Below are positions 1-64,000 of a stretch of 64,000 bases of DNA, piece by piece. The notes beneath the pieces are model-generated. The model searched no databases and was not told the DNA's origin. It was given only the letters and a program-made list of their open reading frames with translations. Each line of letters starts with the position of its first letter. Position 1 is the first letter of the stretch. A program made the translations under genes and the position numbers. The DNA is from Nibricoccus aquaticus (GTDB lineage: Bacteria > Verrucomicrobiota > Verrucomicrobiia > Opitutales > Opitutaceae), in the NCBI RefSeq assembly GCF_002310495.1, contig NZ_CP023344.1, forward strand, positions 3,055,501 to 3,119,500, given 5' to 3'.

Positions 1-2
1 TG

Positions 3-1280
<1,278 letters not shown>

Positions 1281-1311
1281 GAGAGGGTTGGGAGTCGAGG
1301 AGTCGGAATTT

Positions 1312-1339
1312 GGACAGGATTAAGAGGATTTACAGGATT
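1312..1339. repeat. AGGATT 9-bp-period short tandem repeat
   Basis: AGGATT occurs at 1316-1321, 1325-1330 and 1334-1339, exactly nine bases apart, in the gap between two convergent genes. This resembles the AGGATTAAC-type dispersed intergenic repeat seen in several high-GC environmental bacteria. No terminator with a T-tract is visible beside it. Confidence 0.6.
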
Positions 1340-1381
1340 GCCGGAGAGGGAGGTGGGGAGACGGGAGACTGTGGAGAAGAC

Positions 1382-4276
1382 TCACGGGCCTGTAGCCTCG
1401 AGGCGGAGGAAGTGACGAGGCTGACCCGAGGGAAGAGTGACGGTGCAGGTTTCGGTGGAGGCGGTGGTGCTTTCGACGACGGGAGAAGGGCCGGGGGACC
1501 AAGTTAGGAGGTCGGGCGAGACGAGGGTTTGGAGGGTGACGCCGGTGGCGGTGCGAGAGCGGGTGAAGCGGAAGAGGACCTGGCCGTTTTCGTTTTGGGC
1601 AGTGGGAAGTGTCGAGGCGGAGGGCGCGGTGGGATTCTGGCCGAGGGCGTATTCGAGGAGGTTGGACGCGCCGTCGTGGTCAGGGTCGTCGGTGGAGGAA
1701 TTGTGAGTGGGCGGGAGCGCGGTGGAGGTTGCCCAGGAGGAGAATGATTGGGTGACGGTGAGCGTGGCGGCGGCGCTGGTGATGGGCCCGGAGGTGGTGG
1801 TGAGGATGACGTCGTAGGTGGCGGTGTCGGTGGGCGTGGCGGGGGAGAAGGCGAGCGTGGTGGCGGTGGCGCCGGGGATGGGCTGGGCGTTTTTGCGCCA
1901 TTGGTAGGTGATCGCGAGCGGGGCGGTGGCGGAGACGGTGAGAGTTGCGGGCGTGTTTTCGGCGACGGTCTGGCTGGCGGGTGGGGTGTTGATGGTGGCG
2001 AGGCCGAGTTCGTTGATCCAGGCGGTGAGGAGGTTGATGGCGGAGGCGTCTAGTTCGTTGGAGCCGAGCGGGGGCATCTGGTGGGCACCGCGAGTCGAGA
2101 TGCGGGTGAGGAGCATCGAGTGAGCGGTGTCGGCCGGGGCGATGACGCGGTTGGCGGGATCGGAGAAGTTGTTCACTAGCGGGCCGTCGAGGAGGCCGGC
2201 GCTGGCGGTGGACGTGGAGAAGCGGGCGTCCCAGAGGCCTTGGGCGGCGCCGCCGGGCTGGTGACATTGGACGCAGTTGGCGGCGAGGTAGGAGCGGGTG
2301 CGTTTTTCTAGGGAGGCGGAAGCGTCGTCGGCTGGAGCGAGTGCGGGCAGGGTGGCGGGCGAGGGAACGGTGGCGGTGGTGAAGTAGCCGGCGGCGGCGA
2401 GGGCGGTGAGTTGGTTTTCGGATACGCCGTTGTGGACGTGGCTGCGGTTGAGTTGGGCGGTGTTGAAGCTGAGGGCGTGGCCGCCGGCGGGGGTGTGGCA
2501 CTGGAGGCATTCGGAGCGGCTGGGGTAGCGCCAGGTTTGCGGGCGGGGCGTGCCGTTTTCGGTGATGGTGATGACCTCGTTTTCGCCGGCTTCGGCGACG
2601 AGGGTGGCTTCGGTTTGCTGTGCGTTCCAGCGGTAGGTGACGCCGTAGAGGCCGGATGTAGTTTTGACGAGGAGGCGGGTTTCGAGCCGGCGCGAGGTTG
2701 CGGGATCGCCGCGGGTGGTTTCGAGATCGAAGTGTTTCACCCAGACGGTGCCGGCGGGGAAGGTGTAGTTTCCGTCGGGGGAGAAGGTGATTTTGTCGGC
2801 GAGGGAGGGAACGCTGAACCAGCGGCGTTTTTTGGCGTGGTCGGACCAGAAGGGGACGTTGGCATCGTAGGGGACGAGGCCGGCGGCGGGCGTGAGGGTG
2901 GCGAGGTCGGAGAACGCGCCGGTGGCGGTGAGGGTGGTGGGAAGAGGAGTGCCGGTGGGCGTGGAATTATAGGTGAGGCGCTGGACGGTGCCGTTGTTGA
3001 TGCAGGCGATGAGGATGTCGCCGTTGCGCGGGTCGGCACCGAAGCCGACGGGGCCGCTGGCGGTGGTGATTTGGGTGACCTGCGGATCGCCGCCGCCTTC
3101 GGGGAAGGTCATGGCGAAGATGCGGTTTTGTCCGTAGTCGCCGAATACGTAGCGGCCGAAGAGCTGGGCGAAGCGGGTGCCGCGATAGACCACGCCGCCG
3201 GTGATGGAGCTGGCGGAGTTGCGGTCCACGTCCCAGATCGGGTCGATGAAGGTGACGCCGGCGGGCGGATTGGCGCGGGGGCCGGCGATTTTTCCCTCGC
3301 GGTAGCTCCAGCCGTAATTGCCGCCGCGGGTGATGAGGTCGATCTCCTCGCGCGCGCCCTGGCCGACGTCGCCGACGAAGAGGCGGCCGGTGGGGTGGTC
3401 GAAGGAGAAGCGCCAAGGATTGCGGAGACCAACGGCCCAGAATTCGGTGCGGACGGCGGAAGGTGTGACGGTGATGCCGTTGAAGGAGGTGGCACCGACG
3501 AAGGGGTTGTCGGCGGGGACGCGGTAGGTGTTGGCGTGGACGGAGGCGTGGGCGTTGGGGAGGAGATTTTCGGAGCGTTGATCGACATCGATGCGAAGGA
3601 GGCCGGAGAAAAAGTCGTGATCGATGCGCTGGGAGTTGTTGTACTGGTCGGTGCCGCCGCCTTCGTCGCCGAGGGCGATGTAGAGATAGCCGTCGTTGCC
3701 GAAGTGGAGGTCGCCGCCGTTGTGGTTGTTGGCCTCGTCGCGCTGGGAGATGAGCGGGAGCTCGGTGGCGAGGATGTCGGCGTTGGTGGCGGGCGAGGGG
3801 AGGGCGGTGAAACGGGAGATGCGGTCGTGACGGCCGGAGCCGGCGGAGGTGGTGGTGCTGACGGTGTAGAAGACGTAGAAGTAGCGGTTGGTCGCGAACT
3901 GCGGGTGGAAGGCGAGGCCGAGGAGGCCTTCCTCGGTGTTGCTGCCGAGGGAGACGCGGGAGGTGAGGTCGAAGAAGAGCTGCTTGGCGGGCGTCGTGGC
4001 GTCGAGGTCGGTGACGAGCTGGATGCGGCCGGGTTTTTCGACGATGAAGATGCGGGCAGTTTCAGTGGGCGGGGTGACGATGGCGATAGGCTGGTCGAAG
4101 GTGAGGGAGTTGAATGCGTTGTCGGTGCGGTAGCCGAAAGACTGGGGAGCCTGGGGCATCGTGAGGGTGGTGTTGGCGACGCGAGTGAGCTGGGCGGTAG
4201 CCTTGGGTGCGGCGAGCAGCGTCAGGAAAACGACGGTGGCGAGATACGAAAGGGCGGGGGCGGGTAAGCGGAGCAT
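1382..4276 (-). CDS. Secreted PQQ-type sugar dehydrogenase with two haem c sites and Ig-like domain
   Basis: Predicted exported quinoprotein (964 aa) oxidising a sugar or alcohol, with electrons passed to attached c-type haems. The start at 4276 is chosen because it gives a classical signal peptide (MLRLPAPALSYLATVV, ending near TAQ); the frame is open upstream to 4453. Domains in order: glucose/sorbosone-dehydrogenase beta propeller (about 45-460, with HNGGDLHFG and GLRNPWRFSFD), a segment like SO_2930-type cytochromes (VPYDANVPFWSDHAKKRRW), haem sites CLQCH (around 2490-2508) and CVQCH (around 2261-2280), an Ig-like domain, and a C-terminal segment with DPDHDGASNLLEYALGQNP that is common in planctomycete/verrucomicrobial exported proteins. 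The substrate cannot be read from the sequence. Confidence 0.88.
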   Translation of the reverse strand: MLRLPAPALSYLATVVFLTLLAAPKATAQLTRVANTTLTMPQAPQSFGYRTDNAFNSLTFDQPIAIVTPPTETARIFIVEKPGRIQLVTDLDATTPAKQLFFDLTSRVSLGSNTEEGLLGLAFHPQFATNRYFYVFYTVSTTTSAGSGRHDRISRFTALPSPATNADILATELPLISQRDEANNHNGGDLHFGNDGYLYIALGDEGGGTDQYNNSQRIDHDFFSGLLRIDVDQRSENLLPNAHASVHANTYRVPADNPFVGATSFNGITVTPSAVRTEFWAVGLRNPWRFSFDHPTGRLFVGDVGQGAREEIDLITRGGNYGWSYREGKIAGPRANPPAGVTFIDPIWDVDRNSASSITGGVVYRGTRFAQLFGRYVFGDYGQNRIFAMTFPEGGGDPQVTQITTASGPVGFGADPRNGDILIACINNGTVQRLTYNSTPTGTPLPTTLTATGAFSDLATLTPAAGLVPYDANVPFWSDHAKKRRWFSVPSLADKITFSPDGNYTFPAGTVWVKHFDLETTRGDPATSRRLETRLLVKTTSGLYGVTYRWNAQQTEATLVAEAGENEVITITENGTPRPQTWRYPSRSECLQCHTPAGGHALSFNTAQLNRSHVHNGVSENQLTALAAAGYFTTATVPSPATLPALAPADDASASLEKRTRSYLAANCVQCHQPGGAAQGLWDARFSTSTASAGLLDGPLVNNFSDPANRVIAPADTAHSMLLTRISTRGAHQMPPLGSNELDASAINLLTAWINELGLATINTPPASQTVAENTPATLTVSATAPLAITYQWRKNAQPIPGATATTLAFSPATPTDTATYDVILTTTSGPITSAAATLTVTQSFSSWATSTALPPTHNSSTDDPDHDGASNLLEYALGQNPTAPSASTLPTAQNENGQVLFRFTRSRTATGVTLQTLVSPDLLTWSPGPSPVVESTTASTETCTVTLPSGQPRHFLRLEATGP

Positions 4277-4437
4277 GGCGGGAAAAATGCAGTGGGAAGA
4301 CGGCAGACCGTGGAAGGGCTGAGCGGTTCGGCGGATGGAGCGGGTGGGGAGGTTAAGAAAGGTTGAACTTTGTAAAACGGTTCCTACGTTGCCCGGCCTT
4401 GAAATCAGCCAGCGCAGCAGCCGACTTTGCGTTTCTG

Positions 4438-5982
4438 ATGGCCGAAAGCGCACCGCTCCAGTGGCCGCTTACGGTCGCGATTGGCGTTGGCGTGGCGGGA
4501 GGTCTCGGGCTGGCGTGGGTGTTGACCCGGCAGACGCGGCGGCTGGCGAATGAAGAGGCGGCGCAGATTATCGAAGTGGCTAAGCGCGAGGCGGTCGTGG
4601 CGGGTCACGAAGCCAGGCAGAAGGCCGAGGAAGAAATCCAAGGACGGCGGGCGGAGGTCACTCGTGAGTTCGACCGGCGGGAGATCGAGACGGATATCAA
4701 GCTGCGCGAGATCCGTGCGCATGAGGAGTCGCTGGGGTTGCTCGATTACCAGCTGGAGCAAAAGCAGGAAAAACTTTCCCGGGAAAATGCGGCGGTGAAG
4801 CAGGCGCGCGATGCGATCCGGTCGTTGTCGAAGAGTTTGCGCAAGCGGCTCGAAGGCGTGTCGCAGATGGATGCGGAGGAGATCAAACGCACACTGCGCG
4901 AAGAAGTGATGCTGGAGTGTCAGGACGAGTTGCGCGCGCTGCGGCGTGAGACGCTTGATCGTTCGGAGCAGGATCTGCAGAACGAGGCGAAACGGATTTT
5001 GATCACGACGATGCAGCGACTGTCGTCGAAGCCGAATGCGGACATCACGGCGACAATCGTCCACTTGCCGAGCGAGGAGATGAAGGGGCGCATCATCGGG
5101 CGCGAAGGGCGGAATATTAAGTCGTTCGAAGCGGCCACGGGTGTGACGCTGCTCATCGATGAGACGCCGCAGATGGTGTTGATTTCGTCGTTTGATCCGG
5201 TGCGGCGCGAAATCGCGCGGCTGGCGCTCGATGGACTCGTGAAAGACGGGCGCATCCATCCGGCGAGCATTGAGGAGTTCGTGAACCGGGCGCGCGAGGA
5301 TGTTGACCTGAACGTGCAGCAATCGGGCGAGGATGCGGTGCAGCGTCTCGGCATCAATGGGCTGCATCCAGAGATCATCAAGCATCTCGGGCGTTTGAAG
5401 TATCGGTTCTCTTATACGCAGAACGTGCTCGATCACTCCATCGAGGTGGGTTTCCTGTGCTCGATGATCGCAAGCGAGCTGGGGCTCGATCCGAACGTGG
5501 CGAAGCGGGCAGGGTTGCTGCACGACATCGGCAAGGGCGTGGAAGGCGATTACGAGGGCAGCCATGCGATCATCGGCGCTGATTTAGTGAAGCGGCACGG
5601 TGAGACGCCGATCGTGGTGAACGCGGTGGCGGCGCATCACGAAGAGGTGAAGCCGGAAACGGTTTACGCGGGGCTGGTGATTTTGGCGGACACGGTTTCG
5701 GCGTCGCGGCCGGGTGCGCGGGCGGAATCGATGACGAGTTACATCCAGCGGCTGGAGCGTCTGGAGAAGCTGGCGATGTCGCTCGAAGGCGTGCAGCAGG
5801 CGTATGCGATTCAGGCTGGGCGCGAGATCCGTGTGGTGGTTTCGCCGCAGAACGTGACGGATGAGCAGGCGCGGGAACTTTCGAAGACGCTTCGGAGGAA
5901 GATCGAGGAAGAGCTGCAGTATCCGAGTACGATCAAGGTGACGGTGATCCGGGAGTCGCGGTTTACGGAGACGGCGACGTGA
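4438..5982 (+). CDS. rny: Ribonuclease Y
   Basis: Membrane-anchored endoribonuclease that initiates mRNA decay (514 aa, normal for the family). The ATG at 4438 is preferred over upstream TTG 4363 because it places the single membrane helix (WPLTVAIGVGVAGGLGLAWV) at the N-terminus, as in other RNase Y proteins. A long coiled coil covers about 35-190, the KH domain about 205-270 (GRIIGREGRNIKSFE), and the HD phosphohydrolase domain about 325-420, with metal motif HDIGKG. It is divergent from the dehydrogenase at 1382-4276, leaving about 160 bases for both promoters. Confidence 0.97.
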   Translation: MAESAPLQWPLTVAIGVGVAGGLGLAWVLTRQTRRLANEEAAQIIEVAKREAVVAGHEARQKAEEEIQGRRAEVTREFDRREIETDIKLREIRAHEESLGLLDYQLEQKQEKLSRENAAVKQARDAIRSLSKSLRKRLEGVSQMDAEEIKRTLREEVMLECQDELRALRRETLDRSEQDLQNEAKRILITTMQRLSSKPNADITATIVHLPSEEMKGRIIGREGRNIKSFEAATGVTLLIDETPQMVLISSFDPVRREIARLALDGLVKDGRIHPASIEEFVNRAREDVDLNVQQSGEDAVQRLGINGLHPEIIKHLGRLKYRFSYTQNVLDHSIEVGFLCSMIASELGLDPNVAKRAGLLHDIGKGVEGDYEGSHAIIGADLVKRHGETPIVVNAVAAHHEEVKPETVYAGLVILADTVSASRPGARAESMTSYIQRLERLEKLAMSLEGVQQAYAIQAGREIRVVVSPQNVTDEQARELSKTLRRKIEEELQYPSTIKVTVIRESRFTETAT

Positions 5983-6006
5983 GCGGCGGCTCGAAGCGCC
6001 GCCGGG

Positions 6007-6157
6007 AAGTAGCGAGTAGCGGTAGTGAGTAGCGAACATGGGGAACCCGCAGGCGGGGCTCGTGATTTTCGTGAGAAGGAGGCGTGTGTCATTGGCGCGT
6101 CGCACTCTCCGGCTCTGAGATTTCTACTCGCTACGCGCTACCCGCTACTCACTACTT
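6007..6157. repeat. Imperfect inverted repeat of GTAGYGAGTAGCG units
   Basis: Left arm about 6007-6035 (units GTAGCGAGTAGCG, GTAGTGAGTAGCG) and right arm about 6124-6157 carrying the same units in reverse complement. The right arm ends about 10 bases before the queF start codon, so a hairpin could affect queF translation. It has the look of a dispersed intergenic repeat. Confidence 0.7.
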
Positions 6158-6166
6158 TCCAGCATC

Positions 6167-6535
6167 ATGTCTGACGCCAAGCTTCTTGAAACGTTTCCGA
6201 ATCCTGCTCCGCACCGTGATTTTCTGATCGATCATACGCATCATGAATTCACGTCGGTGTGCCCGATGACAGGGCATCCGGATTTCGCGGACATCACCGT
6301 GCGCTACGTACCGGACAAGACCTGCGTGGAGCTGAAATCGCTGAAGCTCTACTTCCACGCATTTCGTAATCAGGGGATTTTCTTCGAGGCGGTGACCAAC
6401 AAGATTTGCGACGATCTGGGCAAGGCGCTGAAGCCGCGCAGCCTCACGATCATCTCGAAGTGGAAGGCGCGCGGGGGGTTTACGTCGGTCGTGACGGCTG
6501 AGTGGTCTGGGAAGAACGCGAAGATGACGCGCTGA
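6167..6535 (+). CDS. queF: NADPH-dependent preQ0 reductase QueF
   Basis: Reduces 7-cyano-7-deazaguanine to preQ1 in queuosine tRNA modification (cytoplasm). At 122 aa it is of the short, unimodular QueF type. Visible signatures are the QueF motif ELKSLKLYF and the nucleophilic Cys32 in TSVCPMTGHPDF, followed by the Glu of GIFFEAV that binds substrate. It stands alone, with a repeat just upstream and a clear terminator downstream at 6576-6602; other queuosine genes are not in this window. Confidence 0.95.
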   Translation: MSDAKLLETFPNPAPHRDFLIDHTHHEFTSVCPMTGHPDFADITVRYVPDKTCVELKSLKLYFHAFRNQGIFFEAVTNKICDDLGKALKPRSLTIISKWKARGGFTSVVTAEWSGKNAKMTR

Positions 6536-6575
6536 AGGCCGGGAGCGGAGGCGCTTTTGGTGTTGAGGGGATGAG

Positions 6576-6602
6576 GCCGCACTTTTGAGGTGCGGCTTTT
6601 TT
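6576..6602 (+). terminator. Rho-independent terminator after queF
   Basis: Perfect 7-bp stem GCCGCAC (6576-6582) / GTGCGGC (6590-6596) with a 7-base loop, followed by six T (6597-6602). Confidence 0.9.
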
Positions 6603-6762
6603 GTGAGGCAGGATCGTTTGTTGTTACTGATAGAGCGGGGATCGCATTGTGCGTGGGCGACGAACCAGGTGCAGTGATCGGGCTGGCTCCAAACAATGGG
6701 TTCTCGTATAACGGTCGCATGCTTGTGCGGCTGACGCGCAGGCCTCATCTCGCTTTTGCCCT

Positions 6763-7578
6763 ATGAAAATAAAATCCCTGTTGCTCGCGGCGCTTGTCGC
6801 GACTTCGACCGCGGCGTTTGCCGCTGAATCCGCTCCGTTGACCTTCAATGGTGTGCTGACCTTGAGCAATGCCCAGCACTTCGGCCTTGTTAATAGCGAT
6901 GCGACCCGGACCGGCTGGGTGAAGCTTGGTGGTGAGTTCGATGGATATACGGTGAAGAGTTATGATGCGGCGTCGAAAACGCTGACGTTAGATAGGAGCG
7001 GAAAAACGTACACCGTCGCGCTGGCTGATAGTAAGTTTGACGGAAGCGCGAAGGTGGCTGCGGGAACAAAGGCTACGCTCGCGGATGCGCAGACAGTCAT
7101 CGACCAGATGCAATTTGAGAAGATGCTAGAGAAGTCCCTGGAGGGACAGCAGAAGGCCATGGCCAAGATGATGGAGCAGGCGGCTGGTAAGAGCGGAGGG
7201 AAGGTGTCGTCCGAGGATTTGATGGAATTTCAAAAGAAGGTGATGGGGACGATGCTTGAAGCCATGAATCCGGAGCAGATGAAAAATGAGATGGCGCAGA
7301 TCTATTCGGACACTTTCACCAAAGAGGAGCTGGCGTCTGTGGCGGCGTTTAATTCGACAGCTGCGGGCCAGGCGATGATCGAAAAGCAGCCAGATATTCA
7401 GCAGAAACTGCAGGAGCTGATGATGCCGCGCATCATGGCGGCGATGCCTAAGGTTCAACAGCTGGGCAAAGAGTTTGGTCAGCAGCAAAAAGCGAAGGCG
7501 GAGGCTGCTGCGGCGAAAGTGAATGGCACGTCTGCGACAGTACCGGAATCCATGGCGACGACGCCCGCGAAACCCTGA
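6763..7578 (+). CDS. Exported DUF2059-domain protein
   Basis: A 271-aa protein with a clear Sec signal peptide (MKIKSLLLAALVATSTAAFA, cleavage near AAFA-AE). Residues about 25-100 form an unrecognised beta-rich region; about 105-250 match the DUF2059 pattern, with the conserved core YSDTFTKEELASVAAFNSTAAGQAM, here given only for its key residues FT, EEL, F and GQAM. A Met/Gln/Lys-rich helical stretch follows. DUF2059 proteins are periplasmic and of unknown biochemical role. It is a single-gene unit, with terminators on both sides. Confidence 0.8.
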   Translation: MKIKSLLLAALVATSTAAFAAESAPLTFNGVLTLSNAQHFGLVNSDATRTGWVKLGGEFDGYTVKSYDAASKTLTLDRSGKTYTVALADSKFDGSAKVAAGTKATLADAQTVIDQMQFEKMLEKSLEGQQKAMAKMMEQAAGKSGGKVSSEDLMEFQKKVMGTMLEAMNPEQMKNEMAQIYSDTFTKEELASVAAFNSTAAGQAMIEKQPDIQQKLQELMMPRIMAAMPKVQQLGKEFGQQQKAKAEAAAAKVNGTSATVPESMATTPAKP

Positions 7579-7639
7579 TTGGGCGAAGCGATCCGCCCAA
7601 TTAGATCGAGCCGCGTGATCATTTCGCGCGGCTTTTTTT
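7579..7639 (+). terminator. Tandem hairpins with T-tract after the DUF2059 gene
   Basis: First hairpin has perfect 8-bp stem ATTGGGCG/CGCCCAAT (about 7579-7602). The second has stem AGCCGCG (7609-7615) / CGCGGCT (7627-7633) followed by T7 at 7633-7639. The second overlaps the stop codon of the convergent gene at 7638. Confidence 0.85.
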
Positions 7640-8408
7640 ATGCGCGGACGTTGAGGGCGGCGATGACTTGCGGGTGGAGTATCGGGTTGGCGGCGACGAT
7701 GGACGCGGCTTTGACAGGATCGCCGCCCTGCCAGTCGGTGATGATGCCGCCGGCGCCGCGCACGATCGGGATGAGCGCCTGGATGTCCCACGGGTTCATG
7801 ATCGGATCGATAGAGAGATCGGCCCAGCCGGACGAGAGCAGGAGGTAGCCGTAGCAATCGCCCCAGGTACGGGAGAGGCGGACGCGTTTTTCTAGGGCGG
7901 AGTAGGCGGCGCCGTTTTGGTATTTGGCGGGGTTGAGCGGATCGCTGGTGAGGAGAGTGGCGTCTTCTAGGCGGGCGGTGTGACGAACGCTGACGGGGCG
8001 GTTGTTGAGTGTCGTGGTCTGGCCGTCGCCGATCATGAGCTGGCGGAGGATGGGCTGATGGATCGCTCCGAGGACGGGCTGGCCGTCGTGCATAAGCGCG
8101 ATGAGCGTGCCGAAGAGCGGCACGGCGGTCATGAAGGCTTTGGTGCCGTCGATCGGGTCGAGAACCCACACGAATTCGGCGTCGGGGCGGTCGTTACCGA
8201 ACTCTTCGCCGATGATGCCGTGAGAGGGAAATTTTTTGGCGATGAGGTCGCGGATGAGTTTCTCGGCGCCGCGGTCGGCTGCGGTGACGGGGGAATCGTC
8301 GGATTTGATTTCTACGGCGAGATCGGCGCTGGCGAAGTAGGGGCGGATGAAATCGCCGGAGCGTTCAGCGAGTTCGATGAGGAAAGCGCGGTAGGGAGTC
8401 AGATCCAT
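7638..8408 (-). CDS. hisN: Inositol-monophosphatase-family phosphatase, HisN-like
   Basis: Mg-dependent sugar- or amino-alcohol-phosphatase (256 aa), most like the histidinol-phosphatase branch (last phosphatase step of histidine synthesis). The metal-binding motifs are GEEFG, DPIDGT and the C-terminal WDIQA; SPVTAADRGAE is also typical. The start at 8408 (MDLTPYRAF) is preferred to the upstream 8426. SuhB-type or CysQ-type activity cannot be ruled out by eye. hisI lies 27 kb away, so the context does not settle the substrate. Confidence 0.85.
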   Translation of the reverse strand: MDLTPYRAFLIELAERSGDFIRPYFASADLAVEIKSDDSPVTAADRGAEKLIRDLIAKKFPSHGIIGEEFGNDRPDAEFVWVLDPIDGTKAFMTAVPLFGTLIALMHDGQPVLGAIHQPILRQLMIGDGQTTTLNNRPVSVRHTARLEDATLLTSDPLNPAKYQNGAAYSALEKRVRLSRTWGDCYGYLLLSSGWADLSIDPIMNPWDIQALIPIVRGAGGIITDWQGGDPVKAASIVAANPILHPQVIAALNVRA

Positions 8409-8542
8409 GCGCACCACGAAATACACGAAAGGAACGAAATCACGGAGAAAGTCGCTTTGCCTGTTTTGGCGATGAGGACTTTTCCCGGGCGTTTTTTCCG
8501 TGTCTTTAGAAGTATTCAGAGAAACCTGAGCGTAATACCTGC

Positions 8543-9214
8543 ATGCGTTGGACCGACGTACCGATTCACTTCATCGACTTTGAGGGGAGTATCGCGTCCG
8601 GAATTTTGGAATACGGAGTGGTTACGTTACACGGTGGCATGGTCGTAGAAACGGAGACGAGGCTTTGTCGGGCGACGGGCAAGGTGCGCTCGGAAGACGA
8701 AGCCGTTCACGGAATCAGCGCAGATGCGGTGGCCAAGAAGGCGCTGTTTGCGGATGAGTTTGCTCGGTTCGCGACGTTACGGGCGAGCGGGCCGCTGGCG
8801 GCGCATTATGCGCAGGCGGAGAATTCGTTGATCAAATCGGTGTGGCCCTATCCGCGGGTGTCGCCGGATTTTTCGCGTATCGATCGCGGCAGTTCCATCG
8901 CGGATTGGGGGCCGTGGATCGATACGGGGCGGATTTATGCGGAGCTGTTTCCGCAGCTGAAGACGGGGAAGCTCGCGGAGCTAGTGGAGATTTTTGGCGT
9001 GCAGGCGGAGCTCGATGCGCTGGCGAAGGAGCATTGTCCAAAGGAGCGGCGGATGTATCACGCGGCGTTGTATGATGCGCTGGCGGCGGCGTTGCTGCTC
9101 GTGGCGCTGGGGCGGAGGCCGGAGTTTGCGCGGATGACGGTGCCGTGGTTGTTGCAGGCGAGCATTGCGAATCCGGCGAAGCGGGCGGCGCTGCAGCAGG
9201 ATGAGTTGTTCTGA
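8543..9214 (+). CDS. DEDDh 3'-5' exonuclease family protein
   Basis: A 223-aa nuclease of the DnaQ-like superfamily. Motif I is HFIDFEGS (DxE), motif II is the less typical HYAQAENSLI, and motif III is YHAALYDALA (HxAxxD). It has no polymerase or helicase part. It could trim DNA or RNA ends or act as a separate proofreading factor; it precedes dnaE, but on the opposite strand, so they share no transcript. Substrate not determinable here. Confidence 0.8.
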   Translation: MRWTDVPIHFIDFEGSIASGILEYGVVTLHGGMVVETETRLCRATGKVRSEDEAVHGISADAVAKKALFADEFARFATLRASGPLAAHYAQAENSLIKSVWPYPRVSPDFSRIDRGSSIADWGPWIDTGRIYAELFPQLKTGKLAELVEIFGVQAELDALAKEHCPKERRMYHAALYDALAAALLLVALGRRPEFARMTVPWLLQASIANPAKRAALQQDELF

Positions 9215-9274
9215 AGGTGTGTGCGGTGGCTGGCGTGAGCGTGATAGGAGCCGAACGCGGGCGGTCGTTAGGTT

Positions 9275-9416
9275 AATCGCAAAGATGCGAAGACGCTAAG
9301 GTTGGAGCGAAGGGGTGGAATTTCGCAGCATGGAGTCGGAATTTTAACCGCAGAGGACGCGGAGAGCGCGGAGATCGGAGGAGTTCGGAGCTTTGCGTCT
9401 TCGCGTCTTTGCGATT
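9275..9416. repeat. Long inverted repeat between exonuclease gene and dnaE
   Basis: Arm 9275-9296 (AATCGCAAAGATGCGAAGAC plus GC) matches the reverse complement of 9395-9416 at 21 of 22 positions. The roughly 98-base interior contains the segment CCGCAGAGGACGCGGAGAG. It lies in the gap between the convergent exonuclease and dnaE genes and may act as a long-range hairpin or be a dispersed repeat. No T-tract typical of a terminator was found. Confidence 0.8.
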
Positions 9417-9435
9417 CAAAAACGGCGTTGAAAAA

Positions 9436-12400
9436 TCAGGAGCGTTTGGAGCCCCAGCGTTTTTCTTGTTTGAGTTCGAGGCGCTTGGTTTCGATTTCGA
9501 CGCCGGCGACGGCGGGGTGGGCGCGGAGTTCTTGGAAGCGGGCGGGGTTGAGCTTCCAGCCGAGAGCGTTGCTGGCGTCGCTGTTGAGGGCGACGCGGTT
9601 TTCGAAGACGAAGGCGATCGAGACTTTCGTGCTGCCGACTTGTTTGTTAAGCGTTTCGCGGAGGAGCTGGAGAAAGCCCGGCAGTTCTTTGTGCTCGGGA
9701 TGAACGAGCCAGGTGACGCGGTTGATGTCGTTGATGACGGCGTAGTCGAGCAGCGAGCATTCCTTCACGTTGATGCGGGCGCCGTCCTGGCCGACGATGA
9801 TGTTGCCTCTGACCTGGATGAGCGCGTTTTCGGCGAGGAGCTGTCCGTAGTTGGCGAAGGCGTCGGCGAACATGTTGAGCGCGACGGAGGCGGTTTTGGT
9901 CGCGAGGGTGAAGGACGCCCAGGGGCGGTTGTCTTTTTTCGAGAGGCGTTTCGCGATGCTGCCGGAAATGCCGCAGAGGCGGAATTCGGTGCGGTCGTCC
10001 TGGTTGAGGAGTTCGCTGACGTGGAAGGTGTCGATCGCTTCGGTGAGTCCGGAGTAGGCGTTCATCGGGTGGCCGGAGACGTAGAAGCCGAGGAGTTCTT
10101 TTTCGAACTGGAGACGTTCGGAGGCGGTGAAGTCGTCGGCGGTTTCTTCGTGAACGGTTTTCTTCGAGGCGGTTTTGCGGACCGGGGCGGGCTCGGCGAG
10201 CATGTCGAGCATGTTGAACTGGCCGGCGGCGCGGTCTCGGGCCTGCGAGGCGGCTCCGGCAAGGGCGGAGTCGATGCTGTCGAAGAGTTTTTTGCGGGAA
10301 GCGCCGCTGAAGTCGAAGCCGCCGGTTTTCGCGAGGTGTTCGAGGACGCGTTTGTTGATGGCGCGGCCGTCGATGCGTTTCACGAGGTCTTCGAAGTCGG
10401 CGTAGGGGCCGTTCTTATCGCGCTCTTCGATGATTTTTTGGGCGGCTTGTTCGCCGACGCCTTTGATACCAGCGAGGCCGAAGCGGATCTTGTCGCCGAC
10501 GGGCGTGAAGTTTTCGCGGGATTCGTTCACGTCGGGGCCGAGGACGGTGAGACCCATGGCGGTGCACTCGGCGATGAAGTGGGCGACTTTTTCGGAGTTG
10601 CCGAGCTCGGCGGTGAGCACGGCGGCCATGAACTGGACCGGGTAGTTGGCTTTCAGGTACGCGGTCTGATAGGCGATGACGGCGTAGGCGGCGGAGTGGG
10701 ATTTGTTGAAGCCGTACTGGGCGAACTTGTTGAGGAGATCGAAGATTTCGTTGGCCTGCTTTTCGGAGATTTTGTGGAGGCGGCCGGCGCCTTCGACGAA
10801 CTTGATGCGCTCCTTGGCCATGCCTTCGACGTCTTTTTTGCCCATGGCGCGGCGGAGCATGTCGGCGCCGCCGAGGGTGTAGCCGCCGATGACGCGGGCG
10901 CACTCCATGACCTGCTCTTGGTAGACGATGATGCCGTAGGTTTCTTTAAGAACGGGTTCGAGGAGCTGATGCGGGTAGTGGATGGCGGCGGGATCTTTTT
11001 TGCCGCGGGCGTAGTCGGGGATGAACGCCATCGGGCCGGGGCGGTAGAGCGCGGAGATGGCGTTGATGTCGTCGATGTTGGAAATGCCGACGAGTTTGGA
11101 CGCGTTCTGCATGCCGCCGGACTCGAGCTGGAAGACGCCGACGGTTTTGCCGACGTTGAGGAGTTCGTAGGTTTTGGGGTCGTCGAACGGTATGGTCTCG
11201 ATGTCGAAGCCGGGCGTGGCGGTGCGGCGGACGTTGGCGATGGCGTCGTCGATGACGGTGAGCGTCTTGAGGCCGAGGAAGTCCATCTTCAGCAGGCCGA
11301 GTTTGCCGACGGCGTTCATGTCGTACTGAACGGTGACGTCTTCTTCCTGGAGCGTGAGCGGGACGAATTCGTCGAGCGGCTTGTCGGTGATGATGATGCC
11401 GGCGGCGTGTTTGCCGGTGTTGCGTACCATGCCTTCCAATACGAGGGCCTGGTTGACGATTTTCTTGGCCACAGGGTTGCGCTCTACCTCGGTGCGGAGC
11501 TCGGCGGACTTGGTGATGGAATCTTCGAGCGAGATGTTGAGCTCGTCGGGGATCATCTTCGCGAGGCGGTCGGCGTCGGCGTAGGGTAAATTATGAACGC
11601 GGGAGACGTCGCGGATGACCATCTTGGCGCCGAGCGTGCCGTACGTGATGATGTTGGCCACGCAGTCGCGGCCGTATTTGTCGCGCACGTAGTTGATGAC
11701 CTCTTCGCGGCGGCGCATGCAGAAATCGATATCGAAGTCGGGCGGCGAAACGCGTTCGGGATTCAGGAAGCGCTCGAAAAGGAGGCCGAAGCGGATCGGG
11801 TCGACGTTGGTGATTTCGAGGAGGTACGCGACGAGACAACCGGCGCCGGAGCCGCGGCCGGGGCCGACGGGGATGTTGTGGACTTTGGCCCACGCGATGA
11901 AATCCCAGACGACGAGGAAGTAATCGATGAAGCCGGTGACGGTGATGATCGAGAGCTCGTAGGCGGTGCGGACGACGAGGAGCTGGTCGGGCGCGAGGTT
12001 GTTGTAGTCGGGCGGTTGCGGCTTCTGGCCGGGCGGGAGATCGGTGAGCTTGGCGAGGCGCGCGGCGACGGTTTCTTGTTGAGCGACGGCGGAGTAATCG
12101 ACGGCGTAGCGTTTTTTGAGGCCGTCGATGCAGAGCTGTTTAAGGTACTCGGCCGGTGAGAATTTTTCTTTGATCTCAATCGGCAGCGGGTAACGCGGAT
12201 AGCGCTCGGAGCCTTTGGGGAAGGGGATCGCGAGGTCGCACATTTCGGCGACGAGTTGGGTGTTCGTGATGGATTCGGGGACTTCGGCGAAGAGCTTCGC
12301 CATCTCGTCACGGGACTTCAGGTAGAACTGAGTCCCGGTGAATTTCATGCGGTTCTCTTCCTCGATCTTCGCGCCGGTCTGGATGCAGAGCATGGCGTCG

Positions 12401-13071
12401 TGCGGGCCGGCGTCTTCGGCGCGGACGTAGTGAACGTCGTTGGTCGCGATGACCTTGAGGTTGAATTCCTCGGCGAGCTTCAGGAGGCCGGGAATAATTT
12501 TGAGCTGCTCAGGGATGCCGTGGTCCTGGATTTCGACGAAGTAGTTTTCGCGGCCGAAGATCTCGACGAAGCGCGCGCAGGCTTTGCGGGCGTCCTCCTC
12601 GCGGTCGTGGAGGAGGTGTTGGGGAACGATGGCGGCGAGACAGCCGGTGAACCCGATGAGGCCGTTGGCGTATTTTGCGAGGGTTTCCCAGTCGGCGCGG
12701 GGCTTGTAATAGAAGCCTTTGAGGTGCGCGTCGGAGACGAGTTTGAGGAGGTTTTGGTAGCCGGTGAGGTTCTTGGCGAGGAGGCCGAGGTGGTAGTAGC
12801 TTTTGCCGTCTTCGGAGCGGCCGTTTTTCTCGAGGCGGGAGGATTCGGTGAGGTAGATTTCGCAGCCGATGAGGGGCTTTATGCTTTTGGCCTTGGCGGC
12901 GTTATAGAATTCGATGGCGCCGAAAAGATTGCCGTGATCGGTTAGGGCCATGGCCTTCATGCCGAGGCCGACGGCGCGGTCCATCAGGCGGTCGATGCGG
13001 CAGGCTCCGTCGAGCAGGCTGTAGTCGGTGTGGACGTGGAGATGGACGAAGTTCTGATCGGCGGACGACAC
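9436..13071 (-). CDS. dnaE: DNA polymerase III subunit alpha
   Basis: Replicative polymerase (1211 aa from the GTG at 13071). That start is chosen because it lies just before the PHP domain ([17 protein letters not shown]); the open frame runs to 13428, but this would overlap rpsU on the other strand and adds no recognisable sequence. Order: PHP domain (about 1-290) with metal ligands HLHVH, TDHGN, GCEIY and TNDVHY all retained, polymerase palm with catalytic PDFDIDF, fingers, beta-binding region, HhH segment (about 800-900), OB fold (near 1010-1100), and C-terminal tail. An intact PHP site is associated with intrinsic 3'-5' proofreading in other DnaE proteins. Confidence 0.97.
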
Positions 13072-13239
13072 GGTTTGGAGGCAATGAGCGTGTTTCGGAC
13101 TCGCAAGCGTGGAAGCGGTTTGGCACGAGTTTTCCTCGTTCGAATCGAGCGGCGGCTGGTTTGAAAAAAGCCGTTGACGTGGCGGACGCCAGTTGCCGTA
13201 GTCATCGACTTTTTCCCGGTTCCAAACCTTTCCGTCCAC

Positions 13240-13437
13240 ATGTCCATCGAAATCAAAATCCGCAAAAACGAGCCCATCGACCGTGCGCTCCGTCGCATGA
13301 AGAAGAAGCTCGAGCGCGAGAACATCATCAAAGGTGTCCGTGCCAAGCGTTACTGCGAGAAGCCGTGCGAGAAGCGTCGTCGTAAGGAGAAGGTCATGGC
13401 CTTCACAGCGATGCTGCGCCGCCGCCACGCAAGCTAA
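13240..13437 (+). CDS. rpsU: Small ribosomal subunit protein bS21
   Basis: A 65-aa basic protein of the 30S subunit, needed for efficient mRNA initiation. The start ATG 13240 gives the usual N-terminus (MSIEIKIRKNEPIDRALRRM); the open frame upstream is not needed. The helical Arg/Lys-rich body (RRMKKKLERENI, EKPCEKRRRKEK) is typical. It is a single gene, divergent from dnaE, with a strong terminator at 13472-13518. Confidence 0.96.
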   Translation: MSIEIKIRKNEPIDRALRRMKKKLERENIIKGVRAKRYCEKPCEKRRRKEKVMAFTAMLRRRHAS

Positions 13438-13471
13438 CCCGACACGCTAAACGCGTGCAGTCCTCACTTTC

Positions 13472-13518
13472 AACGACCGCCCTCCGACCTGTTTCGGGGC
13501 GCGGTCGTTTTTGTTTTT
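13472..13518 (+). terminator. Rho-independent terminator after rpsU
   Basis: Stem AACGACCGC (13472-13480) / GCGGTCGTT (13501-13509) with a 20-base interior, followed by a T-rich tail TTTTTGTTTTT. Confidence 0.88.
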
Positions 13519-13576
13519 AAGATTTAGGCGGGTGGGCGGCAGCTTTTTTGCTCAGGCGCACGTACACTTCCACGAC

Positions 13577-14533
13577 ATGAAACCGATCCTCGCGCTCTCT
13601 ACCAGTTGGTGCTCATCCCGTCACACGGACGGTTACGCGATGTTGCGCGAGGTGGCGGATCTGGGTTTTTCGCATGTGGAGCTGAGCCACGGCATCCGGA
13701 TCACGCTGGTGCCGGGCATCCTGAAGGCGATGGACGAAGGGTTCATCAAGGTGAGCTCGACGCATAATTTTTGTCCGCTGCCGACGGGGATCGTGCAGGC
13801 GGCGCCGAATCTGTTCGAGCCGTCGAGTTCAGCGCCGCAAGAGCACGATCAGTGGCTGCGGCAGACGAAGCGGTCGCTGGACTTTGGGCAGCAAGTGAAG
13901 GCGCGCGTGCTGGTGCTGCATCTGGGCAGCGTGAAGTTTGGGTGGTTCAACCCGACGGGAAAACTGGATGCGTATTTCGGGAAGCACCCCGGCGTGAAAC
14001 TGGCCGAGGACGAGCGGTATGTGGCGCTGCGGGATAAGGTGATGAAGAAGATGCAGGCGAAGAAGGCCGCTTACTGGAATCAGGTGAAGGCGAGTCTGGA
14101 GGAGATCCGGCCGTACGCGGCGGAGCGGGGGATCGCGCTGGGTTGTGAGAATAGAGAGGACGTGGCGGAGCTGCCGATCGATGGAGAATTTGAGGAGTTG
14201 TTGTCGGGCATGACGCAGCCGAATACGGCGGGTTACTGGCACGACACGGGGCACGCTCACATAAAGGAGCAACTGGCGTTGCTGAATCATCGTGAGCATT
14301 TGGAGAAGAATGCGGCGCGGCTGATCGGATTTCACCTGCACGACGTGAACGCGGCGGGAAAAGATCATCAGCCGGTAGGGGCGGGCGAGATCGACTTCGA
14401 GATGGTGAGCTCGTTTTGGAAAGCGCACCACTTGTTGACGTTGGAGTTTGGGCCGCGGATCTCGGTCGAGTCGGTGAAAGAATCGAAGCTGCGCATCGAG
14501 GCGCTGGTGGCGAAGCGGTTTCCTCAAGCGTAA
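13577..14533 (+). CDS. Sugar phosphate isomerase/epimerase-like TIM barrel protein
   Basis: A 318-aa member of the xylose-isomerase-like TIM-barrel superfamily (AP endonuclease 2 family). Start ATG 13577 is used (MKPILALSTSWCSSR). Metal-site residues typical of the family are visible: HLGS, the Glu in ALGCENRED, WHDTGHAH and the His in GFHLHDVNAAGKDH. The final strand has LEFGPRIS. The superfamily covers isomerases, epimerases and inosose dehydratases, so the substrate is unknown. It is followed after 60 bases by a TlpA-like gene. Confidence 0.82.
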   Translation: MKPILALSTSWCSSRHTDGYAMLREVADLGFSHVELSHGIRITLVPGILKAMDEGFIKVSSTHNFCPLPTGIVQAAPNLFEPSSSAPQEHDQWLRQTKRSLDFGQQVKARVLVLHLGSVKFGWFNPTGKLDAYFGKHPGVKLAEDERYVALRDKVMKKMQAKKAAYWNQVKASLEEIRPYAAERGIALGCENREDVAELPIDGEFEELLSGMTQPNTAGYWHDTGHAHIKEQLALLNHREHLEKNAARLIGFHLHDVNAAGKDHQPVGAGEIDFEMVSSFWKAHHLLTLEFGPRISVESVKESKLRIEALVAKRFPQA

Positions 14534-14593
14534 GGGCGCGGCGGGTGATGCCGGGATTGCGCTGGGCGAGCGGGGGCGTCAACGTGGCGGCTT

Positions 14594-15451
14594 ATGAAAT
14601 TGAAGCTCCTGGGTTCGCTTTTCGTTTTGCTGGCTGTGGCCGTTTTCCAACTACAGGCGGCGGAGGAGGCGAAGGCGGCACCGGCTGAAGCGGCTCCCTC
14701 GGCGGTGAAGGCCGCGCTGATGGCGGTGATCGAGAAAGTGCAGGCGAAGGCGCAGGCGGGGCAGGTGACGGAGGCGGCGCTGGCGGATGAGTTGAAGGCG
14801 CTGGATGCGCTGCTCGCCGCGCACAAAACGGAGAAGACCGACGATGTCGCGCAGGTGCTCGTGATGAAAAGTGTGATCTATCTCGAGTTAATCGGAGACA
14901 CGGACAAAGCGGCGGGTTTTTTCAAGCAGCTCAAGGCGGAGTTTCCTGAGTCGGCGCAGGCGAAGGACGTGGATGAAGTGCTCAAGATGATCGAGATCCA
15001 GCAAGCGGCGGCGCGCGCGCAGGAGGCATTGAAGGTGGGGGCGGTTTTCCCGGATTTCGCGGAGAAGGATCTGGCGGGCAATCCGCTGTCGGTCGGGAAG
15101 TTCAAAGGCAGCGTGGTGCTGGTGGACTTCTGGGCGACGTGGTGCGGGCCGTGCGTGGAGGACATGCCGCAAGTGATCGCGCTCTATGAAAAATACCATG
15201 CGCGAGGGCTGGAGATCATCGGGGTGAGCCTGGACAAGGATGAAGCGGCGCTGAAGGCGTTCATCGAAAAAAACAAGATGACGTGGCCGCAGTTTTTTGA
15301 CGGCAAGTTTTGGGAGAACAAACTCGCGGGGCAGTATGGCGTGACGAGCATCCCGTTCACGGTGCTGATCAATGGGGACGGCAAGATCGTGGGAACGAAC
15401 TTGCGCGGCGCGAAGCTGGATGCGGCGCTGGCGACGCTGTTGGGGCAGTAA
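14594..15451 (+). CDS. TlpA-like exported thioredoxin-fold protein
   Basis: A 285-aa protein with a signal peptide (MKLKLLGSLFVLLAVAVFQL, then QAAEE). Residues about 25-140 are Ala/Lys/Glu-rich and helical; about 145-285 form an AhpC/TSA-thioredoxin domain with redox motif WCGPC (Cys184, Cys187), DFWATWC and the cis-Pro loop TSIPFTVL. Likely a periplasmic thiol-disulfide oxidoreductase, possibly reducing apocytochromes or other exported proteins. The helical N-terminal half has an uncertain role. Confidence 0.88.
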   Translation: MKLKLLGSLFVLLAVAVFQLQAAEEAKAAPAEAAPSAVKAALMAVIEKVQAKAQAGQVTEAALADELKALDALLAAHKTEKTDDVAQVLVMKSVIYLELIGDTDKAAGFFKQLKAEFPESAQAKDVDEVLKMIEIQQAAARAQEALKVGAVFPDFAEKDLAGNPLSVGKFKGSVVLVDFWATWCGPCVEDMPQVIALYEKYHARGLEIIGVSLDKDEAALKAFIEKNKMTWPQFFDGKFWENKLAGQYGVTSIPFTVLINGDGKIVGTNLRGAKLDAALATLLGQ

Positions 15452-15533
15452 GCGGCGGCGGGAGGGAAGGTGCCGGGGCGGATTTAGGAAAATGAAAATT
15501 GCCGGGGAGGGGTTGGAGCGGGATGGTGGCGGC

Positions 15534-16784
15534 ATGTTTGAAGACGACGTACGTCCCGAGAAAAATGAGAAGCAAGCGCCTGCGGTGATCGACCGTTCGC
15601 AGTGGGCGAGGCCGTGGGCGCAGTTGAAGTTTGTCTCGTTCCAGCCGGCGATTTTCCCGCGCATGCTCGGCGAAGTTTCGCGCGATGCGAAGCCGGGCGA
15701 CCTCGTTTCCGTGTATGACAAGTTTGGCGAGCGCGTGGGCATCGGGCTTTTCAATCCGCGCGCCAAGATGCCGCTGCGCGTGGTCACGCACACATCGCAG
15801 ATCCTCGGTGAGGAGTATTTCGAGACGGCGATCCGCCGCGCGGTGGCCTTGCGCAAGGATTGGTTCAAACTGGATGAGACGACTGACGCCTATCGCGTGC
15901 TCAACTCAGACGGCGACGGTGTCAGCGGGCTGACGATCGACCGCTACGGCGACACGCTTTATTGCGATGTTTACTCGCTGGGGATTTTCCAGCGTCTGCC
16001 GAAGTGGCTTCCGCTGCTGCACGAATTGCTCGGCACGAAACACGTGCGCGTGCATGTCGATCATGACCTCGGGAGTCTCGAAGGCATCAAGCCGTCGCAG
16101 ATGAAGGAGATCACGGCGTCGGCACCCGACAAGGTGAAGATCAAGGAAGGCGGCGTGAAGTACGAGGTGGACTTCGCCGAGGGTCACAAGACCGGGTTCT
16201 TCTGCGACCAGCGGGATAATCGCAAACGCTTCGGCACGCTCGTGAAGGGGATGCGCGTGCTCGATCTGTGCAGTTACACCGGCGGTTTCTCGATCAACGC
16301 CGCGCTCGGCGGGGCTGACGAAATCACCGCGGTCGATCTCGACGAGAAGGTGATCGCGCAGGGCCGTCGCAACGCGAACCTCAACCAGATTTCCCCGAAC
16401 AAGCTGAAGTGGGTTCACACCGATGCGTTCGCTTACGCGCGGCAGATGCAGAAAAACGGGGAGCAGTTTGACGCTGTGTTGTGCGATCCGCCGAAGTTCG
16501 TGATGACGCGCGATCCGGCTTTCGCCGCCGAGGGCATGCGGAAGTACGCGGACCTGAACACGATTGCGGCGAGTCTTGTGAAGCCAGGCGGGTTGTTTGT
16601 CACAGCGTCGTGCTCCGGGCTCGTTTCGCTGGAAGATTTTGAGGGCTGTGTGATCAAGGGTGTGCACCGGCTGAATCGTCGCTTGCAGATATTCGACCGC
16701 ACGGGGCCGGGCGTGGATCATCCGGTGTATTCGAATTGTTTGGAGAGCCGGTACCTAAAGTTGCTGTGGGCGCGGGTGCTGTGA
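15534..16784 (+). CDS. RlmI/RlmK-type 23S rRNA (cytosine-5-)-methyltransferase
   Basis: Class I SAM-dependent rRNA methyltransferase (416 aa from ATG 15534; an in-frame ATG at 15492 is also possible). An N-terminal PUA-like domain (about 30-105) precedes the linker, then the Rossmann methyltransferase domain with SAM motif VLDLCSYTGGFS near residue 241, acidic VDLDEK, and the catalytic-loop motif CDPPKF near 317; a conserved TASCSG follows. This architecture is that of the RlmI family, which methylates C1962 in E. coli. The exact target base is inferred only. Confidence 0.88.
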   Translation: MFEDDVRPEKNEKQAPAVIDRSQWARPWAQLKFVSFQPAIFPRMLGEVSRDAKPGDLVSVYDKFGERVGIGLFNPRAKMPLRVVTHTSQILGEEYFETAIRRAVALRKDWFKLDETTDAYRVLNSDGDGVSGLTIDRYGDTLYCDVYSLGIFQRLPKWLPLLHELLGTKHVRVHVDHDLGSLEGIKPSQMKEITASAPDKVKIKEGGVKYEVDFAEGHKTGFFCDQRDNRKRFGTLVKGMRVLDLCSYTGGFSINAALGGADEITAVDLDEKVIAQGRRNANLNQISPNKLKWVHTDAFAYARQMQKNGEQFDAVLCDPPKFVMTRDPAFAAEGMRKYADLNTIAASLVKPGGLFVTASCSGLVSLEDFEGCVIKGVHRLNRRLQIFDRTGPGVDHPVYSNCLESRYLKLLWARVL

Positions 16785-16797
16785 GCTGGTTGGAAAG

Positions 16798-17331
16798 TTG
16801 AGAGATAAGAGGGACGGGATCTTTCAGTCGGCGGGTAATACGGACAATCCGACGGGGAAGCCGCGCTTTGTTAATCAAATCCTGGGGAAGCAGGAGCGCG
16901 TTCTCTATTGGGAGGACACTCTGGCGAACATCGCGGAGGAGCGGCAGAAGATCTTCGAACAAAACGTGGCAAACCCACTGGCGGGCGATGAGGGCTATGC
17001 CCCTTATCATTGGGAGAGAATGTGTGATTTGACGTTCTACGCAGGGCCACTGCGCGGGACCGATTCGGGCGACGAGTCGTGCGTGATGCGCTACTATTTC
17101 GCCACGGCGTACGCGGTGAAGGGGAAGAAGGACGCGTACTACGTGATGCGGCCGGGCGTGAAGATGCCGGAGTGCATCCTGTGCACGAGCCCCAAGGGGA
17201 CGGGCGGGAACGCGGCATCGCACCCGCCGCAGCCGCGTTTCGGTGACGCCGCGGGCGGACGCGGGAATTGTTTCAGCCAGATCTGTCCGAACGACGCCAT
17301 TCCACCGAGGAGCATTGGGATCAAAAAATGA
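16798..17331 (+). CDS. Unrecognised cytoplasmic protein
   Basis: A 177-aa reading frame from TTG 16798, 14 bases after the rlmI-type gene and overlapping the next gene by ATGA. I do not recognise it. It has no signal peptide or membrane helix. Visible features are an aromatic-rich segment (YAPYHWERMCDLTFYAGPL), YYFATAYAVKGKKDAYYVM, and four Cys in the C-terminal half, two as CILC and one in CPNDAI, which could suggest metal or disulfide binding. Composition and overlap with its neighbour make a real gene likely but not certain; an early start at a different codon is possible. Confidence 0.5.
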   Translation: MRDKRDGIFQSAGNTDNPTGKPRFVNQILGKQERVLYWEDTLANIAEERQKIFEQNVANPLAGDEGYAPYHWERMCDLTFYAGPLRGTDSGDESCVMRYYFATAYAVKGKKDAYYVMRPGVKMPECILCTSPKGTGGNAASHPPQPRFGDAAGGRGNCFSQICPNDAIPPRSIGIKK

Positions 17332-17816
17332 AGACGCATCGCAGACCTATTATTGTTTCAGGAGTTTTGATCGCGGCGCTCGTGCTGGCGGCGGGAGGCT
17401 GCTCGAAGAAATCGATGCCTGAGAAGAGGCCGGAAGCGCCGAAGCCTGAGACGAAGCAGGAGGCTCCGGTAGCGGTTGCGCCGACGGTGAAAGTCCAGGC
17501 ACCGGCGGCGTCGAAGTCGAAAGCGCAGGTTGCGAAATCTAAAGTCGCGCCGGAGCCTGAGCCGCCGCCGGAGCCGGTGCCGGAGGTGATGTTTTCGTTG
17601 CGCGGGCTGGACGCCGGGCGGCTCGTGAATGACCGGCCGCTGTTTGTCAGCGTGCGCGTGGAGTCGTCAGTGGACAAAGAGGCGGCGCTGACGCTTTCGC
17701 CGGCGAGTGGGCGGTGGAGCGCTGGCTTGAGCGTGGAGTTTTCCGCCGGAGGCGGTGATGGCGCCGCTCGCGGAGTCCAAGCCAGGGGTGAGTGTGAAGT
17801 AGGCGGGGAAGCATGA
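17328..17816 (+). CDS. Putative lipoprotein, 3' end possibly frameshifted
   Basis: A 162-aa frame from ATG 17328 (overlapping the upstream stop). It has a lipobox-like signal sequence (VLAAGGCSKK), a Pro/Ala/Lys/Glu-rich linker, then a short domain (VMFSLRGLDAGRLVNDRP, FVSVRVESS). After VEF the encoded tail turns Gly/Arg-rich (SAGGGDGAARG), unlike what precedes it. Omitting one T of the TTTT run at about 17737-17740 restores a more protein-like end, PPEAVMAPLAESKPGVSVK, stopping at 17800-17802. So the last 25 or so residues are doubtful. Function unknown. Confidence 0.55.
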   Translation: MKTHRRPIIVSGVLIAALVLAAGGCSKKSMPEKRPEAPKPETKQEAPVAVAPTVKVQAPAASKSKAQVAKSKVAPEPEPPPEPVPEVMFSLRGLDAGRLVNDRPLFVSVRVESSVDKEAALTLSPASGRWSAGLSVEFSAGGGDGAARGVQARGECEVGGEA

Positions 17817-17916
17817 ATGCGTTTATGAAGCGCGGGAAGGTGGGGAAGGTTTAGTGCGAAAGAATCCCTAGGGGCGGTTGATTGACAGGGGTTCTTGGGG
17901 TAAAAGACTGGTCGTC

Positions 17917-19722
17917 ATGGAGCCAGTGTCGCCAAGCCAAACGTCGGCCGCGGCCCGGAGTGCAGTCGAGGGCAAGGCTGAGGGGGAGTTGACCCGGCTT
18001 TTGTATCGTTCGGCTGGATTCGGGTTGTTTTCCAATTTCGCGCTTTCGCTGATTCTGGCCGGAGGGGTGTGGAGTTATTTCCCGAAGACGCAGACGGTGA
18101 TGTGGCTGGGGGCGATCATCGTGTTGTCGCTGGCGCGCTGGCAGTTGAACCGGGTGTTCGCGCGGAGGCGGCGGGAGGATGCGGAGCTGCCCGGGTGGCG
18201 GACGGCGTTTACGGTGGGCGTGCTGCTGGCGGGTCTGGTGTGGGGAGTGGGGGCGTGGATGTTTCTCGATAGTGAGGCGTATCTGCCGCGCATCCTGGTG
18301 ATGTTTATCGTGGCGGGGATGAATGCGGGGGCGGCGCGGTCGCTGGCGCCGGTGGCGGCGTGTTATCTGACGTATGTGGTGGCGACGCTGGCGCCGGTGA
18401 CTGTGCGGTTCATGCTGTCGGCCTCGCCGGGAGAAGGCTGGGTGCTGGCGCTGTGTACGGTGACGTACATGCTGTTTTTATTGAATACGACGCGGCTGCA
18501 CCACGGGGATCTGCGGCAGTTTTACCGGGTGATTTTTGAGAATGAGGAACTGGTGGCGGGGCTGAATCAGGAGAAGCTCAAGGCGGAGGCGGCGAACCAG
18601 GCGAAGAGCGAGTTTCTGGCGACGATGAGTCATGAGATCCGCACGCCGATGAACGGGGTGATCGGTATGTTGCAGCTGCTGGAGGATTCGCACCTGACGA
18701 AGGATCAGCGCGTGCAGACGGATGTGGCGCTGACCTCGGCGAATGCGTTGCTGCGGTTGCTCAACGACATCCTGGATCTGTCGAAGATCGAGAGCGGGAA
18801 GCTGGAGTTTGAGCACATCGCGTTTTCGCCGGGGGTGGTGATGGAGGAGGTGTCGGCGTTGATGGCGGCGAGGGCGGATGAGAAGGGGCTGGGGTATCGC
18901 ACGCAGATCGATGCGCAGCTGCCGGCGGCGGTGCTGGGCGATCCGGCGCGGTTGAAGCAGGTGCTCGCGAATCTGATCGGGAATGCGATCAAGTTTACCG
19001 ACAGCGGATCGGTGGAGATGGTGGTGCGGCCGGTGGCGACGCGCGGGGAAGTGGCGGTGCTGCATTTCAGCGTGCGCGACACGGGGATCGGCATCAGCGA
19101 GGAAGTGCAGAAGACGTTATTCGAGAAGTTCAGGCAGGGGGATGGATCGACGACGCGACGGTTTGGCGGGACGGGGCTGGGGCTGTCGATTTCGCAGCAG
19201 CTGGTGAGTCGGATGGGCGGGGAGATCCGGGTACGGAGCAAGACGGGGGAGGGATCTGAGTTTTATTTCGAGCTGCCGATGGAGCGGGCACCGCAGCCGG
19301 TGGCCCCGGCTGCGACGATGGACACGCCTTCGTTGTTTTTAAGCGGACGGGTGCTGGTGGTCGAAGACGAGCCGGTGAATCAGCGGGTGATCACGGTGAT
19401 GCTGCAGCGGTTGGGGCTGGAGGTGATGCTCGTCGATAATGGGCTGGATGCGGTGGAGCGGGCTCTGGCGGGCGGGTGGTCGCTGGTGCTGATGGATGTG
19501 CGGTTGCCGGGGATCGATGGGCAGGAAGCGACGCGGCGGATACGCGAGCGGCTGCGGGGGGCGTCGTTGCCGATTGTGGCGTTGACGGCGAATGCGATGC
19601 CGACGGATCGGGAGGCGTGCTTGATCGCGGGGATGGATGATTTCCTGACGAAGCCGGTGCAGCGGGAGCAGTTGGTGAGTTGTCTGCGGCGGTGGTTGCG
19701 GCCGGTGGCGGTGAAGGCGTGA
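17917..19722 (+). CDS. Hybrid sensor histidine kinase/response regulator
   Basis: A 601-aa membrane signalling protein. Start ATG 17917 is preferred to the upstream TTG 17878. About six hydrophobic helices occupy residues 35-205 with no large periplasmic domain. They are followed by HisKA (phospho-acceptor His239 in [11 protein letters not shown]), a HATPase_c domain (N box [10 protein letters not shown] boxes DTGIGIS and [10 protein letters not shown]), and a C-terminal receiver domain ([10 protein letters not shown], phospho-acceptor Asp527 in LMDVRLPG, Lys in FLTKPV). No HPt domain or DNA-binding regulator lies beside it, so the output partner is elsewhere. The signal is unknown. Confidence 0.93.
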
Positions 19723-19822
19723 GGGGAAATGACCAGTGACCAATGGTCGGAGGAGGAGCCGTGTACGCGGGGTTGGAGGGACCGCTCACTGCGCGCTCGC
19801 GGCTATGCGGGGAATGATGGCG

Positions 19823-19860
19823 CAAAAAAGCCCGCGGCGTTTTTGAAACGCGGCGGGCTG
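19823..19860 (-). terminator. Rho-independent terminator after efp
   Basis: Read on the minus strand, AGCCCGCCGCGTTT...AACGCCGCGGGCT ends in TTTTTT (19824-19829 complement). The G+C-rich hairpin covers 19830-19859 and lies 25 bases past the efp stop. Confidence 0.85.
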
Positions 19861-19883
19861 GAAAAGAGGGCGAAAGGAAAAAC

Positions 19884-20441
19884 TCAGGCGCGGCCGAGGT
19901 AGGAGCCGTCGTCGGTGCTGACGCGGATGATCTCGCCTTCTTTGACGAAGAGTGGGACGTGGACGATGAGGCCGGTTTCGACCTTGGCGGGTTTCTGGAC
20001 GTTGCTGGCGGTGTCGCCTTTGATGCCGTCGGCGCTCTCGATAACTTTCAGATTAACGGCGGAGGGGAGTTCGACGGTGAGGGGTTTTTCGTCCACGAAG
20101 AGGACGTCCACTTTACCGCCGGCGGTGAGGTAGTTTTTCACGTCGCCGAGGGTGGTCTCGAGGATCTCGATCTGGTCGAAAGTCTCGGGGTCGATGAAAG
20201 CGAAGGTGCCGCGGTCGGCGTAGCTGAACTCGAGGGTGCGTTTGTCGGTCGAGAAAACCTCGATGGTGTCGGTGGAGGCGAAGCGTTGGTCGAGAGCTTT
20301 GCCGTAGCGGAGATTGCGCATCTTGATCTGCACAAAGGCGCGGAGATTGCCCGGGGTGCGGTGCTGGGTCTCCATGACGAGGTGAGGTTCGCCGTTAAAT
20401 TTGATGACTTGGCCTTTGCGGATGTCGTTGGCTGAGGGCAT
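19884..20441 (-). CDS. efp: Elongation factor P
   Basis: A 185-aa translation factor that relieves stalling at polyproline stretches. The three-domain EF-P length and the C-terminal EGEIIRVSTDDGSYLGRA signature are clear. At the tip of domain I, where E. coli has PGKG with modified Lys34, this protein reads HRTPGNLRAF, so the tip residue is Asn32 rather than Lys or Arg; Arg28 and Arg34 flank it. It therefore cannot be modified by the EpmA-type lysylation or EarP rhamnosylation at the usual position. Start ATG 20441. Confidence 0.96.
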   Translation of the reverse strand: MPSANDIRKGQVIKFNGEPHLVMETQHRTPGNLRAFVQIKMRNLRYGKALDQRFASTDTIEVFSTDKRTLEFSYADRGTFAFIDPETFDQIEILETTLGDVKNYLTAGGKVDVLFVDEKPLTVELPSAVNLKVIESADGIKGDTASNVQKPAKVETGLIVHVPLFVKEGEIIRVSTDDGSYLGRA

Positions 20442-20613
20442 GACGAGTGACGGGTTTTCGAGTGATTAAAGGGTATTGGGTATTCGGTGGCCCGAGGGGG
20501 TGTCAAGCTGCGGGGCGGGCTGTGGGCGCGAAGATCCGGAGAGCATGTGGCGGGCAGGAACGGCGTGAATGCCGAACATCCAACTCCCCATGCCGGATGG
20601 TCGGAAATGCGAG

Positions 20614-20650
20614 AACGCTCAACGCTCAACGTTTAACGCTGAACGCTCAA
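20614..20650. repeat. Five tandem heptamers (AACGCTC type)
   Basis: Units AACGCTC, AACGCTC, AACGTTT, AACGCTG, AACGCTC at 20614-20648, plus AA. It lies between efp and the chemoreceptor gene and looks like a dispersed repeat. Confidence 0.75.
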
Positions 20651-20686
20651 GGGGGAGGAGGCGCGGAGCGTTTAATGGCGCGCGGC

Positions 20687-20707
20687 GGCCTCAGGCGAGC
20701 TGAGGCC
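20687..20707 (-). terminator. Hairpin after chemoreceptor gene, weak T-tract
   Basis: Perfect 8-bp stem GGCCTCAG (20687-20694) / CTGAGGCC (20700-20707) with a 5-base loop, just past the stop of the minus-strand chemoreceptor gene. The sequence beyond it on the minus strand lacks a strong T run, so it is only a candidate terminator. Confidence 0.45.
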
Positions 20708-20720
20708 CTATAGCGGAGGC

Positions 20721-22097
20721 TCAGGCGGCCAGGGGGATTTTGGATTTGGGGGCGCGGGTGGAGGCGGGCGCGGGGACTGAAGAGGTGTCGTCGGCGGGAG
20801 ACGTTTTCTCGTTGCCGGTCATGCGGAGGATTTCGTGGACGAGGGCGCGGAGGTCTGCGGCCTGGGTGCTGAGTTCGGCGGAGTTGGCGGCGGTCTCCTC
20901 GGCGTTGGCGGCGTTGGACTGGGTGAGATGGTCGAGTTGGACGACGGCTTCGCTGACTTGTTTGACCCCGGTGGCCTGTTCACGGGAGCCGGAGGCGATC
21001 TCGCTGATGATGGCGTCCATCTGGCGGACTTTGGTGACGATCTCGCCGAGGGAGTTGCCGACGCGCTGGCTGACGGCGACGCCGTGTTCGCTCTTGCCGA
21101 TGGAGTCTTCGATTTTTTCGGCGGTTTCGCGCGCGGCCTGGACGCTGCGTTGGGCGAGGGAGCGGACTTCGTCGGCGACGACGGCGAAACCGGCACCGGC
21201 TTCACCGGCGCGGGCGGCTTCGACGGCGGCGTTGAGGGCGAGAAGGTTCGTTTGAAATGCGATCTCGTCGATGGTCTTGATGATTTTAGAGATGTTGTCG
21301 CTGGAGGCTTTGATCGCGCGCATGGAGGCGGTCATCTCGAGCATCTCGGCGGCACCGGTATCGGCGACGGTGCGGGCGTCGCGGGCGAGGGTGAGGGAGG
21401 TTTCGGCTCGGGCGGCGTTTTGCGCGGTCATGCTGGTGATTTCTTCAAGGGAGGCGCTGGTCTCTTCGATGGAGGCGGCCTGGGATGAGGCGCCGTCAGC
21501 GAGGGAGTTACCCGCTTCGGAGAGGTGGCGGCTGCGTTCGGTGATGTTGGCGGCGGCGTGGCCGAGTTTCTCGGTGATGACGCTTTGGATCTGGATGAAG
21601 GCGCGGTAGCGGAGCGCGGCGGCGATGAGAACGACGGTCTCGCCGACGACGAAGCTGGCGTGGATGAGGACGGTCTGGAAGGAGGCGTCGTAGTTGAAAA
21701 CGCTGGACGGGAAGTAGAGCCAGAAGAGGACGTGGTGCAGGGCGGCGGTGGCGGCTGCGACGAGGATCGGGGTGACGCGGCCGAGGCCGGCGAGGGCGGC
21801 GAGGATGGCGAAGATATGGAAGTGCATCTCGATCATGCCGCGGCCGAGGTGGATCATGAGGCCGCTGTAGGCGATGGCGGCGGCGCCGATGGAAGCGGAG
21901 GTGAGCAGGCTGTCGGGGCGCAGCCAGCAGAGCAGGGCGGGGCCGGCGGTGATCGCGAGGCTGACGAGCACGGCGGTGGACAGGCTGGTGCCGAAGCCCC
22001 AGGCGGTGGCGGCCATGAGCGGCAGATGGGCGGCGAGGCCGAGCAGGGCCCAGCGAGCGGCGCGGGCGTAATAGGTCTGGGCGAAGGTTGTCGTCAT
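20721..22097 (-). CDS. Methyl-accepting chemotaxis protein
   Basis: A 458-aa chemoreceptor. The N-terminal half (to about 190) is hydrophobic, with around six helices and several in-membrane His (GMIEMHFHIF, AALHHVLFW, IHASFVVGE), a pattern found in intramembrane sensor domains. The C-terminal half is the MCP signalling domain, with the hairpin tip EIAFQTNLLALNAAVEAARAGEAG, quoted here as EIAFQTNLLALNAAVE, and SLAQRS. There is no clear periplasmic ligand domain or HAMP. Start 22097 overlaps the upstream gene by ATGA, implying co-transcription. No che genes are nearby. Confidence 0.9.
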   Translation of the reverse strand: MTTTFAQTYYARAARWALLGLAAHLPLMAATAWGFGTSLSTAVLVSLAITAGPALLCWLRPDSLLTSASIGAAAIAYSGLMIHLGRGMIEMHFHIFAILAALAGLGRVTPILVAAATAALHHVLFWLYFPSSVFNYDASFQTVLIHASFVVGETVVLIAAALRYRAFIQIQSVITEKLGHAAANITERSRHLSEAGNSLADGASSQAASIEETSASLEEITSMTAQNAARAETSLTLARDARTVADTGAAEMLEMTASMRAIKASSDNISKIIKTIDEIAFQTNLLALNAAVEAARAGEAGAGFAVVADEVRSLAQRSVQAARETAEKIEDSIGKSEHGVAVSQRVGNSLGEIVTKVRQMDAIISEIASGSREQATGVKQVSEAVVQLDHLTQSNAANAEETAANSAELSTQAADLRALVHEILRMTGNEKTSPADDTSSVPAPASTRAPKSKIPLAA

Positions 22098-22690
22098 GGC
22101 TGGCGGGCGTACTTGAGCTGAAGAGGATCGAGACTGGAACGGAGGGCGGCGCTGGTGGCGCAACCGAAAGCTGGATACGGGGCGACGGTTTCGCCGCGAC
22201 GGACGCGGTCCATGATGGCGGCATCGAGGAGCGCGGAGGCGGGCAGTCCGGGACGAGAAGACGCGTAGCCGCCGCTGTAGGCGGTGCGGCCGTCGGGCGC
22301 GTGGATGGCGAGCCAGGGCGCGCCGGGCAGGCCGGTGGCGGCGGAGAATCGGGCTATGGAGTGTTCTTCTACGGTGAAGCCGGCGGCGCGGAGCTGGCGG
22401 GCGAGCGCGGCCTGGGAGCCGACGACGAGGATTTTTTCATCCCAGCCGGAGCGTGGGCCGCGTGCCAGGAGAGCGTCGGCGACAGCGCTGGAGCAGCCGC
22501 AGTCGGCGCCGATGGCGTGGATTGCCCTCCAGGAGTTGGAACTGGCGAGGGGTGCGGATTCCGTGGCTGGAAGCGGAATGGCGTGGAGCGCGTGCAGCCA
22601 GACGGAGAGGACGGCGATGGCGGAGAACCAACCCGCGAAAATCAAAACGCGGGTTAAGCGCGGATTTTTTAGCGGAGGTTGAGCGGGCAT
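22094..22690 (-). CDS. Membrane-anchored thioredoxin-like protein (DUF6436-like)
   Basis: A 198-aa protein with one N-terminal membrane helix (VLIFAGWFSAIAVLSVWL) and an exported domain. The motif GADCGCSSAVADALLARGP resembles a Cys-x-Cys redox or metal site at the start of a thioredoxin-like fold; a later segment (GLPGAPWLAIHAPDGRTAYSG) fits the central and edge strands, and a third Cys appears in AFGCATS. It ends by overlapping the chemoreceptor start, so the two may work together. Family assignment is tentative. Confidence 0.62.
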   Translation of the reverse strand: MPAQPPLKNPRLTRVLIFAGWFSAIAVLSVWLHALHAIPLPATESAPLASSNSWRAIHAIGADCGCSSAVADALLARGPRSGWDEKILVVGSQAALARQLRAAGFTVEEHSIARFSAATGLPGAPWLAIHAPDGRTAYSGGYASSRPGLPASALLDAAIMDRVRRGETVAPYPAFGCATSAALRSSLDPLQLKYARQP

Positions 22691-22812
22691 TGTGCCCTCA
22701 CTACGACGCTCTTGGCCCGCAGATGAAGGGGCGGTCCCGCAACTACGTGACGGGCACGATAAATAGGATCAACGAGTGGCGGCCAGCTCCGGAGGCATAC
22801 GGGCGGAGCGGC

Positions 22813-23901
22813 TCAGGGCTTTACGTTCCGGTTGAGCCAGGAGGGGTATTTTTTGAGGATCTCGGCGGGGCGGTCATCGTACCAAGCGTAGCCGCCGCGG
22901 CGTTCGCGTTCGATTTCGGAGAGGGTGTAGTGGATGACTTCGTCGCGGCCGATGAAGATGGGACGCTCGGTGCCGAGTTCGTAGAAGCGGGCCCAGAGGG
23001 GCGGGGCGGCGGGGTCGGGGGTGACGATGCCGTCGCGACCTTCGGGGGTTTTGACGCGTTCGAAGCGGAGGCCGGAGAGTTTGGTGCGCTCGAACCAGGC
23101 GACGGCACCCTGGACGGAGGCGATGATTTCGGGTGAGGGGTTTTCGAGCGACATGAGAAAGCGGACGAGGCCGGCGCTTTCCTGGGAGGTGAAGCAGGCG
23201 GGTTCGAATTTGCGAGCGGGCGCTGGCGCGAAGGTGGTTTCGTCGTGCTGGGCGGCCCAGACAGTGGGTTTGCCGTCGACGACGATCTGGCAGCGGAGGA
23301 CGCAGGCGATGCCACGCGCGAGTGCATCGGTGGCTCGGATACGGCGGGGTTCGTCGACAAAGGCGTAGGGGGCTTTGGCTGCGGCGGTGTCGCGGAGAAT
23401 TTCGAGGACGTTGCGGGTGGCGTCGTCGTTGAAGGTGATGTGGGTGTAGTAACCTTTGCGAAGAGGGAAGAACTGGGGCCAGCCGCCGTTTTCGTATTGG
23501 GCGGTGAAGAGGTAATCGAGGCCGCGGAGTACGGCGTCACGATGGCGTTCGTGGCCGGTGGCGGTGAATACGGCGGCGAGGAAACGGATCTGGGAGGTGG
23601 TGGCGCCGTTGTCGATGGTGGGCGTATGTTCGCCGTCGCGTTTTGTTTCGTCACGGGAGGCGAGGGCGGCTCGGTCGGCATCGGTGAGGTTTTTTTCCAT
23701 CGCGATGTTTTTGGGCCAGCCGCCGGACTTGTATTGGTAAGCGAGGAGGTTGTCGGCGATGGCGAGGGCCTCAGGGGAGGTGAGGACGGCGGGATCTTTG
23801 GGGAGGGATTTCCAATCGATGGGCTGCTGGGCGACGGCGAGGCAGCTCATGCAGGCGAGCGAGGTAACGAGGAGCAGGGTGAGGCGGCGGAGAGAGTGCA
23901 T
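22813..23901 (-). CDS. pelA: Pectate lyase, PL10 family
   Basis: Exported lyase (362 aa) cleaving polygalacturonate by beta-elimination. Signal peptide MHSLRRLTLLLVTSLACMSC with a lipobox-like TSLACMSC may make it a lipoprotein or simply exported. PL10 hallmarks are YKSGGWPKN, TIDNGATTSQIRFLA, QYENGGWPQFFP and HITFNDDATRNVL (catalytic region). The C-terminus contains YELGTERPIF and RGGYAWY. It is the last gene of the pectin locus in transcription order. Confidence 0.92.
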   Translation of the reverse strand: MHSLRRLTLLLVTSLACMSCLAVAQQPIDWKSLPKDPAVLTSPEALAIADNLLAYQYKSGGWPKNIAMEKNLTDADRAALASRDETKRDGEHTPTIDNGATTSQIRFLAAVFTATGHERHRDAVLRGLDYLFTAQYENGGWPQFFPLRKGYYTHITFNDDATRNVLEILRDTAAAKAPYAFVDEPRRIRATDALARGIACVLRCQIVVDGKPTVWAAQHDETTFAPAPARKFEPACFTSQESAGLVRFLMSLENPSPEIIASVQGAVAWFERTKLSGLRFERVKTPEGRDGIVTPDPAAPPLWARFYELGTERPIFIGRDEVIHYTLSEIERERRGGYAWYDDRPAEILKKYPSWLNRNVKP

Positions 23902-23973
23902 GAGAGGAACGCGTGGAGTGTGTGAGAATGACGTCGGCTGGCGTGGCAGGTGTCGGGAAATAAGCGGGGGCGG

Positions 23974-24011
23974 AAAAAAGCCCGGCGGGCGGGAGCGCCG
24001 GGCCGGGCTTT
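23974..24011 (-). terminator. Rho-independent terminator after MFS carrier
   Basis: Read on the minus strand, AAAGCCCGGC (about 24011-24002) pairs with GCCGGGCTTT (about 23985-23976) and runs into TTTTTT. It separates the hexuronate carrier from the pectate lyase gene, so the latter may need its own promoter or read-through. Confidence 0.75.
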
Positions 24012-24033
24012 GAGCGGGAATCGGCTTGGGAGA

Positions 24034-25392
24034 TCAGGCTTTGGCGACGGGGTCGTCGGCGATGGTGATGGTCTCCAATTTGGGAGAGAGGGTGTGGAGG
24101 ATGACCAGCGCCAGCAGGTAGGCGGAGGCAGCGATGGTGAAGAGGGGGACGTAGCCGCCGGTGTTGATGATCGCGCCGACGTTGCCGGCGAGGAGCGCGC
24201 CACCGAGGCCGCCCATGAGGCCGCCGATGCCGACGACGCTGCCGACGGCGCGACGGGGGAACTGGTCGGAGACGGTGGTGAACAGGTTGGCACTCCAGCC
24301 TTGGTGCGCGGCGGTGGCGAGCGAGATGAGCGCGATGGCGACGACGATGCTGCTGGTCATCGAAGCGAAGACGATCGGAACGACGCAGAGCGCGCAGATG
24401 AGCATGGTGACTTTGCGGGCTTTGTTGACGCTCCAGCCGAGGCCTATGAAGCGCGTCGCGAGCCAGCCGAAGAAGATGCTGCCGCCGTCAGACACGAGGT
24501 AGATGATGAGGAAGGGAAGGCCGACTTGTTTGAGGTCGAGCTTGGTGTCGAAGGCGGCGTTCTCGTTGAAGAAGGTGGGCAGCCAGGTGAGATAGAACCA
24601 CCAGATGGCGTCGGTCATGAACTTCGGGATGGCGAAGGCCCAGGTGGCGCGGTAGCGGCCGATCTGGCTCCATTTCATCGGCTTCTCGCTGGTGGCACCG
24701 CCATCCTGACGGATGTAGGCGAGTTCGGCGGCGGAGAGTTTGGGGTGTTCCTCGGGCTTGCGGTAGACGGCGAGCCACCAGAAGAGGACGAAGGTGCCGA
24801 TGGCGCCGGTGATGATGAAGCTGGCGCGCCAGCCCCAGTGGGAAATGATCCAGGGGACGCAGACGGCGGTGAGGATGATGCCGACATTGGCGCCGGCGTT
24901 GAAGAGGCCGGTGGCGAAACTTCGCTCCTTTTTTGGAAACCACTCGGAGACGGTTTTAATGGCGGCCGGGAAGTTACCGGCTTCACCGAGCCCGAGTCCG
25001 ATGCGGACCGCGCCCATGCCTACCATGCCGTGGACGAGACCGTGGCCGACCGCGGCAACGCTCCAGCCGGCGATGCTGATCGTGTAGCCGCGACGGATGC
25101 CGAGACGGTCGATCATGTAGCCTGCGAGCAGGAAGCCGAAGGCGTAGGCGTATTTGAAGAGCGCATCCAGGTGGCTCATCTTTTCCTTGAAGACGGCCAG
25201 ATCGGCATCGGTCAGCGGCACGCTTTCCGGGATGCCGAGCATCTGGTGGCGGAAGGCCGTATCGAGCATCGTGAACGAAAAAACGTTACGATCGATATAG
25301 TTGATGGTCGTGGCCAGGAAGAGCACGGCGCAGATACGCCAGCGGTAACGGCCAATGACGGAACCCGCCGGGGCGGGTTGGGTGGTTTGCAT
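24034..25392 (-). CDS. Major facilitator carrier, hexuronate (ExuT-like) type
   Basis: A 452-aa inner-membrane symporter with 12 predicted helices, resembling the anion:cation symporter group that includes ExuT. Visible marks are NYIDRNVFSF, GYMIDRLGIRRGYTISIAGWS (key residues D, R, G, R), GLGEAGNFPAAIKTVSEWFP and ATGLFNAGANVG. In this locus it probably takes up galacturonate or unsaturated derivatives, but that is context-based. A palindrome lies 79-98 bases upstream of the start. Confidence 0.85.
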   Translation of the reverse strand: MQTTQPAPAGSVIGRYRWRICAVLFLATTINYIDRNVFSFTMLDTAFRHQMLGIPESVPLTDADLAVFKEKMSHLDALFKYAYAFGFLLAGYMIDRLGIRRGYTISIAGWSVAAVGHGLVHGMVGMGAVRIGLGLGEAGNFPAAIKTVSEWFPKKERSFATGLFNAGANVGIILTAVCVPWIISHWGWRASFIITGAIGTFVLFWWLAVYRKPEEHPKLSAAELAYIRQDGGATSEKPMKWSQIGRYRATWAFAIPKFMTDAIWWFYLTWLPTFFNENAAFDTKLDLKQVGLPFLIIYLVSDGGSIFFGWLATRFIGLGWSVNKARKVTMLICALCVVPIVFASMTSSIVVAIALISLATAAHQGWSANLFTTVSDQFPRRAVGSVVGIGGLMGGLGGALLAGNVGAIINTGGYVPLFTIAASAYLLALVILHTLSPKLETITIADDPVAKA

Positions 25393-25470
25393 GGTGGAGG
25401 AGGAAAAAACGAAGACTCGTCAGTTATCGGAGCGGGTGCCGACGATAACGTGGGAGGCGGGACATGTTCT

Positions 25471-25490
25471 TCATCCGAGCGAACGGATCA
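25471..25490. promoter_or_regulatory. Palindrome upstream of MFS carrier, candidate operator
   Basis: Imperfect 20-bp palindrome TCATCCGAGCGAACGGATCA: half-sites ATCCG / CGGAT with a 6-base centre, outer positions 6 of 7 matching. It lies in the 156-base gap between the TRAP gene and the MFS gene and contains the TCCGA element also found near the LacI-type regulator. Confidence 0.45.
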
Positions 25491-25548
25491 CGCCCTATTT
25501 TTGGAATGGGTCTCGTCTCGGGTGGAGGTTGGCGAGGTCAGCGGGGCG

Positions 25549-26874
25549 TTACATAAGCCCCAGCATCCGGGGCAGTGTGAGCGAGATCCAAGGCACGTAG
25601 GTTATGATCAGCAGGGCGATGGCCATCGCGATGAAGAAGGGGATCGCCGAGGGCACGACGCGAGCGAGGGTCGTTTTGCCGACGCTGCAGCCGACGAATA
25701 AACAGGTGCCGACGGGCGGCGTGCAGAGGCCGATGCAGAGGTTGGCGATCATCACGATGCCGAAGTGGACAGGGTCCATGCCGAGGCCGATGACGACGGG
25801 CAGGAAGATCGGGGTGAAGATGAGGACGGCGGGCGTCATGTCCATGAAGGTGCCGACAATGAGGAGCAGTACGTTGATCAGCAGGAGCACCATGAACGGG
25901 TTGGCCGAGAGCGTGAGCATCGCGTCGCTGACCATCTGGGGAACGCGTTCGTAGGCGAGAACCCAGCTCATGGCCTGGCTGGCACCGACGAGGAGCATGA
26001 CGACGGAGGTCGTCAGTGCGCTGCGCAGGAGGATTGCGGGGAGGTGTTTTGCCTTCACCTCTTTGTAGAAGAACATCGCGAGGACCAGGCAGTAGGCGAC
26101 GGCGATGGCGGAGGCTTCGGTCGGCGAGAAGATGCCGCCGAGGATACCGCCGAGGACGATCACCACGAGCAGGAGGGTGGGCAGCGCGCTGAGGAAACCT
26201 TGGATCATGCCTGGTGGTGGAGGCGTGAGAGAATAGGCGGTGGGAGCGTCAGGAACTTTGGCGGGCGCTGGTTTGAGGAAGCGCACGGTCACAAAGCTCG
26301 CGATCATGATGGAAAGGCCGACGAGGAAACCGGGGACGACACCGGCGAGGAAGAGCGCGGCGACGGAGACGTTTCCGGAGACGACGGCAAACACGATCAT
26401 GATGTTGCTCGGCGGAATGAGCAGGCCGGTGGTGGCGGAGCAGGCGGTGAGGGCGACGGCGAATTCGCGTTTGTAGCCCTTCTCTTCCATCTGCGGGATC
26501 ATGAAGCCGCCGATGGATGACACGGCGGCGGCGGCCGAGCCGGAGACGGCGCCGAAGAGCATGCAAGTGACGGTATTCACATAGGCGAGACCGCCGGGGA
26601 AACGGCCGACCAGCGAGGTGGCGAAATCCATGAGGCGTTTCGCCATGCCGCCGTCGCCCATGAGGACGCCGGAGAGCACGAAGAACGGGATTGCGAGGAG
26701 CGGAAAACTGGCGATGCCCGTCGAGAGGCGCTGGGCTACGACGTAGCCGGTGGGGACGTCGCCGAGGGTCGCGATGGTGGCGACGCTGGCGAGGCCGATG
26801 CAGATGGCGATGGGGACGTTTAGGAACATGAGTCCCACGAACATCACGAGGAGAATGGTGGTTTCAGCGGACAT
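25549..26874 (-). CDS. dctM: TRAP transporter large permease DctM
   Basis: A 441-aa inner-membrane subunit that moves the substrate with Na+. It has about 12 helices and typical DctM motifs: MFVGLMFLNVPIAICIG, FFVLSGVLMG, FGAVSGSAAAAVSSIG and LIPPSNIMI. It lies four bases after the small permease gene (stop to start, minus strand), so the two are cotranscribed. Substrate inferred from context (see DctP). Confidence 0.95.
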   Translation of the reverse strand: MSAETTILLVMFVGLMFLNVPIAICIGLASVATIATLGDVPTGYVVAQRLSTGIASFPLLAIPFFVLSGVLMGDGGMAKRLMDFATSLVGRFPGGLAYVNTVTCMLFGAVSGSAAAAVSSIGGFMIPQMEEKGYKREFAVALTACSATTGLLIPPSNIMIVFAVVSGNVSVAALFLAGVVPGFLVGLSIMIASFVTVRFLKPAPAKVPDAPTAYSLTPPPPGMIQGFLSALPTLLLVVIVLGGILGGIFSPTEASAIAVAYCLVLAMFFYKEVKAKHLPAILLRSALTTSVVMLLVGASQAMSWVLAYERVPQMVSDAMLTLSANPFMVLLLINVLLLIVGTFMDMTPAVLIFTPIFLPVVIGLGMDPVHFGIVMIANLCIGLCTPPVGTCLFVGCSVGKTTLARVVPSAIPFFIAMAIALLIITYVPWISLTLPRMLGLM

Positions 26875-26877
26875 GGA

Positions 26878-27387
26878 TCAGCCTTCCTTGGGGGAACTGG
26901 TTGCGGCGATGGGGTTGGGTTTGATCAGGTGCTCGATCGCGAAGGCGCAGATGAAGAAGCCGCTGATCGGGACGGCGGAGTAGAGGTATCCGATGCGCCA
27001 CTGCAGCACCGGGGTGAGCTGGTTGGTGGCGAGTGTTTCCGCCACCAGGCGGCTGCCGCCGTAGAAGAGCGCGAAGCCCGCGAAGATGAGCGCGGCGATC
27101 TCGACGACGACCGCGACGACGCGCTGGGCGGAGGGATCGAGTTTGCCGACGAAGTAATCCACGCCGAGGTGGCCGTAGCCGCGGTAGGTGAGGGCGCCGC
27201 CCAGGAGCGAAACCCAGACGAGAAGATAGACGGCAAGTTCCTCGGTCCAATCGCTGGGGCGGATGCCGGGGACGTAGCGGGAGACGACGCCCCAGATGAC
27301 GTCGAGGACGAGGATGGCGAAGAGAGCGATGGTGAACCACTCAAGCGCGCGCACCACTTTCTGCCAGAGGGCGGAGAAGGCGTTCAT
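26878..27387 (-). CDS. dctQ: TRAP transporter small permease DctQ
   Basis: A 169-aa four-helix inner-membrane subunit. The start ATG 27387 (MNAFSALWQKVVRALEWF) matches DctQ length; the open frame upstream is unlike the family. Marks are ILVLDVIWGVVSRYV, SDWTEELAVYLLVWVSLLG and the glycine in GHLGVDYFV. It lies between dctP and dctM in the usual order. Confidence 0.93.
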   Translation of the reverse strand: MNAFSALWQKVVRALEWFTIALFAILVLDVIWGVVSRYVPGIRPSDWTEELAVYLLVWVSLLGGALTYRGYGHLGVDYFVGKLDPSAQRVVAVVVEIAALIFAGFALFYGGSRLVAETLATNQLTPVLQWRIGYLYSAVPISGFFICAFAIEHLIKPNPIAATSSPKEG

Positions 27388-27398
27388 GGGGCGGCGGG

Positions 27399-28421
27399 TT
27401 ATTTGACTTCGCGGATGCGGCGCACGAGCTCGGCCATGCGGCCCTCGAGGCCGTTGTACATGGAGGCGGTGGCGTTGATGAAGGGCTGTTTCTCGGGGCG
27501 GTAGATGGTTACGCCGGCTTTCTCGACGGTGACGAGCGCCTCTTCGGTTTTTTCCTTCCAGAGTTTGCGCTGGAAAACGACGGATTCGTCGGCGGCCTGC
27601 TGCACCCATTTGCGGGATTGCTCGGGGAGATTTTCCCAGATCTTGGTGCTGAAGATGATGACGTCGGGGATGCGGGTGTGCTCGTTAAGCGTGAAGTATT
27701 TTGCGACCTCGTAGTGACGGCTGGTGAGAAAGCTGGGCGGGTTGTTTTCGGCGCCGTTGACCATACTTTGCTGGAGGGCGGTGTAGAGCTCGCCCCAAGG
27801 AATCGGGGTGGGGCCGCCGCCGAGCGTGATGATGAGATCGCGGGCGGTCTTGCTGCTCATAACGCGGAGCTTGAGTTCTTTGACGTCGGCGGGGGTTTGG
27901 ATGGGTTTGCCGACGGTGTAGAAACTGCGGCTGCCGGAGTCGTAGTAGCACAGGCCGTGGACGCCGATGGGATCGCCGGCGGCGAGAAGCTCCTGGCCGA
28001 GGGGGCCGTTGAGGACGTTCCAGTAGTGGTCTTCGTCGCGGAAAAGGTAGGGAAGTCCGAATACAGCCATGTCGGGGACGAAGCCTTCCATGGCGCCTGC
28101 GGAGGTTTTGACCATGGCAAGCGCGCCGCGCTGGCATTGCTCGATGCACTCGGGTTCTGAGCCGAGCTGGCCGTTGGGGAATACCTGGATTTTCACGGCG
28201 CCCGAGGAGAGTTCATCCACGCGCTTGGCCATGAACTCCATGGCGGCGTGAACAGGATGCGCTTGGTCGAGGGAGTGACCCAGTTTGAGGATGGTGTTGC
28301 GGCCGCCCTCGGCGCTGGCCGAGGCGCGTTCGGCGCGGAGGAATCCGATGAAAGCGGACGCGGAGAGCAGCGCGCCGACGATCAGGCCGACAAAGAGAAA
28401 GGAGAAAGCTTTTCTATCCAT
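27399..28421 (-). CDS. dctP: TRAP transporter solute-binding protein DctP
   Basis: A 340-aa periplasmic receptor anchored by an uncleaved or cleaved N-terminal helix (FSFLFVGLIVGALLSASAF). DctP core: LGHSLDQAHPVHAAMEF, FPNGQLGSEPECIEQ, the Arg in LKLRVMSSKTARD that contacts ligand carboxylates, and WGELYTALQQSMVNGAENNPPSF. DctP proteins in galacturonide loci bind uronates or their oligomers; this is the likely ligand from neighbours. It precedes dctQ by 11 bases. Confidence 0.93.
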   Translation of the reverse strand: MDRKAFSFLFVGLIVGALLSASAFIGFLRAERASASAEGGRNTILKLGHSLDQAHPVHAAMEFMAKRVDELSSGAVKIQVFPNGQLGSEPECIEQCQRGALAMVKTSAGAMEGFVPDMAVFGLPYLFRDEDHYWNVLNGPLGQELLAAGDPIGVHGLCYYDSGSRSFYTVGKPIQTPADVKELKLRVMSSKTARDLIITLGGGPTPIPWGELYTALQQSMVNGAENNPPSFLTSRHYEVAKYFTLNEHTRIPDVIIFSTKIWENLPEQSRKWVQQAADESVVFQRKLWKEKTEEALVTVEKAGVTIYRPEKQPFINATASMYNGLEGRMAELVRRIREVK

Positions 28422-28492
28422 GGAGAGTTAGGGGGAGGGGGAAAGTCGGCGCAGTGTGGGCGGGTGGAGAGGAATGCGGCGAGCGGTAAGTG

Positions 28493-31246
28493 TTACTTCG
28501 GGGGGGCGGGAGGAGCGGCGGGCGGCGGCACGGAGTTGGCGGCGCGGGCGGTTTTGGCGGGGATGATGTTCACGTTGTCCAGGGTGATCTTGCCGGTGTG
28601 CTGGAGCACCTCGGTCATGGTGATGCCGGAGAAGGTGGAGTTGGCGATGCGGATGTCGTCGATCTCGGCGCCGGGGAAGCTGCGGACGAACATGACGCGC
28701 GGGCTGCCGGTGCTGGTGATGTTGTTCATACTGACGTTGCGCACGACGGCCTTGTGCGCGCCTTTCGCACCTTCTTCGTAGAGGAGGTCGATGGTGAGGA
28801 CGGACTCGGCGACCTGGCCGATCTGGACGTTGCGCATGTGGACGTTTTCCAGGATGCCGCCGCGGACGGCGTTGTTCTTGAAGCGGAGGGCGCGGTCGAG
28901 ATTGGGGCTGTCCATAGTGAGGTTCTCGGCGAAGACGTTGCGGATGCCGCCGGAGCATTCGGAGCCGAGCACAACGCCGCCGTGGCCGTCTTTGAACTCG
29001 GAGTCACGGATGATGATGTTTTCCGTGGGAATGCCGAGGCGGCGGCCGTCGTTGTTGCGGCCGGACTTGATGGCGATGCAGTCGTCGCCGGTGTCGAACT
29101 TGGTGTTTTCGATGAGGATGTCGCGGCAGGATTCGGGGTCGCAGCCGTCGGAGTTGGCGCCGTGGGAGATGATGGTGACGCCGCGGACGGTGATGTTTTG
29201 CGAGAGGACGGGATGGATGACCCAGAACGGCGAGCGGAGCAGGGTGACGTCTTCGATGAGGATGTTTTTGCAGCGGTAGAACTGGATGAGCGGGGGGCGG
29301 AGGTATTCGCCTGGGCCGTACACGCGGTCATTGGGGAGGCTGTTGTCGTTGGCCTGGGCCATGAGGCGGTTGCGGCTGGCGCGGGCGAGAGGGACTTCGG
29401 GCTTGGTGTTGGCGTCGAGCTTCACCCAGCCCCACCAGTTGGAGTAGTCGGCCTGGCCGTCGATGGTGCCCTTGCCGGTGATGGCGACGTTTTCCTGCTC
29501 GAAGGCGTAGATGAGCGGGGAGAAGTTCATGCACTCGACGCCTTCCCAGCGCGTGAAGACGGTGGGGTAGAGTTTGGGGTCGGTGAGGAAGAGGAGCTTG
29601 GCGCCTTCGTCGAGGTGGAGGTTGACGTTACTCTTCAGGTGGACGGCGCCGGTGTAGAATGTGCCTGCGGGAATCAGCACCACGCCGCCGCCAGCGGCGT
29701 TGCAGGCCTCGATGGCCTTGCGGATGGCCTCGGTGGAGTCGCCTTTGCCGTCGGTGGGCGCGCCGTGGGCGACGATGGAAAATTCACGCTTCGGGAAGGT
29801 CGGGGCTTTGATGCGGGCGAGGATCGCGGGCATTTCTTCGGTCCAGGCTTTGCGGGCGGCATCGTCGGCGAAGGTGTGGGCGAGGGAAGCGGTGGGGTTG
29901 GATGCAGAAGCGGGAGAGCCGGGTTGGGCGGAGGACGAGGAAGTTGTGGGTGTTTTCGTGGAGGCGAAGATTTTTACCGAGACGGGCGTGGGCGCGGGGA
30001 TGGCCGAGGCGGGGGCGTTGATGGTGAGGAGGCGGTCGAGTTCGATGCCTGCGAAGACGAAGGGGCCGGTGCCTTTGGCGTCGTTGTCCACGATGGGTTC
30101 GCTGATGTAGTATTCGAAGGAGCCGTCGCGGCCGTAGCCGAGGCCGGCGACTTTGCAGCAGCGGGTGAGTTTGGTGCGGCCTTCGGAGTCGGTGCGGATG
30201 AATTCGCGGATGATGCCGTCGTAGCCTTTGATGACAGCGGGGAGATAAGCGTCGCGCGGAAGGATGCCTTGGTTGATGGCTTTCGCGATGGAGTAAACGA
30301 ACATCGAGGAAGCGGTGGCTTCGAGGTAGTTGCCCTTGCGGCTGCCCTGATCGGTGACCTGCCACCACACGCCGGTAGCGGGGTCCTGGTATTTGATCAC
30401 GCCGTCGGCGAGTTTCTTGAAAATGGCGGCGATCTCGGGGCGGGCTTTGTGGTCGGCGGGGAAGTAATCGTAGGCATCGACGAGGGCCATGGCGTACCAA
30501 CCGATGGCGCGGCTCCAGAAATTGGGGGAGAGGCCGGTGGTTTTATTGGCCCAAGACTGTTCGCGGGATTCGTCCCACGCGTGATAGAAGAGGCCGGTCT
30601 TTTCGTCGTAGGTTTGTTTGGCGACGAGGCGGATTTGCTGGGCAACGTCGTCGAAAATGGCGGGCTCGTTGAAGGTGCGTCCATACTCGGCGTAAAAGGG
30701 CGAACCCATGAAAAGACCGTCGAGCCACATCTGGTGCGGGTAACGGTTCTTATGCCAGAAGCCGCCTTCCTTGGTGCGCGGATGGGTTTTCAGGTGCTCG
30801 CGGATAACGTCGAGTGTGCCGCGGTAGCGGGCGTCTTTGGTGCGATGGTAGAGAGCGAAGACGGCTTTGGCGGGGGCGACGTGGTCGATGTTATATTCGG
30901 CCAGTTTGTAGTGCTGAATGGTGCGGCCGTCGGCAGAGAGGAAGGAGTCGATGGTGCCTTTGACCCACGGTAGGTAGCGATCTTGGCCGAGGTGTGTGTC
31001 GAGGCTGAGGAGAGAGTTGAGGAAGAGAAAGTTGGCGTAATCCCACTTGGCGGCGGGGTAGGCCATCTTGGTGCCGAGGCGGGCGATCTCGGAGTTTCCG
31101 AGGCGGGCGGACCAGACGAGTGGAGAGGTATCGCCGAACGTGGCGGGCGGCTGAGCTGCGGCAATTGGAGCGGCTTGTGCGCAGAACAGGGCGCCAAGTG
31201 TGAAGAAAGCAGTGCGGAGCGTGCGGGTGAAGTGGGCGGCAGGCAT
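28493..31246 (-). CDS. GH105-GH28 fusion: unsaturated uronyl hydrolase plus polygalacturonase
   Basis: A 917-aa exported two-domain enzyme with signal peptide (FFTLGALFCAQAAPIAAAQ). Residues about 50-435 match GH105 (unsaturated rhamnogalacturonyl/galacturonyl hydrolase), with GGFWHKNRYPHQMWLDGLFMG (key residues H, Y, P, D, G), FYHAWDES and GWYAMALVDAYDYFP. A Thr/Ser/Pro/Ala linker covers about 440-500. Residues about 510-900 match GH28: right-handed beta-helix with GGGVVLIPAGTF, GKGTIDGQ, NSDGCDPE, DTGDDCIAIKSG, GHGGVVLGSE and RALRFKNN. The substrate is a pectic polymer; each domain may act on a different link. Start ATG 31246. Confidence 0.92.
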   Translation of the reverse strand: MPAAHFTRTLRTAFFTLGALFCAQAAPIAAAQPPATFGDTSPLVWSARLGNSEIARLGTKMAYPAAKWDYANFLFLNSLLSLDTHLGQDRYLPWVKGTIDSFLSADGRTIQHYKLAEYNIDHVAPAKAVFALYHRTKDARYRGTLDVIREHLKTHPRTKEGGFWHKNRYPHQMWLDGLFMGSPFYAEYGRTFNEPAIFDDVAQQIRLVAKQTYDEKTGLFYHAWDESREQSWANKTTGLSPNFWSRAIGWYAMALVDAYDYFPADHKARPEIAAIFKKLADGVIKYQDPATGVWWQVTDQGSRKGNYLEATASSMFVYSIAKAINQGILPRDAYLPAVIKGYDGIIREFIRTDSEGRTKLTRCCKVAGLGYGRDGSFEYYISEPIVDNDAKGTGPFVFAGIELDRLLTINAPASAIPAPTPVSVKIFASTKTPTTSSSSAQPGSPASASNPTASLAHTFADDAARKAWTEEMPAILARIKAPTFPKREFSIVAHGAPTDGKGDSTEAIRKAIEACNAAGGGVVLIPAGTFYTGAVHLKSNVNLHLDEGAKLLFLTDPKLYPTVFTRWEGVECMNFSPLIYAFEQENVAITGKGTIDGQADYSNWWGWVKLDANTKPEVPLARASRNRLMAQANDNSLPNDRVYGPGEYLRPPLIQFYRCKNILIEDVTLLRSPFWVIHPVLSQNITVRGVTIISHGANSDGCDPESCRDILIENTKFDTGDDCIAIKSGRNNDGRRLGIPTENIIIRDSEFKDGHGGVVLGSECSGGIRNVFAENLTMDSPNLDRALRFKNNAVRGGILENVHMRNVQIGQVAESVLTIDLLYEEGAKGAHKAVVRNVSMNNITSTGSPRVMFVRSFPGAEIDDIRIANSTFSGITMTEVLQHTGKITLDNVNIIPAKTARAANSVPPPAAPPAPPK

Positions 31247-31286
31247 GAAGAGCGAAGGGGAAATTTACGCAGTAGAGCGGGGCTGT

Positions 31287-31309
31287 TCCGATCGGCTGCA
31301 GCCGTCGGA
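31287..31309. promoter_or_regulatory. Palindrome, candidate operator between GH105-GH28 and regulator
   Basis: Central perfect 12-bp palindrome CGGCTGCAGCCG (31293-31304) flanked by TCCGA (31287-31291) and TCGGA (31305-31309), in the gap between divergent genes. Suited to a dimeric LacI-family repressor. Confidence 0.55.
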
Positions 31310-31366
31310 TAATGGAGGATGCGAAGGGGAGACGTTTTGGATGCGGGTGAGTTGCGTCAAATTATA

Positions 31367-31382
31367 TCGGACAAGTGTCCGA
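31367..31382. promoter_or_regulatory. 16-bp perfect palindrome, candidate operator
   Basis: TCGGACAAGTGTCCGA (31367-31382) has half-sites TCGGACA / TGTCCGA around an AG centre. It lies 52 bases upstream of the TTGACA box at 31434. Confidence 0.55.
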
Positions 31383-31433
31383 ACGCGCTCGAACCGTCTG
31401 ATCACAACGAGGAGTCCACGCATTTTCCCGTAT

Positions 31434-31463
31434 TTGACAGTCTGAGCCGCGGCTCCCTATCTG
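31434..31463 (+). promoter_or_regulatory. Putative sigma-70-type promoter of LacI regulator
   Basis: TTGACA (31434-31439) and TATCTG (31458-31463) are separated by 18 bases. It would start transcription shortly before the GTG 31484, supporting that start over ATG 31319. Confidence 0.5.
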
Positions 31464-31483
31464 TCGCAGCCGTCCAAAAAATT

Positions 31484-32542
31484 GTGAGTAGCCCCCAGCC
31501 GAAAACACCCCAGCCCCGCATACGCTCCTCGACTGACTTTGCCCGTTACGTGGGCCTGGCCCGAACGACTGTTTCGCGTGTGCTCAACGGCCAGCCGGGG
31601 CTGAAGAAAAAAACCATCGAGCGGGTGAATCGCGCGATCGAAGAAACCGGGTTTGTGCCCAACGCCTACGCGCTGCATCTCAAGGGCAAACGCACCTCGA
31701 CCATCGGCGTGTGTATGCAGAACCTGATGACGCAGACGCTGGTGCATAAACTGGCGTCGCTTCAGCAGCGGTTGCGCGACAAGGATTTCACGACGTTCAT
31801 TGAGGTGGTAGATCCGAGCAGCAGCTGGGATGTGATCCGCCACTTTCTTTCCCTGCGCGTCGATGCAGTGGTGTTTATCGGCTACTTTGACGAGGCGCAG
31901 ATGGCGCAGCATCTCAAGAGTCTCGCGACAAGTGGAACGCCGAGCACGGTCATCGACCATTTCGGTATCAAAGGTGCCAACACGGTCTCGTTGGATCGCG
32001 TGCTGGGCATGGCGGGAATCGTCGAGCATCTCTATGCGCTCGGGCACCGAACTTTCGGGCTGCTGGCTTACTCAGATACGGTGCGAAGCACGCTCGATCG
32101 TGCGCGAGGCATTCGTGAGTCGCTCGCGGTGCATGGGCTGGATTTCGATAAATGTACGGTGTCGCTTGATCACCTGCATGTGCGTGGAAACGACTTTGAG
32201 TACGGCCGGGCGCTCGCGAAAAGCTTTGTCGAAAGGGGCAGCCTTCCGACGGCGTTTATTGCGCTTAATGACGAAATCGCCGTCGGCGCGATGCATGGCT
32301 TGAAGGAACTTGGCGTGCGTGTGCCCCATGATGTTTCGGTGACCGGCTTCAATAATCAGGACATCTGCCTGATGACCGCACCCAGTCTCACGAGCGTCGA
32401 TCAACGGATCGACGTCACCGTTGAGGCGGCGGTGGAGATGTTGCTTTCCCAGATCGACAAAACGCCGCGTGTAAAACCGCTCGTCCGAATGATCGACCCG
32501 CAGTTGATCATTCGTGCTTCGACCGGCCCGGCGCGACGCTGA
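31484..32542 (+). CDS. LacI-family transcriptional regulator
   Basis: A 352-aa repressor-type regulator. GTG 31484 is chosen because an operator-like palindrome and promoter lie inside the longer frame that begins at 31319. The N-terminal helix-turn-helix reads TDFARYVGLARTTVSRVLNG with hinge FVPNAYALHLKG; it is followed by a periplasmic-binding-protein-like sensor domain (about 60-345) with TIGVCMQNLM, ALGHRTFGLLAY, FIALNDEIAVGAMHGLKELG (key residues N, D, G) and DVSVTGFNNQD. It is divergent from the pectin operon, so it most likely responds to a galacturonate-derived signal and controls that locus. Confidence 0.9.
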   Translation: MSSPQPKTPQPRIRSSTDFARYVGLARTTVSRVLNGQPGLKKKTIERVNRAIEETGFVPNAYALHLKGKRTSTIGVCMQNLMTQTLVHKLASLQQRLRDKDFTTFIEVVDPSSSWDVIRHFLSLRVDAVVFIGYFDEAQMAQHLKSLATSGTPSTVIDHFGIKGANTVSLDRVLGMAGIVEHLYALGHRTFGLLAYSDTVRSTLDRARGIRESLAVHGLDFDKCTVSLDHLHVRGNDFEYGRALAKSFVERGSLPTAFIALNDEIAVGAMHGLKELGVRVPHDVSVTGFNNQDICLMTAPSLTSVDQRIDVTVEAAVEMLLSQIDKTPRVKPLVRMIDPQLIIRASTGPARR

Positions 32543-32665
32543 CCTTGTTGGGTGTTATTTTTTCAGCAGTGCGGGCAGTCCCGCTGTGATTGAGTTCGTC
32601 CGCACTTTCCATCTCCGCGCTTGCGCTGGCGGAGTGCTTTCGCCGGGATTCTGGCCCAAATCTTT

Positions 32666-33994
32666 ATGAAACAACGCACTCTCGCGCGAGAAGTCTCGAT
32701 CCAAGGTAACGCGCTCCACACCGGTGAAGCTGTCACACTGACGATCAAGCCCGCGCCGGTAGACCACGGCATTGTTTTCAAGCGCGTGGATCTTAGCGGA
32801 GCGCCGGAGCTGCGTCCGCGCGTGGATCAAGTCACTGATCTCGTCCGCGCGACGACCATCCAGGTCGGCCACGCGAAGATCCACACCGTTGAGCATGTGC
32901 TGAGTGCGTTGCACGGCTGCGGTGTTGATAACGTCATCATCGAGATGAATGCCTCGGAGCCTCCGATCCTCGACGGCTCTGCGAAGCCGTTTGTTGATCT
33001 GCTTATGCAGGGCGAGCCCCTTGAGCAGGATAAAGATCGCGAGTACTTCGTTCTGGAGGAAGCGGTCTCCGTGCAAAAGGGGAATTCCTCGATTATCGCG
33101 CTTCCGCACGACGGGCTCAAAATCACCTGCACTTCCGCTGACGACCGCGGCATACACACGCAGCATCTCACGCTCACGATCGATCCTGACGTGTTCATGA
33201 CACAGGTGGCTGCGGCGCGCACATTCACGATCTACGAAGACATCGAGGAGTTGCTCAAACTCGGGAAAATCAAAGGCGGCTCGCTCGACTGCGCTGTCGT
33301 CATTCGCGGCGACAAGATCCTCTCCAAGGAAGGCCTGCGCTTCAAAGATGAGTTCGTGCGGCACAAAATTTTGGATATTATTGGCGACATCGTACTGCTC
33401 GGGATGCCGCTCAAGGCGCACATCATCGCAACCCGTCCCGGCCATGCGATCAATGCCGAGCTCACCAAGGCGCTCGCGGCCAAACTCGAGGAGAAGAAAA
33501 AAGGTCCGAAAAAAAAGCCGCGCCCCGCGATGGTGATGCCGAGCGAGACCTCGCTCGATATCCGCCGCATCCTCGACACGCTTCCGCATCGTTATCCGTT
33601 TTTGATGATTGATCGTGTCATGGAGTTCATTGGCGACGACGCTCTCGTCGCGATCAAAAACGTCAGCATTAACGAGCCGTATTTTCAGGGGCATTTTCCG
33701 AATAATCCTGTGATGCCGGGTGTGCTTCAGCTCGAAGCTATGGCACAGGCAGCAGGTATTTTAATGCTCCGTCGCGGATCCAGCGAGGGTAAGACTTCGC
33801 TCTTCATGAGCGCGGACAAAGTGAAATTCCGCAAACCAGTCCGACCGGGCGATCAACTCATCGTCAACGCCAAGCTTACCAAAACCCGCGGTGCGAAACT
33901 CGCCACGGCCGAGGTTACATGTACCGTGGAGGGCACGGTGGTTTCCTCTGGCGAACTGATGTTCGCCATCCTCGACACAAGCGAACTCGACTAA
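32666..33994 (+). CDS. lpxC-fabZ: Bifunctional LpxC deacetylase / FabZ dehydratase
   Basis: Fused enzyme (442 aa) for lipid A and fatty acid synthesis in the cytoplasm. Residues about 1-280: LpxC, UDP-3-O-acyl-N-acetylglucosamine deacetylase, with zinc-site motif [11 protein letters not shown], the second-site [12 protein letters not shown] and the acyl-pocket [11 protein letters not shown] Lys-rich linker (about 272-292) joins FabZ (about 295-440) with [10 protein letters not shown] and catalytic-site [19 protein letters not shown] (key residues H, P, M, P, G, E). Such fusions are known in Bacteroidota and other groups. ATG 32666 fits the LpxC start; it is 6 bases upstream of lpxA. Confidence 0.97.
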
Positions 33995-34000
33995 CGTTTC

Positions 34001-34789
34001 ATGGCCTCGAAAATTCACGCAACCGCGGTCATCGAGCCGGGCGCGCAACTTGGCTCGGATGTGGAGATTGGCCCTTTCGCCTACATCGCCGGATCTGTTC
34101 GCATCGGCGACGGTACGCGCATCCATCATCACGCGAGTGTCGAGGGAAACACTGTGCTTGGGAAAACCTGCGAGGTGTTTCCCCACGCCAATCTCGGAGC
34201 GAAAACCCAGGATTTGAAGTACAAGGGCGGCAATCCCGGCGTGCGCATCGGTGATCGGAATGTGTTTCGTGAATACGTCACCGTCCATGCGGCCACCAAC
34301 GACGGCGATCTCACGGTGATCGGTGATGATAACACCATCCTCGCTTACACGCACGTCGCGCACGACTGCGTGATTGGCAACCACACGGTGATGAGCAACG
34401 GCACGATGCTGGCGGGTCACGTCCATGTGGAGGATCATGTGGTTATGGGCGGCTATTCTGGCGTGCATCAATTCTGCCGCATTGGCGCGCATGCGATGGT
34501 CAGTGCGTGTGCGAAAGTTGTGCAGGACATCCCGCCGTTCTTCATCGCAGACGGCACGCCCGCTGTGATCCGCTCGATGAATAAAGTCGGACTTGAGCGC
34601 CGCGGTTACAGCGCTGAGCAAATTGACCGGGTAAAACAGATCTACCGCATTCTCTTTCGCGACGGATTGAATCGCACGCAGGCGCTGGAAAAACTTCAGC
34701 AGCATCAGCACGTCGCCAGCGCGGAGTTTCAGCTCTTGCTGGCCTTTGCGGCAAAGAGTGAGCGTGGTCTCGCCCCGGGCTCGGTGTGA
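34001..34789 (+). CDS. lpxA: UDP-N-acetylglucosamine acyltransferase
   Basis: First enzyme of lipid A synthesis (262 aa), a trimeric left-handed beta-helix. Hexapeptide repeats run from about 5 to 190 (AVIEPGAQLGSDVEIGPF is the first); the catalytic-loop THVAHDCVIGN carries His near 125, and GGYSGVHQFCRIG is typical. A C-terminal helical domain follows (YSAEQIDRVKQIYR). It overlaps in function with the upstream lpxC-fabZ and is separated from it by 6 bases, so the two form an operon. Confidence 0.97.
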   Translation: MASKIHATAVIEPGAQLGSDVEIGPFAYIAGSVRIGDGTRIHHHASVEGNTVLGKTCEVFPHANLGAKTQDLKYKGGNPGVRIGDRNVFREYVTVHAATNDGDLTVIGDDNTILAYTHVAHDCVIGNHTVMSNGTMLAGHVHVEDHVVMGGYSGVHQFCRIGAHAMVSACAKVVQDIPPFFIADGTPAVIRSMNKVGLERRGYSAEQIDRVKQIYRILFRDGLNRTQALEKLQQHQHVASAEFQLLLAFAAKSERGLAPGSV

Positions 34790-34856
34790 GGTTACTGATT
34801 GAGCGATGATGCGCCTTTGGCGCTTGGTTTGCTACAGTGGTTCAGTTTTTTGACTC

Positions 34857-35786
34857 ATGCGATCAAGCGTCCTGATCAATAATTACAACAATGCCCCTTA
34901 CTTGGAGCATTGCTTGGCGTCAGTATTTCTTCAGCGGCCGCAACCGGATGAGATAATTTTTTACGACGATGGTAGTTCCGACGGGAGTCTGGTGATAGCG
35001 AATAAATATCGCGAAAGGCTCAGGATTATCGCGGGACAGCGAGGGGAGGGCACTGCCATTCAAAATCAAGCGCGTGCGATCGCGACTGCATTCAAAGAAT
35101 CGACCGGAGATGTGGTTTTTTTGCTCGATGGGGACGATGGCTTTTTGCCGGGAAAAATGGACGCTTATCTGCGGGCGTTTCGCGAAGCACCGGAGGCGAT
35201 CATGGTGCAATCTCCTCTTCTGAAAATTGACCACCGTGGCTACCTTATTGGTTTCGAATATGAGATCGAGCGGCATCAAGCCGACTATCGGGAGCACATC
35301 TACAGCGCACATGAGTTGAATGTTTATTACCCGACGAGCTCGCTCGCTTTCCGACGTTCTTATCTGGAGAAGCGGCTGCCGCTGAATCCACCAGCTGTCC
35401 TGCACGTCTGGCCCGACGCGCAGCTGGCTCTAGTGGCGCCGCTTTTCGGCAAGGTTGTGGCTTTGCGTCAGCCGTATAGCGAGTGGCGGAGGCATCCCCG
35501 TTCCCACACCGTTTCAAAACCGCACCCCATTTATCGGATGGTGCGGTTTAATCAGGCGTACTTTAACGACTTTTGCCGTGCCTCGGGGTGGGCCGGGATA
35601 ACAACGTGGAGAAGTAAGAGTCATCTCCTACGGACATTGAGGCATTATCTTTTTCCGGAGTCCTGTGTGCAGCTATCCCGCTCCGTGCGCTGGGCATTCA
35701 TGAGTGAGCGCAAAAAGAGGGAGATGCTGCTTGGTCCGGATCTCAATGTCTTGAATAACTACATGCTCAAACGCTGGCGGCAATGA
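34857..35786 (+). CDS. Family 2 glycosyltransferase
   Basis: A 309-aa GT-A-fold transferase of unknown acceptor. The nucleotide-sugar motifs are INNYNNAPYLEHCL, YDDGSSDGS and the DxD-type LLDGDDGF. It has no clear membrane helix except possibly none; positively charged C-terminus. It sits next to lpxA and could modify surface polysaccharide, but that is only context. Base composition is noticeably less GC-rich than its neighbours (for example AATAATTACAACAATG near the start), suggesting a different history. Confidence 0.8.
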   Translation: MRSSVLINNYNNAPYLEHCLASVFLQRPQPDEIIFYDDGSSDGSLVIANKYRERLRIIAGQRGEGTAIQNQARAIATAFKESTGDVVFLLDGDDGFLPGKMDAYLRAFREAPEAIMVQSPLLKIDHRGYLIGFEYEIERHQADYREHIYSAHELNVYYPTSSLAFRRSYLEKRLPLNPPAVLHVWPDAQLALVAPLFGKVVALRQPYSEWRRHPRSHTVSKPHPIYRMVRFNQAYFNDFCRASGWAGITTWRSKSHLLRTLRHYLFPESCVQLSRSVRWAFMSERKKREMLLGPDLNVLNNYMLKRWRQ

Positions 35787-35810
35787 CTGCCGCCCCGACG
35801 GTCATTTTTT
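35783..35810 (+). terminator. Rho-independent terminator after glycosyltransferase gene
   Basis: Stem ATGACTGCCG (35783-35792) / CGACGGTCAT (35796-35805) with one G-T wobble and one mismatch, CCC loop, then T run to 35810. It overlaps the stop codons of both convergent genes. Confidence 0.75.
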
Positions 35811-36260
35811 CTTATAGACGACCGCCGGGTCGAACAAGGGCTCGGATGTGTAGTTGAGTTGGTAGGACGTATCGGCTGCCGCGGCATCGAGGTCAGCGAG
35901 CTTCCGATAAAAGCAGCTCTTGTAGCCGTTGTGGCAGGAGGCGTTGGCCGAACCGGTCTGCTCAACTTTGATGAGAAGAACGTCTTGGTCGCAATCGGTG
36001 TAGAGTTCTTTCACCCATTGGACGTTTCCGGACTCTTCGCCTTTGATCCAGAGTTTGCTGCGCGAGCGGCTCCAGTAAGTGGCTTTTTTGGTTTTCAGCG
36101 TGTGCGCGAGTGACTCGGCGTTCATGAACGCGAACATCAGCACCTGGCCAGTCGCCACATCCTGCGTGATGCAGGGAATGAGGCCATCGGGACCGAATTT
36201 GGGCTGGAGCGTTTTACCGAGTTCGATCTCGGCGGTGTTCGTGCGGGCGGGAAAGGGCAT
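35802..36260 (-). CDS. hisI: Phosphoribosyl-AMP cyclohydrolase
   Basis: Third step of histidine synthesis (152 aa, a little longer than the usual roughly 130 because of short extensions). Core: VLMFAFMNAESLAHT, ATYWSRSRSKLWIKGEESGN (key residues W, S, R, W, G, S), metal-site DCDQDVLL and the Zn cysteines of ASCHNGYKSCFYR. It contains only the HisI domain, with no HisE fusion. Start ATG 36260. Confidence 0.96.
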   Translation of the reverse strand: MPFPARTNTAEIELGKTLQPKFGPDGLIPCITQDVATGQVLMFAFMNAESLAHTLKTKKATYWSRSRSKLWIKGEESGNVQWVKELYTDCDQDVLLIKVEQTGSANASCHNGYKSCFYRKLADLDAAAADTSYQLNYTSEPLFDPAVVYKKK

Positions 36261-36400
36261 GATTTGAAAAGTGAGAGTGGGGGATTGTGGGAGATGCGCG
36301 CGACAGGGAAGATCCTGCGATACGCGGCAGTTTGAAAAGGAGCGGAACGGACAGGGTCTGCGTTTAAATTAAAAAGCGCGGTCCGATGGTCGGTTCGCTC

Positions 36401-36706
36401 CTATCGATGTCGGGCGGCCAATTCGGCTAGCAGCTCGTATCCGTAAAGCCCGGTCCGATGGCCGTCGCTGAAATCGAAACGCAACGCGTAGTTCCCTACG
36501 CGCTCGAAGCTGAGAACCTGCACGTTAGCGAAACTCTTCTGCTCTCCGCCGCCGTACTGATTCCCGAAGATGTCTTTCTCGCCGCGCGTCTCGGCACTGG
36601 GGGAAGCAGCGCGTAGTTCCGGCCCGGTGAAGTAAGACTCGGTGCCATCGTTCCAGACGATGGCGACCTCCGGTCCGATGAGCTGGATGTTCTGCGGCGT
36701 TTTCAC
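36401..36706 (-). CDS. DUF971-family protein
   Basis: A 101-aa protein from GTG 36706. It matches the gamma-butyrobetaine hydroxylase-like N-terminal domain (DUF971), with VAIVWNDGTESYFTGPELR and NYALRFDFSDGHRTGLYGYELL as visible family segments (key residues W, DG, F, RFDF, DGH, G, Y). The family has a conserved role that is not established and is often found near Fe-S-cluster genes. It lies divergently from mraZ, sharing the 152-base promoter gap. Confidence 0.85.
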   Translation of the reverse strand: MKTPQNIQLIGPEVAIVWNDGTESYFTGPELRAASPSAETRGEKDIFGNQYGGGEQKSFANVQVLSFERVGNYALRFDFSDGHRTGLYGYELLAELAARHR

Positions 36707-36801
36707 GGGAAAGAACGCTAACCATGCGCAGACGATGGCGAACCTGTGAATAACTTTTTGCCAGAAACGGGCATTAAAGCCGGGAGTTATCTTGACGATA
36801 T

Positions 36802-36836
36802 TGGGTTAAAATGGGTTGAAATGGGGCACTCTGGGG
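36802..36836 (+). promoter_or_regulatory. MraZ operator: four TGGG boxes at 10-bp period
   Basis: TGGG begins at 36802, 36812, 36822 and 36832, exactly ten bases apart, 23 bases before the mraZ ATG. This is the arrangement recognised by MraZ in other bacteria, so mraZ and the dcw cluster are probably self-regulated from here. A TTGACG (36792-36797) just upstream may be its -35 box. Confidence 0.85.
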
Positions 36837-36858
36837 CGCCTTTTGCCCTTGTTAGCCC

Positions 36859-37311
36859 ATGGCATCACTCGGAAAACCGTTCTACACCGGCCTTTTCAGG
36901 CACACGTTGGACGACAAGAATCGGCTCACGATTCCGTCGGCGTGGCGCTCTGCGCACGGTGAGAGCGATACGTTCCTGGCGACGCCGCATCCGGACGGTT
37001 ACATCGCCGTTCTTCCGCCCGCCGAAGTGGAGAGGCTCTACGAGAAGGCTTCACAGAAGGCCCTGACCGATCGCGACGCGCAGGATGCGTTTGCCCGGTT
37101 CTTCGCCGCTTCGCTCGCGTTCACATTCGACAAGCAGGGGCGCATTGGTCTCAGCGACGAATTGCGCCGCCATGGTGCGATCGACAAGGACGCCGTCCTC
37201 GTCGGTTCGCTCAACAAGTTCAGTATCTACAGCCCATCCCGTTGGGCCCAAGTCGAGCAGCGGACGGCCGGAGACAACTTCGGCGATCTCATGCGACGCA
37301 TCGGGATTTAA
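36859..37311 (+). CDS. mraZ: Transcriptional regulator MraZ
   Basis: A 150-aa DNA-binding regulator, first gene of the dcw cluster, with two AbrB-like halves: the first (FRHTLDDKNRLTIPSAWR) and the second (FTFDKQGRIGLSDELRRHG, key residues F, D, G, R, I). Expected to form an oligomeric ring binding the TGGG boxes upstream of itself, controlling division and wall genes. Start ATG 36859. Confidence 0.97.
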   Translation: MASLGKPFYTGLFRHTLDDKNRLTIPSAWRSAHGESDTFLATPHPDGYIAVLPPAEVERLYEKASQKALTDRDAQDAFARFFAASLAFTFDKQGRIGLSDELRRHGAIDKDAVLVGSLNKFSIYSPSRWAQVEQRTAGDNFGDLMRRIGI

Positions 37312-37316
37312 TCACC

Positions 37317-37529
37317 ATGAGCAACGACTCCAAATGGTCCGGCGTCCGACTCTCAGGTTTCGCGGCAGCCAGCCTCTGGCATCGCCGCCTCGTCCGCACG
37401 AGCGCCTTGAATTACGTCCGCATCCGTCCGCGTCTCGCCGCCGAGTTGGTTCTCCATTCTGTCCTTCGTGAAAGCGACAAACCCTCAACCGCGCCAGGGA
37501 GGGCCGTTGCCAGCCGTCATGCTGCTTGA
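37317..37529 (+). CDS. Small unrecognised protein between mraZ and rsmH
   Basis: A 70-aa frame from ATG 37317, six bases after mraZ and ending 17 bases before the rsmH start. It is basic, with no signal peptide and no long membrane helix; sequence begins [20 protein letters not shown]. Its third codon positions are mostly G/C as in its neighbours, which supports coding, but I recognise no family. It could instead be a translated leader. Confidence 0.4.
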
Positions 37530-37545
37530 GACGGACATCGCATCC

Positions 37546-38466
37546 ATGTCGACCGGCCACAATCCCGTCCTCCTTCGCGAGGTCATCGACCTGCTCGCGC
37601 CCAAGCCGGGCGCACGCATTCTCGATGGCACGTTCGGCGGCGGCGGGCACACCCGGGCGGTTCTGAATGCCGCGGACGATGTCAACGTGGTCGCCTTTGA
37701 TCGCGATCCGGCGGCACTCGTCCGCGCGGAGTCACTGAAGTCCGAATACGGTCAACGCTTCGAGCTGGTCTCGGCCGACTTCGGCCGGCTCGGCGACCTG
37801 ACCGCAGGTGAGTTCGATGGTGCGATGTTCGATCTCGGCCTTTCGTCTTTCCAACTCGACGAACCAGAGCGTGGCTTTGCGTTTCGTCACGATGCTCCGG
37901 CCGACATGCGCATGGATACCCGCGCAGGCGTGCCTGCGAGCGTGTGGCTGGAAACCGCCACCGAAGAGATGCTGGTCCGCGCCATCCGCGAGTACGGCGA
38001 AGAGGATAACTGGCGCCGTGTCGTCCGCGCGATCATCGCCGCTCGTGGCACCGGTGCGCTTAGCCGCACGGCTTCGCTGGCCAATATCATCTCCGAGGCG
38101 ATTCCCGCCCGTGACCGCTTTGCATCGAAGATCCATCCCGCTACGCGCTCCTTCCAGGGCATCCGCATCGCGGTGAACGATGAGCTCGGCGCGATCGAGC
38201 GCGCATTGCCCGCTGCCTTCGCGAAACTTCGCAAGGGCGGCGTGCTCGCTGTGATCAGCTTTCACTCGTTGGAAGACCGCATCGTGAAACAGTATTTCCG
38301 CCGCCAGAGCGGCCAGCCGGAGGGCGCGGACGATCATCGCCCGCAGCAATTCCGTGAAAAATTCGCCGAGCCGCTCACGCGCCGCCCGGTGACGCCCGGC
38401 GACGCCGAACTCGCCGACAATCCGCGCAGCCGCTCCGCCAAGCTCCGCGCGCTCCGCAAACTCTAA
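37546..38466 (+). CDS. rsmH: 16S rRNA (cytosine1402-N4)-methyltransferase
   Basis: A 306-aa methyltransferase that modifies C1402 of 16S rRNA. Start ATG 37546 gives the typical [17 protein letters not shown]; in-frame ATGs at 37468 and 37519 are less likely. SAM-binding motif [12 protein letters not shown], then [18 protein letters not shown] (key residues L, S, Q, D, R, G, F), [10 protein letters not shown] and the C-terminal [16 protein letters not shown] are all conserved. Confidence 0.96.
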
Positions 38467-38511
38467 TCCTCTTTCCCTCTCATCCATTTCTGCGCTTCGC
38501 GCACCCGCCCC

Positions 38512-38910
38512 ATGAATAAAACCGGCTCTCAAGCCTTTGTGAACCAGCTCCTGATCTACACGCTGGTGACGATCTGCCTCAGCGGATCGGTCGGCCTCGC
38601 GTCCGTCTGGATGCAGCAGCAGATCGCCACCGCGAGTAACAGCATCAAACAGCTCGAAACGCGCACCGCCGAGATCGAGCGCCGCCGTGGCGAGCTCAAC
38701 GTCGAGATCGCTTCTGAACAGTCTCCCACAAAGCTGGAGCAGCGCAACAAGGCCTGGGCGCTCGGACTGGTGCAGCCCACCGAACAGCAGATCGAGCGTA
38801 TCAGCGAATCGCCGGAGCACCGCCTCCAGCGCAAACGCAACGACGAGCGATTCGCCGGCGAATCCCTCTCTTTTTTCCCCGTGCGCTACGTCGCAGGAGG
38901 CTCTCGCTGA
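38512..38910 (+). CDS. ftsL: FtsL-like division protein
   Basis: A 132-aa bitopic membrane protein: a short cytoplasmic N-terminus, one helix (LLIYTLVTICLSGSVGLASV) and a coiled-coil exported region (about 38-75, rich in Ile, Glu, Gln, Arg). It is identified mainly by size, topology and position between rsmH and ftsI, as FtsL sequences are poorly conserved. It would form the FtsQLB/FtsL link of the divisome. Confidence 0.78.
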   Translation: MNKTGSQAFVNQLLIYTLVTICLSGSVGLASVWMQQQIATASNSIKQLETRTAEIERRRGELNVEIASEQSPTKLEQRNKAWALGLVQPTEQQIERISESPEHRLQRKRNDERFAGESLSFFPVRYVAGGSR

Positions 38911-38915
38911 AAGCT

Positions 38916-40712
38916 ATGTCTAAGGGCTTCGCGTCCAACTACCGGATCGTGCTGCTCGCCACCTGCGTGCTGCTGATGTTCGGCGGCGTGGCCACCCGGC
39001 TGGTTTGTTTGCACGTGATTGATCGCGATAAACTGGTGCGCCACATCGAGCAGGCTCGCCGGCAGATCCAGGTCGAAAATGCCGTGCGCGGTGACATCAT
39101 CGACCGGCGCGGAAACCCTCTCGCCATCAGCCGTACCATGATCGAGCTGGCGGTGGACCCGCAGGTTTTACGCGCTCAGGACGAAGCCAAATGGCCTGAG
39201 CTGGCACGGTTGATCGGGATGCCGCTCAACCAGCTAAAGGACATTTTTAACACCAAGGTCAGCGTTGCCGATCCCGCCGATCCCGAGTCGCGCGACCGCG
39301 TGATTCAATGGGCAAAGTTGCGCGACGAAATCCCCGAGAGTCTTTACGACCAGATCAACGCCCTCGGCATCAAAGGCGTTTATGGCACGCGCGGCTACAG
39401 CCGCACGTATCCACAAAACCGGCTCGCTGCCCACATCGTCGGCTACGTGAACAAGGAAAACATCCCCGCGACCGGCATCGAACGCTACGCCGACTTTTAT
39501 CTGCAAGGGCAGAATGGATGGCGCGAATCCGAGAAGGACGGCCGTCAGCGCGAGATGGCTCAGTTTCGCAGCCGCGATGTTCCCGCGACCAATGGCTACA
39601 GCGTGATGCTCTCGATCGATTCCGCCGTGCAAAGCTGGGTTGAAGAAGAGCTCGATACGATCGTCCGTGATTTCAATCCGGATAACGCCGTGATCATCGT
39701 CAGCGACGCCACAACGGGTTCGCTTCTCGCGATGGGCAACTATCCCACGTTCAACCTGAACGAGTACAATAAAGCGCCGATGGAGGCGCAGAAAAATTTC
39801 GCCATCTCCAGCCAGATCGACCCCGGCTCCACCTTCAAAATTGTCGCCGCTTCTGGCGCGCTCAACGAAGGGCTGGTCACACCCGGCACGCGCTTCGATT
39901 GCAGCCAGGCGGTGGTGGAGTACATGGGTAAACCCCGCCGATTGATCGACGACGACCACCCCTCCAGCCATCCGATGGCGGTCAGCGAAATCATCAGCCA
40001 GTCCAGCAATCGCGGCGCTGCGTTGCTGGCGATGCGCCTCGGTGACCGGAAATTCTACGACTACGCACGCGCCTTTGGTTTCGGAGAAAAAACCGGCTTC
40101 CCGCTCGTCGGTGAAATCAGCGGTGTTCTCCACGATCCGAAAAAATGGAGCGGCAGCGACATCACGCGCATTCCGGCCGGTTACTCCATCAGCGCCACAC
40201 CGCTGCAGATTCACTACGGCATGGGCGTGATCGCCAGCGGCGGCCTGTTGTTTCGTCCGCAGCTGATCAGTGAAGTACGCGCGCCCTCGGGCGAGACCAT
40301 CCATCGGTTCGGCTCCAAAGTGGAGCGCCGAGTCATTTCGGAGAAAACTGCACAGGAAGTAGCGCTTATGTTGCGCGGCGTCCTCACCGAGGGAACGGGC
40401 AAAGGCGCGGAGATTCCTGGTTATCAGATCGCGGGTAAAACCGGCACCGCACGCAAACTGATCGACGGTCGGTATTCCGATAATAACCACGTTGGTTCGT
40501 TCACAGGCTTTTTCCCCGCGAGCGCACCACGCGTCGTCATCACAGTCATTGTGGACAACGGTCGTCCCAAAAAAGGCGACGCATACGGATCGGTTGTCGC
40601 AGTGCCGAGCTTCAAACGCCTCGCCGGAAAACTCATCCCTTACCTCGACATCAAACCCGTGGAGCCCATCGCCGACCGCGCGCTGGTCGCCACAAAAGGA
40701 GGCCGCCCATGA
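38916..40712 (+). CDS. ftsI: Penicillin-binding protein 3, septal transpeptidase
   Basis: A 598-aa class B penicillin-binding protein cross-linking septal peptidoglycan in the periplasm, anchored by one N-terminal helix (IVLLATCVLLMFGGV). Dimer domain about 60-240; transpeptidase domain about 265-580 with active-site Ser in GSTFK, SSN motif in SQSSNRG and KTG in GKTGTAR. Its last bases overlap the murE start by ATGA. Confidence 0.96.
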   Translation: MSKGFASNYRIVLLATCVLLMFGGVATRLVCLHVIDRDKLVRHIEQARRQIQVENAVRGDIIDRRGNPLAISRTMIELAVDPQVLRAQDEAKWPELARLIGMPLNQLKDIFNTKVSVADPADPESRDRVIQWAKLRDEIPESLYDQINALGIKGVYGTRGYSRTYPQNRLAAHIVGYVNKENIPATGIERYADFYLQGQNGWRESEKDGRQREMAQFRSRDVPATNGYSVMLSIDSAVQSWVEEELDTIVRDFNPDNAVIIVSDATTGSLLAMGNYPTFNLNEYNKAPMEAQKNFAISSQIDPGSTFKIVAASGALNEGLVTPGTRFDCSQAVVEYMGKPRRLIDDDHPSSHPMAVSEIISQSSNRGAALLAMRLGDRKFYDYARAFGFGEKTGFPLVGEISGVLHDPKKWSGSDITRIPAGYSISATPLQIHYGMGVIASGGLLFRPQLISEVRAPSGETIHRFGSKVERRVISEKTAQEVALMLRGVLTEGTGKGAEIPGYQIAGKTGTARKLIDGRYSDNNHVGSFTGFFPASAPRVVITVIVDNGRPKKGDAYGSVVAVPSFKRLAGKLIPYLDIKPVEPIADRALVATKGGRP

Positions 40713-42307
40713 TCGGCTATCTCACCCAGGACTACTCTCTCATCAGCGCCTTTCGCTCGCAGCCGGTTGGCCGCACGCGAAAGAAGGCTACCGTTGAACA
40801 ACGCGTTTTCAAAATGGCTCCGAAACTGTCCGACTACTTTGGCGACGGCGAAATCCTCGCCAGCAAAGGCACCCTCGACCGCCCCATCTCCGGTCTGGTG
40901 ATGGACAGCCGCCGCGTCGTGCCGGGCACCTTGTTTTTCGCGCTTCCCGGTCTGCGCACGGATGGCTCGGGCTATATCGATGAAGCCATCGCGCGCGGTG
41001 CGGTTGCGATCGTTACGGAGAAGCTGCCACCGGTCGTCCCGGCCCGGGTTACGTTCATCCAGGTCGCCGATCCGCGCGCCTCGCTCGCGCGCGTGGCGCA
41101 GCGTTATTACCGGTTTCCCGACCGCGACATGGCAGTCGTCGGCGTCACCGGCACCAACGGCAAGACCACCGTCTCGCATCTCATCAAACATCTGCTCAAC
41201 GGCGATCAACGCGTCGGCCTCATCGGCACGATCAACTACGATCTCGGTGCGCGCACGGTCCCGTCTTTCAAGACCACGCCGGAGTCGCTGGATATTTTCG
41301 GGATGCTCGCCCAGATGCGCGATAACGGCTGCCGCCAGGCCGTGATGGAAGTAAGCTCGCACGGCATCGATCAGCAGCGCGTGCTCGGCCTGCAATTCAG
41401 CGCCGCCGTCTTCACCAACCTGACGCGCGACCACCTCGATTACCACAAGACGCTCGATGCGTACTTCGATGTGAAGACCAAGCTTTTCACTGGCGGCACC
41501 GGCTCCGAGCCGAAGCTCGCGATCATCAACGTCGATGACGCGCACGGTGAGCAACTCGTCGGCCGCGTACCGGCGAATGTGCGCACGGTTACCTTCGGTG
41601 AAAATCCCAATGCTCAGGTCCGCGCTGAGAACGTCTCGCTCAATTTCAAGAACACCACCTTCACCCTCGTCTGGCCCGGCGGCTCGCTCCAGATCGATAG
41701 CCCGCTGATCGGTCGGTACAATGTGAGTAACCTCCTCGCCGCCGTCGCCACCGCCTGGGCGCTCGGCCGTGATCCGCTCGTGATTATGTCGCGCCTGAAG
41801 TCATTCAAAGGCGTCGCCGGCCGCATGGAGCGCATCGAGGAAGGTCAGGCTTTCAATGTGCTCGTGGACTACGCCCACACCGACGACGCGCTCCGCAACG
41901 CTCTCGGCATGTTGCGCGCGATCACGCCCGGCCGCCTGCTCGTCGTCTTCGGATGCGGCGGAAACCGCGACCGCGCCAAGCGCCCGATGATGATGCACGC
42001 CGTTCAGGAAGTCGCCGATTTCACCTTCGCGACGGCCGATAATCCGCGCGGCGAAACGCTCACGCAGATCTTCGCCGACATGAAGGAAGGCGTCACCGCT
42101 CCCGAAAAAATCACGTGGATCGATGACCGCCGCCGCGCCATCAGCCTCGCGCTCGACATCGCCAAGCCCGGCGACTGCCTGCTCATCGCGGGCAAGGGCC
42201 ACGAATCGTATCAAGAGTTTGCCGACACCGTCATACCCTTCGACGACCGCCAGATCGTCCGTGAGTTGATCGGCATCAAAACGCTCAAGCCCGGAGCCCA
42301 GAGCTGA
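40709..42307 (+). CDS. murE: UDP-MurNAc-tripeptide synthetase MurE
   Basis: Adds the third residue of the peptide stem (cytoplasm), 532 aa. Start ATG 40709 is chosen for the strong AGGAGG (40697-40702) six bases upstream and ATGA overlap with ftsI, although this gives about 35 residues more than usual; ATG 40814 would give 497. ATP-motif GTNGKTT, Mur-ligase central domain with EVSSHGI, and the amino-acid-selecting motif DNPR, which indicates meso-diaminopimelate as substrate. Confidence 0.96.
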   Translation: MIGYLTQDYSLISAFRSQPVGRTRKKATVEQRVFKMAPKLSDYFGDGEILASKGTLDRPISGLVMDSRRVVPGTLFFALPGLRTDGSGYIDEAIARGAVAIVTEKLPPVVPARVTFIQVADPRASLARVAQRYYRFPDRDMAVVGVTGTNGKTTVSHLIKHLLNGDQRVGLIGTINYDLGARTVPSFKTTPESLDIFGMLAQMRDNGCRQAVMEVSSHGIDQQRVLGLQFSAAVFTNLTRDHLDYHKTLDAYFDVKTKLFTGGTGSEPKLAIINVDDAHGEQLVGRVPANVRTVTFGENPNAQVRAENVSLNFKNTTFTLVWPGGSLQIDSPLIGRYNVSNLLAAVATAWALGRDPLVIMSRLKSFKGVAGRMERIEEGQAFNVLVDYAHTDDALRNALGMLRAITPGRLLVVFGCGGNRDRAKRPMMMHAVQEVADFTFATADNPRGETLTQIFADMKEGVTAPEKITWIDDRRRAISLALDIAKPGDCLLIAGKGHESYQEFADTVIPFDDRQIVRELIGIKTLKPGAQS

Positions 42308-42323
42308 CGCTTTCTACCCCGCC

Positions 42324-43886
42324 ATGCCGTCATTCGCACCCGCCTATCTCGCCACCTGGACTGGAGGTCAGTGGACCTCGAAGCCTGCGCTGCCGCTTGC
42401 CGGTTTCACGCAGGACACGCGGCAGCTCCGCGCGGGCCAGGTGTTCGTGGCGCTGCGCACCGACAAGCGTGACGGGCATGATTTTCTAGCCACTGCGATG
42501 GCGGCCGGTGCGAGTGCGGCGCTCGTGAGCCGGCCCGACTCCTCGCTCGCATTGCCTCAGCTGGTGGTGGCCGATCCGCTGCGCGCCTTTCAAGTGATCG
42601 CGCGCGAACACCGCCGCGCGTTTCGCGGAGCGGTGGTTGGTGTCACGGGTAGTTGTGGAAAAACCTCCACCAAAAATCTTCTCGCGCGTTTGCTCGGCGG
42701 CGAACCGCTCGTTCTCGCGACGGAGGGAAATCTTAATAACCACCTCGGCGTGCCGCTCACGCTCACGCGACTGGAGCAGGGCGGCCATGAATCCGCCGTG
42801 ATCGAAGCGGGAATCAGCGCGCCAGGCGAAATGGATGTGCTCGCGGGCATGATCGAACCGGACTACGGCATCGTGACGCTCGTCGCACCTGCGCATACAG
42901 AAGAGCTCGGCGGCCTGCCCGGAGTGGCTCGCGAAAAAGCGGTGCTCCTTCAACACGTGCGGCCAGGCGGCTTGAGCGTGTTTCCCAAACAGTGCTGGGA
43001 CTTCCACGCGTTTCAGGATTTGCCGCAGCAGTGCATCGTACTCGTGCCCGAGGGCGAATCGTCCAACGCGCCACGCACCGTGAAGCTGGGCGTCCGCGTG
43101 TCGCCCACCAGCACGGAAATCACTCTCGGCGGACGCCGTCGTTTCGACTTTCGCCGGGTCAGCCGTGGCATGGCGGAAAATGCCGGCCTCGCGATCATTC
43201 TCGCCTCGGAACTCGGGGTCACCGACGACTCGATCCAGCGTGCTCTGGATGACTGGCAGCCTGCAAAATGGCGCGGCGAATTTCGCCACGATGGCCAGCG
43301 GTTGCTGTATCTGGATTTCTACAACGCCAATCCCGCATCGATGATCGATGCGCTCGATTCCTTCGCGTCCATCGTCCCCGCCGACGAGCCGCGTCTCTAC
43401 GTGCTCGGCTGCATGGAGGAGCTCGGCATCGAGTCGGCGAGTTATCATCGCGAGCTGGGCAACCGTCTCCGTCTGCGTCCGCAGGATCGCGCGTTCGTCA
43501 TCGGCGGGCACGCGGTGGATGTGGTCGCGGGCGTGGCCGACTCGGGCTTTTCCACAGAAAACATCGAGATCGTACACACGCTCGCTCCAGTTGCCGCTCA
43601 GATCGCGGCATTTCGCGGCGCTATTTTCATGAAGGGCAGCCGTCGCTACGAACTCGAGAAGGCGCTTCCCTCCGAGTCGGGTGACTCGCACGGCTCCGGC
43701 CATGGCAGCACGTCAAGTGGCGGCTCTTCCGCTGGTGGTTCGAGCGGCTCTGGCGGCGCGGGTCCGTCGGCGGGCACGCGCTCCGCGTTCAGCATGGTTT
43801 CCACCGCCATGCCGCTCAGCTGGCAATTTCCCCGCGCCACAGCGGCGCGTGTATCGGTACGCCCCGGCGCGTTTCCGTTTATCTGA
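42324..43886 (+). CDS. murF: UDP-MurNAc-pentapeptide synthetase MurF with Gly/Ser tail
   Basis: Adds D-Ala-D-Ala to the stem peptide (520 aa). N-terminal Mur-ligase domain with GFTQDTRQL, ATP-motif GSCGKTSTKN, then EAGISAPGEMDVL and YNANPASM for central and C-terminal domains; the enzyme proper ends near SRRYELEKALP (residue 449). About 71 residues follow, very rich in Gly, Ser and His (for example HGSGHGSTSSGG), without family similarity. The tail may be a real flexible extension or a shifted reading frame. Confidence 0.94.
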   Translation: MPSFAPAYLATWTGGQWTSKPALPLAGFTQDTRQLRAGQVFVALRTDKRDGHDFLATAMAAGASAALVSRPDSSLALPQLVVADPLRAFQVIAREHRRAFRGAVVGVTGSCGKTSTKNLLARLLGGEPLVLATEGNLNNHLGVPLTLTRLEQGGHESAVIEAGISAPGEMDVLAGMIEPDYGIVTLVAPAHTEELGGLPGVAREKAVLLQHVRPGGLSVFPKQCWDFHAFQDLPQQCIVLVPEGESSNAPRTVKLGVRVSPTSTEITLGGRRRFDFRRVSRGMAENAGLAIILASELGVTDDSIQRALDDWQPAKWRGEFRHDGQRLLYLDFYNANPASMIDALDSFASIVPADEPRLYVLGCMEELGIESASYHRELGNRLRLRPQDRAFVIGGHAVDVVAGVADSGFSTENIEIVHTLAPVAAQIAAFRGAIFMKGSRRYELEKALPSESGDSHGSGHGSTSSGGSSAGGSSGSGGAGPSAGTRSAFSMVSTAMPLSWQFPRATAARVSVRPGAFPFI

Positions 43887-43894
43887 TTTTTGCG

Positions 43895-45016
43895 ATGCTC
43901 AGCTATCTCGCCGATTACGAAGAATACTTTGGTCCGCTGCGTGTGCTGCGGTACCAGACGCTGCGCGTCCTGCTTGCGGCGGGCACGGCGACGATGATCG
44001 GTTTCATCCTTGGCCCCTGGCTCATCCACCGGCTCAAGGTCCTAAAATTTGGCCAGCACTATGACGACGATCGCACCGGCGAACTCGCGCAGAAGTTCGA
44101 TAAAAAGAACACGCCCACGATGGGCGGCCTGCTCATCTTCGGCTCCGTTTTCCTGAGCACGTTTCTCTGGGCGCGCCCCAATGTCTGGATTATCGTCGCG
44201 ATGTTCGTGTACGCCGCCCTGACCGCGGTCGGCTACCGCGATGACTACCTCAAGGTGGTACATAAAAACCGCGACGGCATCTCCTCGCGCGAGAAGATGA
44301 TGTGGCAGACGTTGATCACGGTCGTCGCACTCATGGTGCTCCTCTGGCATCCGATGAGCAGCGTGAAAATTCGCGAGCTCTGGGTGCCGTTCTTGAAAGA
44401 TCCTGTGTGGATTTTCGCGGGCGGCTTCGGCGTCGTCGCTCTCTTCGTGCTGATCTTTTTCTGGATCGTCGGTTTCAGCAACGCGATCAACCTCACCGAC
44501 GGTCTCGACGGTCTCGCCGTCGGTTGCACGATCACCGTCGCGCTCGTGTACGGCATCATGGCGTACGCGGCGGGCAACTTCCTCATTTCCGACTACCTGC
44601 TCATCAGCCACGTCCCCGGCACCGGCGAACTCGCGATCGTGTGCGGCGCTCTCGTCGGCGCGGGCCTCGCGTTTCTCTGGTACAACTCGCACCCGGCCGA
44701 AGTCTTCATGGGCGACACCGGTTCGCTCGCGCTCGGCGGCTTGATCGGCGTGATCGCGTTCATGGTGCAGCAGCCGTTCACGCTCGTGATCGTCGGCGGC
44801 GTGTTTGTTGCCGAGGCGGTTTCGGTGATCATCCAGGTCGGCTATTTCAAATACACCAAACGCAAGCTGGGGGAGGGGAAACGCTTCTTCCGCATGGCGC
44901 CGATCCATCACCATTTCCAAAAACTCGGCTGGCCCGAAACCAAGGTCGTCGCCCGCTTCTGGGTTATCTCGCTCATCTGCGCGCTCGCCGGACTCGGCAC
45001 GTTGAAACTGCGCTAA
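43895..45016 (+). CDS. mraY: Phospho-MurNAc-pentapeptide transferase
   Basis: Forms lipid I on undecaprenyl phosphate in the inner membrane (373 aa, about 10 helices). Conserved features: DDRTGELAQKFDKKNTPTMGG (key residues K, PTMGG), acidic GYRDDYLKV, NAINLTDGLDGLAVG (Mg-binding Asp), FMGDTGSLALGG and APIHHHFQKLGW. It sits 8 bases after murF. Confidence 0.97.
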   Translation: MLSYLADYEEYFGPLRVLRYQTLRVLLAAGTATMIGFILGPWLIHRLKVLKFGQHYDDDRTGELAQKFDKKNTPTMGGLLIFGSVFLSTFLWARPNVWIIVAMFVYAALTAVGYRDDYLKVVHKNRDGISSREKMMWQTLITVVALMVLLWHPMSSVKIRELWVPFLKDPVWIFAGGFGVVALFVLIFFWIVGFSNAINLTDGLDGLAVGCTITVALVYGIMAYAAGNFLISDYLLISHVPGTGELAIVCGALVGAGLAFLWYNSHPAEVFMGDTGSLALGGLIGVIAFMVQQPFTLVIVGGVFVAEAVSVIIQVGYFKYTKRKLGEGKRFFRMAPIHHHFQKLGWPETKVVARFWVISLICALAGLGTLKLR

Positions 45017-45049
45017 ACAATTTTCACCGCCACGCTTCTTCACTTCGCG

Positions 45050-46345
45050 ATGCCTTTCCTCGTCCCAGATTTCATCAAGCCCCTCCTCGCTGAGCCTGTC
45101 GCCGTTTTCGGCGGCGGTGTCAGCGGCCAGGCGGTGCTCGATCTTCTGAAACGCCTTGGCGCGACGGGCATTCTCTTCGACGAGAAACAACCCGGCGCAC
45201 GCGGCACGTTCACCGCCGCCGAAGCCGCCGTGCATCGCCTGGTCGTGTTCAGTCCGGGATTCCGCGTGGATCATCCCTGGCTCGAAACCGCGCTCAAGGC
45301 CGGCTCGACCTGTCTCGGTGAAACCGATTTCGCCGCGCTCTTCTGGCGTGGCACCGTGCTCGCGATCACCGGCACCAACGGCAAAACCACGCTCACCGAG
45401 TTTCTCACGCACGCTCTCCGCAGCATGAAGCGCGATGCGCGTGCCACCGGCAATGTCGGCTTCCCGTTTTCCGCGCTCGTCGCCGAGACCGAGGGTGGTG
45501 TGTTCGACGACGTAGCGGTCTGCGAAGTCAGTTCGTTTCAGTCCGAGACCTTCGTTCATTTCCGCGCCGACGCCGCGCTCTGGACCAACTTCGCTGAGGA
45601 TCATCTCGAACGGCATGCCGGGATGCGCGCGTACTTCGAAGCGAAGTGGCGGCTCTTCGATCGCACCGTCGGCGGTGTGATGTTTGCCGGTTCGTCCGTG
45701 CAACACTACGCCGCTCAGTACGACCGCGTGCTGCCGCCCGAGACCTGCGTCGCCACCGCCGACCAGCCCGCCGATGTGCTCCTGCGCGGCACCGTGTTTG
45801 AGTTTTATCCCCAGCGCGAAAATTTCCTCCTCGCCGCCGCCTGGTGGCATCGCGCCGGATTGCCTGAGACCGCGCTCTACGCGGCCGCGCAGAGTTTTCA
45901 GCTCGGCCGTCACCGCCTCACGCGCGTCGCCGAGCACGAAGGCGTTACTTACTGGAACGACTCGAAAGCCACCAACTTCCACGCCGTCGAAGGCGCGCTC
46001 GCGAGCTTCCCCGTCCCGGTCTTCCTGATCGCCGGCGGTAAATCCAAGGGCGGCGACCTCGGCTCCTTCGTCCGCCGCATCGCTCCGCGCGTAAAACACG
46101 TTTACCTCATCGGCGAAACCAAGGGCACCCTCGCCGGTGCCTGCATCGCCCATGATGTGCCACACACGCTCTGCGCCACTCTCGCCTACGCCGTGCAACT
46201 CGCTTCCGAAACGGCGGTCAGCGGCGATCACGTGCTGCTCAGCCCCGGCTTCGCCAGCTTCGACATGTTTCGCAACTACGAGCAACGTGGAGAACAGTTC
46301 GAGCAGTTTGTGAATAACTTGGGGGCAACCGCCGTTTCTCCCTGA
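45050..46345 (+). CDS. murD: UDP-MurNAc-L-alanine:D-glutamate ligase
   Basis: Adds D-Glu to UDP-MurNAc-L-Ala in the cytoplasm (431 aa). N-terminal Rossmann-like domain (AVFGGGVSGQAVLDLL), ATP-binding GTNGKTTLTEF, central EVSSFQSE, and C-terminal ligase motif WNDSKATN and GGKSKGGD. These are standard for MurD. Start ATG 45050. Confidence 0.97.
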   Translation: MPFLVPDFIKPLLAEPVAVFGGGVSGQAVLDLLKRLGATGILFDEKQPGARGTFTAAEAAVHRLVVFSPGFRVDHPWLETALKAGSTCLGETDFAALFWRGTVLAITGTNGKTTLTEFLTHALRSMKRDARATGNVGFPFSALVAETEGGVFDDVAVCEVSSFQSETFVHFRADAALWTNFAEDHLERHAGMRAYFEAKWRLFDRTVGGVMFAGSSVQHYAAQYDRVLPPETCVATADQPADVLLRGTVFEFYPQRENFLLAAAWWHRAGLPETALYAAAQSFQLGRHRLTRVAEHEGVTYWNDSKATNFHAVEGALASFPVPVFLIAGGKSKGGDLGSFVRRIAPRVKHVYLIGETKGTLAGACIAHDVPHTLCATLAYAVQLASETAVSGDHVLLSPGFASFDMFRNYEQRGEQFEQFVNNLGATAVSP

Positions 46346-46376
46346 AAACCATCCGTATTTAATCCATCCGCCGCTT

Positions 46377-47498
46377 ATGAAAATCCTCAAAATTTTCGGC
46401 ATCGTTGTCGCCGTACACGCCGCCGCATTCATGTTCGTCTTCGCCATTCCTGGCTGCCGTTCTACCACCCGCCGCGCACCGTCTCCCTCGGAAACGGCCA
46501 GCTCAAACGACGAGGGTAAAGTCTATTACCCGGGCATGACCGGCTACTCGACCACCACACCGCCGAGCGCAGACACTTCGTCTCCAGTGAGTAACGCCGA
46601 TCTCAATCCGGCCCTCTCGTCCGCTCCACTCGATTTCGGCACTTCGCCCGTGTCGGCTCCCGAAGCCAGCGCCGTGCGTTTCAACCCCACGCGCCCCAAC
46701 ACCGCCACGGCCTCCGCGCTGCAAACTGCACCCGTCACCGACGTGCAGCAGGTAACCACTTACACCATCGCACCTCGCGACAGCTTGTGGACCGTCGCTC
46801 GTAAACACGGCATCACCACCGCCGAACTCGCGGCGGCGAATAACCTCAAGACCGACGCCATTCTGCCTGTCGGAAAGAAGCTCGTCATCCCCACCAAAGC
46901 TCCAGCACCCACCTCAGCCGACGGCTCCGGCATCGGCGGCGATACGATGACCTATACCGTAAAATCCGGTGATAGCCTCGGCGCGATCGCCCGCCGTTCC
47001 GGCACCACGGTCGGCGCCATCAAGACGCTCAACAAACTCAAAGCCGACACCCTCACCGTCGGCCAGAAACTCACGCTCCCCGCCAGCTCCGACACCGCCG
47101 CCGCTCTCGCCGCCACGCCCGCAGCCAGCCCCGTCGGCAAGCCCAGCGCCAACGACATCGAGCACGTCGTTCAACCCAACGAAAGCCTCGGCGCCATCGC
47201 CCGTCGCTACGGCGTTACCCAGCGCGCCATCGGCGCCGCCAATCACATCGCCGACCCGGGTAAGATCCGCGTCGGCCAGAAATTGATCATCCCCGGCGCC
47301 TCGCGCAGCGCGGTGACTCCATCGCCCGCGCAGCCCGCTCCGCAGCCCGCCGTCGAAGCGCCCGCGTACCAGGCTCCCGCTCCCGCCACGCCGGCTTCCC
47401 CCGTGAGCTCGCCCGACTCCAGCCCGATCTCCGCTCCGGCCGACCAGCCCCCCGTGGTCCCCGTCGAAGGCGCTTCGCCGATCTCCTCGAGCCCTTGA
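46377..47498 (+). CDS. LysM peptidoglycan-binding lipoprotein or exported protein
   Basis: A 373-aa protein with an N-terminal hydrophobic signal ending in a lipobox-like AIPGC. A disordered Ser/Thr/Pro region (about 25-120) is followed by three LysM domains: YTIAPRDSLWTVARKHG (about 124-168), YTVKSGDSLGAIARRSG (about 190-235) and HVVQPNESLGAIARRYG (about 260-305), then a Pro/Ala-rich tail. It binds peptidoglycan, without a catalytic domain. Its position between murD and ftsW suggests a role in wall assembly or division. Confidence 0.88.
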   Translation: MKILKIFGIVVAVHAAAFMFVFAIPGCRSTTRRAPSPSETASSNDEGKVYYPGMTGYSTTTPPSADTSSPVSNADLNPALSSAPLDFGTSPVSAPEASAVRFNPTRPNTATASALQTAPVTDVQQVTTYTIAPRDSLWTVARKHGITTAELAAANNLKTDAILPVGKKLVIPTKAPAPTSADGSGIGGDTMTYTVKSGDSLGAIARRSGTTVGAIKTLNKLKADTLTVGQKLTLPASSDTAAALAATPAASPVGKPSANDIEHVVQPNESLGAIARRYGVTQRAIGAANHIADPGKIRVGQKLIIPGASRSAVTPSPAQPAPQPAVEAPAYQAPAPATPASPVSSPDSSPISAPADQPPVVPVEGASPISSSP

Positions 47499-47530
47499 GC
47501 TGACCTCGCTTCGCGCCACGTATCGAGAAC

Positions 47531-48715
47531 ATGAGCACCGCCACCGCCACGACCGCTTCGCCTCTGCCCGGCACCGCGCGCGGACACTTCACGCTCAGCC
47601 CTGCGGCGGTGATCGTGACCTGCGCGGTGGCGCTCACGTTTCTCGGACTCACGATCCTCTTCAGCGCCAGCGCCTCCTTCAAACAGGGCCCGTTCTATTA
47701 CCTCAACAAGCAGCTCCTTGGCGTCGCGATGGCCGGCGCCCTCGCCTGGATCGTCACCCGCCTCGATCTGGAGCACATGCGCCGCTACGTCTGGATCGTC
47801 GGCATCGCGGCGGTGGTCGCCCTCGTGGCGGTCATCATTCCCGGCCTCGGAATTTCCGTTAAAGGCAGCAGCCGCTGGCTTGGCTTCGGCCCCGTGCGCC
47901 TGCAGGTCTCCGAACTGGCGAAACTCGCGATGGTCTTCTGCCTCGCGCACTACCTCGCCGTTAACCAGACGAAGATCGGCGATCTGAAACGCGGCTACTT
48001 TATCCCGCTCGCCATGATCGGCGGCTTCGCGGGCCTCATCATCCTCGAACCCGATTTCGGGACCGCTGCGCTCACGCTGTGCATCGGCCTCGTGCTCCTG
48101 TTCCTCGCCGGGGCGCGCTGGCGCTACATTTTACCCACGGTCGGCCTCGCCGTCGCGGCCTTCAGCGTACTCGTCATTCACAACCCAAACCGCCTGCGCC
48201 GCTTCGTCGCCTTCCTCGACGTTGAGGGCAACAAGCAGTCTGGCACGTATCAACTTTATCAATCGCTCGCCGCCTTCGCGGTCGGCGGTGTGGACGGCGC
48301 CGGTCTCGGGCAAGGCCGGCAGCAACTCAACTTCCTGCCCGAGGCCCACACCGATTTCATCTTCGCCGTTGTCGGCGAAGAACTCGGCATGATCTTCACT
48401 CTCGGTGTCGTCGGCCTCTTCATGGCGATCTTCGTCGCCGGGCTGGTTCATCTGCGCCGCGCGCCCAACATGTTTCAGTTCCTGCTCGTGACCGGCTGCA
48501 TCCTGCTGATGACACTCCAGGCGATCATCAACCTCGGCGTCGTCACCGGCATCTTCCCCACCAAAGGCATGTCGCTCCCCTTCATCAGCGCCGGCCTCTC
48601 CAATCTCCTGCTGATGGGCCTGCTCATCGGCGTCATCGTCAACACGCAGCGCTCGTGGCCGCGCTCCACGCTCTCACGCAAGCGCCGCGCCATGCAGGAG
48701 GTGACGGGGACGTGA
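47531..48715 (+). CDS. ftsW: Peptidoglycan glycosyltransferase FtsW
   Basis: SEDS-family polymerase of lipid II at the septum (394 aa, about 10 helices). Marks: GLTILFSASASF, KGSSRWLGFGPVRLQ with SELAK, QLNFLPEAHTDFIFAVVGEELG (key residues P, H, T, D, F, E, G), and SLPFISAGLSNLL. Its stop overlaps the murG GTG start by GTGA. Confidence 0.96.
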   Translation: MSTATATTASPLPGTARGHFTLSPAAVIVTCAVALTFLGLTILFSASASFKQGPFYYLNKQLLGVAMAGALAWIVTRLDLEHMRRYVWIVGIAAVVALVAVIIPGLGISVKGSSRWLGFGPVRLQVSELAKLAMVFCLAHYLAVNQTKIGDLKRGYFIPLAMIGGFAGLIILEPDFGTAALTLCIGLVLLFLAGARWRYILPTVGLAVAAFSVLVIHNPNRLRRFVAFLDVEGNKQSGTYQLYQSLAAFAVGGVDGAGLGQGRQQLNFLPEAHTDFIFAVVGEELGMIFTLGVVGLFMAIFVAGLVHLRRAPNMFQFLLVTGCILLMTLQAIINLGVVTGIFPTKGMSLPFISAGLSNLLLMGLLIGVIVNTQRSWPRSTLSRKRRAMQEVTGT

Positions 48716-49875
48716 GCGGCAAACGCTTCCTCATCGCCTGCGGCGGCACAGGTGGACACCTCTCGCCGGGCATCGCCCTCGCCGAGGGCCTCGTCGCCTG
48801 CGGACACCGCGTCACGCTGCTCATCAGTCACAAGAAAGTGGATGCGCGGCTCGTCGAAAAATACCCGCACTTCACCTTCCTGCGCATCCCCGGCGCGCCG
48901 TTCTCCTGGAAGCCCGTCGGACTCGCCCGCTTCCTCTGGCAGCAACTCAAAGGCCTGGCCTTCGGTCTCATCCTCGTCCGCCGCGAACGTCCGCACGCGG
49001 TCGTCGGCTTCGGCGGTTTCACCACCGCGAGCATCATCCTTGCAGGCTTTCTTCATCGCGTACCGGTCGCCTTGCACGAGGCCAACCACGTCCCCGGCCG
49101 GGCCATCCGCCGCCTGAGCAAACTCGCCCGCCGCGTGTATCTGCCGCCTGGAGTCGCCCTCCCCGGACTCAAAGAAGGCAAACTCCTCTCCCTCGGCCTG
49201 CCCGTGCGCCGCGAGATCGTGCGCGAAGCTGCGGCATCCGCGCGCACCGCGCTCGACCTCGATCCGAAGCAACCCGTCCTCGTCATTCTCGGCGGCAGTC
49301 AGGGCGCGACCGCGCTCAACGACTGGGCCCGCGCCAACGCCGCCGCCTTCGCCGCCGATGGCGTGCAGACTTACTGCGTCACCGGCCTCGGCAAAAACCA
49401 GGGCGAAGTCACCGAGTATCTGCGCCGCGACGGCGGCACCGCCAAAGTCATTTTCTCTCCCTTCTGCGATCGCATGGGCACATTGATGTCCGCCGCCGAT
49501 CTTGTCGTCTCGCGCGCCGGCGCGGGTACGCTCGCCGAACTCGCCCGCTGCGGCACGCCATCCGTGTTGATCCCGTTCCCGCATGCGGCCGATAATCATC
49601 AAGAAGCCAACGCGCGTTACTTTATGGAGCAGGGCGGCGGGATCACCCTCGCGCAGTCGTGCATGGACGAACTCGCCCCCGCCGTGCGCGAACTCATCGC
49701 CAACGAAACCGAGCTCCGCAAATTCCGCGACGCGCTCCAACGCCTCGACCAAGCCAACGCCCTCGGCGTCATGATCGCCGACATCGAGCAACTCACCGGC
49801 GGCACTTCCGCCGCGCCAAAAACAGCTTCGTCCTCCGCACCGCTCCACGCCTCCGCCGGAGGTAGCACCTCATGA
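48712..49875 (+). CDS. murG: Undecaprenyldiphospho-muramoylpentapeptide GlcNAc transferase
   Basis: Converts lipid I to lipid II at the cytoplasmic membrane face (387 aa). The GTG at 48712, overlapping the ftsW stop and preceded by an AGGAGGTGA (48696-48704), is chosen over ATG 48655. Typical motifs: GGTGGHLSPGIALAEGL, HEANHVPGRA, GGSQGATALNDW and RAGAGTLAELARCGTPSVLIP (key residues R, GAGT, E, P). It overlaps murC-murB by four bases. Confidence 0.97.
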   Translation: MSGKRFLIACGGTGGHLSPGIALAEGLVACGHRVTLLISHKKVDARLVEKYPHFTFLRIPGAPFSWKPVGLARFLWQQLKGLAFGLILVRRERPHAVVGFGGFTTASIILAGFLHRVPVALHEANHVPGRAIRRLSKLARRVYLPPGVALPGLKEGKLLSLGLPVRREIVREAAASARTALDLDPKQPVLVILGGSQGATALNDWARANAAAFAADGVQTYCVTGLGKNQGEVTEYLRRDGGTAKVIFSPFCDRMGTLMSAADLVVSRAGAGTLAELARCGTPSVLIPFPHAADNHQEANARYFMEQGGGITLAQSCMDELAPAVRELIANETELRKFRDALQRLDQANALGVMIADIEQLTGGTSAAPKTASSSAPLHASAGGSTS

Positions 49876-52214
49876 GAACCCCGCCGCTTCCCACGCTGTT
49901 CTCCCGCGAGGTGAAATCCATCCACTGCGTTGGCGTCGCCGGCATGGGCGTGGGCCCGCTCGCGATCTACCTCGCGCAGCTCGGCTTCACCATCAGTGGC
50001 GAAGACGATGCGATGATCGAGACGATGCGTGTTCATCTCGAACGCGCGGGCGTTGTGCTCACCGTCGCTGGCGGCGTGCCCGCGAACTGCGATCTCGTCG
50101 TCTGCTCATCGGCGATTTCACCCGCGCATCCAGCATCCGTTGCCGCTGTCTCCCGCAAACTCCCCATTGTCCGTCGCGGCGAACTCCTCGCCGAAGTCGT
50201 TCGTGATAAAAAACTCGTCGCCATCTGTGGCTCTCACGGAAAAACCACGACGACCGCGATGCTCATCACCGCGCTGCGCCGTGCGAATTTTCCCGCCGGT
50301 TACGTGCTCGGCGGACTCTTCAACGACGACGCCGTTTCGCCCGCCCGCGCCGGCTCCAACGACTGGATCGTCGCCGAGATCGACGAGAGCGACGGCACCA
50401 TCGATCGCTTCTCACCCACGCTCACCGTCACGGTGAATCTCGACTGGGATCATCCCGATTACTACCGCCAGCAGGCCGACCTCGAGGCGACCTTTGCCGA
50501 GCTGTTCGAGCGCACGCAACAAGCCGTGCTCGTGAGCGATGCCTGCGCGCTCTCGGCGCGCGTCGCGTCACAACAACGCGGCACAGCGCCCGTCCACACC
50601 TTTGGTCGCACCGGCGATTATCGCGGACAGAGCGAAAGCGAGACCGACGAAAAACAGACGCTCGCGCTCAACCATCTTTTCCCGAAATCGCACGCTGCCG
50701 TGCGTGCGCTCGGAGAATTTAACGCCGCCAACGCCACCGCCGCGCTGGCCGCCGCGCATCTCATGGGGGCGCCACTTTCGCCCGCCATGCTTGCTGACTA
50801 CCCGGGAGTGCGGCGCCGCCAGTCGGTGCTGCACTCCGCGGACGGCCTCACGGTCATCGAGGATTACGCACATCACCCGTCCGAAATTCGCGCGCTCCTC
50901 ACGAGCCTGCGCCGCCGCCTCACGAAAACCGGCCGCCTTATCGCGGTGTTTCAACCGCATCGCTACAGCCGCACCGCGCAGTTCAAATCCGAGTTCGCCG
51001 CCGCGCTCGCACTCGCAGATCGCGTCCACCTGCTCGATGTCTATGCGGCGGGCGAGGCGCTCATCTCCGGTGGCACGACCGCCGATCTCTACGCCGACCT
51101 GCGCAAAAACGCCCCCTCGCTTCCCGCCGTCTATTATCCCGGTGAAGCCGCTGCGTTGCTCAATCGCCTCGCGCGCGAAGTCACTGCGGGCGATCTCATC
51201 GCGTTCGTCGGCGCGGGCGACATCGACCAACGCGCCCGCGAGTGGGTCGCCCTCATGATCGAAAAACAAAAAGCCGCCGCTGGTTGGGACGAGTTGGTCG
51301 CCACGCTCCGCTCGAAAGTTTCCCCCGCGACTAAAGTGAAACGCGAAGAGTCGCTCGCCGAGAAAACCACCATGCGCGTCGGTGGCGCCGCCCGTATTTA
51401 TATCGAGCCCGCCTCCGCCGACGATCTCCGCCAAATCCTCCTCGAAGCGCGTTCCCGCTCGGTGGCGATCCACATCCTCGGCCGCGGCTCCAATCTCCTG
51501 ATACCCGACAGCGGAGTCGAGGGCGTGGTCATTTCCTTCAATCACGCGAACTGGCAGCTCTTCGAGCCGCGGCCCGATGGGCGCGTCTGGGTCGCCGCCG
51601 GACTGCGTTTGAAAAATCTCTGCGGTCTCGCGACCAAAGCCGGTCTCGTCGGCTTCGAATTTCTCGAAGGCATTCCCGGCAATGTCGGCGGAGCGCTTCG
51701 CATGAATGCCGGCGCGATGGGCGGCTGGATGTTCGATGTCGTCGAGGAAGTCCGCCTCATGACTTACACGGGCGAAGAACGCGTCATGAAGAAGTCCGAG
51801 ATGCACGTGGACTACCGCCACTGCGCTGAACTCCACGACGCGATTGCCCTCGGTGCGCTTCTAAAACCCGCCGCGCAATCCGCCGCCGACGACATCGCCC
51901 GGCAGATCGATACCTACCGCGACAAACGTCAGAAATCCCAACCGCGCGAACCGAGCGCGGGCTGCATTTTCAAGAATCCCCCCGGCACTTCCGCCGGAAA
52001 ACTCATCGATGAATCCGGCCTCAAGGGCGAGCGGGTGGGGGACGCCGAGGTCTCGCCCGTCCACGCCAACTTCATCGTGAACCGCGGCCACGCGACCAGC
52101 GCCGACGTGATCGAACTCGTCCGCCGCGTCCGCGCACGCGTTGAACAAGCCAAAGGCGTGAAGCTCGAACCCGAAGTGCTGCTCTACGGTCAGGAGTGGA
52201 AGGACGTTTTATGA
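49872..52214 (+). CDS. murC-murB: MurC-MurB fusion: UDP-MurNAc:L-Ala ligase and UDP-GlcNAc-enolpyruvate reductase
   Basis: A 780-aa fusion carrying two consecutive, but not adjacent, steps of nucleotide-precursor synthesis. Residues about 10-465: MurC, with GVAGMGVGPLA, ATP-motif GSHGKTTTT and EDYAHHPSEI. Residues about 485-780: type II FAD-dependent MurB, with EKTTMRVGGAARIYI, GRGSNLLI and GIPGNVGGAL. The MurB catalytic-loop residue, usually Ser, is Cys698 in SAGCIFKNP; Cys is tolerated in some MurB. Overlaps murG at the start and ddl at the end. Confidence 0.96.
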   Translation: MRTPPLPTLFSREVKSIHCVGVAGMGVGPLAIYLAQLGFTISGEDDAMIETMRVHLERAGVVLTVAGGVPANCDLVVCSSAISPAHPASVAAVSRKLPIVRRGELLAEVVRDKKLVAICGSHGKTTTTAMLITALRRANFPAGYVLGGLFNDDAVSPARAGSNDWIVAEIDESDGTIDRFSPTLTVTVNLDWDHPDYYRQQADLEATFAELFERTQQAVLVSDACALSARVASQQRGTAPVHTFGRTGDYRGQSESETDEKQTLALNHLFPKSHAAVRALGEFNAANATAALAAAHLMGAPLSPAMLADYPGVRRRQSVLHSADGLTVIEDYAHHPSEIRALLTSLRRRLTKTGRLIAVFQPHRYSRTAQFKSEFAAALALADRVHLLDVYAAGEALISGGTTADLYADLRKNAPSLPAVYYPGEAAALLNRLAREVTAGDLIAFVGAGDIDQRAREWVALMIEKQKAAAGWDELVATLRSKVSPATKVKREESLAEKTTMRVGGAARIYIEPASADDLRQILLEARSRSVAIHILGRGSNLLIPDSGVEGVVISFNHANWQLFEPRPDGRVWVAAGLRLKNLCGLATKAGLVGFEFLEGIPGNVGGALRMNAGAMGGWMFDVVEEVRLMTYTGEERVMKKSEMHVDYRHCAELHDAIALGALLKPAAQSAADDIARQIDTYRDKRQKSQPREPSAGCIFKNPPGTSAGKLIDESGLKGERVGDAEVSPVHANFIVNRGHATSADVIELVRRVRARVEQAKGVKLEPEVLLYGQEWKDVL

Positions 52215-53152
52215 AAACGAGTGAACCTATCATCGCCGTCTTCGCCGGAGGCACCTCCCCCGAGCGCGAAGTCTCGCTCGGCTCAGGCGCGGCGTGCGCC
52301 ACCGCCCTGGCTCGGAGTTTTCCGACCCAGCTTTTCCAGATCGACGACGAGTCATTGCCCACCGGCCTAGATCCGGTCCGCCATGTGGTTTTCTCCACGC
52401 TCCACGGTACCTTTGGTGAAGACGGCGCGATGCAGCGACTCCTCGATGCCGCCGGCGTGACTTACGCCGGTTGCGACGCGCTCAGCAGCGCGCTGACGAT
52501 GGATAAAACCCTCACGAAACAAGCCGCCGCCGCCCGTGGTGTGAAAGGTGCCAGGGCGATCGTGTTCGCCGCGTCTCAGAAACCCTCGCCCGATCAAGTC
52601 ACCGCCGAGCTCGGGACCGAAGTCGTCCTCAAGCCAAACGATCAGGGCAGCAGCGTTGGTCTCCGGATGATCCTTACGCGCGCCGAGCTGATCGACGGTC
52701 TTGCCTCCGCCACCTCCGGAAACTGGCTCATCGAGCAGCGCATCGTCGGCCGCGAGCTTTCCGTCGGCGTGATCGGCGGACGCGCGATGGGCATCGTCGA
52801 GATCCGGCCGAAGTCCGGGATCTACGACTACACGAGTAAGTACACCAAAGGTCTCACGGAGTATTTCGCGCCCGCGCCGCTCGACGAAAATACCACCCGT
52901 GAGGTGCAGCTCGCGGCCGAGGCGGCGTTCGCCGCGTGCGGCTGCCGCGACTACGCGCGCGTTGACTTCATACTTTCTGAGCGCGACGGCCTGTTTTTAC
53001 TGGAAATAAACACGCTGCCCGGCATGAAAGAAACCAGCCTGCTGCCGATGAGCGCACGTTGCGCCGGTTTGGATTTTTCGGCCTTGGTAAGAGAACTCGT
53101 CACACCCGCATTGGGGCGTTTTCGCGCAGCCGGGCATTTGCTGAACGCATGA
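52211..53152 (+). CDS. ddl: D-alanine--D-alanine ligase
   Basis: ATP-grasp ligase producing D-Ala-D-Ala (313 aa from ATG 52211, which overlaps the murC-murB stop). Visible features: FAGGTSPEREVSLGSGAA, the flexible-loop LKPNDQGSSVGL, IEQRIVGRELSVGVIG and ARVDFILSERDGLFLLEINTLPGMKETSLLP (key residues D, E, N, P, G, T). Completes the precursor set, as MurF needs its product. Confidence 0.96.
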   Translation: MKTSEPIIAVFAGGTSPEREVSLGSGAACATALARSFPTQLFQIDDESLPTGLDPVRHVVFSTLHGTFGEDGAMQRLLDAAGVTYAGCDALSSALTMDKTLTKQAAAARGVKGARAIVFAASQKPSPDQVTAELGTEVVLKPNDQGSSVGLRMILTRAELIDGLASATSGNWLIEQRIVGRELSVGVIGGRAMGIVEIRPKSGIYDYTSKYTKGLTEYFAPAPLDENTTREVQLAAEAAFAACGCRDYARVDFILSERDGLFLLEINTLPGMKETSLLPMSARCAGLDFSALVRELVTPALGRFRAAGHLLNA

Positions 53153-54234
53153 ACGCGCCCGCGCACATCTCTCCCCCCGCCCGCAGCTGGCGCGACATCC
53201 ACCAGGATATCGCGTCACGCTCGATGTCGGGCGAGGGACGCAAGCGCCTGGCCTTCGCCACGCTCAAGACCATCGGCATCATCGCCATCGTCTGTACGTC
53301 ACTTTGGGGCGGATACGAACTCTTCCTGCTCTGGCAGCACGACCCGGTGACGCTCAAAGCTCCGGTGAAAAACTCGCCCGTGCGCGAAATCGTCCTGCAA
53401 AGCGACGGTCCCCTCGATCACGCGTGGGTCTCCCGCACGCTAGATCTGCCTACGGGCATCGATCTGATGGAGCTCGATCTCTACGCGCTCCGCGAACGCC
53501 TGCTCGCTCATCCGCAGGTCCGCACCGCCGTGCTCGCGCGCAAGTTTCCCGACAAGCTCGCCGTCGTCCTCGAAGAACGCATGCCCGTCGCCCGCGTGCG
53601 CGTTCCCGCGACGGATGGTTCGCTCGGTGATTACCTGGTTTCCCGTGACGGTTTTGTTTTCCCCGGCATCAATTTCGCCGCCGACCGCACCGAGCTGCTG
53701 CCTTACTTGGACGGCTTGAAACTGAAGCGCTCAGGCAAAGGCTTCGCACCCGTCGAAGGCATGGAGACGGTGAGCGATCTCCTCAGTACCGCCCGCGCCA
53801 ACGCCTTCGATCTCTATGCGCGCTGGCGCATCGTCTCGCTCGCGCGTCTCTCCGTCGATGGTGTGCTCGTGGTGAAGTCCGCTGACATTCCCGAGATCAC
53901 CTTTGGCACGCGCGATGACTTTCTGAAACAGCTCGCGCAGCTCGATCTCATCATTGACCGCACGCGCACCGAGCCTGACGGCCGCAAACTCGCTTCGGTC
54001 AATCTCGCCGTCGGTCTTTCCGCCAACGGCATCCTCGTCCCGGTCGTGTACGCGCAGCCCGATCCTGTTCCCGGCGCTCAGCCTGCCTCCACAACTCCGG
54101 CCGCTGTCAGCAATGGTCGCCCGTCCCAATTTACTCCCGCGCTTCAGACTCCGCGCAACAACACGCGCCCGACGCGCTCCGCGCCCCAACGTCCTTCCGC
54201 ATTCTTCCAATCGCAGCCTACTTCTCCGCTCTAA
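53149..54234 (+). CDS. ftsQ: FtsQ-like division protein
   Basis: A 361-aa bitopic protein: cytoplasmic N-terminus about 45 aa, one helix (TIGIIAIVCTSLWGGYELFLL), a POTRA-like domain (about 85-150: REIVLQSDGPLDHAWV, MELDLYALRERLLAHPQV) and an FtsQ-type beta domain to about 295. A Pro/Ser/Thr-rich C-terminal tail follows (about 310-361). Position just before ftsA supports the call. ATG 53149 overlaps ddl. Confidence 0.85.
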   Translation: MNAPAHISPPARSWRDIHQDIASRSMSGEGRKRLAFATLKTIGIIAIVCTSLWGGYELFLLWQHDPVTLKAPVKNSPVREIVLQSDGPLDHAWVSRTLDLPTGIDLMELDLYALRERLLAHPQVRTAVLARKFPDKLAVVLEERMPVARVRVPATDGSLGDYLVSRDGFVFPGINFAADRTELLPYLDGLKLKRSGKGFAPVEGMETVSDLLSTARANAFDLYARWRIVSLARLSVDGVLVVKSADIPEITFGTRDDFLKQLAQLDLIIDRTRTEPDGRKLASVNLAVGLSANGILVPVVYAQPDPVPGAQPASTTPAAVSNGRPSQFTPALQTPRNNTRPTRSAPQRPSAFFQSQPTSPL

Positions 54235-54235
54235 C

Positions 54236-55444
54236 GTGACCGCAAAAACCCGCTACATCGGTGCCGTCGAAATCGGCACATCCAAAGTCACCGTCCTCGT
54301 CGGCGAGCTCTCCAACGGCCGCTCTCTTTCCATCATCGGCTACGGCGAATGCCAGTCGCGCGGCGTCATCAAAGGTGCCGTCGTCGATTTCCGCGCCGCC
54401 AGCGACGCGACCCACAGCGCCCTTCTCTCCGCCGAGCAAAGCGCCGGCGTGCGCATCGACGAAGTCTTCCTCGCGCAGACCGGCGGCCACCTCGAAGGCT
54501 TCTACAACGAAGCCTCCGTCAGTGTTTCCGCTGCCAACAACATGGTCAGCCCGATGGACATCGATACGGTGTGCCGTCTCGCGAAGTCCAAGAATCTCCC
54601 TGAAGGCCGCATGGTGGTTCACAACATCCGCCGCCCGTTTCACCTGGATGGTCGCCTCGTGCCCGATCCCGAGCACCTCGTCGGCCAGCGCCTCGATGTC
54701 GGTTACTGGACCGTTCACGGCCAGGAAAACAAGATCGCCGACAACATCCACGTGATCCGCGGCTTCAACGTTCCCGTCGCCGAGCTCATCCTCGCGAGCC
54801 TCGCCTCCGGCACCATGGTCACCTCCGCCGAAGACCGCCAAAACGGCGTGCTCGTCATCGACATCGGCGCGGGCACCACGGACTTCGTTCTCTACCGCGA
54901 CGGCTGCGCCTATCTCACCGGCGTGATTCCCGTCGGCGGCAGTCACATCACCAACGACCTCAGCCTCGGCCTGCGCCTCACCGAAGGTCAGGCGGAAAAA
55001 CTCAAACACCGCTTCGGTCGCGCCACGATCGCCACCAAAGACAAAGCCGAAAAAGTCTGGCTCAACGGCGACTTCGCCATCGGCGACCGCCAGTTCCCCA
55101 AGCAAGCCATCGAGCAAATCGGCTCGGTCCGCATCTGGGAGATTTTCGAAGTCGTTAAGAAAAAACTCGGCCCCGCATTCACCACCGACCGCGTCGCCGC
55201 AGGCGTCGTCGTCACCGGAGGCACCGCAAAACTTCCCGGCATCGCCGAAGCCGCCGCCAAAGTCTTCGACGCCACCGCGCGCGTCGGCGAACTCCCCGGC
55301 TACATCAACGAAAACCTCCGCGACCCCGGCTACGCCACCGGCCTCGGCCTCCTCTACTTCGGCCTCAACTCCAAAGCCGAGGCAGCCCAGCCCGTGCGCC
55401 GCCGCAGTGGCGGATTCTTCAGCAAACTCTTCGCCAGCGTCTGA
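54236..55444 (+). CDS. ftsA: Cell division protein FtsA
   Basis: Actin-like protein tethering FtsZ to the membrane (402 aa). The GTG at 54236, one base after the ftsQ stop, is the best start: the sequence begins TAKTRYIGAVEIGTSKV. ATPase motifs: DIGAGTTDFVLYRDG and VVTGGTAKLPGI. The C-terminal FSKLFASV, preceded by RRRSGG, looks like the short amphipathic membrane anchor. Confidence 0.95.
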   Translation: MTAKTRYIGAVEIGTSKVTVLVGELSNGRSLSIIGYGECQSRGVIKGAVVDFRAASDATHSALLSAEQSAGVRIDEVFLAQTGGHLEGFYNEASVSVSAANNMVSPMDIDTVCRLAKSKNLPEGRMVVHNIRRPFHLDGRLVPDPEHLVGQRLDVGYWTVHGQENKIADNIHVIRGFNVPVAELILASLASGTMVTSAEDRQNGVLVIDIGAGTTDFVLYRDGCAYLTGVIPVGGSHITNDLSLGLRLTEGQAEKLKHRFGRATIATKDKAEKVWLNGDFAIGDRQFPKQAIEQIGSVRIWEIFEVVKKKLGPAFTTDRVAAGVVVTGGTAKLPGIAEAAAKVFDATARVGELPGYINENLRDPGYATGLGLLYFGLNSKAEAAQPVRRRSGGFFSKLFASV

Positions 55445-55455
55445 GCCTCACCCCG

Positions 55456-56793
55456 ATGACTCCCAACGAACTTCCTTTGACCACCGAGATCCTCACCGAC
55501 CGCAACATCGCGATCAAACTCGTGGGCGTCGGCGGCGCGGGCTCGAATGCCGTGGACCGCTTGAAAATGGAAAATCTGGAGCGCCTCCAGATGGCCGTGA
55601 TCAACACCGACCATCAGGCGCTCTCGACCTCTCCGGTTCAGGACAAAATTCTTATCGGCACCGGCGTCACGCGCGGACTCGGCGCGGGCGGCGACCCCGA
55701 GCTAGGCCGTGAAGCCGCCGAAGCCGACCGCGAAAAAATCTCCGCTGTCGTCAAAGACTGCGACCTTATCTTCCTCATCGCCGGCATGGGCGGCGGCACC
55801 GGCTCCGGCGCCGCCCCGATCGTCGCCGAGATCGCCTCCGAAACCGGTGCGCTCGTCATCGCATTCGCCACGATGCCCTTCAGCTTCGAAGGCGGTCGCC
55901 GCATCAAACAGGCCGAAGACGGGCTCAACGCCCTCCGCAAAGTTTGCGACGCCGTCATCCCGCTGCCCAACGACATGCTTCTTCAGGAAGCCGCCGAAGG
56001 CGAAACCGCCCTCGACTCCTTTGCCCGCGCCGACGCCTGGATAGGCCGCGGCGTGCGCTCGATTTGGTCGATGCTTTTCCGCACCGGCCTCATCAACCTC
56101 GACTTTGCCACACTCCGCCAGGTCTTCCATCAACGCGGCGGCAAAACCCTCTTCGGTCTCGCCAATGGCTCCGGCGAAAACGCCGTCACCGATGCGATCG
56201 AGAACCTGAAACTCTGCCCGCTCCTGCACACACCGGAGTTCTCCCGCAAGGCCGACCGCTTGCTGGTTAACATCGTCGGCGGCACCGATCTCACGCTACC
56301 CAAGGTGAACGAAATCATGACCGCCGTGACCGACCAATTCGGCCGCGACTCGCACGTCATCATGGGCGCGGTGATCGACGAAAGCCTCCAAAACCAGGTC
56401 GAGATCTGCGTCCTCGGCACCACCGACCTCGGCACCCGCGGCGTCTCTCCTCGCCGCACCACGCCCGCCGTCCGCGCCCGCCAGACAACGTCGCCACTTC
56501 CTGTCGCCCCCGGATCCACCTCGCCCGAAACCGCCACCGCCCCAGCCGTTGTCGCCTCGGCATCCCCATTCTCCGCAACGGCCAAAACTAGCAGCGCCCC
56601 CTCCCGCACTGCCGCCCCAGCCATGGCCGAACTCCCGCTCAACTTGCACGGCGCAAAACCGGCACAGGACGAGTTTCTTTTCGGCGAGATCGAGCGCCGC
56701 GGGTTCTTCGACAAGACGGATCGCAACCTCTTCGAAGGCCAGGATTTGGACGTGCCCACGTACCTCCGCAAAGGCATCAAGATCGCCTTCTGA
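55456..56793 (+). CDS. ftsZ: Cell division protein FtsZ
   Basis: Tubulin-like GTPase forming the division ring (445 aa). GTP-binding motifs VGVGGAGSNAVDRL and AGMGGGTGSGAAP are intact; the synergy loop reads INLDFATLRQVF, retaining the Asp. A Ser/Thr/Pro/Ala linker (about 345-405) precedes the C-terminal peptide DLDVPTYLRKGIKIAF, similar to the conserved FtsA/ZipA-binding tail. Last gene of the dcw cluster. Confidence 0.97.
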   Translation: MTPNELPLTTEILTDRNIAIKLVGVGGAGSNAVDRLKMENLERLQMAVINTDHQALSTSPVQDKILIGTGVTRGLGAGGDPELGREAAEADREKISAVVKDCDLIFLIAGMGGGTGSGAAPIVAEIASETGALVIAFATMPFSFEGGRRIKQAEDGLNALRKVCDAVIPLPNDMLLQEAAEGETALDSFARADAWIGRGVRSIWSMLFRTGLINLDFATLRQVFHQRGGKTLFGLANGSGENAVTDAIENLKLCPLLHTPEFSRKADRLLVNIVGGTDLTLPKVNEIMTAVTDQFGRDSHVIMGAVIDESLQNQVEICVLGTTDLGTRGVSPRRTTPAVRARQTTSPLPVAPGSTSPETATAPAVVASASPFSATAKTSSAPSRTAAPAMAELPLNLHGAKPAQDEFLFGEIERRGFFDKTDRNLFEGQDLDVPTYLRKGIKIAF

Positions 56794-56856
56794 TCCGTTC
56801 CGATTCCGGCGCTTTTGGCCCCGCTAAACCCAAGGGGCATCCCCCGAATTAGTATG

Positions 56857-56893
56857 GGTAACATTACCTATCGTTAAGGGTTTGCCTGATAGG
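56857..56893. promoter_or_regulatory. Two short palindromes downstream of ftsZ
   Basis: GGTAACATTACC (56857-56868) is a near-palindrome with a CA centre. CCTATC (56867-56872) / GATAGG (56888-56893) is a second inverted pair overlapping it. They sit between ftsZ and the PEP-CTERM gene; role unknown, low confidence. Confidence 0.3.
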
Positions 56894-56957
56894 ATTCCTC
56901 GGCGACTTGCAATAAAGTGGCGATGCAGCTCCGGAACCCCGGGCTCCCACACTCAAC

Positions 56958-57821
56958 ATGACCTCCCTAAAGCTCACCGCATTGCGTGCATCCGCAGTGC
57001 TTTTGTTCGCCACCACCGCGCTCACGGCCTCGGCCCAGCTGCGCAGCTTCACCGGTTATAACGCGAATTCGCTCGCTCGTAACGACGACGAGTCCACCGG
57101 CCTGGTGAACATCGGGTTCAGCGCCAACTTCTTTGGCACGACCTACTCCCAGACCTACGTGAACAATAACGGCAACATCACGTTCGACTCCCCGCTCTCG
57201 ACCTTCACCCCGTTCGGCATCCCGAACTCCGGCCGTGTCATCATCGCTCCTTTCTTTGCCGACGTGGATACCCGCGGCTCTGATTCCAGCCTGGTGACCT
57301 ATGGCACCGGCATCCTCGGCGGTCACGCGGCCTTCGCGGTCAACTACGTCAATGTTGGCGTCTTCAACGTGCTCCCGATCTACAACAGCTTCCAGCTGGT
57401 CCTCGTAGATCGTAGCGACACCGGCGCCGGTAACTTCGACTTCGAATTCAACTATACCGACATCAACTGGGAAACCGGTACCGCCAGCGGCGGCAACGAT
57501 CAGGGCCTCGGTGGCACCCCCGTTCACATCGGTTACTCCAACGGCACGCCCGCTTCGGCTTTCGAGTTGGATGGCTCCGGCATCAGCCAGTTCTTCCTCG
57601 ATAGCAACGCCTCCACCGGTCTGATCTACAACCAGCTCGGCGTCGCCTTCGACGGCACCTCGATGGATGGTCGCTACGCTTTCAGCGTCCGCAACGGCGG
57701 CGTCATCGTGAATCCTCCGGTCGAGGGTTCGGCTGTCCCAGAGCCTTCCACCTACGGCCTCATCGGTGCGCTCGCCCTCGGTGCGCTCGTCGCCTTCCGC
57801 CGCCGCGCCAAACGCGCCTGA
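56958..57821 (+). CDS. PEP-CTERM exported protein with nidogen-like domain
   Basis: A 287-aa surface protein: signal peptide (VLLFATTALTASA), a NIDO-like domain (about 30-215; VNNNGNITFDSPLS, FFADVDTRGSDSS, VLVDRSDTGAGNFDFEFNY, key residues N, FFADVD, D, FDFEFNY), and a C-terminal PEP-CTERM signal: VPEPSTYGLIGALALG, a hydrophobic helix and FRRRAKRA. The exosortase at the window's left edge may process it. A terminator follows. No regulator or polysaccharide genes lie beside it. Confidence 0.92.
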   Translation: MTSLKLTALRASAVLLFATTALTASAQLRSFTGYNANSLARNDDESTGLVNIGFSANFFGTTYSQTYVNNNGNITFDSPLSTFTPFGIPNSGRVIIAPFFADVDTRGSDSSLVTYGTGILGGHAAFAVNYVNVGVFNVLPIYNSFQLVLVDRSDTGAGNFDFEFNYTDINWETGTASGGNDQGLGGTPVHIGYSNGTPASAFELDGSGISQFFLDSNASTGLIYNQLGVAFDGTSMDGRYAFSVRNGGVIVNPPVEGSAVPEPSTYGLIGALALGALVAFRRRAKRA

Positions 57822-57855
57822 TTCATTTCACCGGCCGCTCAAACGTGCCGATGAC

Positions 57856-57889
57856 GCAGGCACCCTTCACCGGGTGCCTGCTTTTTTTT
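57856..57889 (+). terminator. Strong Rho-independent terminator after PEP-CTERM gene
   Basis: Perfect 10-bp stem GCAGGCACCC (57856-57865) / GGGTGCCTGC (57872-57881), 6-base loop, T8 at 57882-57889. Confidence 0.95.
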
Positions 57890-57965
57890 GCCCGCACGGA
57901 CCGTATCCGCGCGGGCCGTGCTATTGGTTTGTGTCCGTTCCTGCATCCACGTGTAACTCTCCGCC

Positions 57966-58994
57966 ATGTTCATCGACGAGTGTGTCATTAAAGTTCTAGC
58001 CGGCGACGGCGGCCGCGGCTGCGTGAGCTTCCGCCGCGAAAAATACGAGCCCTGGGGCGGCCCGAACGGCGGCGACGGCGGCCGCGGCGGCGATGTCATC
58101 CTCGTCGGCAATGACGACACGAACAACCTCATCGACTTCAAGTACCAGCCTCACTGGCGCGGCGAACGAGGCGAACATGGCCAGGGCGCGGACTGTCACG
58201 GCCGCGATGGCGTCCCCGCGATTTTGAAACTCCCGCTCGGCACCGTCGTCACCGACGAAGCCACCGGCAAAGTCGTTGCCGAGATCATCAACGACGGTGA
58301 ACAAATTGTCCTCTGCAAAGGCGGCAACGGCGGCTGGGGCAACACCCACTTCAAGACCTCCACCAACCGCGCGCCCAAACGTGCCAACCCTGGCCATCCG
58401 GGCGAAACCGGCTCCTTCCGCCTAGTCCTCAAAAGCATCGCCGATATTGGCCTCGTCGGCTTCCCCAATGCCGGCAAATCCTCGCTCACCACGAAGATCA
58501 CGAAGGCCCGCCCGAAGACCGCCGCCTATCCCTTTACCACGCTGCATCCGCAGATCGGCGTTATCGATTTCCCCAAAAAATACGACCGGCTCCTCCTCGC
58601 CGACGTCCCCGGCCTCATCGAAGGCGCGAGCGAGAACCGCGGCCTCGGCCACCGTTTCCTGCGCCACATCGAGCGCTGCGCGTTGCTCATGTTCCTCATC
58701 GACATGGCCGGCGTGGACAACCGCGACCCGCGCGAGGACTACGCCACGCTCGTCAAAGAGCTGAAGCTCTACGACCCCGCGCTCCTCAAGAAACCCCGTG
58801 TCGTCGTCGCCAACAAAATGGACCTCGAAGGCGCGAAGGAAAACCTCACCAAGTTCAGCCGTCGCCACAAAGTCGATATCCTCAAGATCTCCTGCCTCGA
58901 CGGCACCGGTCTCGAAAAACTCAAAGACGAACTCCGCCGCCGCGTGCGCAAGATCCGCCCCGTGGTGAAAAAATCCCCGAGCGCCGATCTCTGA
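57966..58994 (+). CDS. obgE: Ribosome-assembly GTPase Obg
   Basis: Essential GTPase in 50S maturation and stress control (342 aa). N-terminal Gly-rich Obg fold (about 1-158: AGDGGRGCVSFRREKY, PNGGDGGRGGDVIL), G domain with Walker A GFPNAGKSS, G3 DVPGLIEGA and G4 NKMD. It lacks the extended C-terminal domain of some Obg proteins. Alone, 60 bases before a GspE-N gene. Confidence 0.97.
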   Translation: MFIDECVIKVLAGDGGRGCVSFRREKYEPWGGPNGGDGGRGGDVILVGNDDTNNLIDFKYQPHWRGERGEHGQGADCHGRDGVPAILKLPLGTVVTDEATGKVVAEIINDGEQIVLCKGGNGGWGNTHFKTSTNRAPKRANPGHPGETGSFRLVLKSIADIGLVGFPNAGKSSLTTKITKARPKTAAYPFTTLHPQIGVIDFPKKYDRLLLADVPGLIEGASENRGLGHRFLRHIERCALLMFLIDMAGVDNRDPREDYATLVKELKLYDPALLKKPRVVVANKMDLEGAKENLTKFSRRHKVDILKISCLDGTGLEKLKDELRRRVRKIRPVVKKSPSADL

Positions 58995-59047
58995 TCTGCT
59001 TCGCTCTCGATCCGCTCTGACCTGCCCCGATCTCTCCAACGCCTTTC

Positions 59048-59539
59048 ATGTCCTCCGAACATCGCCCCCTCCTGATGCGCGCCAACCGTCTGCTCGGCGC
59101 CACGCTCGTTGAGCAGAATCTGGTCAAGATCGAGGATCTCGAAACCGCCAACGAACAGCTCCTCGAAGTCGTCGCCGGCGACCATCCGCGCCAGAGCACC
59201 GTCCTCGGCATCCTCGCGTTCAAGATGAAGGTCCTGCGCGAAGAAGATGTGCTCCAGCACCTCGTGGACGAACACGGCCTCGGTCTGGTCGATCTGCGCA
59301 ATTACGACGCCTCGGAAGAATTGAAGAAGACGATGGATGTCGGCGCCTGCTGGGCCACGTGGACAGTGCCCTTTGACCGCGAAGACGATTTCCACCTCGT
59401 CGCCACCGCCTACTACCTCAGCCCCGCCGTCCGCACGTATTGGGAAAAGAAATTCAACGGCCCGATCGTCTGGTACGGCACCACCCTGGAGATGATCGGC
59501 GACTTCCTGGAGAAAATCTCCGGCCAGTCCCGCGGCTGA
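59048..59539 (+). CDS. Stand-alone GspE N-terminal-domain-like protein
   Basis: A 163-aa cytoplasmic protein resembling the N-terminal (MshEN/GspE_N-like) domain that precedes type II/type IV pilus ATPases: LGATLVEQNLVKIEDLETAN, LAFKMKVLREEDVLQHL and the LVDLRNYDASEELKK strand-helix. It has no ATPase domain. It is 42 bases upstream of pilB, so it may be a pilus regulator that binds a nucleotide such as c-di-GMP, which is shown for some MshEN domains. Function inferred. Confidence 0.68.
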   Translation: MSSEHRPLLMRANRLLGATLVEQNLVKIEDLETANEQLLEVVAGDHPRQSTVLGILAFKMKVLREEDVLQHLVDEHGLGLVDLRNYDASEELKKTMDVGACWATWTVPFDREDDFHLVATAYYLSPAVRTYWEKKFNGPIVWYGTTLEMIGDFLEKISGQSRG

Positions 59540-59581
59540 TCCCTTGAAAAACTGACGTAACGCTAACGCACCCGCACGACC

Positions 59582-61288
59582 ATGGCCCTCGGAAAATTTC
59601 AGCTCCAGATCATCAACAAGCTCGTCGAGATGGAGCGTCTCACGGAAGACCAGCGCGACACCATCGCCGTGATGGACGAAGAGCTCAACGGCGACCAGTT
59701 GGACAAGCTCCTCCAGGACGAGTACAAGATCTCGTCGTTCCAGATGCTCACCGCCAAGGGCCGCGCCTTTGGCCTCGCGCCGTTTAACGTCTCCCGCTTC
59801 CGCACCAACCCCTCCACCTTCGAGCGGCTTCCTCAGGAGTTTTGCCAGGAGCACCTCGTCGTTCCCGTTGGCCAGGTAGGCGACTTCCTCCTGATCGCGT
59901 TCGCGAATCCCTTCGAGGTCTCGCTGCCGGCGAAGATCCAGGAGATGACCGGCATGAAGGTCATCCGGATGCTCGGCCGCGAGAAAGACATCAAGGAGAA
60001 GTTCGTCGTCTCCGCGCAGGCCGCAGGCTTCGGCGACATCGCCGAAAAACTCGGCGCCGAGTTCGGCAGCAAAGAGATTGACCTCGATGTCACCGATGAA
60101 GGTGCCGAGGAATCCGGCCCGATCATCCAGCTTTCCACGCGGATCATCGAGGATGCGTTCTACGCGGGCACGAGCGATATTCACATCGAGCCCGGCGAGA
60201 AGGAAATGGTCGTCCGCTACCGCATCGACGGCATCTGCCACGAAAAACTCCGCCTCCCCGCCAAGGTTGGCCCCGCACTCGTCGCCCGCCTCAAGATCAT
60301 GTGCAACCTCGACATCGCGGAACGCCGCCTGCCGCAGGACGGACGCATCGTCTTCAAGCAGTACACGAAAAAGACCATCGACATCGACCTGCGTGTCTCG
60401 ACCGCGCCGCTCAATCACGGCGAAGGCGTGGTCATGCGTATTCTCGACAAGCAGAAATCCACGCTGCCGCTCCCGATGCTCGGCTTCTCCGAGGAAAATC
60501 TCGCGCGCTATCGTGAGGCCATCCGCCAGCCGTACGGCATGATCCTCCATTGCGGCCCGACCGGCTCCGGTAAGTCGATGACGCTCTACTCCGCGCTCGG
60601 TGAAATCAATTCGCCCGAGATCGTCATCCGCACCGCCGAAGATCCCATCGAGTACACGCTCGCCGGCATCAACCAGATGCAGATGCACCGCCAGATCGGG
60701 CTCACCTTTGCCAGCGCGCTGCGCGCCTTCCTGCGTCAAGATCCCGACATCATCCTCGTCGGTGAAATTCGCGACAAGGAAACCGCCAACATCGCCGTCG
60801 AAGCGGCGCTCACCGGTCACTTGCTCATCAGCACGCTCCACACGAACGACGCGCCCAGCACTATCGCCCGTCTGACCGACATGGGCGTCGAGCCGTTCAT
60901 GATTTCCTCGTCGCTCCTGTGCGTCTGCGCCCAGCGCCTCATGCGCCGCGTGTGCAAGACCTGCAAAGTCGAGATCGAGCCCACCGGACGCGAAAAGGAG
61001 ATTCTGGAAAAAGCCCTCGGCTGGAGCGGCAAGATCTACAAAGCCAGCCCGCAAGGCTGCCCGAAGTGCGGCAACTCCGGCTACAAAGGCCGTCTCGGCA
61101 TTCATGAGCTGATGACCGCGAACGAAGAACTCATCGAGGGCATCAACAAGGAGATGGAGTCCGCCGAGTTGAAGAAGATCGCGATGCGCCACGGCATGAA
61201 GACCCTCCACCAGGACAGCATGTTGAAAGTGAAGGAAGGTCTCACGACCATGGAAGAAGCGATTGCCACGGTGCCGCCGGATCTTTGA
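59582..61288 (+). CDS. pilB: PilB/GspE-type pilus or secretion ATPase
   Basis: A 568-aa hexameric AAA-type ATPase that powers pilus assembly or type II secretion at the inner membrane. N-terminal domain about 1-145 (GspE-N), catalytic domain with Walker [11 protein letters not shown] near residue 325, Asp box EDPIEY, Walker [14 protein letters not shown] and His box [15 protein letters not shown]-terminal four-Cys zinc motif reads CKTCK and CPKCG. PilT, PilC and pseudopilin genes are not in the window. Confidence 0.92.
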
Positions 61289-61290
61289 AG

Positions 61291-61812
61291 ATGATCGTTC
61301 CTATGCGCACGTTCAGCCCACTCGTTTTGGTCGCCCTCATCCTCGCCCTCGGAGCCTGCAAACCGAAGGACGTCGAAGTCTCCAGTGTTGCCCGCAGCCA
61401 GGCCGCCGCGCTCGTCGCCGAAGCCCAGACGCAAAATCTGCTGCGCGATTACGCCGGTGCCGAGAAAGCGCTCGCCCGCGCCGTCGAACTCGATCCCGAG
61501 GTGTCGATGTACTGGTCGAATCTCGGTGTGAACCGCGTGATGCTCGGCGACAAATCTGGCGCGAAAAAAGCCTACAAGCGCGAGCTTGAGCTCTGCGAAA
61601 AGGCAGCGAAGAAAGATCCCAAAAACATCGACCTCCAGCTCGGCCAGCTCCGCCCGCTCGTGCTGCTTGGCCGCGCCGACGATGCCCGCAAACTTTTGGA
61701 AAAACTCGGCCGTGAGAATCCTGATAACTTCGGGCTCAAGCAACTGATCGAGTCCAAGCCCATCGATGGCATGATCGCCAATTCGAAGATCAAAGACGCG
61801 ATCTTGAAGTAA
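61291..61812 (+). CDS. TPR-containing lipoprotein
   Basis: A 173-aa protein with a lipobox (ALILALGACKPK) after a signal helix; ATG 61291 or 61303 are both possible starts. The rest is helical with TPR-like units, for example RDYAGAEKALARAVELDPE and the GDKSGAKKAYKRELELC repeat (key residues A, A, Y, P). It follows pilB by two bases and is probably in that operon. It may be a PilF/PilW-like pilotin, though this is not shown. Confidence 0.78.
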   Translation: MIVPMRTFSPLVLVALILALGACKPKDVEVSSVARSQAAALVAEAQTQNLLRDYAGAEKALARAVELDPEVSMYWSNLGVNRVMLGDKSGAKKAYKRELELCEKAAKKDPKNIDLQLGQLRPLVLLGRADDARKLLEKLGRENPDNFGLKQLIESKPIDGMIANSKIKDAILK

Positions 61813-61840
61813 GGAGCTTTGAGCGGCTCCGATCGCGGGA

Positions 61841-61965
61841 GCGCCTACGTCCCCGTCGGCACGGATTGAGGATCGAACTTCTCGGGCGGAAGTGCGTTAG
61901 GGGAAGTGACGTGTTGAAGCAAAACCCGGCGCGTTGCGCAAAATTGCCGACGGGGACGTCGGCGC
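61841..61965. repeat. Inverted repeat between pilB operon and dxs
   Basis: Left arm 61841-61861 begins GCGCCTACGTCCCCGTCGGC and the right arm 61945-61965 is its reverse complement with one mismatch in 21 (CGACG against CTACG). The 83-base interior shows no ORF. It sits in the gap of two convergent genes and has the look of a dispersed repeat. Confidence 0.85.
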
Positions 61966-61987
61966 TACCAGGGAAAATGTCCGGCGA

Positions 61988-63931
61988 TTACACGACTGGC
62001 GCGCTGACGGCTTTCCAGCGCGCGACGACGCGGCGGTAGTTATCTTCCGGTGACAGGCCGTGGGCGGCGCGGAGGATTTCTGGCGTGCTGCCGTGCTCGA
62101 CGAATTTATCCGGCCAGCCGATGCGTTCGACGGCAGTGGCTGATCCGGCGTCTTGCAACGCCTCGAGCACCGCGCTGCCGAAGCCGCCGGTGAGCACGTG
62201 GTCTTCCATCGTCACGATGAGCGGTACCGTCGCGGCCTGGCGGAGCAGGAGCGTGCGATCAAGGGGCTTGATGAAGCGGGGATTGACCACGCCGACGGAG
62301 AGTTGGTGTTCGGTGGCGAGGCGGCTGGCGATGGCGAGCGCCTCGGGGATCATCGGACCGAGTGCCCAGATGATGAGATGCGTGCCCTCGCGGAGAACTT
62401 CGGCCTGACCGAGCGGGATCGTGGCGGGAGTTTCTTTGAGTTGAACGCCGACGCCCGCGCCGCGCGGATAGCGGATGAAGGTGGGCGCTTTGGTTTGCAG
62501 GCTCGTGTGGAGCAGATCGACGAGTTCGTCCTCATCCTTTGGCTGCATGACGATCGCGTTGGGCACGCAGCGGAGGTAAGAAATGTCGAAGAGCCCGTGG
62601 TGCGTGGCGCCGTCGTTGTGCGAGAGGCCGGCGCGATCCATGCAGAACGTGACAGGCAAGTTTTGCAGGCAGACGTCGTGGACAACCTGGTCGAAGCCGC
62701 GCTGGAGAAAGGTCGAGTAGATCGCGCAGACCGGATGGATGCCCTTGGTGGCGAGGCCAGCGGCGAAGAGGACGGCGTGCTCCTCGGCGATGCCGACATC
62801 GAAGAACTGGCGCGGGCACTCGGCGGCGAGGTGGTTGAGGCTGGTGCCGCTGGGCATGGCGCCGGTGATGCCGACGATGTTGGCGTTGGCCTTGGCGAAG
62901 CGGACGAGCGCGCGGCCGAAGACTTCCTGGTAATTGGGCGGGGTGCCGGGAGCGGATTTTTTGCTCTCGCCGGTCGCGGGGTCGTAAGGGCTGGCTCCGT
63001 GAAATTTCTCCGGATGCTCCACGGCGGCGGGCAGGCCGCGGCCTTTTTTGGTGAGCACGTGGAGGACGATCGGGCCGTCGGCGTGTTTTGCGAACTCCAG
63101 GTTTTTGGTGAGCTCGTCGAGGTTGTGGCCGTCGATGGGACCGAGGTAGCGGAGGCCGAATTTTTCGAAGAGGCTGGATTCGACGAAGAAGTCTTTGGTC
63201 TCACGTTTCCACTTCGTGTACAGGCGGTTCATGTCCTGGCCGTGGGGCAGGCCGAGGAAGAATTTTTCGAGATCGTGGTGGATCTTGTTGTACGTCGGGT
63301 TGGTGCTGATGCGGTTGAGGTACTTCGAGATGGCGCCGACGTTTTTGGCGATGGACCACTCGTTGTCGTTGAGGATGACGATGAGGCGCTTGGTGGAGGC
63401 GACGACGTTGTTGAGCGCTTCGAGGGTGACGCCGCAGGTGAAGGCGGCGTCGCCGCAGAGGGCGACGACGTGCTCGCTGGTGCCGCGCAGATCGCGGGCG
63501 GTGGCCATGCCGAGGGCGGCACTGAGTGCGGTGCCCGCGTGACCGGCGCCGAAGGCATCGTGCGGGCTTTCGGCGCGTGTGAGGAAACCGGATGCGCCGC
63601 CGGTCTGGCGGAGTTTTTTGAAGAACTCGCCGCCGCGGCCGGTGAGGAGTTTGTGGACGTAGCCTTGGTGGGCGACGTCGAAGACGAACTGGTCGTCGGG
63701 CGTGGAGAAAACACGGTGAAGCGCGATGGAGAGCTCGACGACGCCAAGATTGGGGCCGACGTGGCCGCCGTTTTTGGCCGTGACGGCGATGATCTCGTCG
63801 CGGATTTCCTGCGCGAGCTGCGGGAGCTGGGCGGGGGCGAGGCCTTTGACGTCGGCGGGGCTGCGGATCGAATCGAGCAGGCGTGGTAATGGAGCGGCGG
63901 AGACGGCAGAGGCGTCGGCGGGAGGATTCAT
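61988..63931 (-). CDS. dxs: 1-deoxy-D-xylulose-5-phosphate synthase
   Basis: First enzyme of the MEP isoprenoid route (647 aa, standard length). Transketolase fold: GHVGPNLGVVELSIALH, the thiamine/Mg motif CGDAAFTCGVTLEALNN, in which the usual GDG is GDA, SPHDAFGAGHAGTALSAALG, catalytic-region GIAEEHAVLFAAGLA and TMEDHVLTGGFG. The frame is open beyond ATG 63931 to the right edge. It supplies undecaprenyl phosphate precursors for the envelope genes in this window. Confidence 0.96.
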   Translation of the reverse strand: MNPPADASAVSAAPLPRLLDSIRSPADVKGLAPAQLPQLAQEIRDEIIAVTAKNGGHVGPNLGVVELSIALHRVFSTPDDQFVFDVAHQGYVHKLLTGRGGEFFKKLRQTGGASGFLTRAESPHDAFGAGHAGTALSAALGMATARDLRGTSEHVVALCGDAAFTCGVTLEALNNVVASTKRLIVILNDNEWSIAKNVGAISKYLNRISTNPTYNKIHHDLEKFFLGLPHGQDMNRLYTKWKRETKDFFVESSLFEKFGLRYLGPIDGHNLDELTKNLEFAKHADGPIVLHVLTKKGRGLPAAVEHPEKFHGASPYDPATGESKKSAPGTPPNYQEVFGRALVRFAKANANIVGITGAMPSGTSLNHLAAECPRQFFDVGIAEEHAVLFAAGLATKGIHPVCAIYSTFLQRGFDQVVHDVCLQNLPVTFCMDRAGLSHNDGATHHGLFDISYLRCVPNAIVMQPKDEDELVDLLHTSLQTKAPTFIRYPRGAGVGVQLKETPATIPLGQAEVLREGTHLIIWALGPMIPEALAIASRLATEHQLSVGVVNPRFIKPLDRTLLLRQAATVPLIVTMEDHVLTGGFGSAVLEALQDAGSATAVERIGWPDKFVEHGSTPEILRAAHGLSPEDNYRRVVARWKAVSAPVV

Positions 63932-64000
63932 CGAGTCGGGAGGCGGAGACGTAAAAGGGCGCGGGCGAAGGTGGTGCGGGAGGACGGCGGCGGGCAGGCG

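Follow-up and report, generated by a model that had tools for sequence, protein, structure and literature searches.

The window analyzed here, a stretch of 64,000 nucleotides from the chromosome of Nibricoccus aquaticus, encodes a protein of 917 amino acids in which two pectin-related enzyme domains are joined, which raises the questions of what this protein does and whether the joining is unusual or of any use. Our best explanation, to which we assign a probability of roughly 70%, is that it is an exported bifunctional homogalacturonan enzyme, probably of the periplasm, in which a GH105 domain uncaps oligosaccharides and an exo-acting GH28 domain then releases galacturonate, with subsequent import of the monomers. 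The gene is encoded on the minus strand, which the first-pass annotation of this DNA had not given. The features of the locus are listed in Table 1. For comparison, we searched 200 genomes of the same family and found at least 52 distinct fused open reading frames (ORFs) with GH105 first, the window's included; these are the 52 rows referred to below. The L070 ORF among them is truncated where its contig stops, so that only the last part of its GH105 domain remains.

Table 1. Features of the fusion gene and its neighborhood (window positions)
Feature	Position	Strand	Basis
GH105-GH28 fusion gene	28493..31246	-	917-aa ORF; domain, structure-relative and fold matches
Signal-peptide-like N-terminus, about residues 1-33	31148..31246	-	Sequence and hydropathy; no lipobox by eye
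GH105-type domain, residues 62-406	30029..31063	-	PF07470, solved relatives, YteR active-site positions
A/S/P/T-rich low-complexity linker, residues 409-458	29873..30022	-	Composition; predicted disordered
GH28 domain, about residues 470-896	28559..29839	-	PF00295, 3jur relative, conserved residues
TRAP substrate-binding protein DctP	27399..28421	-	Solved relatives include hexuronate binders
TRAP small permease DctQ	26878..27609	-	Longest ORF, overlaps DctP frame, start unrefined
TRAP large permease DctM	25549..26874	-	Profile match
MFS transporter	24034..25392	-	Best NCBIfam match is a D-galactonate transporter subfamily, under its cut-off
PL10 pectate lyase	22813..23901	-	PF09492; TIGR02474 above cut-off
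LacI-type regulator, divergent	31319..32542	+	Profile match

The Pfam search placed a GH105-type domain at the N terminus and a GH28 domain at the C terminus, with the low-complexity linker between them, and both profiles scored above their cut-offs, in agreement with the families proposed in the first-pass annotation. The N-terminal half matched PF07470, named GH88 in Pfam, over residues 62 to 406 with an E value of 2.5e-106 (356.1 bits; cut-off, 26.6). Its nearest solved relatives by sequence are CA_C0359 of Clostridium acetobutylicum (4wu0; 342.0 bits), published as a GH105 enzyme (PMC4528949), and YteR of Bacillus subtilis (1nc5/2gh4; 273.9 bits); both are chains of about 360 to 373 residues without GH28. 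The predicted fold of this half, an (alpha/alpha)6 barrel of the GH88/GH105 type, resembles 4wu0 and 2gh4 about equally (TMt, 0.95 each). In the alignment, the YteR pocket corresponds to Y70, D121, H165, K166, W174, D176, M180, H222, W244, R246, and W250 of the fusion protein, and D176 aligns with the catalytic Asp143 of YteR. The list of pocket residues is taken mostly from PMC4528949, with Arg213 added through its CA_C0359 equivalent, Arg200. All eleven positions are identical in 51 of the 52 rows, that is, in every row that covers them. The N-terminal half is predicted to hydrate 4,5-unsaturated uronyl ends.

The C-terminal half matched PF00295 over residues 650 to 848 (E value, 1.8e-27; 96.8 bits; cut-off, 22.9), and a match to PF12708 (rhamnogalacturonase A/epimerase, pectate lyase-like) at residues 491 to 543 is the start of the same right-handed beta-helix. 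The best match in both sequence (380.7 bits) and fold (3jur_A; TMt, 0.90) was the exo-polygalacturonase of Thermotoga maritima, a chain of 446 to 448 residues that lacks a GH105 domain; it was followed in sequence by 5olp (289.9 bits), YeGH28 2uve (97.3 bits), and the polygalacturonase 1bhe (75.4 bits). Exo- rather than endo-acting enzymes are therefore closest to this half in sequence and fold, and the first-pass term "backbone hydrolase," which is sound as to family, should be reworded to an exo-acting hydrolase, as judged by closest homology. Eight residues are described as conserved in GH28 (N, D, D, D, H, G, R, and K; PMC10059216). Seven of them (N698, D700, D721, D722, H755, R788, and K790) are identical in 52 of 52 rows; the eighth, G761, is present in the window protein and lies outside that tally. 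Since the published active-site residues of both families are present and kept in relatives, both halves look active. A BT4155-type alpha-D-galacturonidase identity was rejected for the GH28 half: this was its best NCBIfam match (NF049892), with 331.6 bits against a curated cut-off of 800.

A structure predicted from the window protein and 14 rows of other loci (mean pLDDT, 83.5; pTM, 0.56) has a helical domain and a strand-rich domain, between which the linker (residues 409 to 458) stays under a pLDDT of 50, and a Foldseek search with it returned the same solved relatives as the sequence search. The low-complexity linker described in the first-pass annotation, rich in A, S, P, and T, is thus confirmed, and neither its pLDDT nor the pTM supports a rigid placement of the active sites relative to each other. 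The N terminus resembles a signal peptide, so the protein looks exported, as had been claimed. Its best 12-residue hydropathy window (1.84) is less hydrophobic than that of most relatives; among the 52 rows, lower values were found only in L126 (1.62) and L057 (-0.93), the L070 row being cut off there. The first-pass placement outside the cell fared less well than export itself: because a TRAP binding protein is encoded next door, the periplasm is probably at least as likely a location. The accompanying statement that GH105 enzymes often act inside the cell agrees with Paenibacillus amylolyticus, in which two of three tested cytoplasmic GH105 enzymes strip homogalacturonan oligosaccharides of their unsaturated ends (PMC7267202), but not with the periplasmic GH105 of Bacteroides thetaiotaomicron described in a review (PMC8002723).

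The fusion gene is the first of a same-strand run; downstream of it lie the three genes of a TRAP transporter, followed by those for an MFS transporter and a PL10 lyase (PF09492, the Pfam family corresponding to PL10), and a LacI-type gene is divergent. A number of observations bear on the function of this neighborhood. (i) Of the family's fused loci, 45 extend 1.5 kb or more downstream; 39 of these contain a matching MFS or TRAP gene (MFS, 35; TRAP, 6; both, 2), and in the other 6 no transporter like the window's was found. In the 35 fused loci whose downstream DNA reaches 5.5 kb or more, a matching transporter is present in 30 and PL10 in 23, leaving 12 in which PL10 was not found within the stretch examined. 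These tallies were obtained by BLAST with the window's own neighbors, so that unlike transporters would escape. (ii) Nine PL10 ORFs of relatives were picked for length. Two of them carry a pectinesterase domain (L097 and L118), esterase domains of the GDSL or BD-FAE type occur in six (L097, L117, L121, L127, L128, and L104), and PL10 stands alone in L099 and L119. The extra domains of these neighbors are a pointer to homogalacturonan. The esterase-bearing ORFs downstream of the fusion are L097:3431-6076, L117:613-3273, L118:5560-7740, L121:2436-5267, L127:3772-6459, L128:4481-6973, and L104:8226-10286. (iii) The genome encodes KduI (NF002091; 379.3 bits; cut-off, 250), which NCBIfam resolved from a Pfam family, PF04962, that also covers IolB; an adjoining KduD-like gene falls just under its cut-off (330.1 versus 338.85), and UxaC is present (NF002794; 538 versus 387). 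The UxaC match, at G000:C1:1702168-1703555 (L132 and L133), consists of two pieces in different open frames, covering profile positions 3 to 38 and 37 to 464, and the longer ORF is still above the NCBIfam cut-off. (iv) DctP, a putative hexuronate binder, resembles the TRAP proteins Bpro_3107 (4mhf; 198.7 bits), which binds glucuronate and galacturonate, and Apre_1383 (4n91; 182.3 bits), which binds glucuronate (PMC7660916); its best two matches, 4n8y and 4x8r, had no ligand in the output. By eye, R165, R186, and N226/N227 of DctP lie within the motifs expected to hold the two arginines and one asparagine described in that article. The resemblance to hexuronate binders lends support to the first-pass suggestion that pectin is degraded to monomers before uptake.

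We propose the following sequence of events. The PL10 enzyme of the same, presumably co-transcribed, gene run, together with other lyases, would cut polygalacturonate into oligosaccharides with a 4,5-unsaturated uronate at the nonreducing end. The GH105 domain would take off this cap, which presumably blocks the GH28 domain, and the latter would then release galacturonate from the freed nonreducing end. Galacturonate and the rearranged unsaturated sugar may be imported by the neighboring TRAP and MFS transporters and enter the UxaC and KduI/KduD routes; the fusion would help by holding both steps on one chain. The closest known system is the homogalacturonan locus of B. thetaiotaomicron, as described in a review (PMC8002723). 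There, oligosaccharides are imported to the periplasm, where a lyase, then GH105, and then an exo-GH28 finish their breakdown; GH105 BT4108 acts before exo-GH28 BT4123, which takes the products to galacturonate. The same two activities are thus consecutive after pectate lyases in that system, but they reside in two proteins of a SusC/SusD locus, whereas here they form one chain beside TRAP and MFS genes.

The joining itself, in contrast to the first-pass view that the pairing and domain order are the unusual point, is fairly ordinary in this family. The fused ORFs occur in at least 50 of the 200 genomes and in at least 21 of 49 sampled genera, genome and genus tallies being lower bounds counted by hand, and rarity of the architecture can be rejected. 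At 1e-105, 86 of the 200 family genomes had a match and 114 had none; in a draw of 288 genomes from the phylum, 26 had a match at 1e-85 and 262 did not. One further GH105-GH28 fusion was found outside this family but within its class (L134). The opposite order, GH28 first, also places both domains in one ORF, namely in L031:601-3093, from a Sedimentisphaerales metagenome-assembled genome, where PL10 follows, and in L135:2357-4837, from a genome of the window's own phylum (G265). L031 is outside the residue and neighborhood counts, and L134 and L135 are outside all counts. Among the open-licence papers listed by our searches, no title or abstract opening names a GH105-GH28 fusion. As to history, a quickly built GH28 tree with 102 rows requires a minimum of 4 changes between fused and unfused, against a shuffled mean of 34.3, and the starred branches force 3. 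A single fusion event and then a few GH105 losses would fit, gain and loss being indistinguishable on a quick tree without an inferred root. The tree carries long-branch warnings, 3jur among them.

That the domains are joined need not mean that joining pays. Adjacent pathway genes may have been fused by chance and have drifted since, with the domains working independently, and we give this possibility somewhat less than even odds. It concerns only the benefit of the fusion and is compatible with the homogalacturonan explanation. GH105 and GH28 lie as adjacent separate genes in L028, L043, L045, L046, L047, L062, L066, and L067, and those in L062, L066, and L067 in particular argue for it; the fusion is moreover dispensable, because 15 of the 67 GH28 rows of the clade holding the fusions are unfused, and the disordered linker and modest pTM of the window protein indicate no fixed arrangement. 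The breadth of the fusion across genomes and genera argues against it, as do the occurrence of the opposite order elsewhere and the length of the linkers. Beyond the domain ends, these measure -2 to 54 residues and are shorter than 20 in 46 of the 52 rows; the six rows with linkers of at least 30 residues, the window's included, fall together in a single starred group when placed on the GH28 tree. A stronger claim, that a one-chain relay was selected in this family and reinvented in the opposite order, with the attached exo-GH28 starting at once and attachment speeding conversion, is tentative and in our view rather doubtful.

The same architecture might instead act on rhamnogalacturonan I (RG-I), where GH105 would free an unsaturated residue from rhamnose and GH28 would release galacturonate from the RG-I backbone. 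Since the GH105 fold fits YteR and 4wu0 about equally, and YteR is a rhamnogalacturonyl hydrolase acting on rhamnogalacturonan products (PMC4528949), homogalacturonan is no more than a probable substrate of the GH105 half. Among NCBIfam models, the GH28 half scores best with BT4155, which a review describes as an RG-I enzyme (PMC8002723), but that match is far under its cut-off. In the GH28 tree, 5olp (titled Galacturonidase) groups with another GH28 of the same genome (L003), outside the fusion clade, whereas a starred branch sets 3jur and the window protein apart from it, although the tree's own check shows its long branch meeting another long branch, so that its place is not firm. The downstream lyase is a PL10, and the pectinesterase domain in two of the nine long PL10 ORFs of relatives fits homogalacturonan. 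RG-I is thus less supported than homogalacturonan, and we regard it as unlikely.

A frameshift or misassembly at the linker, the point of doubt in the first-pass annotation, can be dismissed almost outright: we found nothing in its favor, the ORF has no internal stop and no N, and a chance join or artefact is excluded because at least 51 further distinct ORFs, in at least 49 other genomes, carry the same GH105-first fusion. The third-position GC content is high on either side of the linker (0.79 and 0.90).

Taken together, the protein combines two familiar pectin enzymes, and it is fairly ordinary in that the join is common among relatives and the steps are already known as consecutive. Should the homogalacturonan explanation be true, (i) the protein would be a bifunctional pectinase, ready for use, by which lyase products are converted to monomers, (ii) the fused, adjacent, opposite-order, and GH105-less versions would offer a natural set for testing the value of joining consecutive enzymes, and (iii) a hexuronate-type TRAP transporter and an MFS transporter could be annotated in this family as tied to homogalacturonan use.

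Several minor observations were made. ORFs 32555-33694 and 33761-34711, both on the minus strand, have no Pfam or NCBIfam match; they overlap ORFs of the opposite strand and so may not be genes. An ORF of 827 amino acids with a GTG start (28490-30973, plus strand) lies antisense to the fusion gene and probably represents a shadow ORF arising from the GC-rich coding sequence. In L062:7373-9940 and L068:8920-11580, DUF4861 (PF16153) is fused to the N-terminal side of GH105, with a separate GH28 gene nearby. The N. aquaticus genome itself contains an ORF of 809 amino acids (L005:1294-3720, within G000:C1:1187867-1192045) that combines a BT_3657-like N-terminal domain and a GH43 match with GH28.
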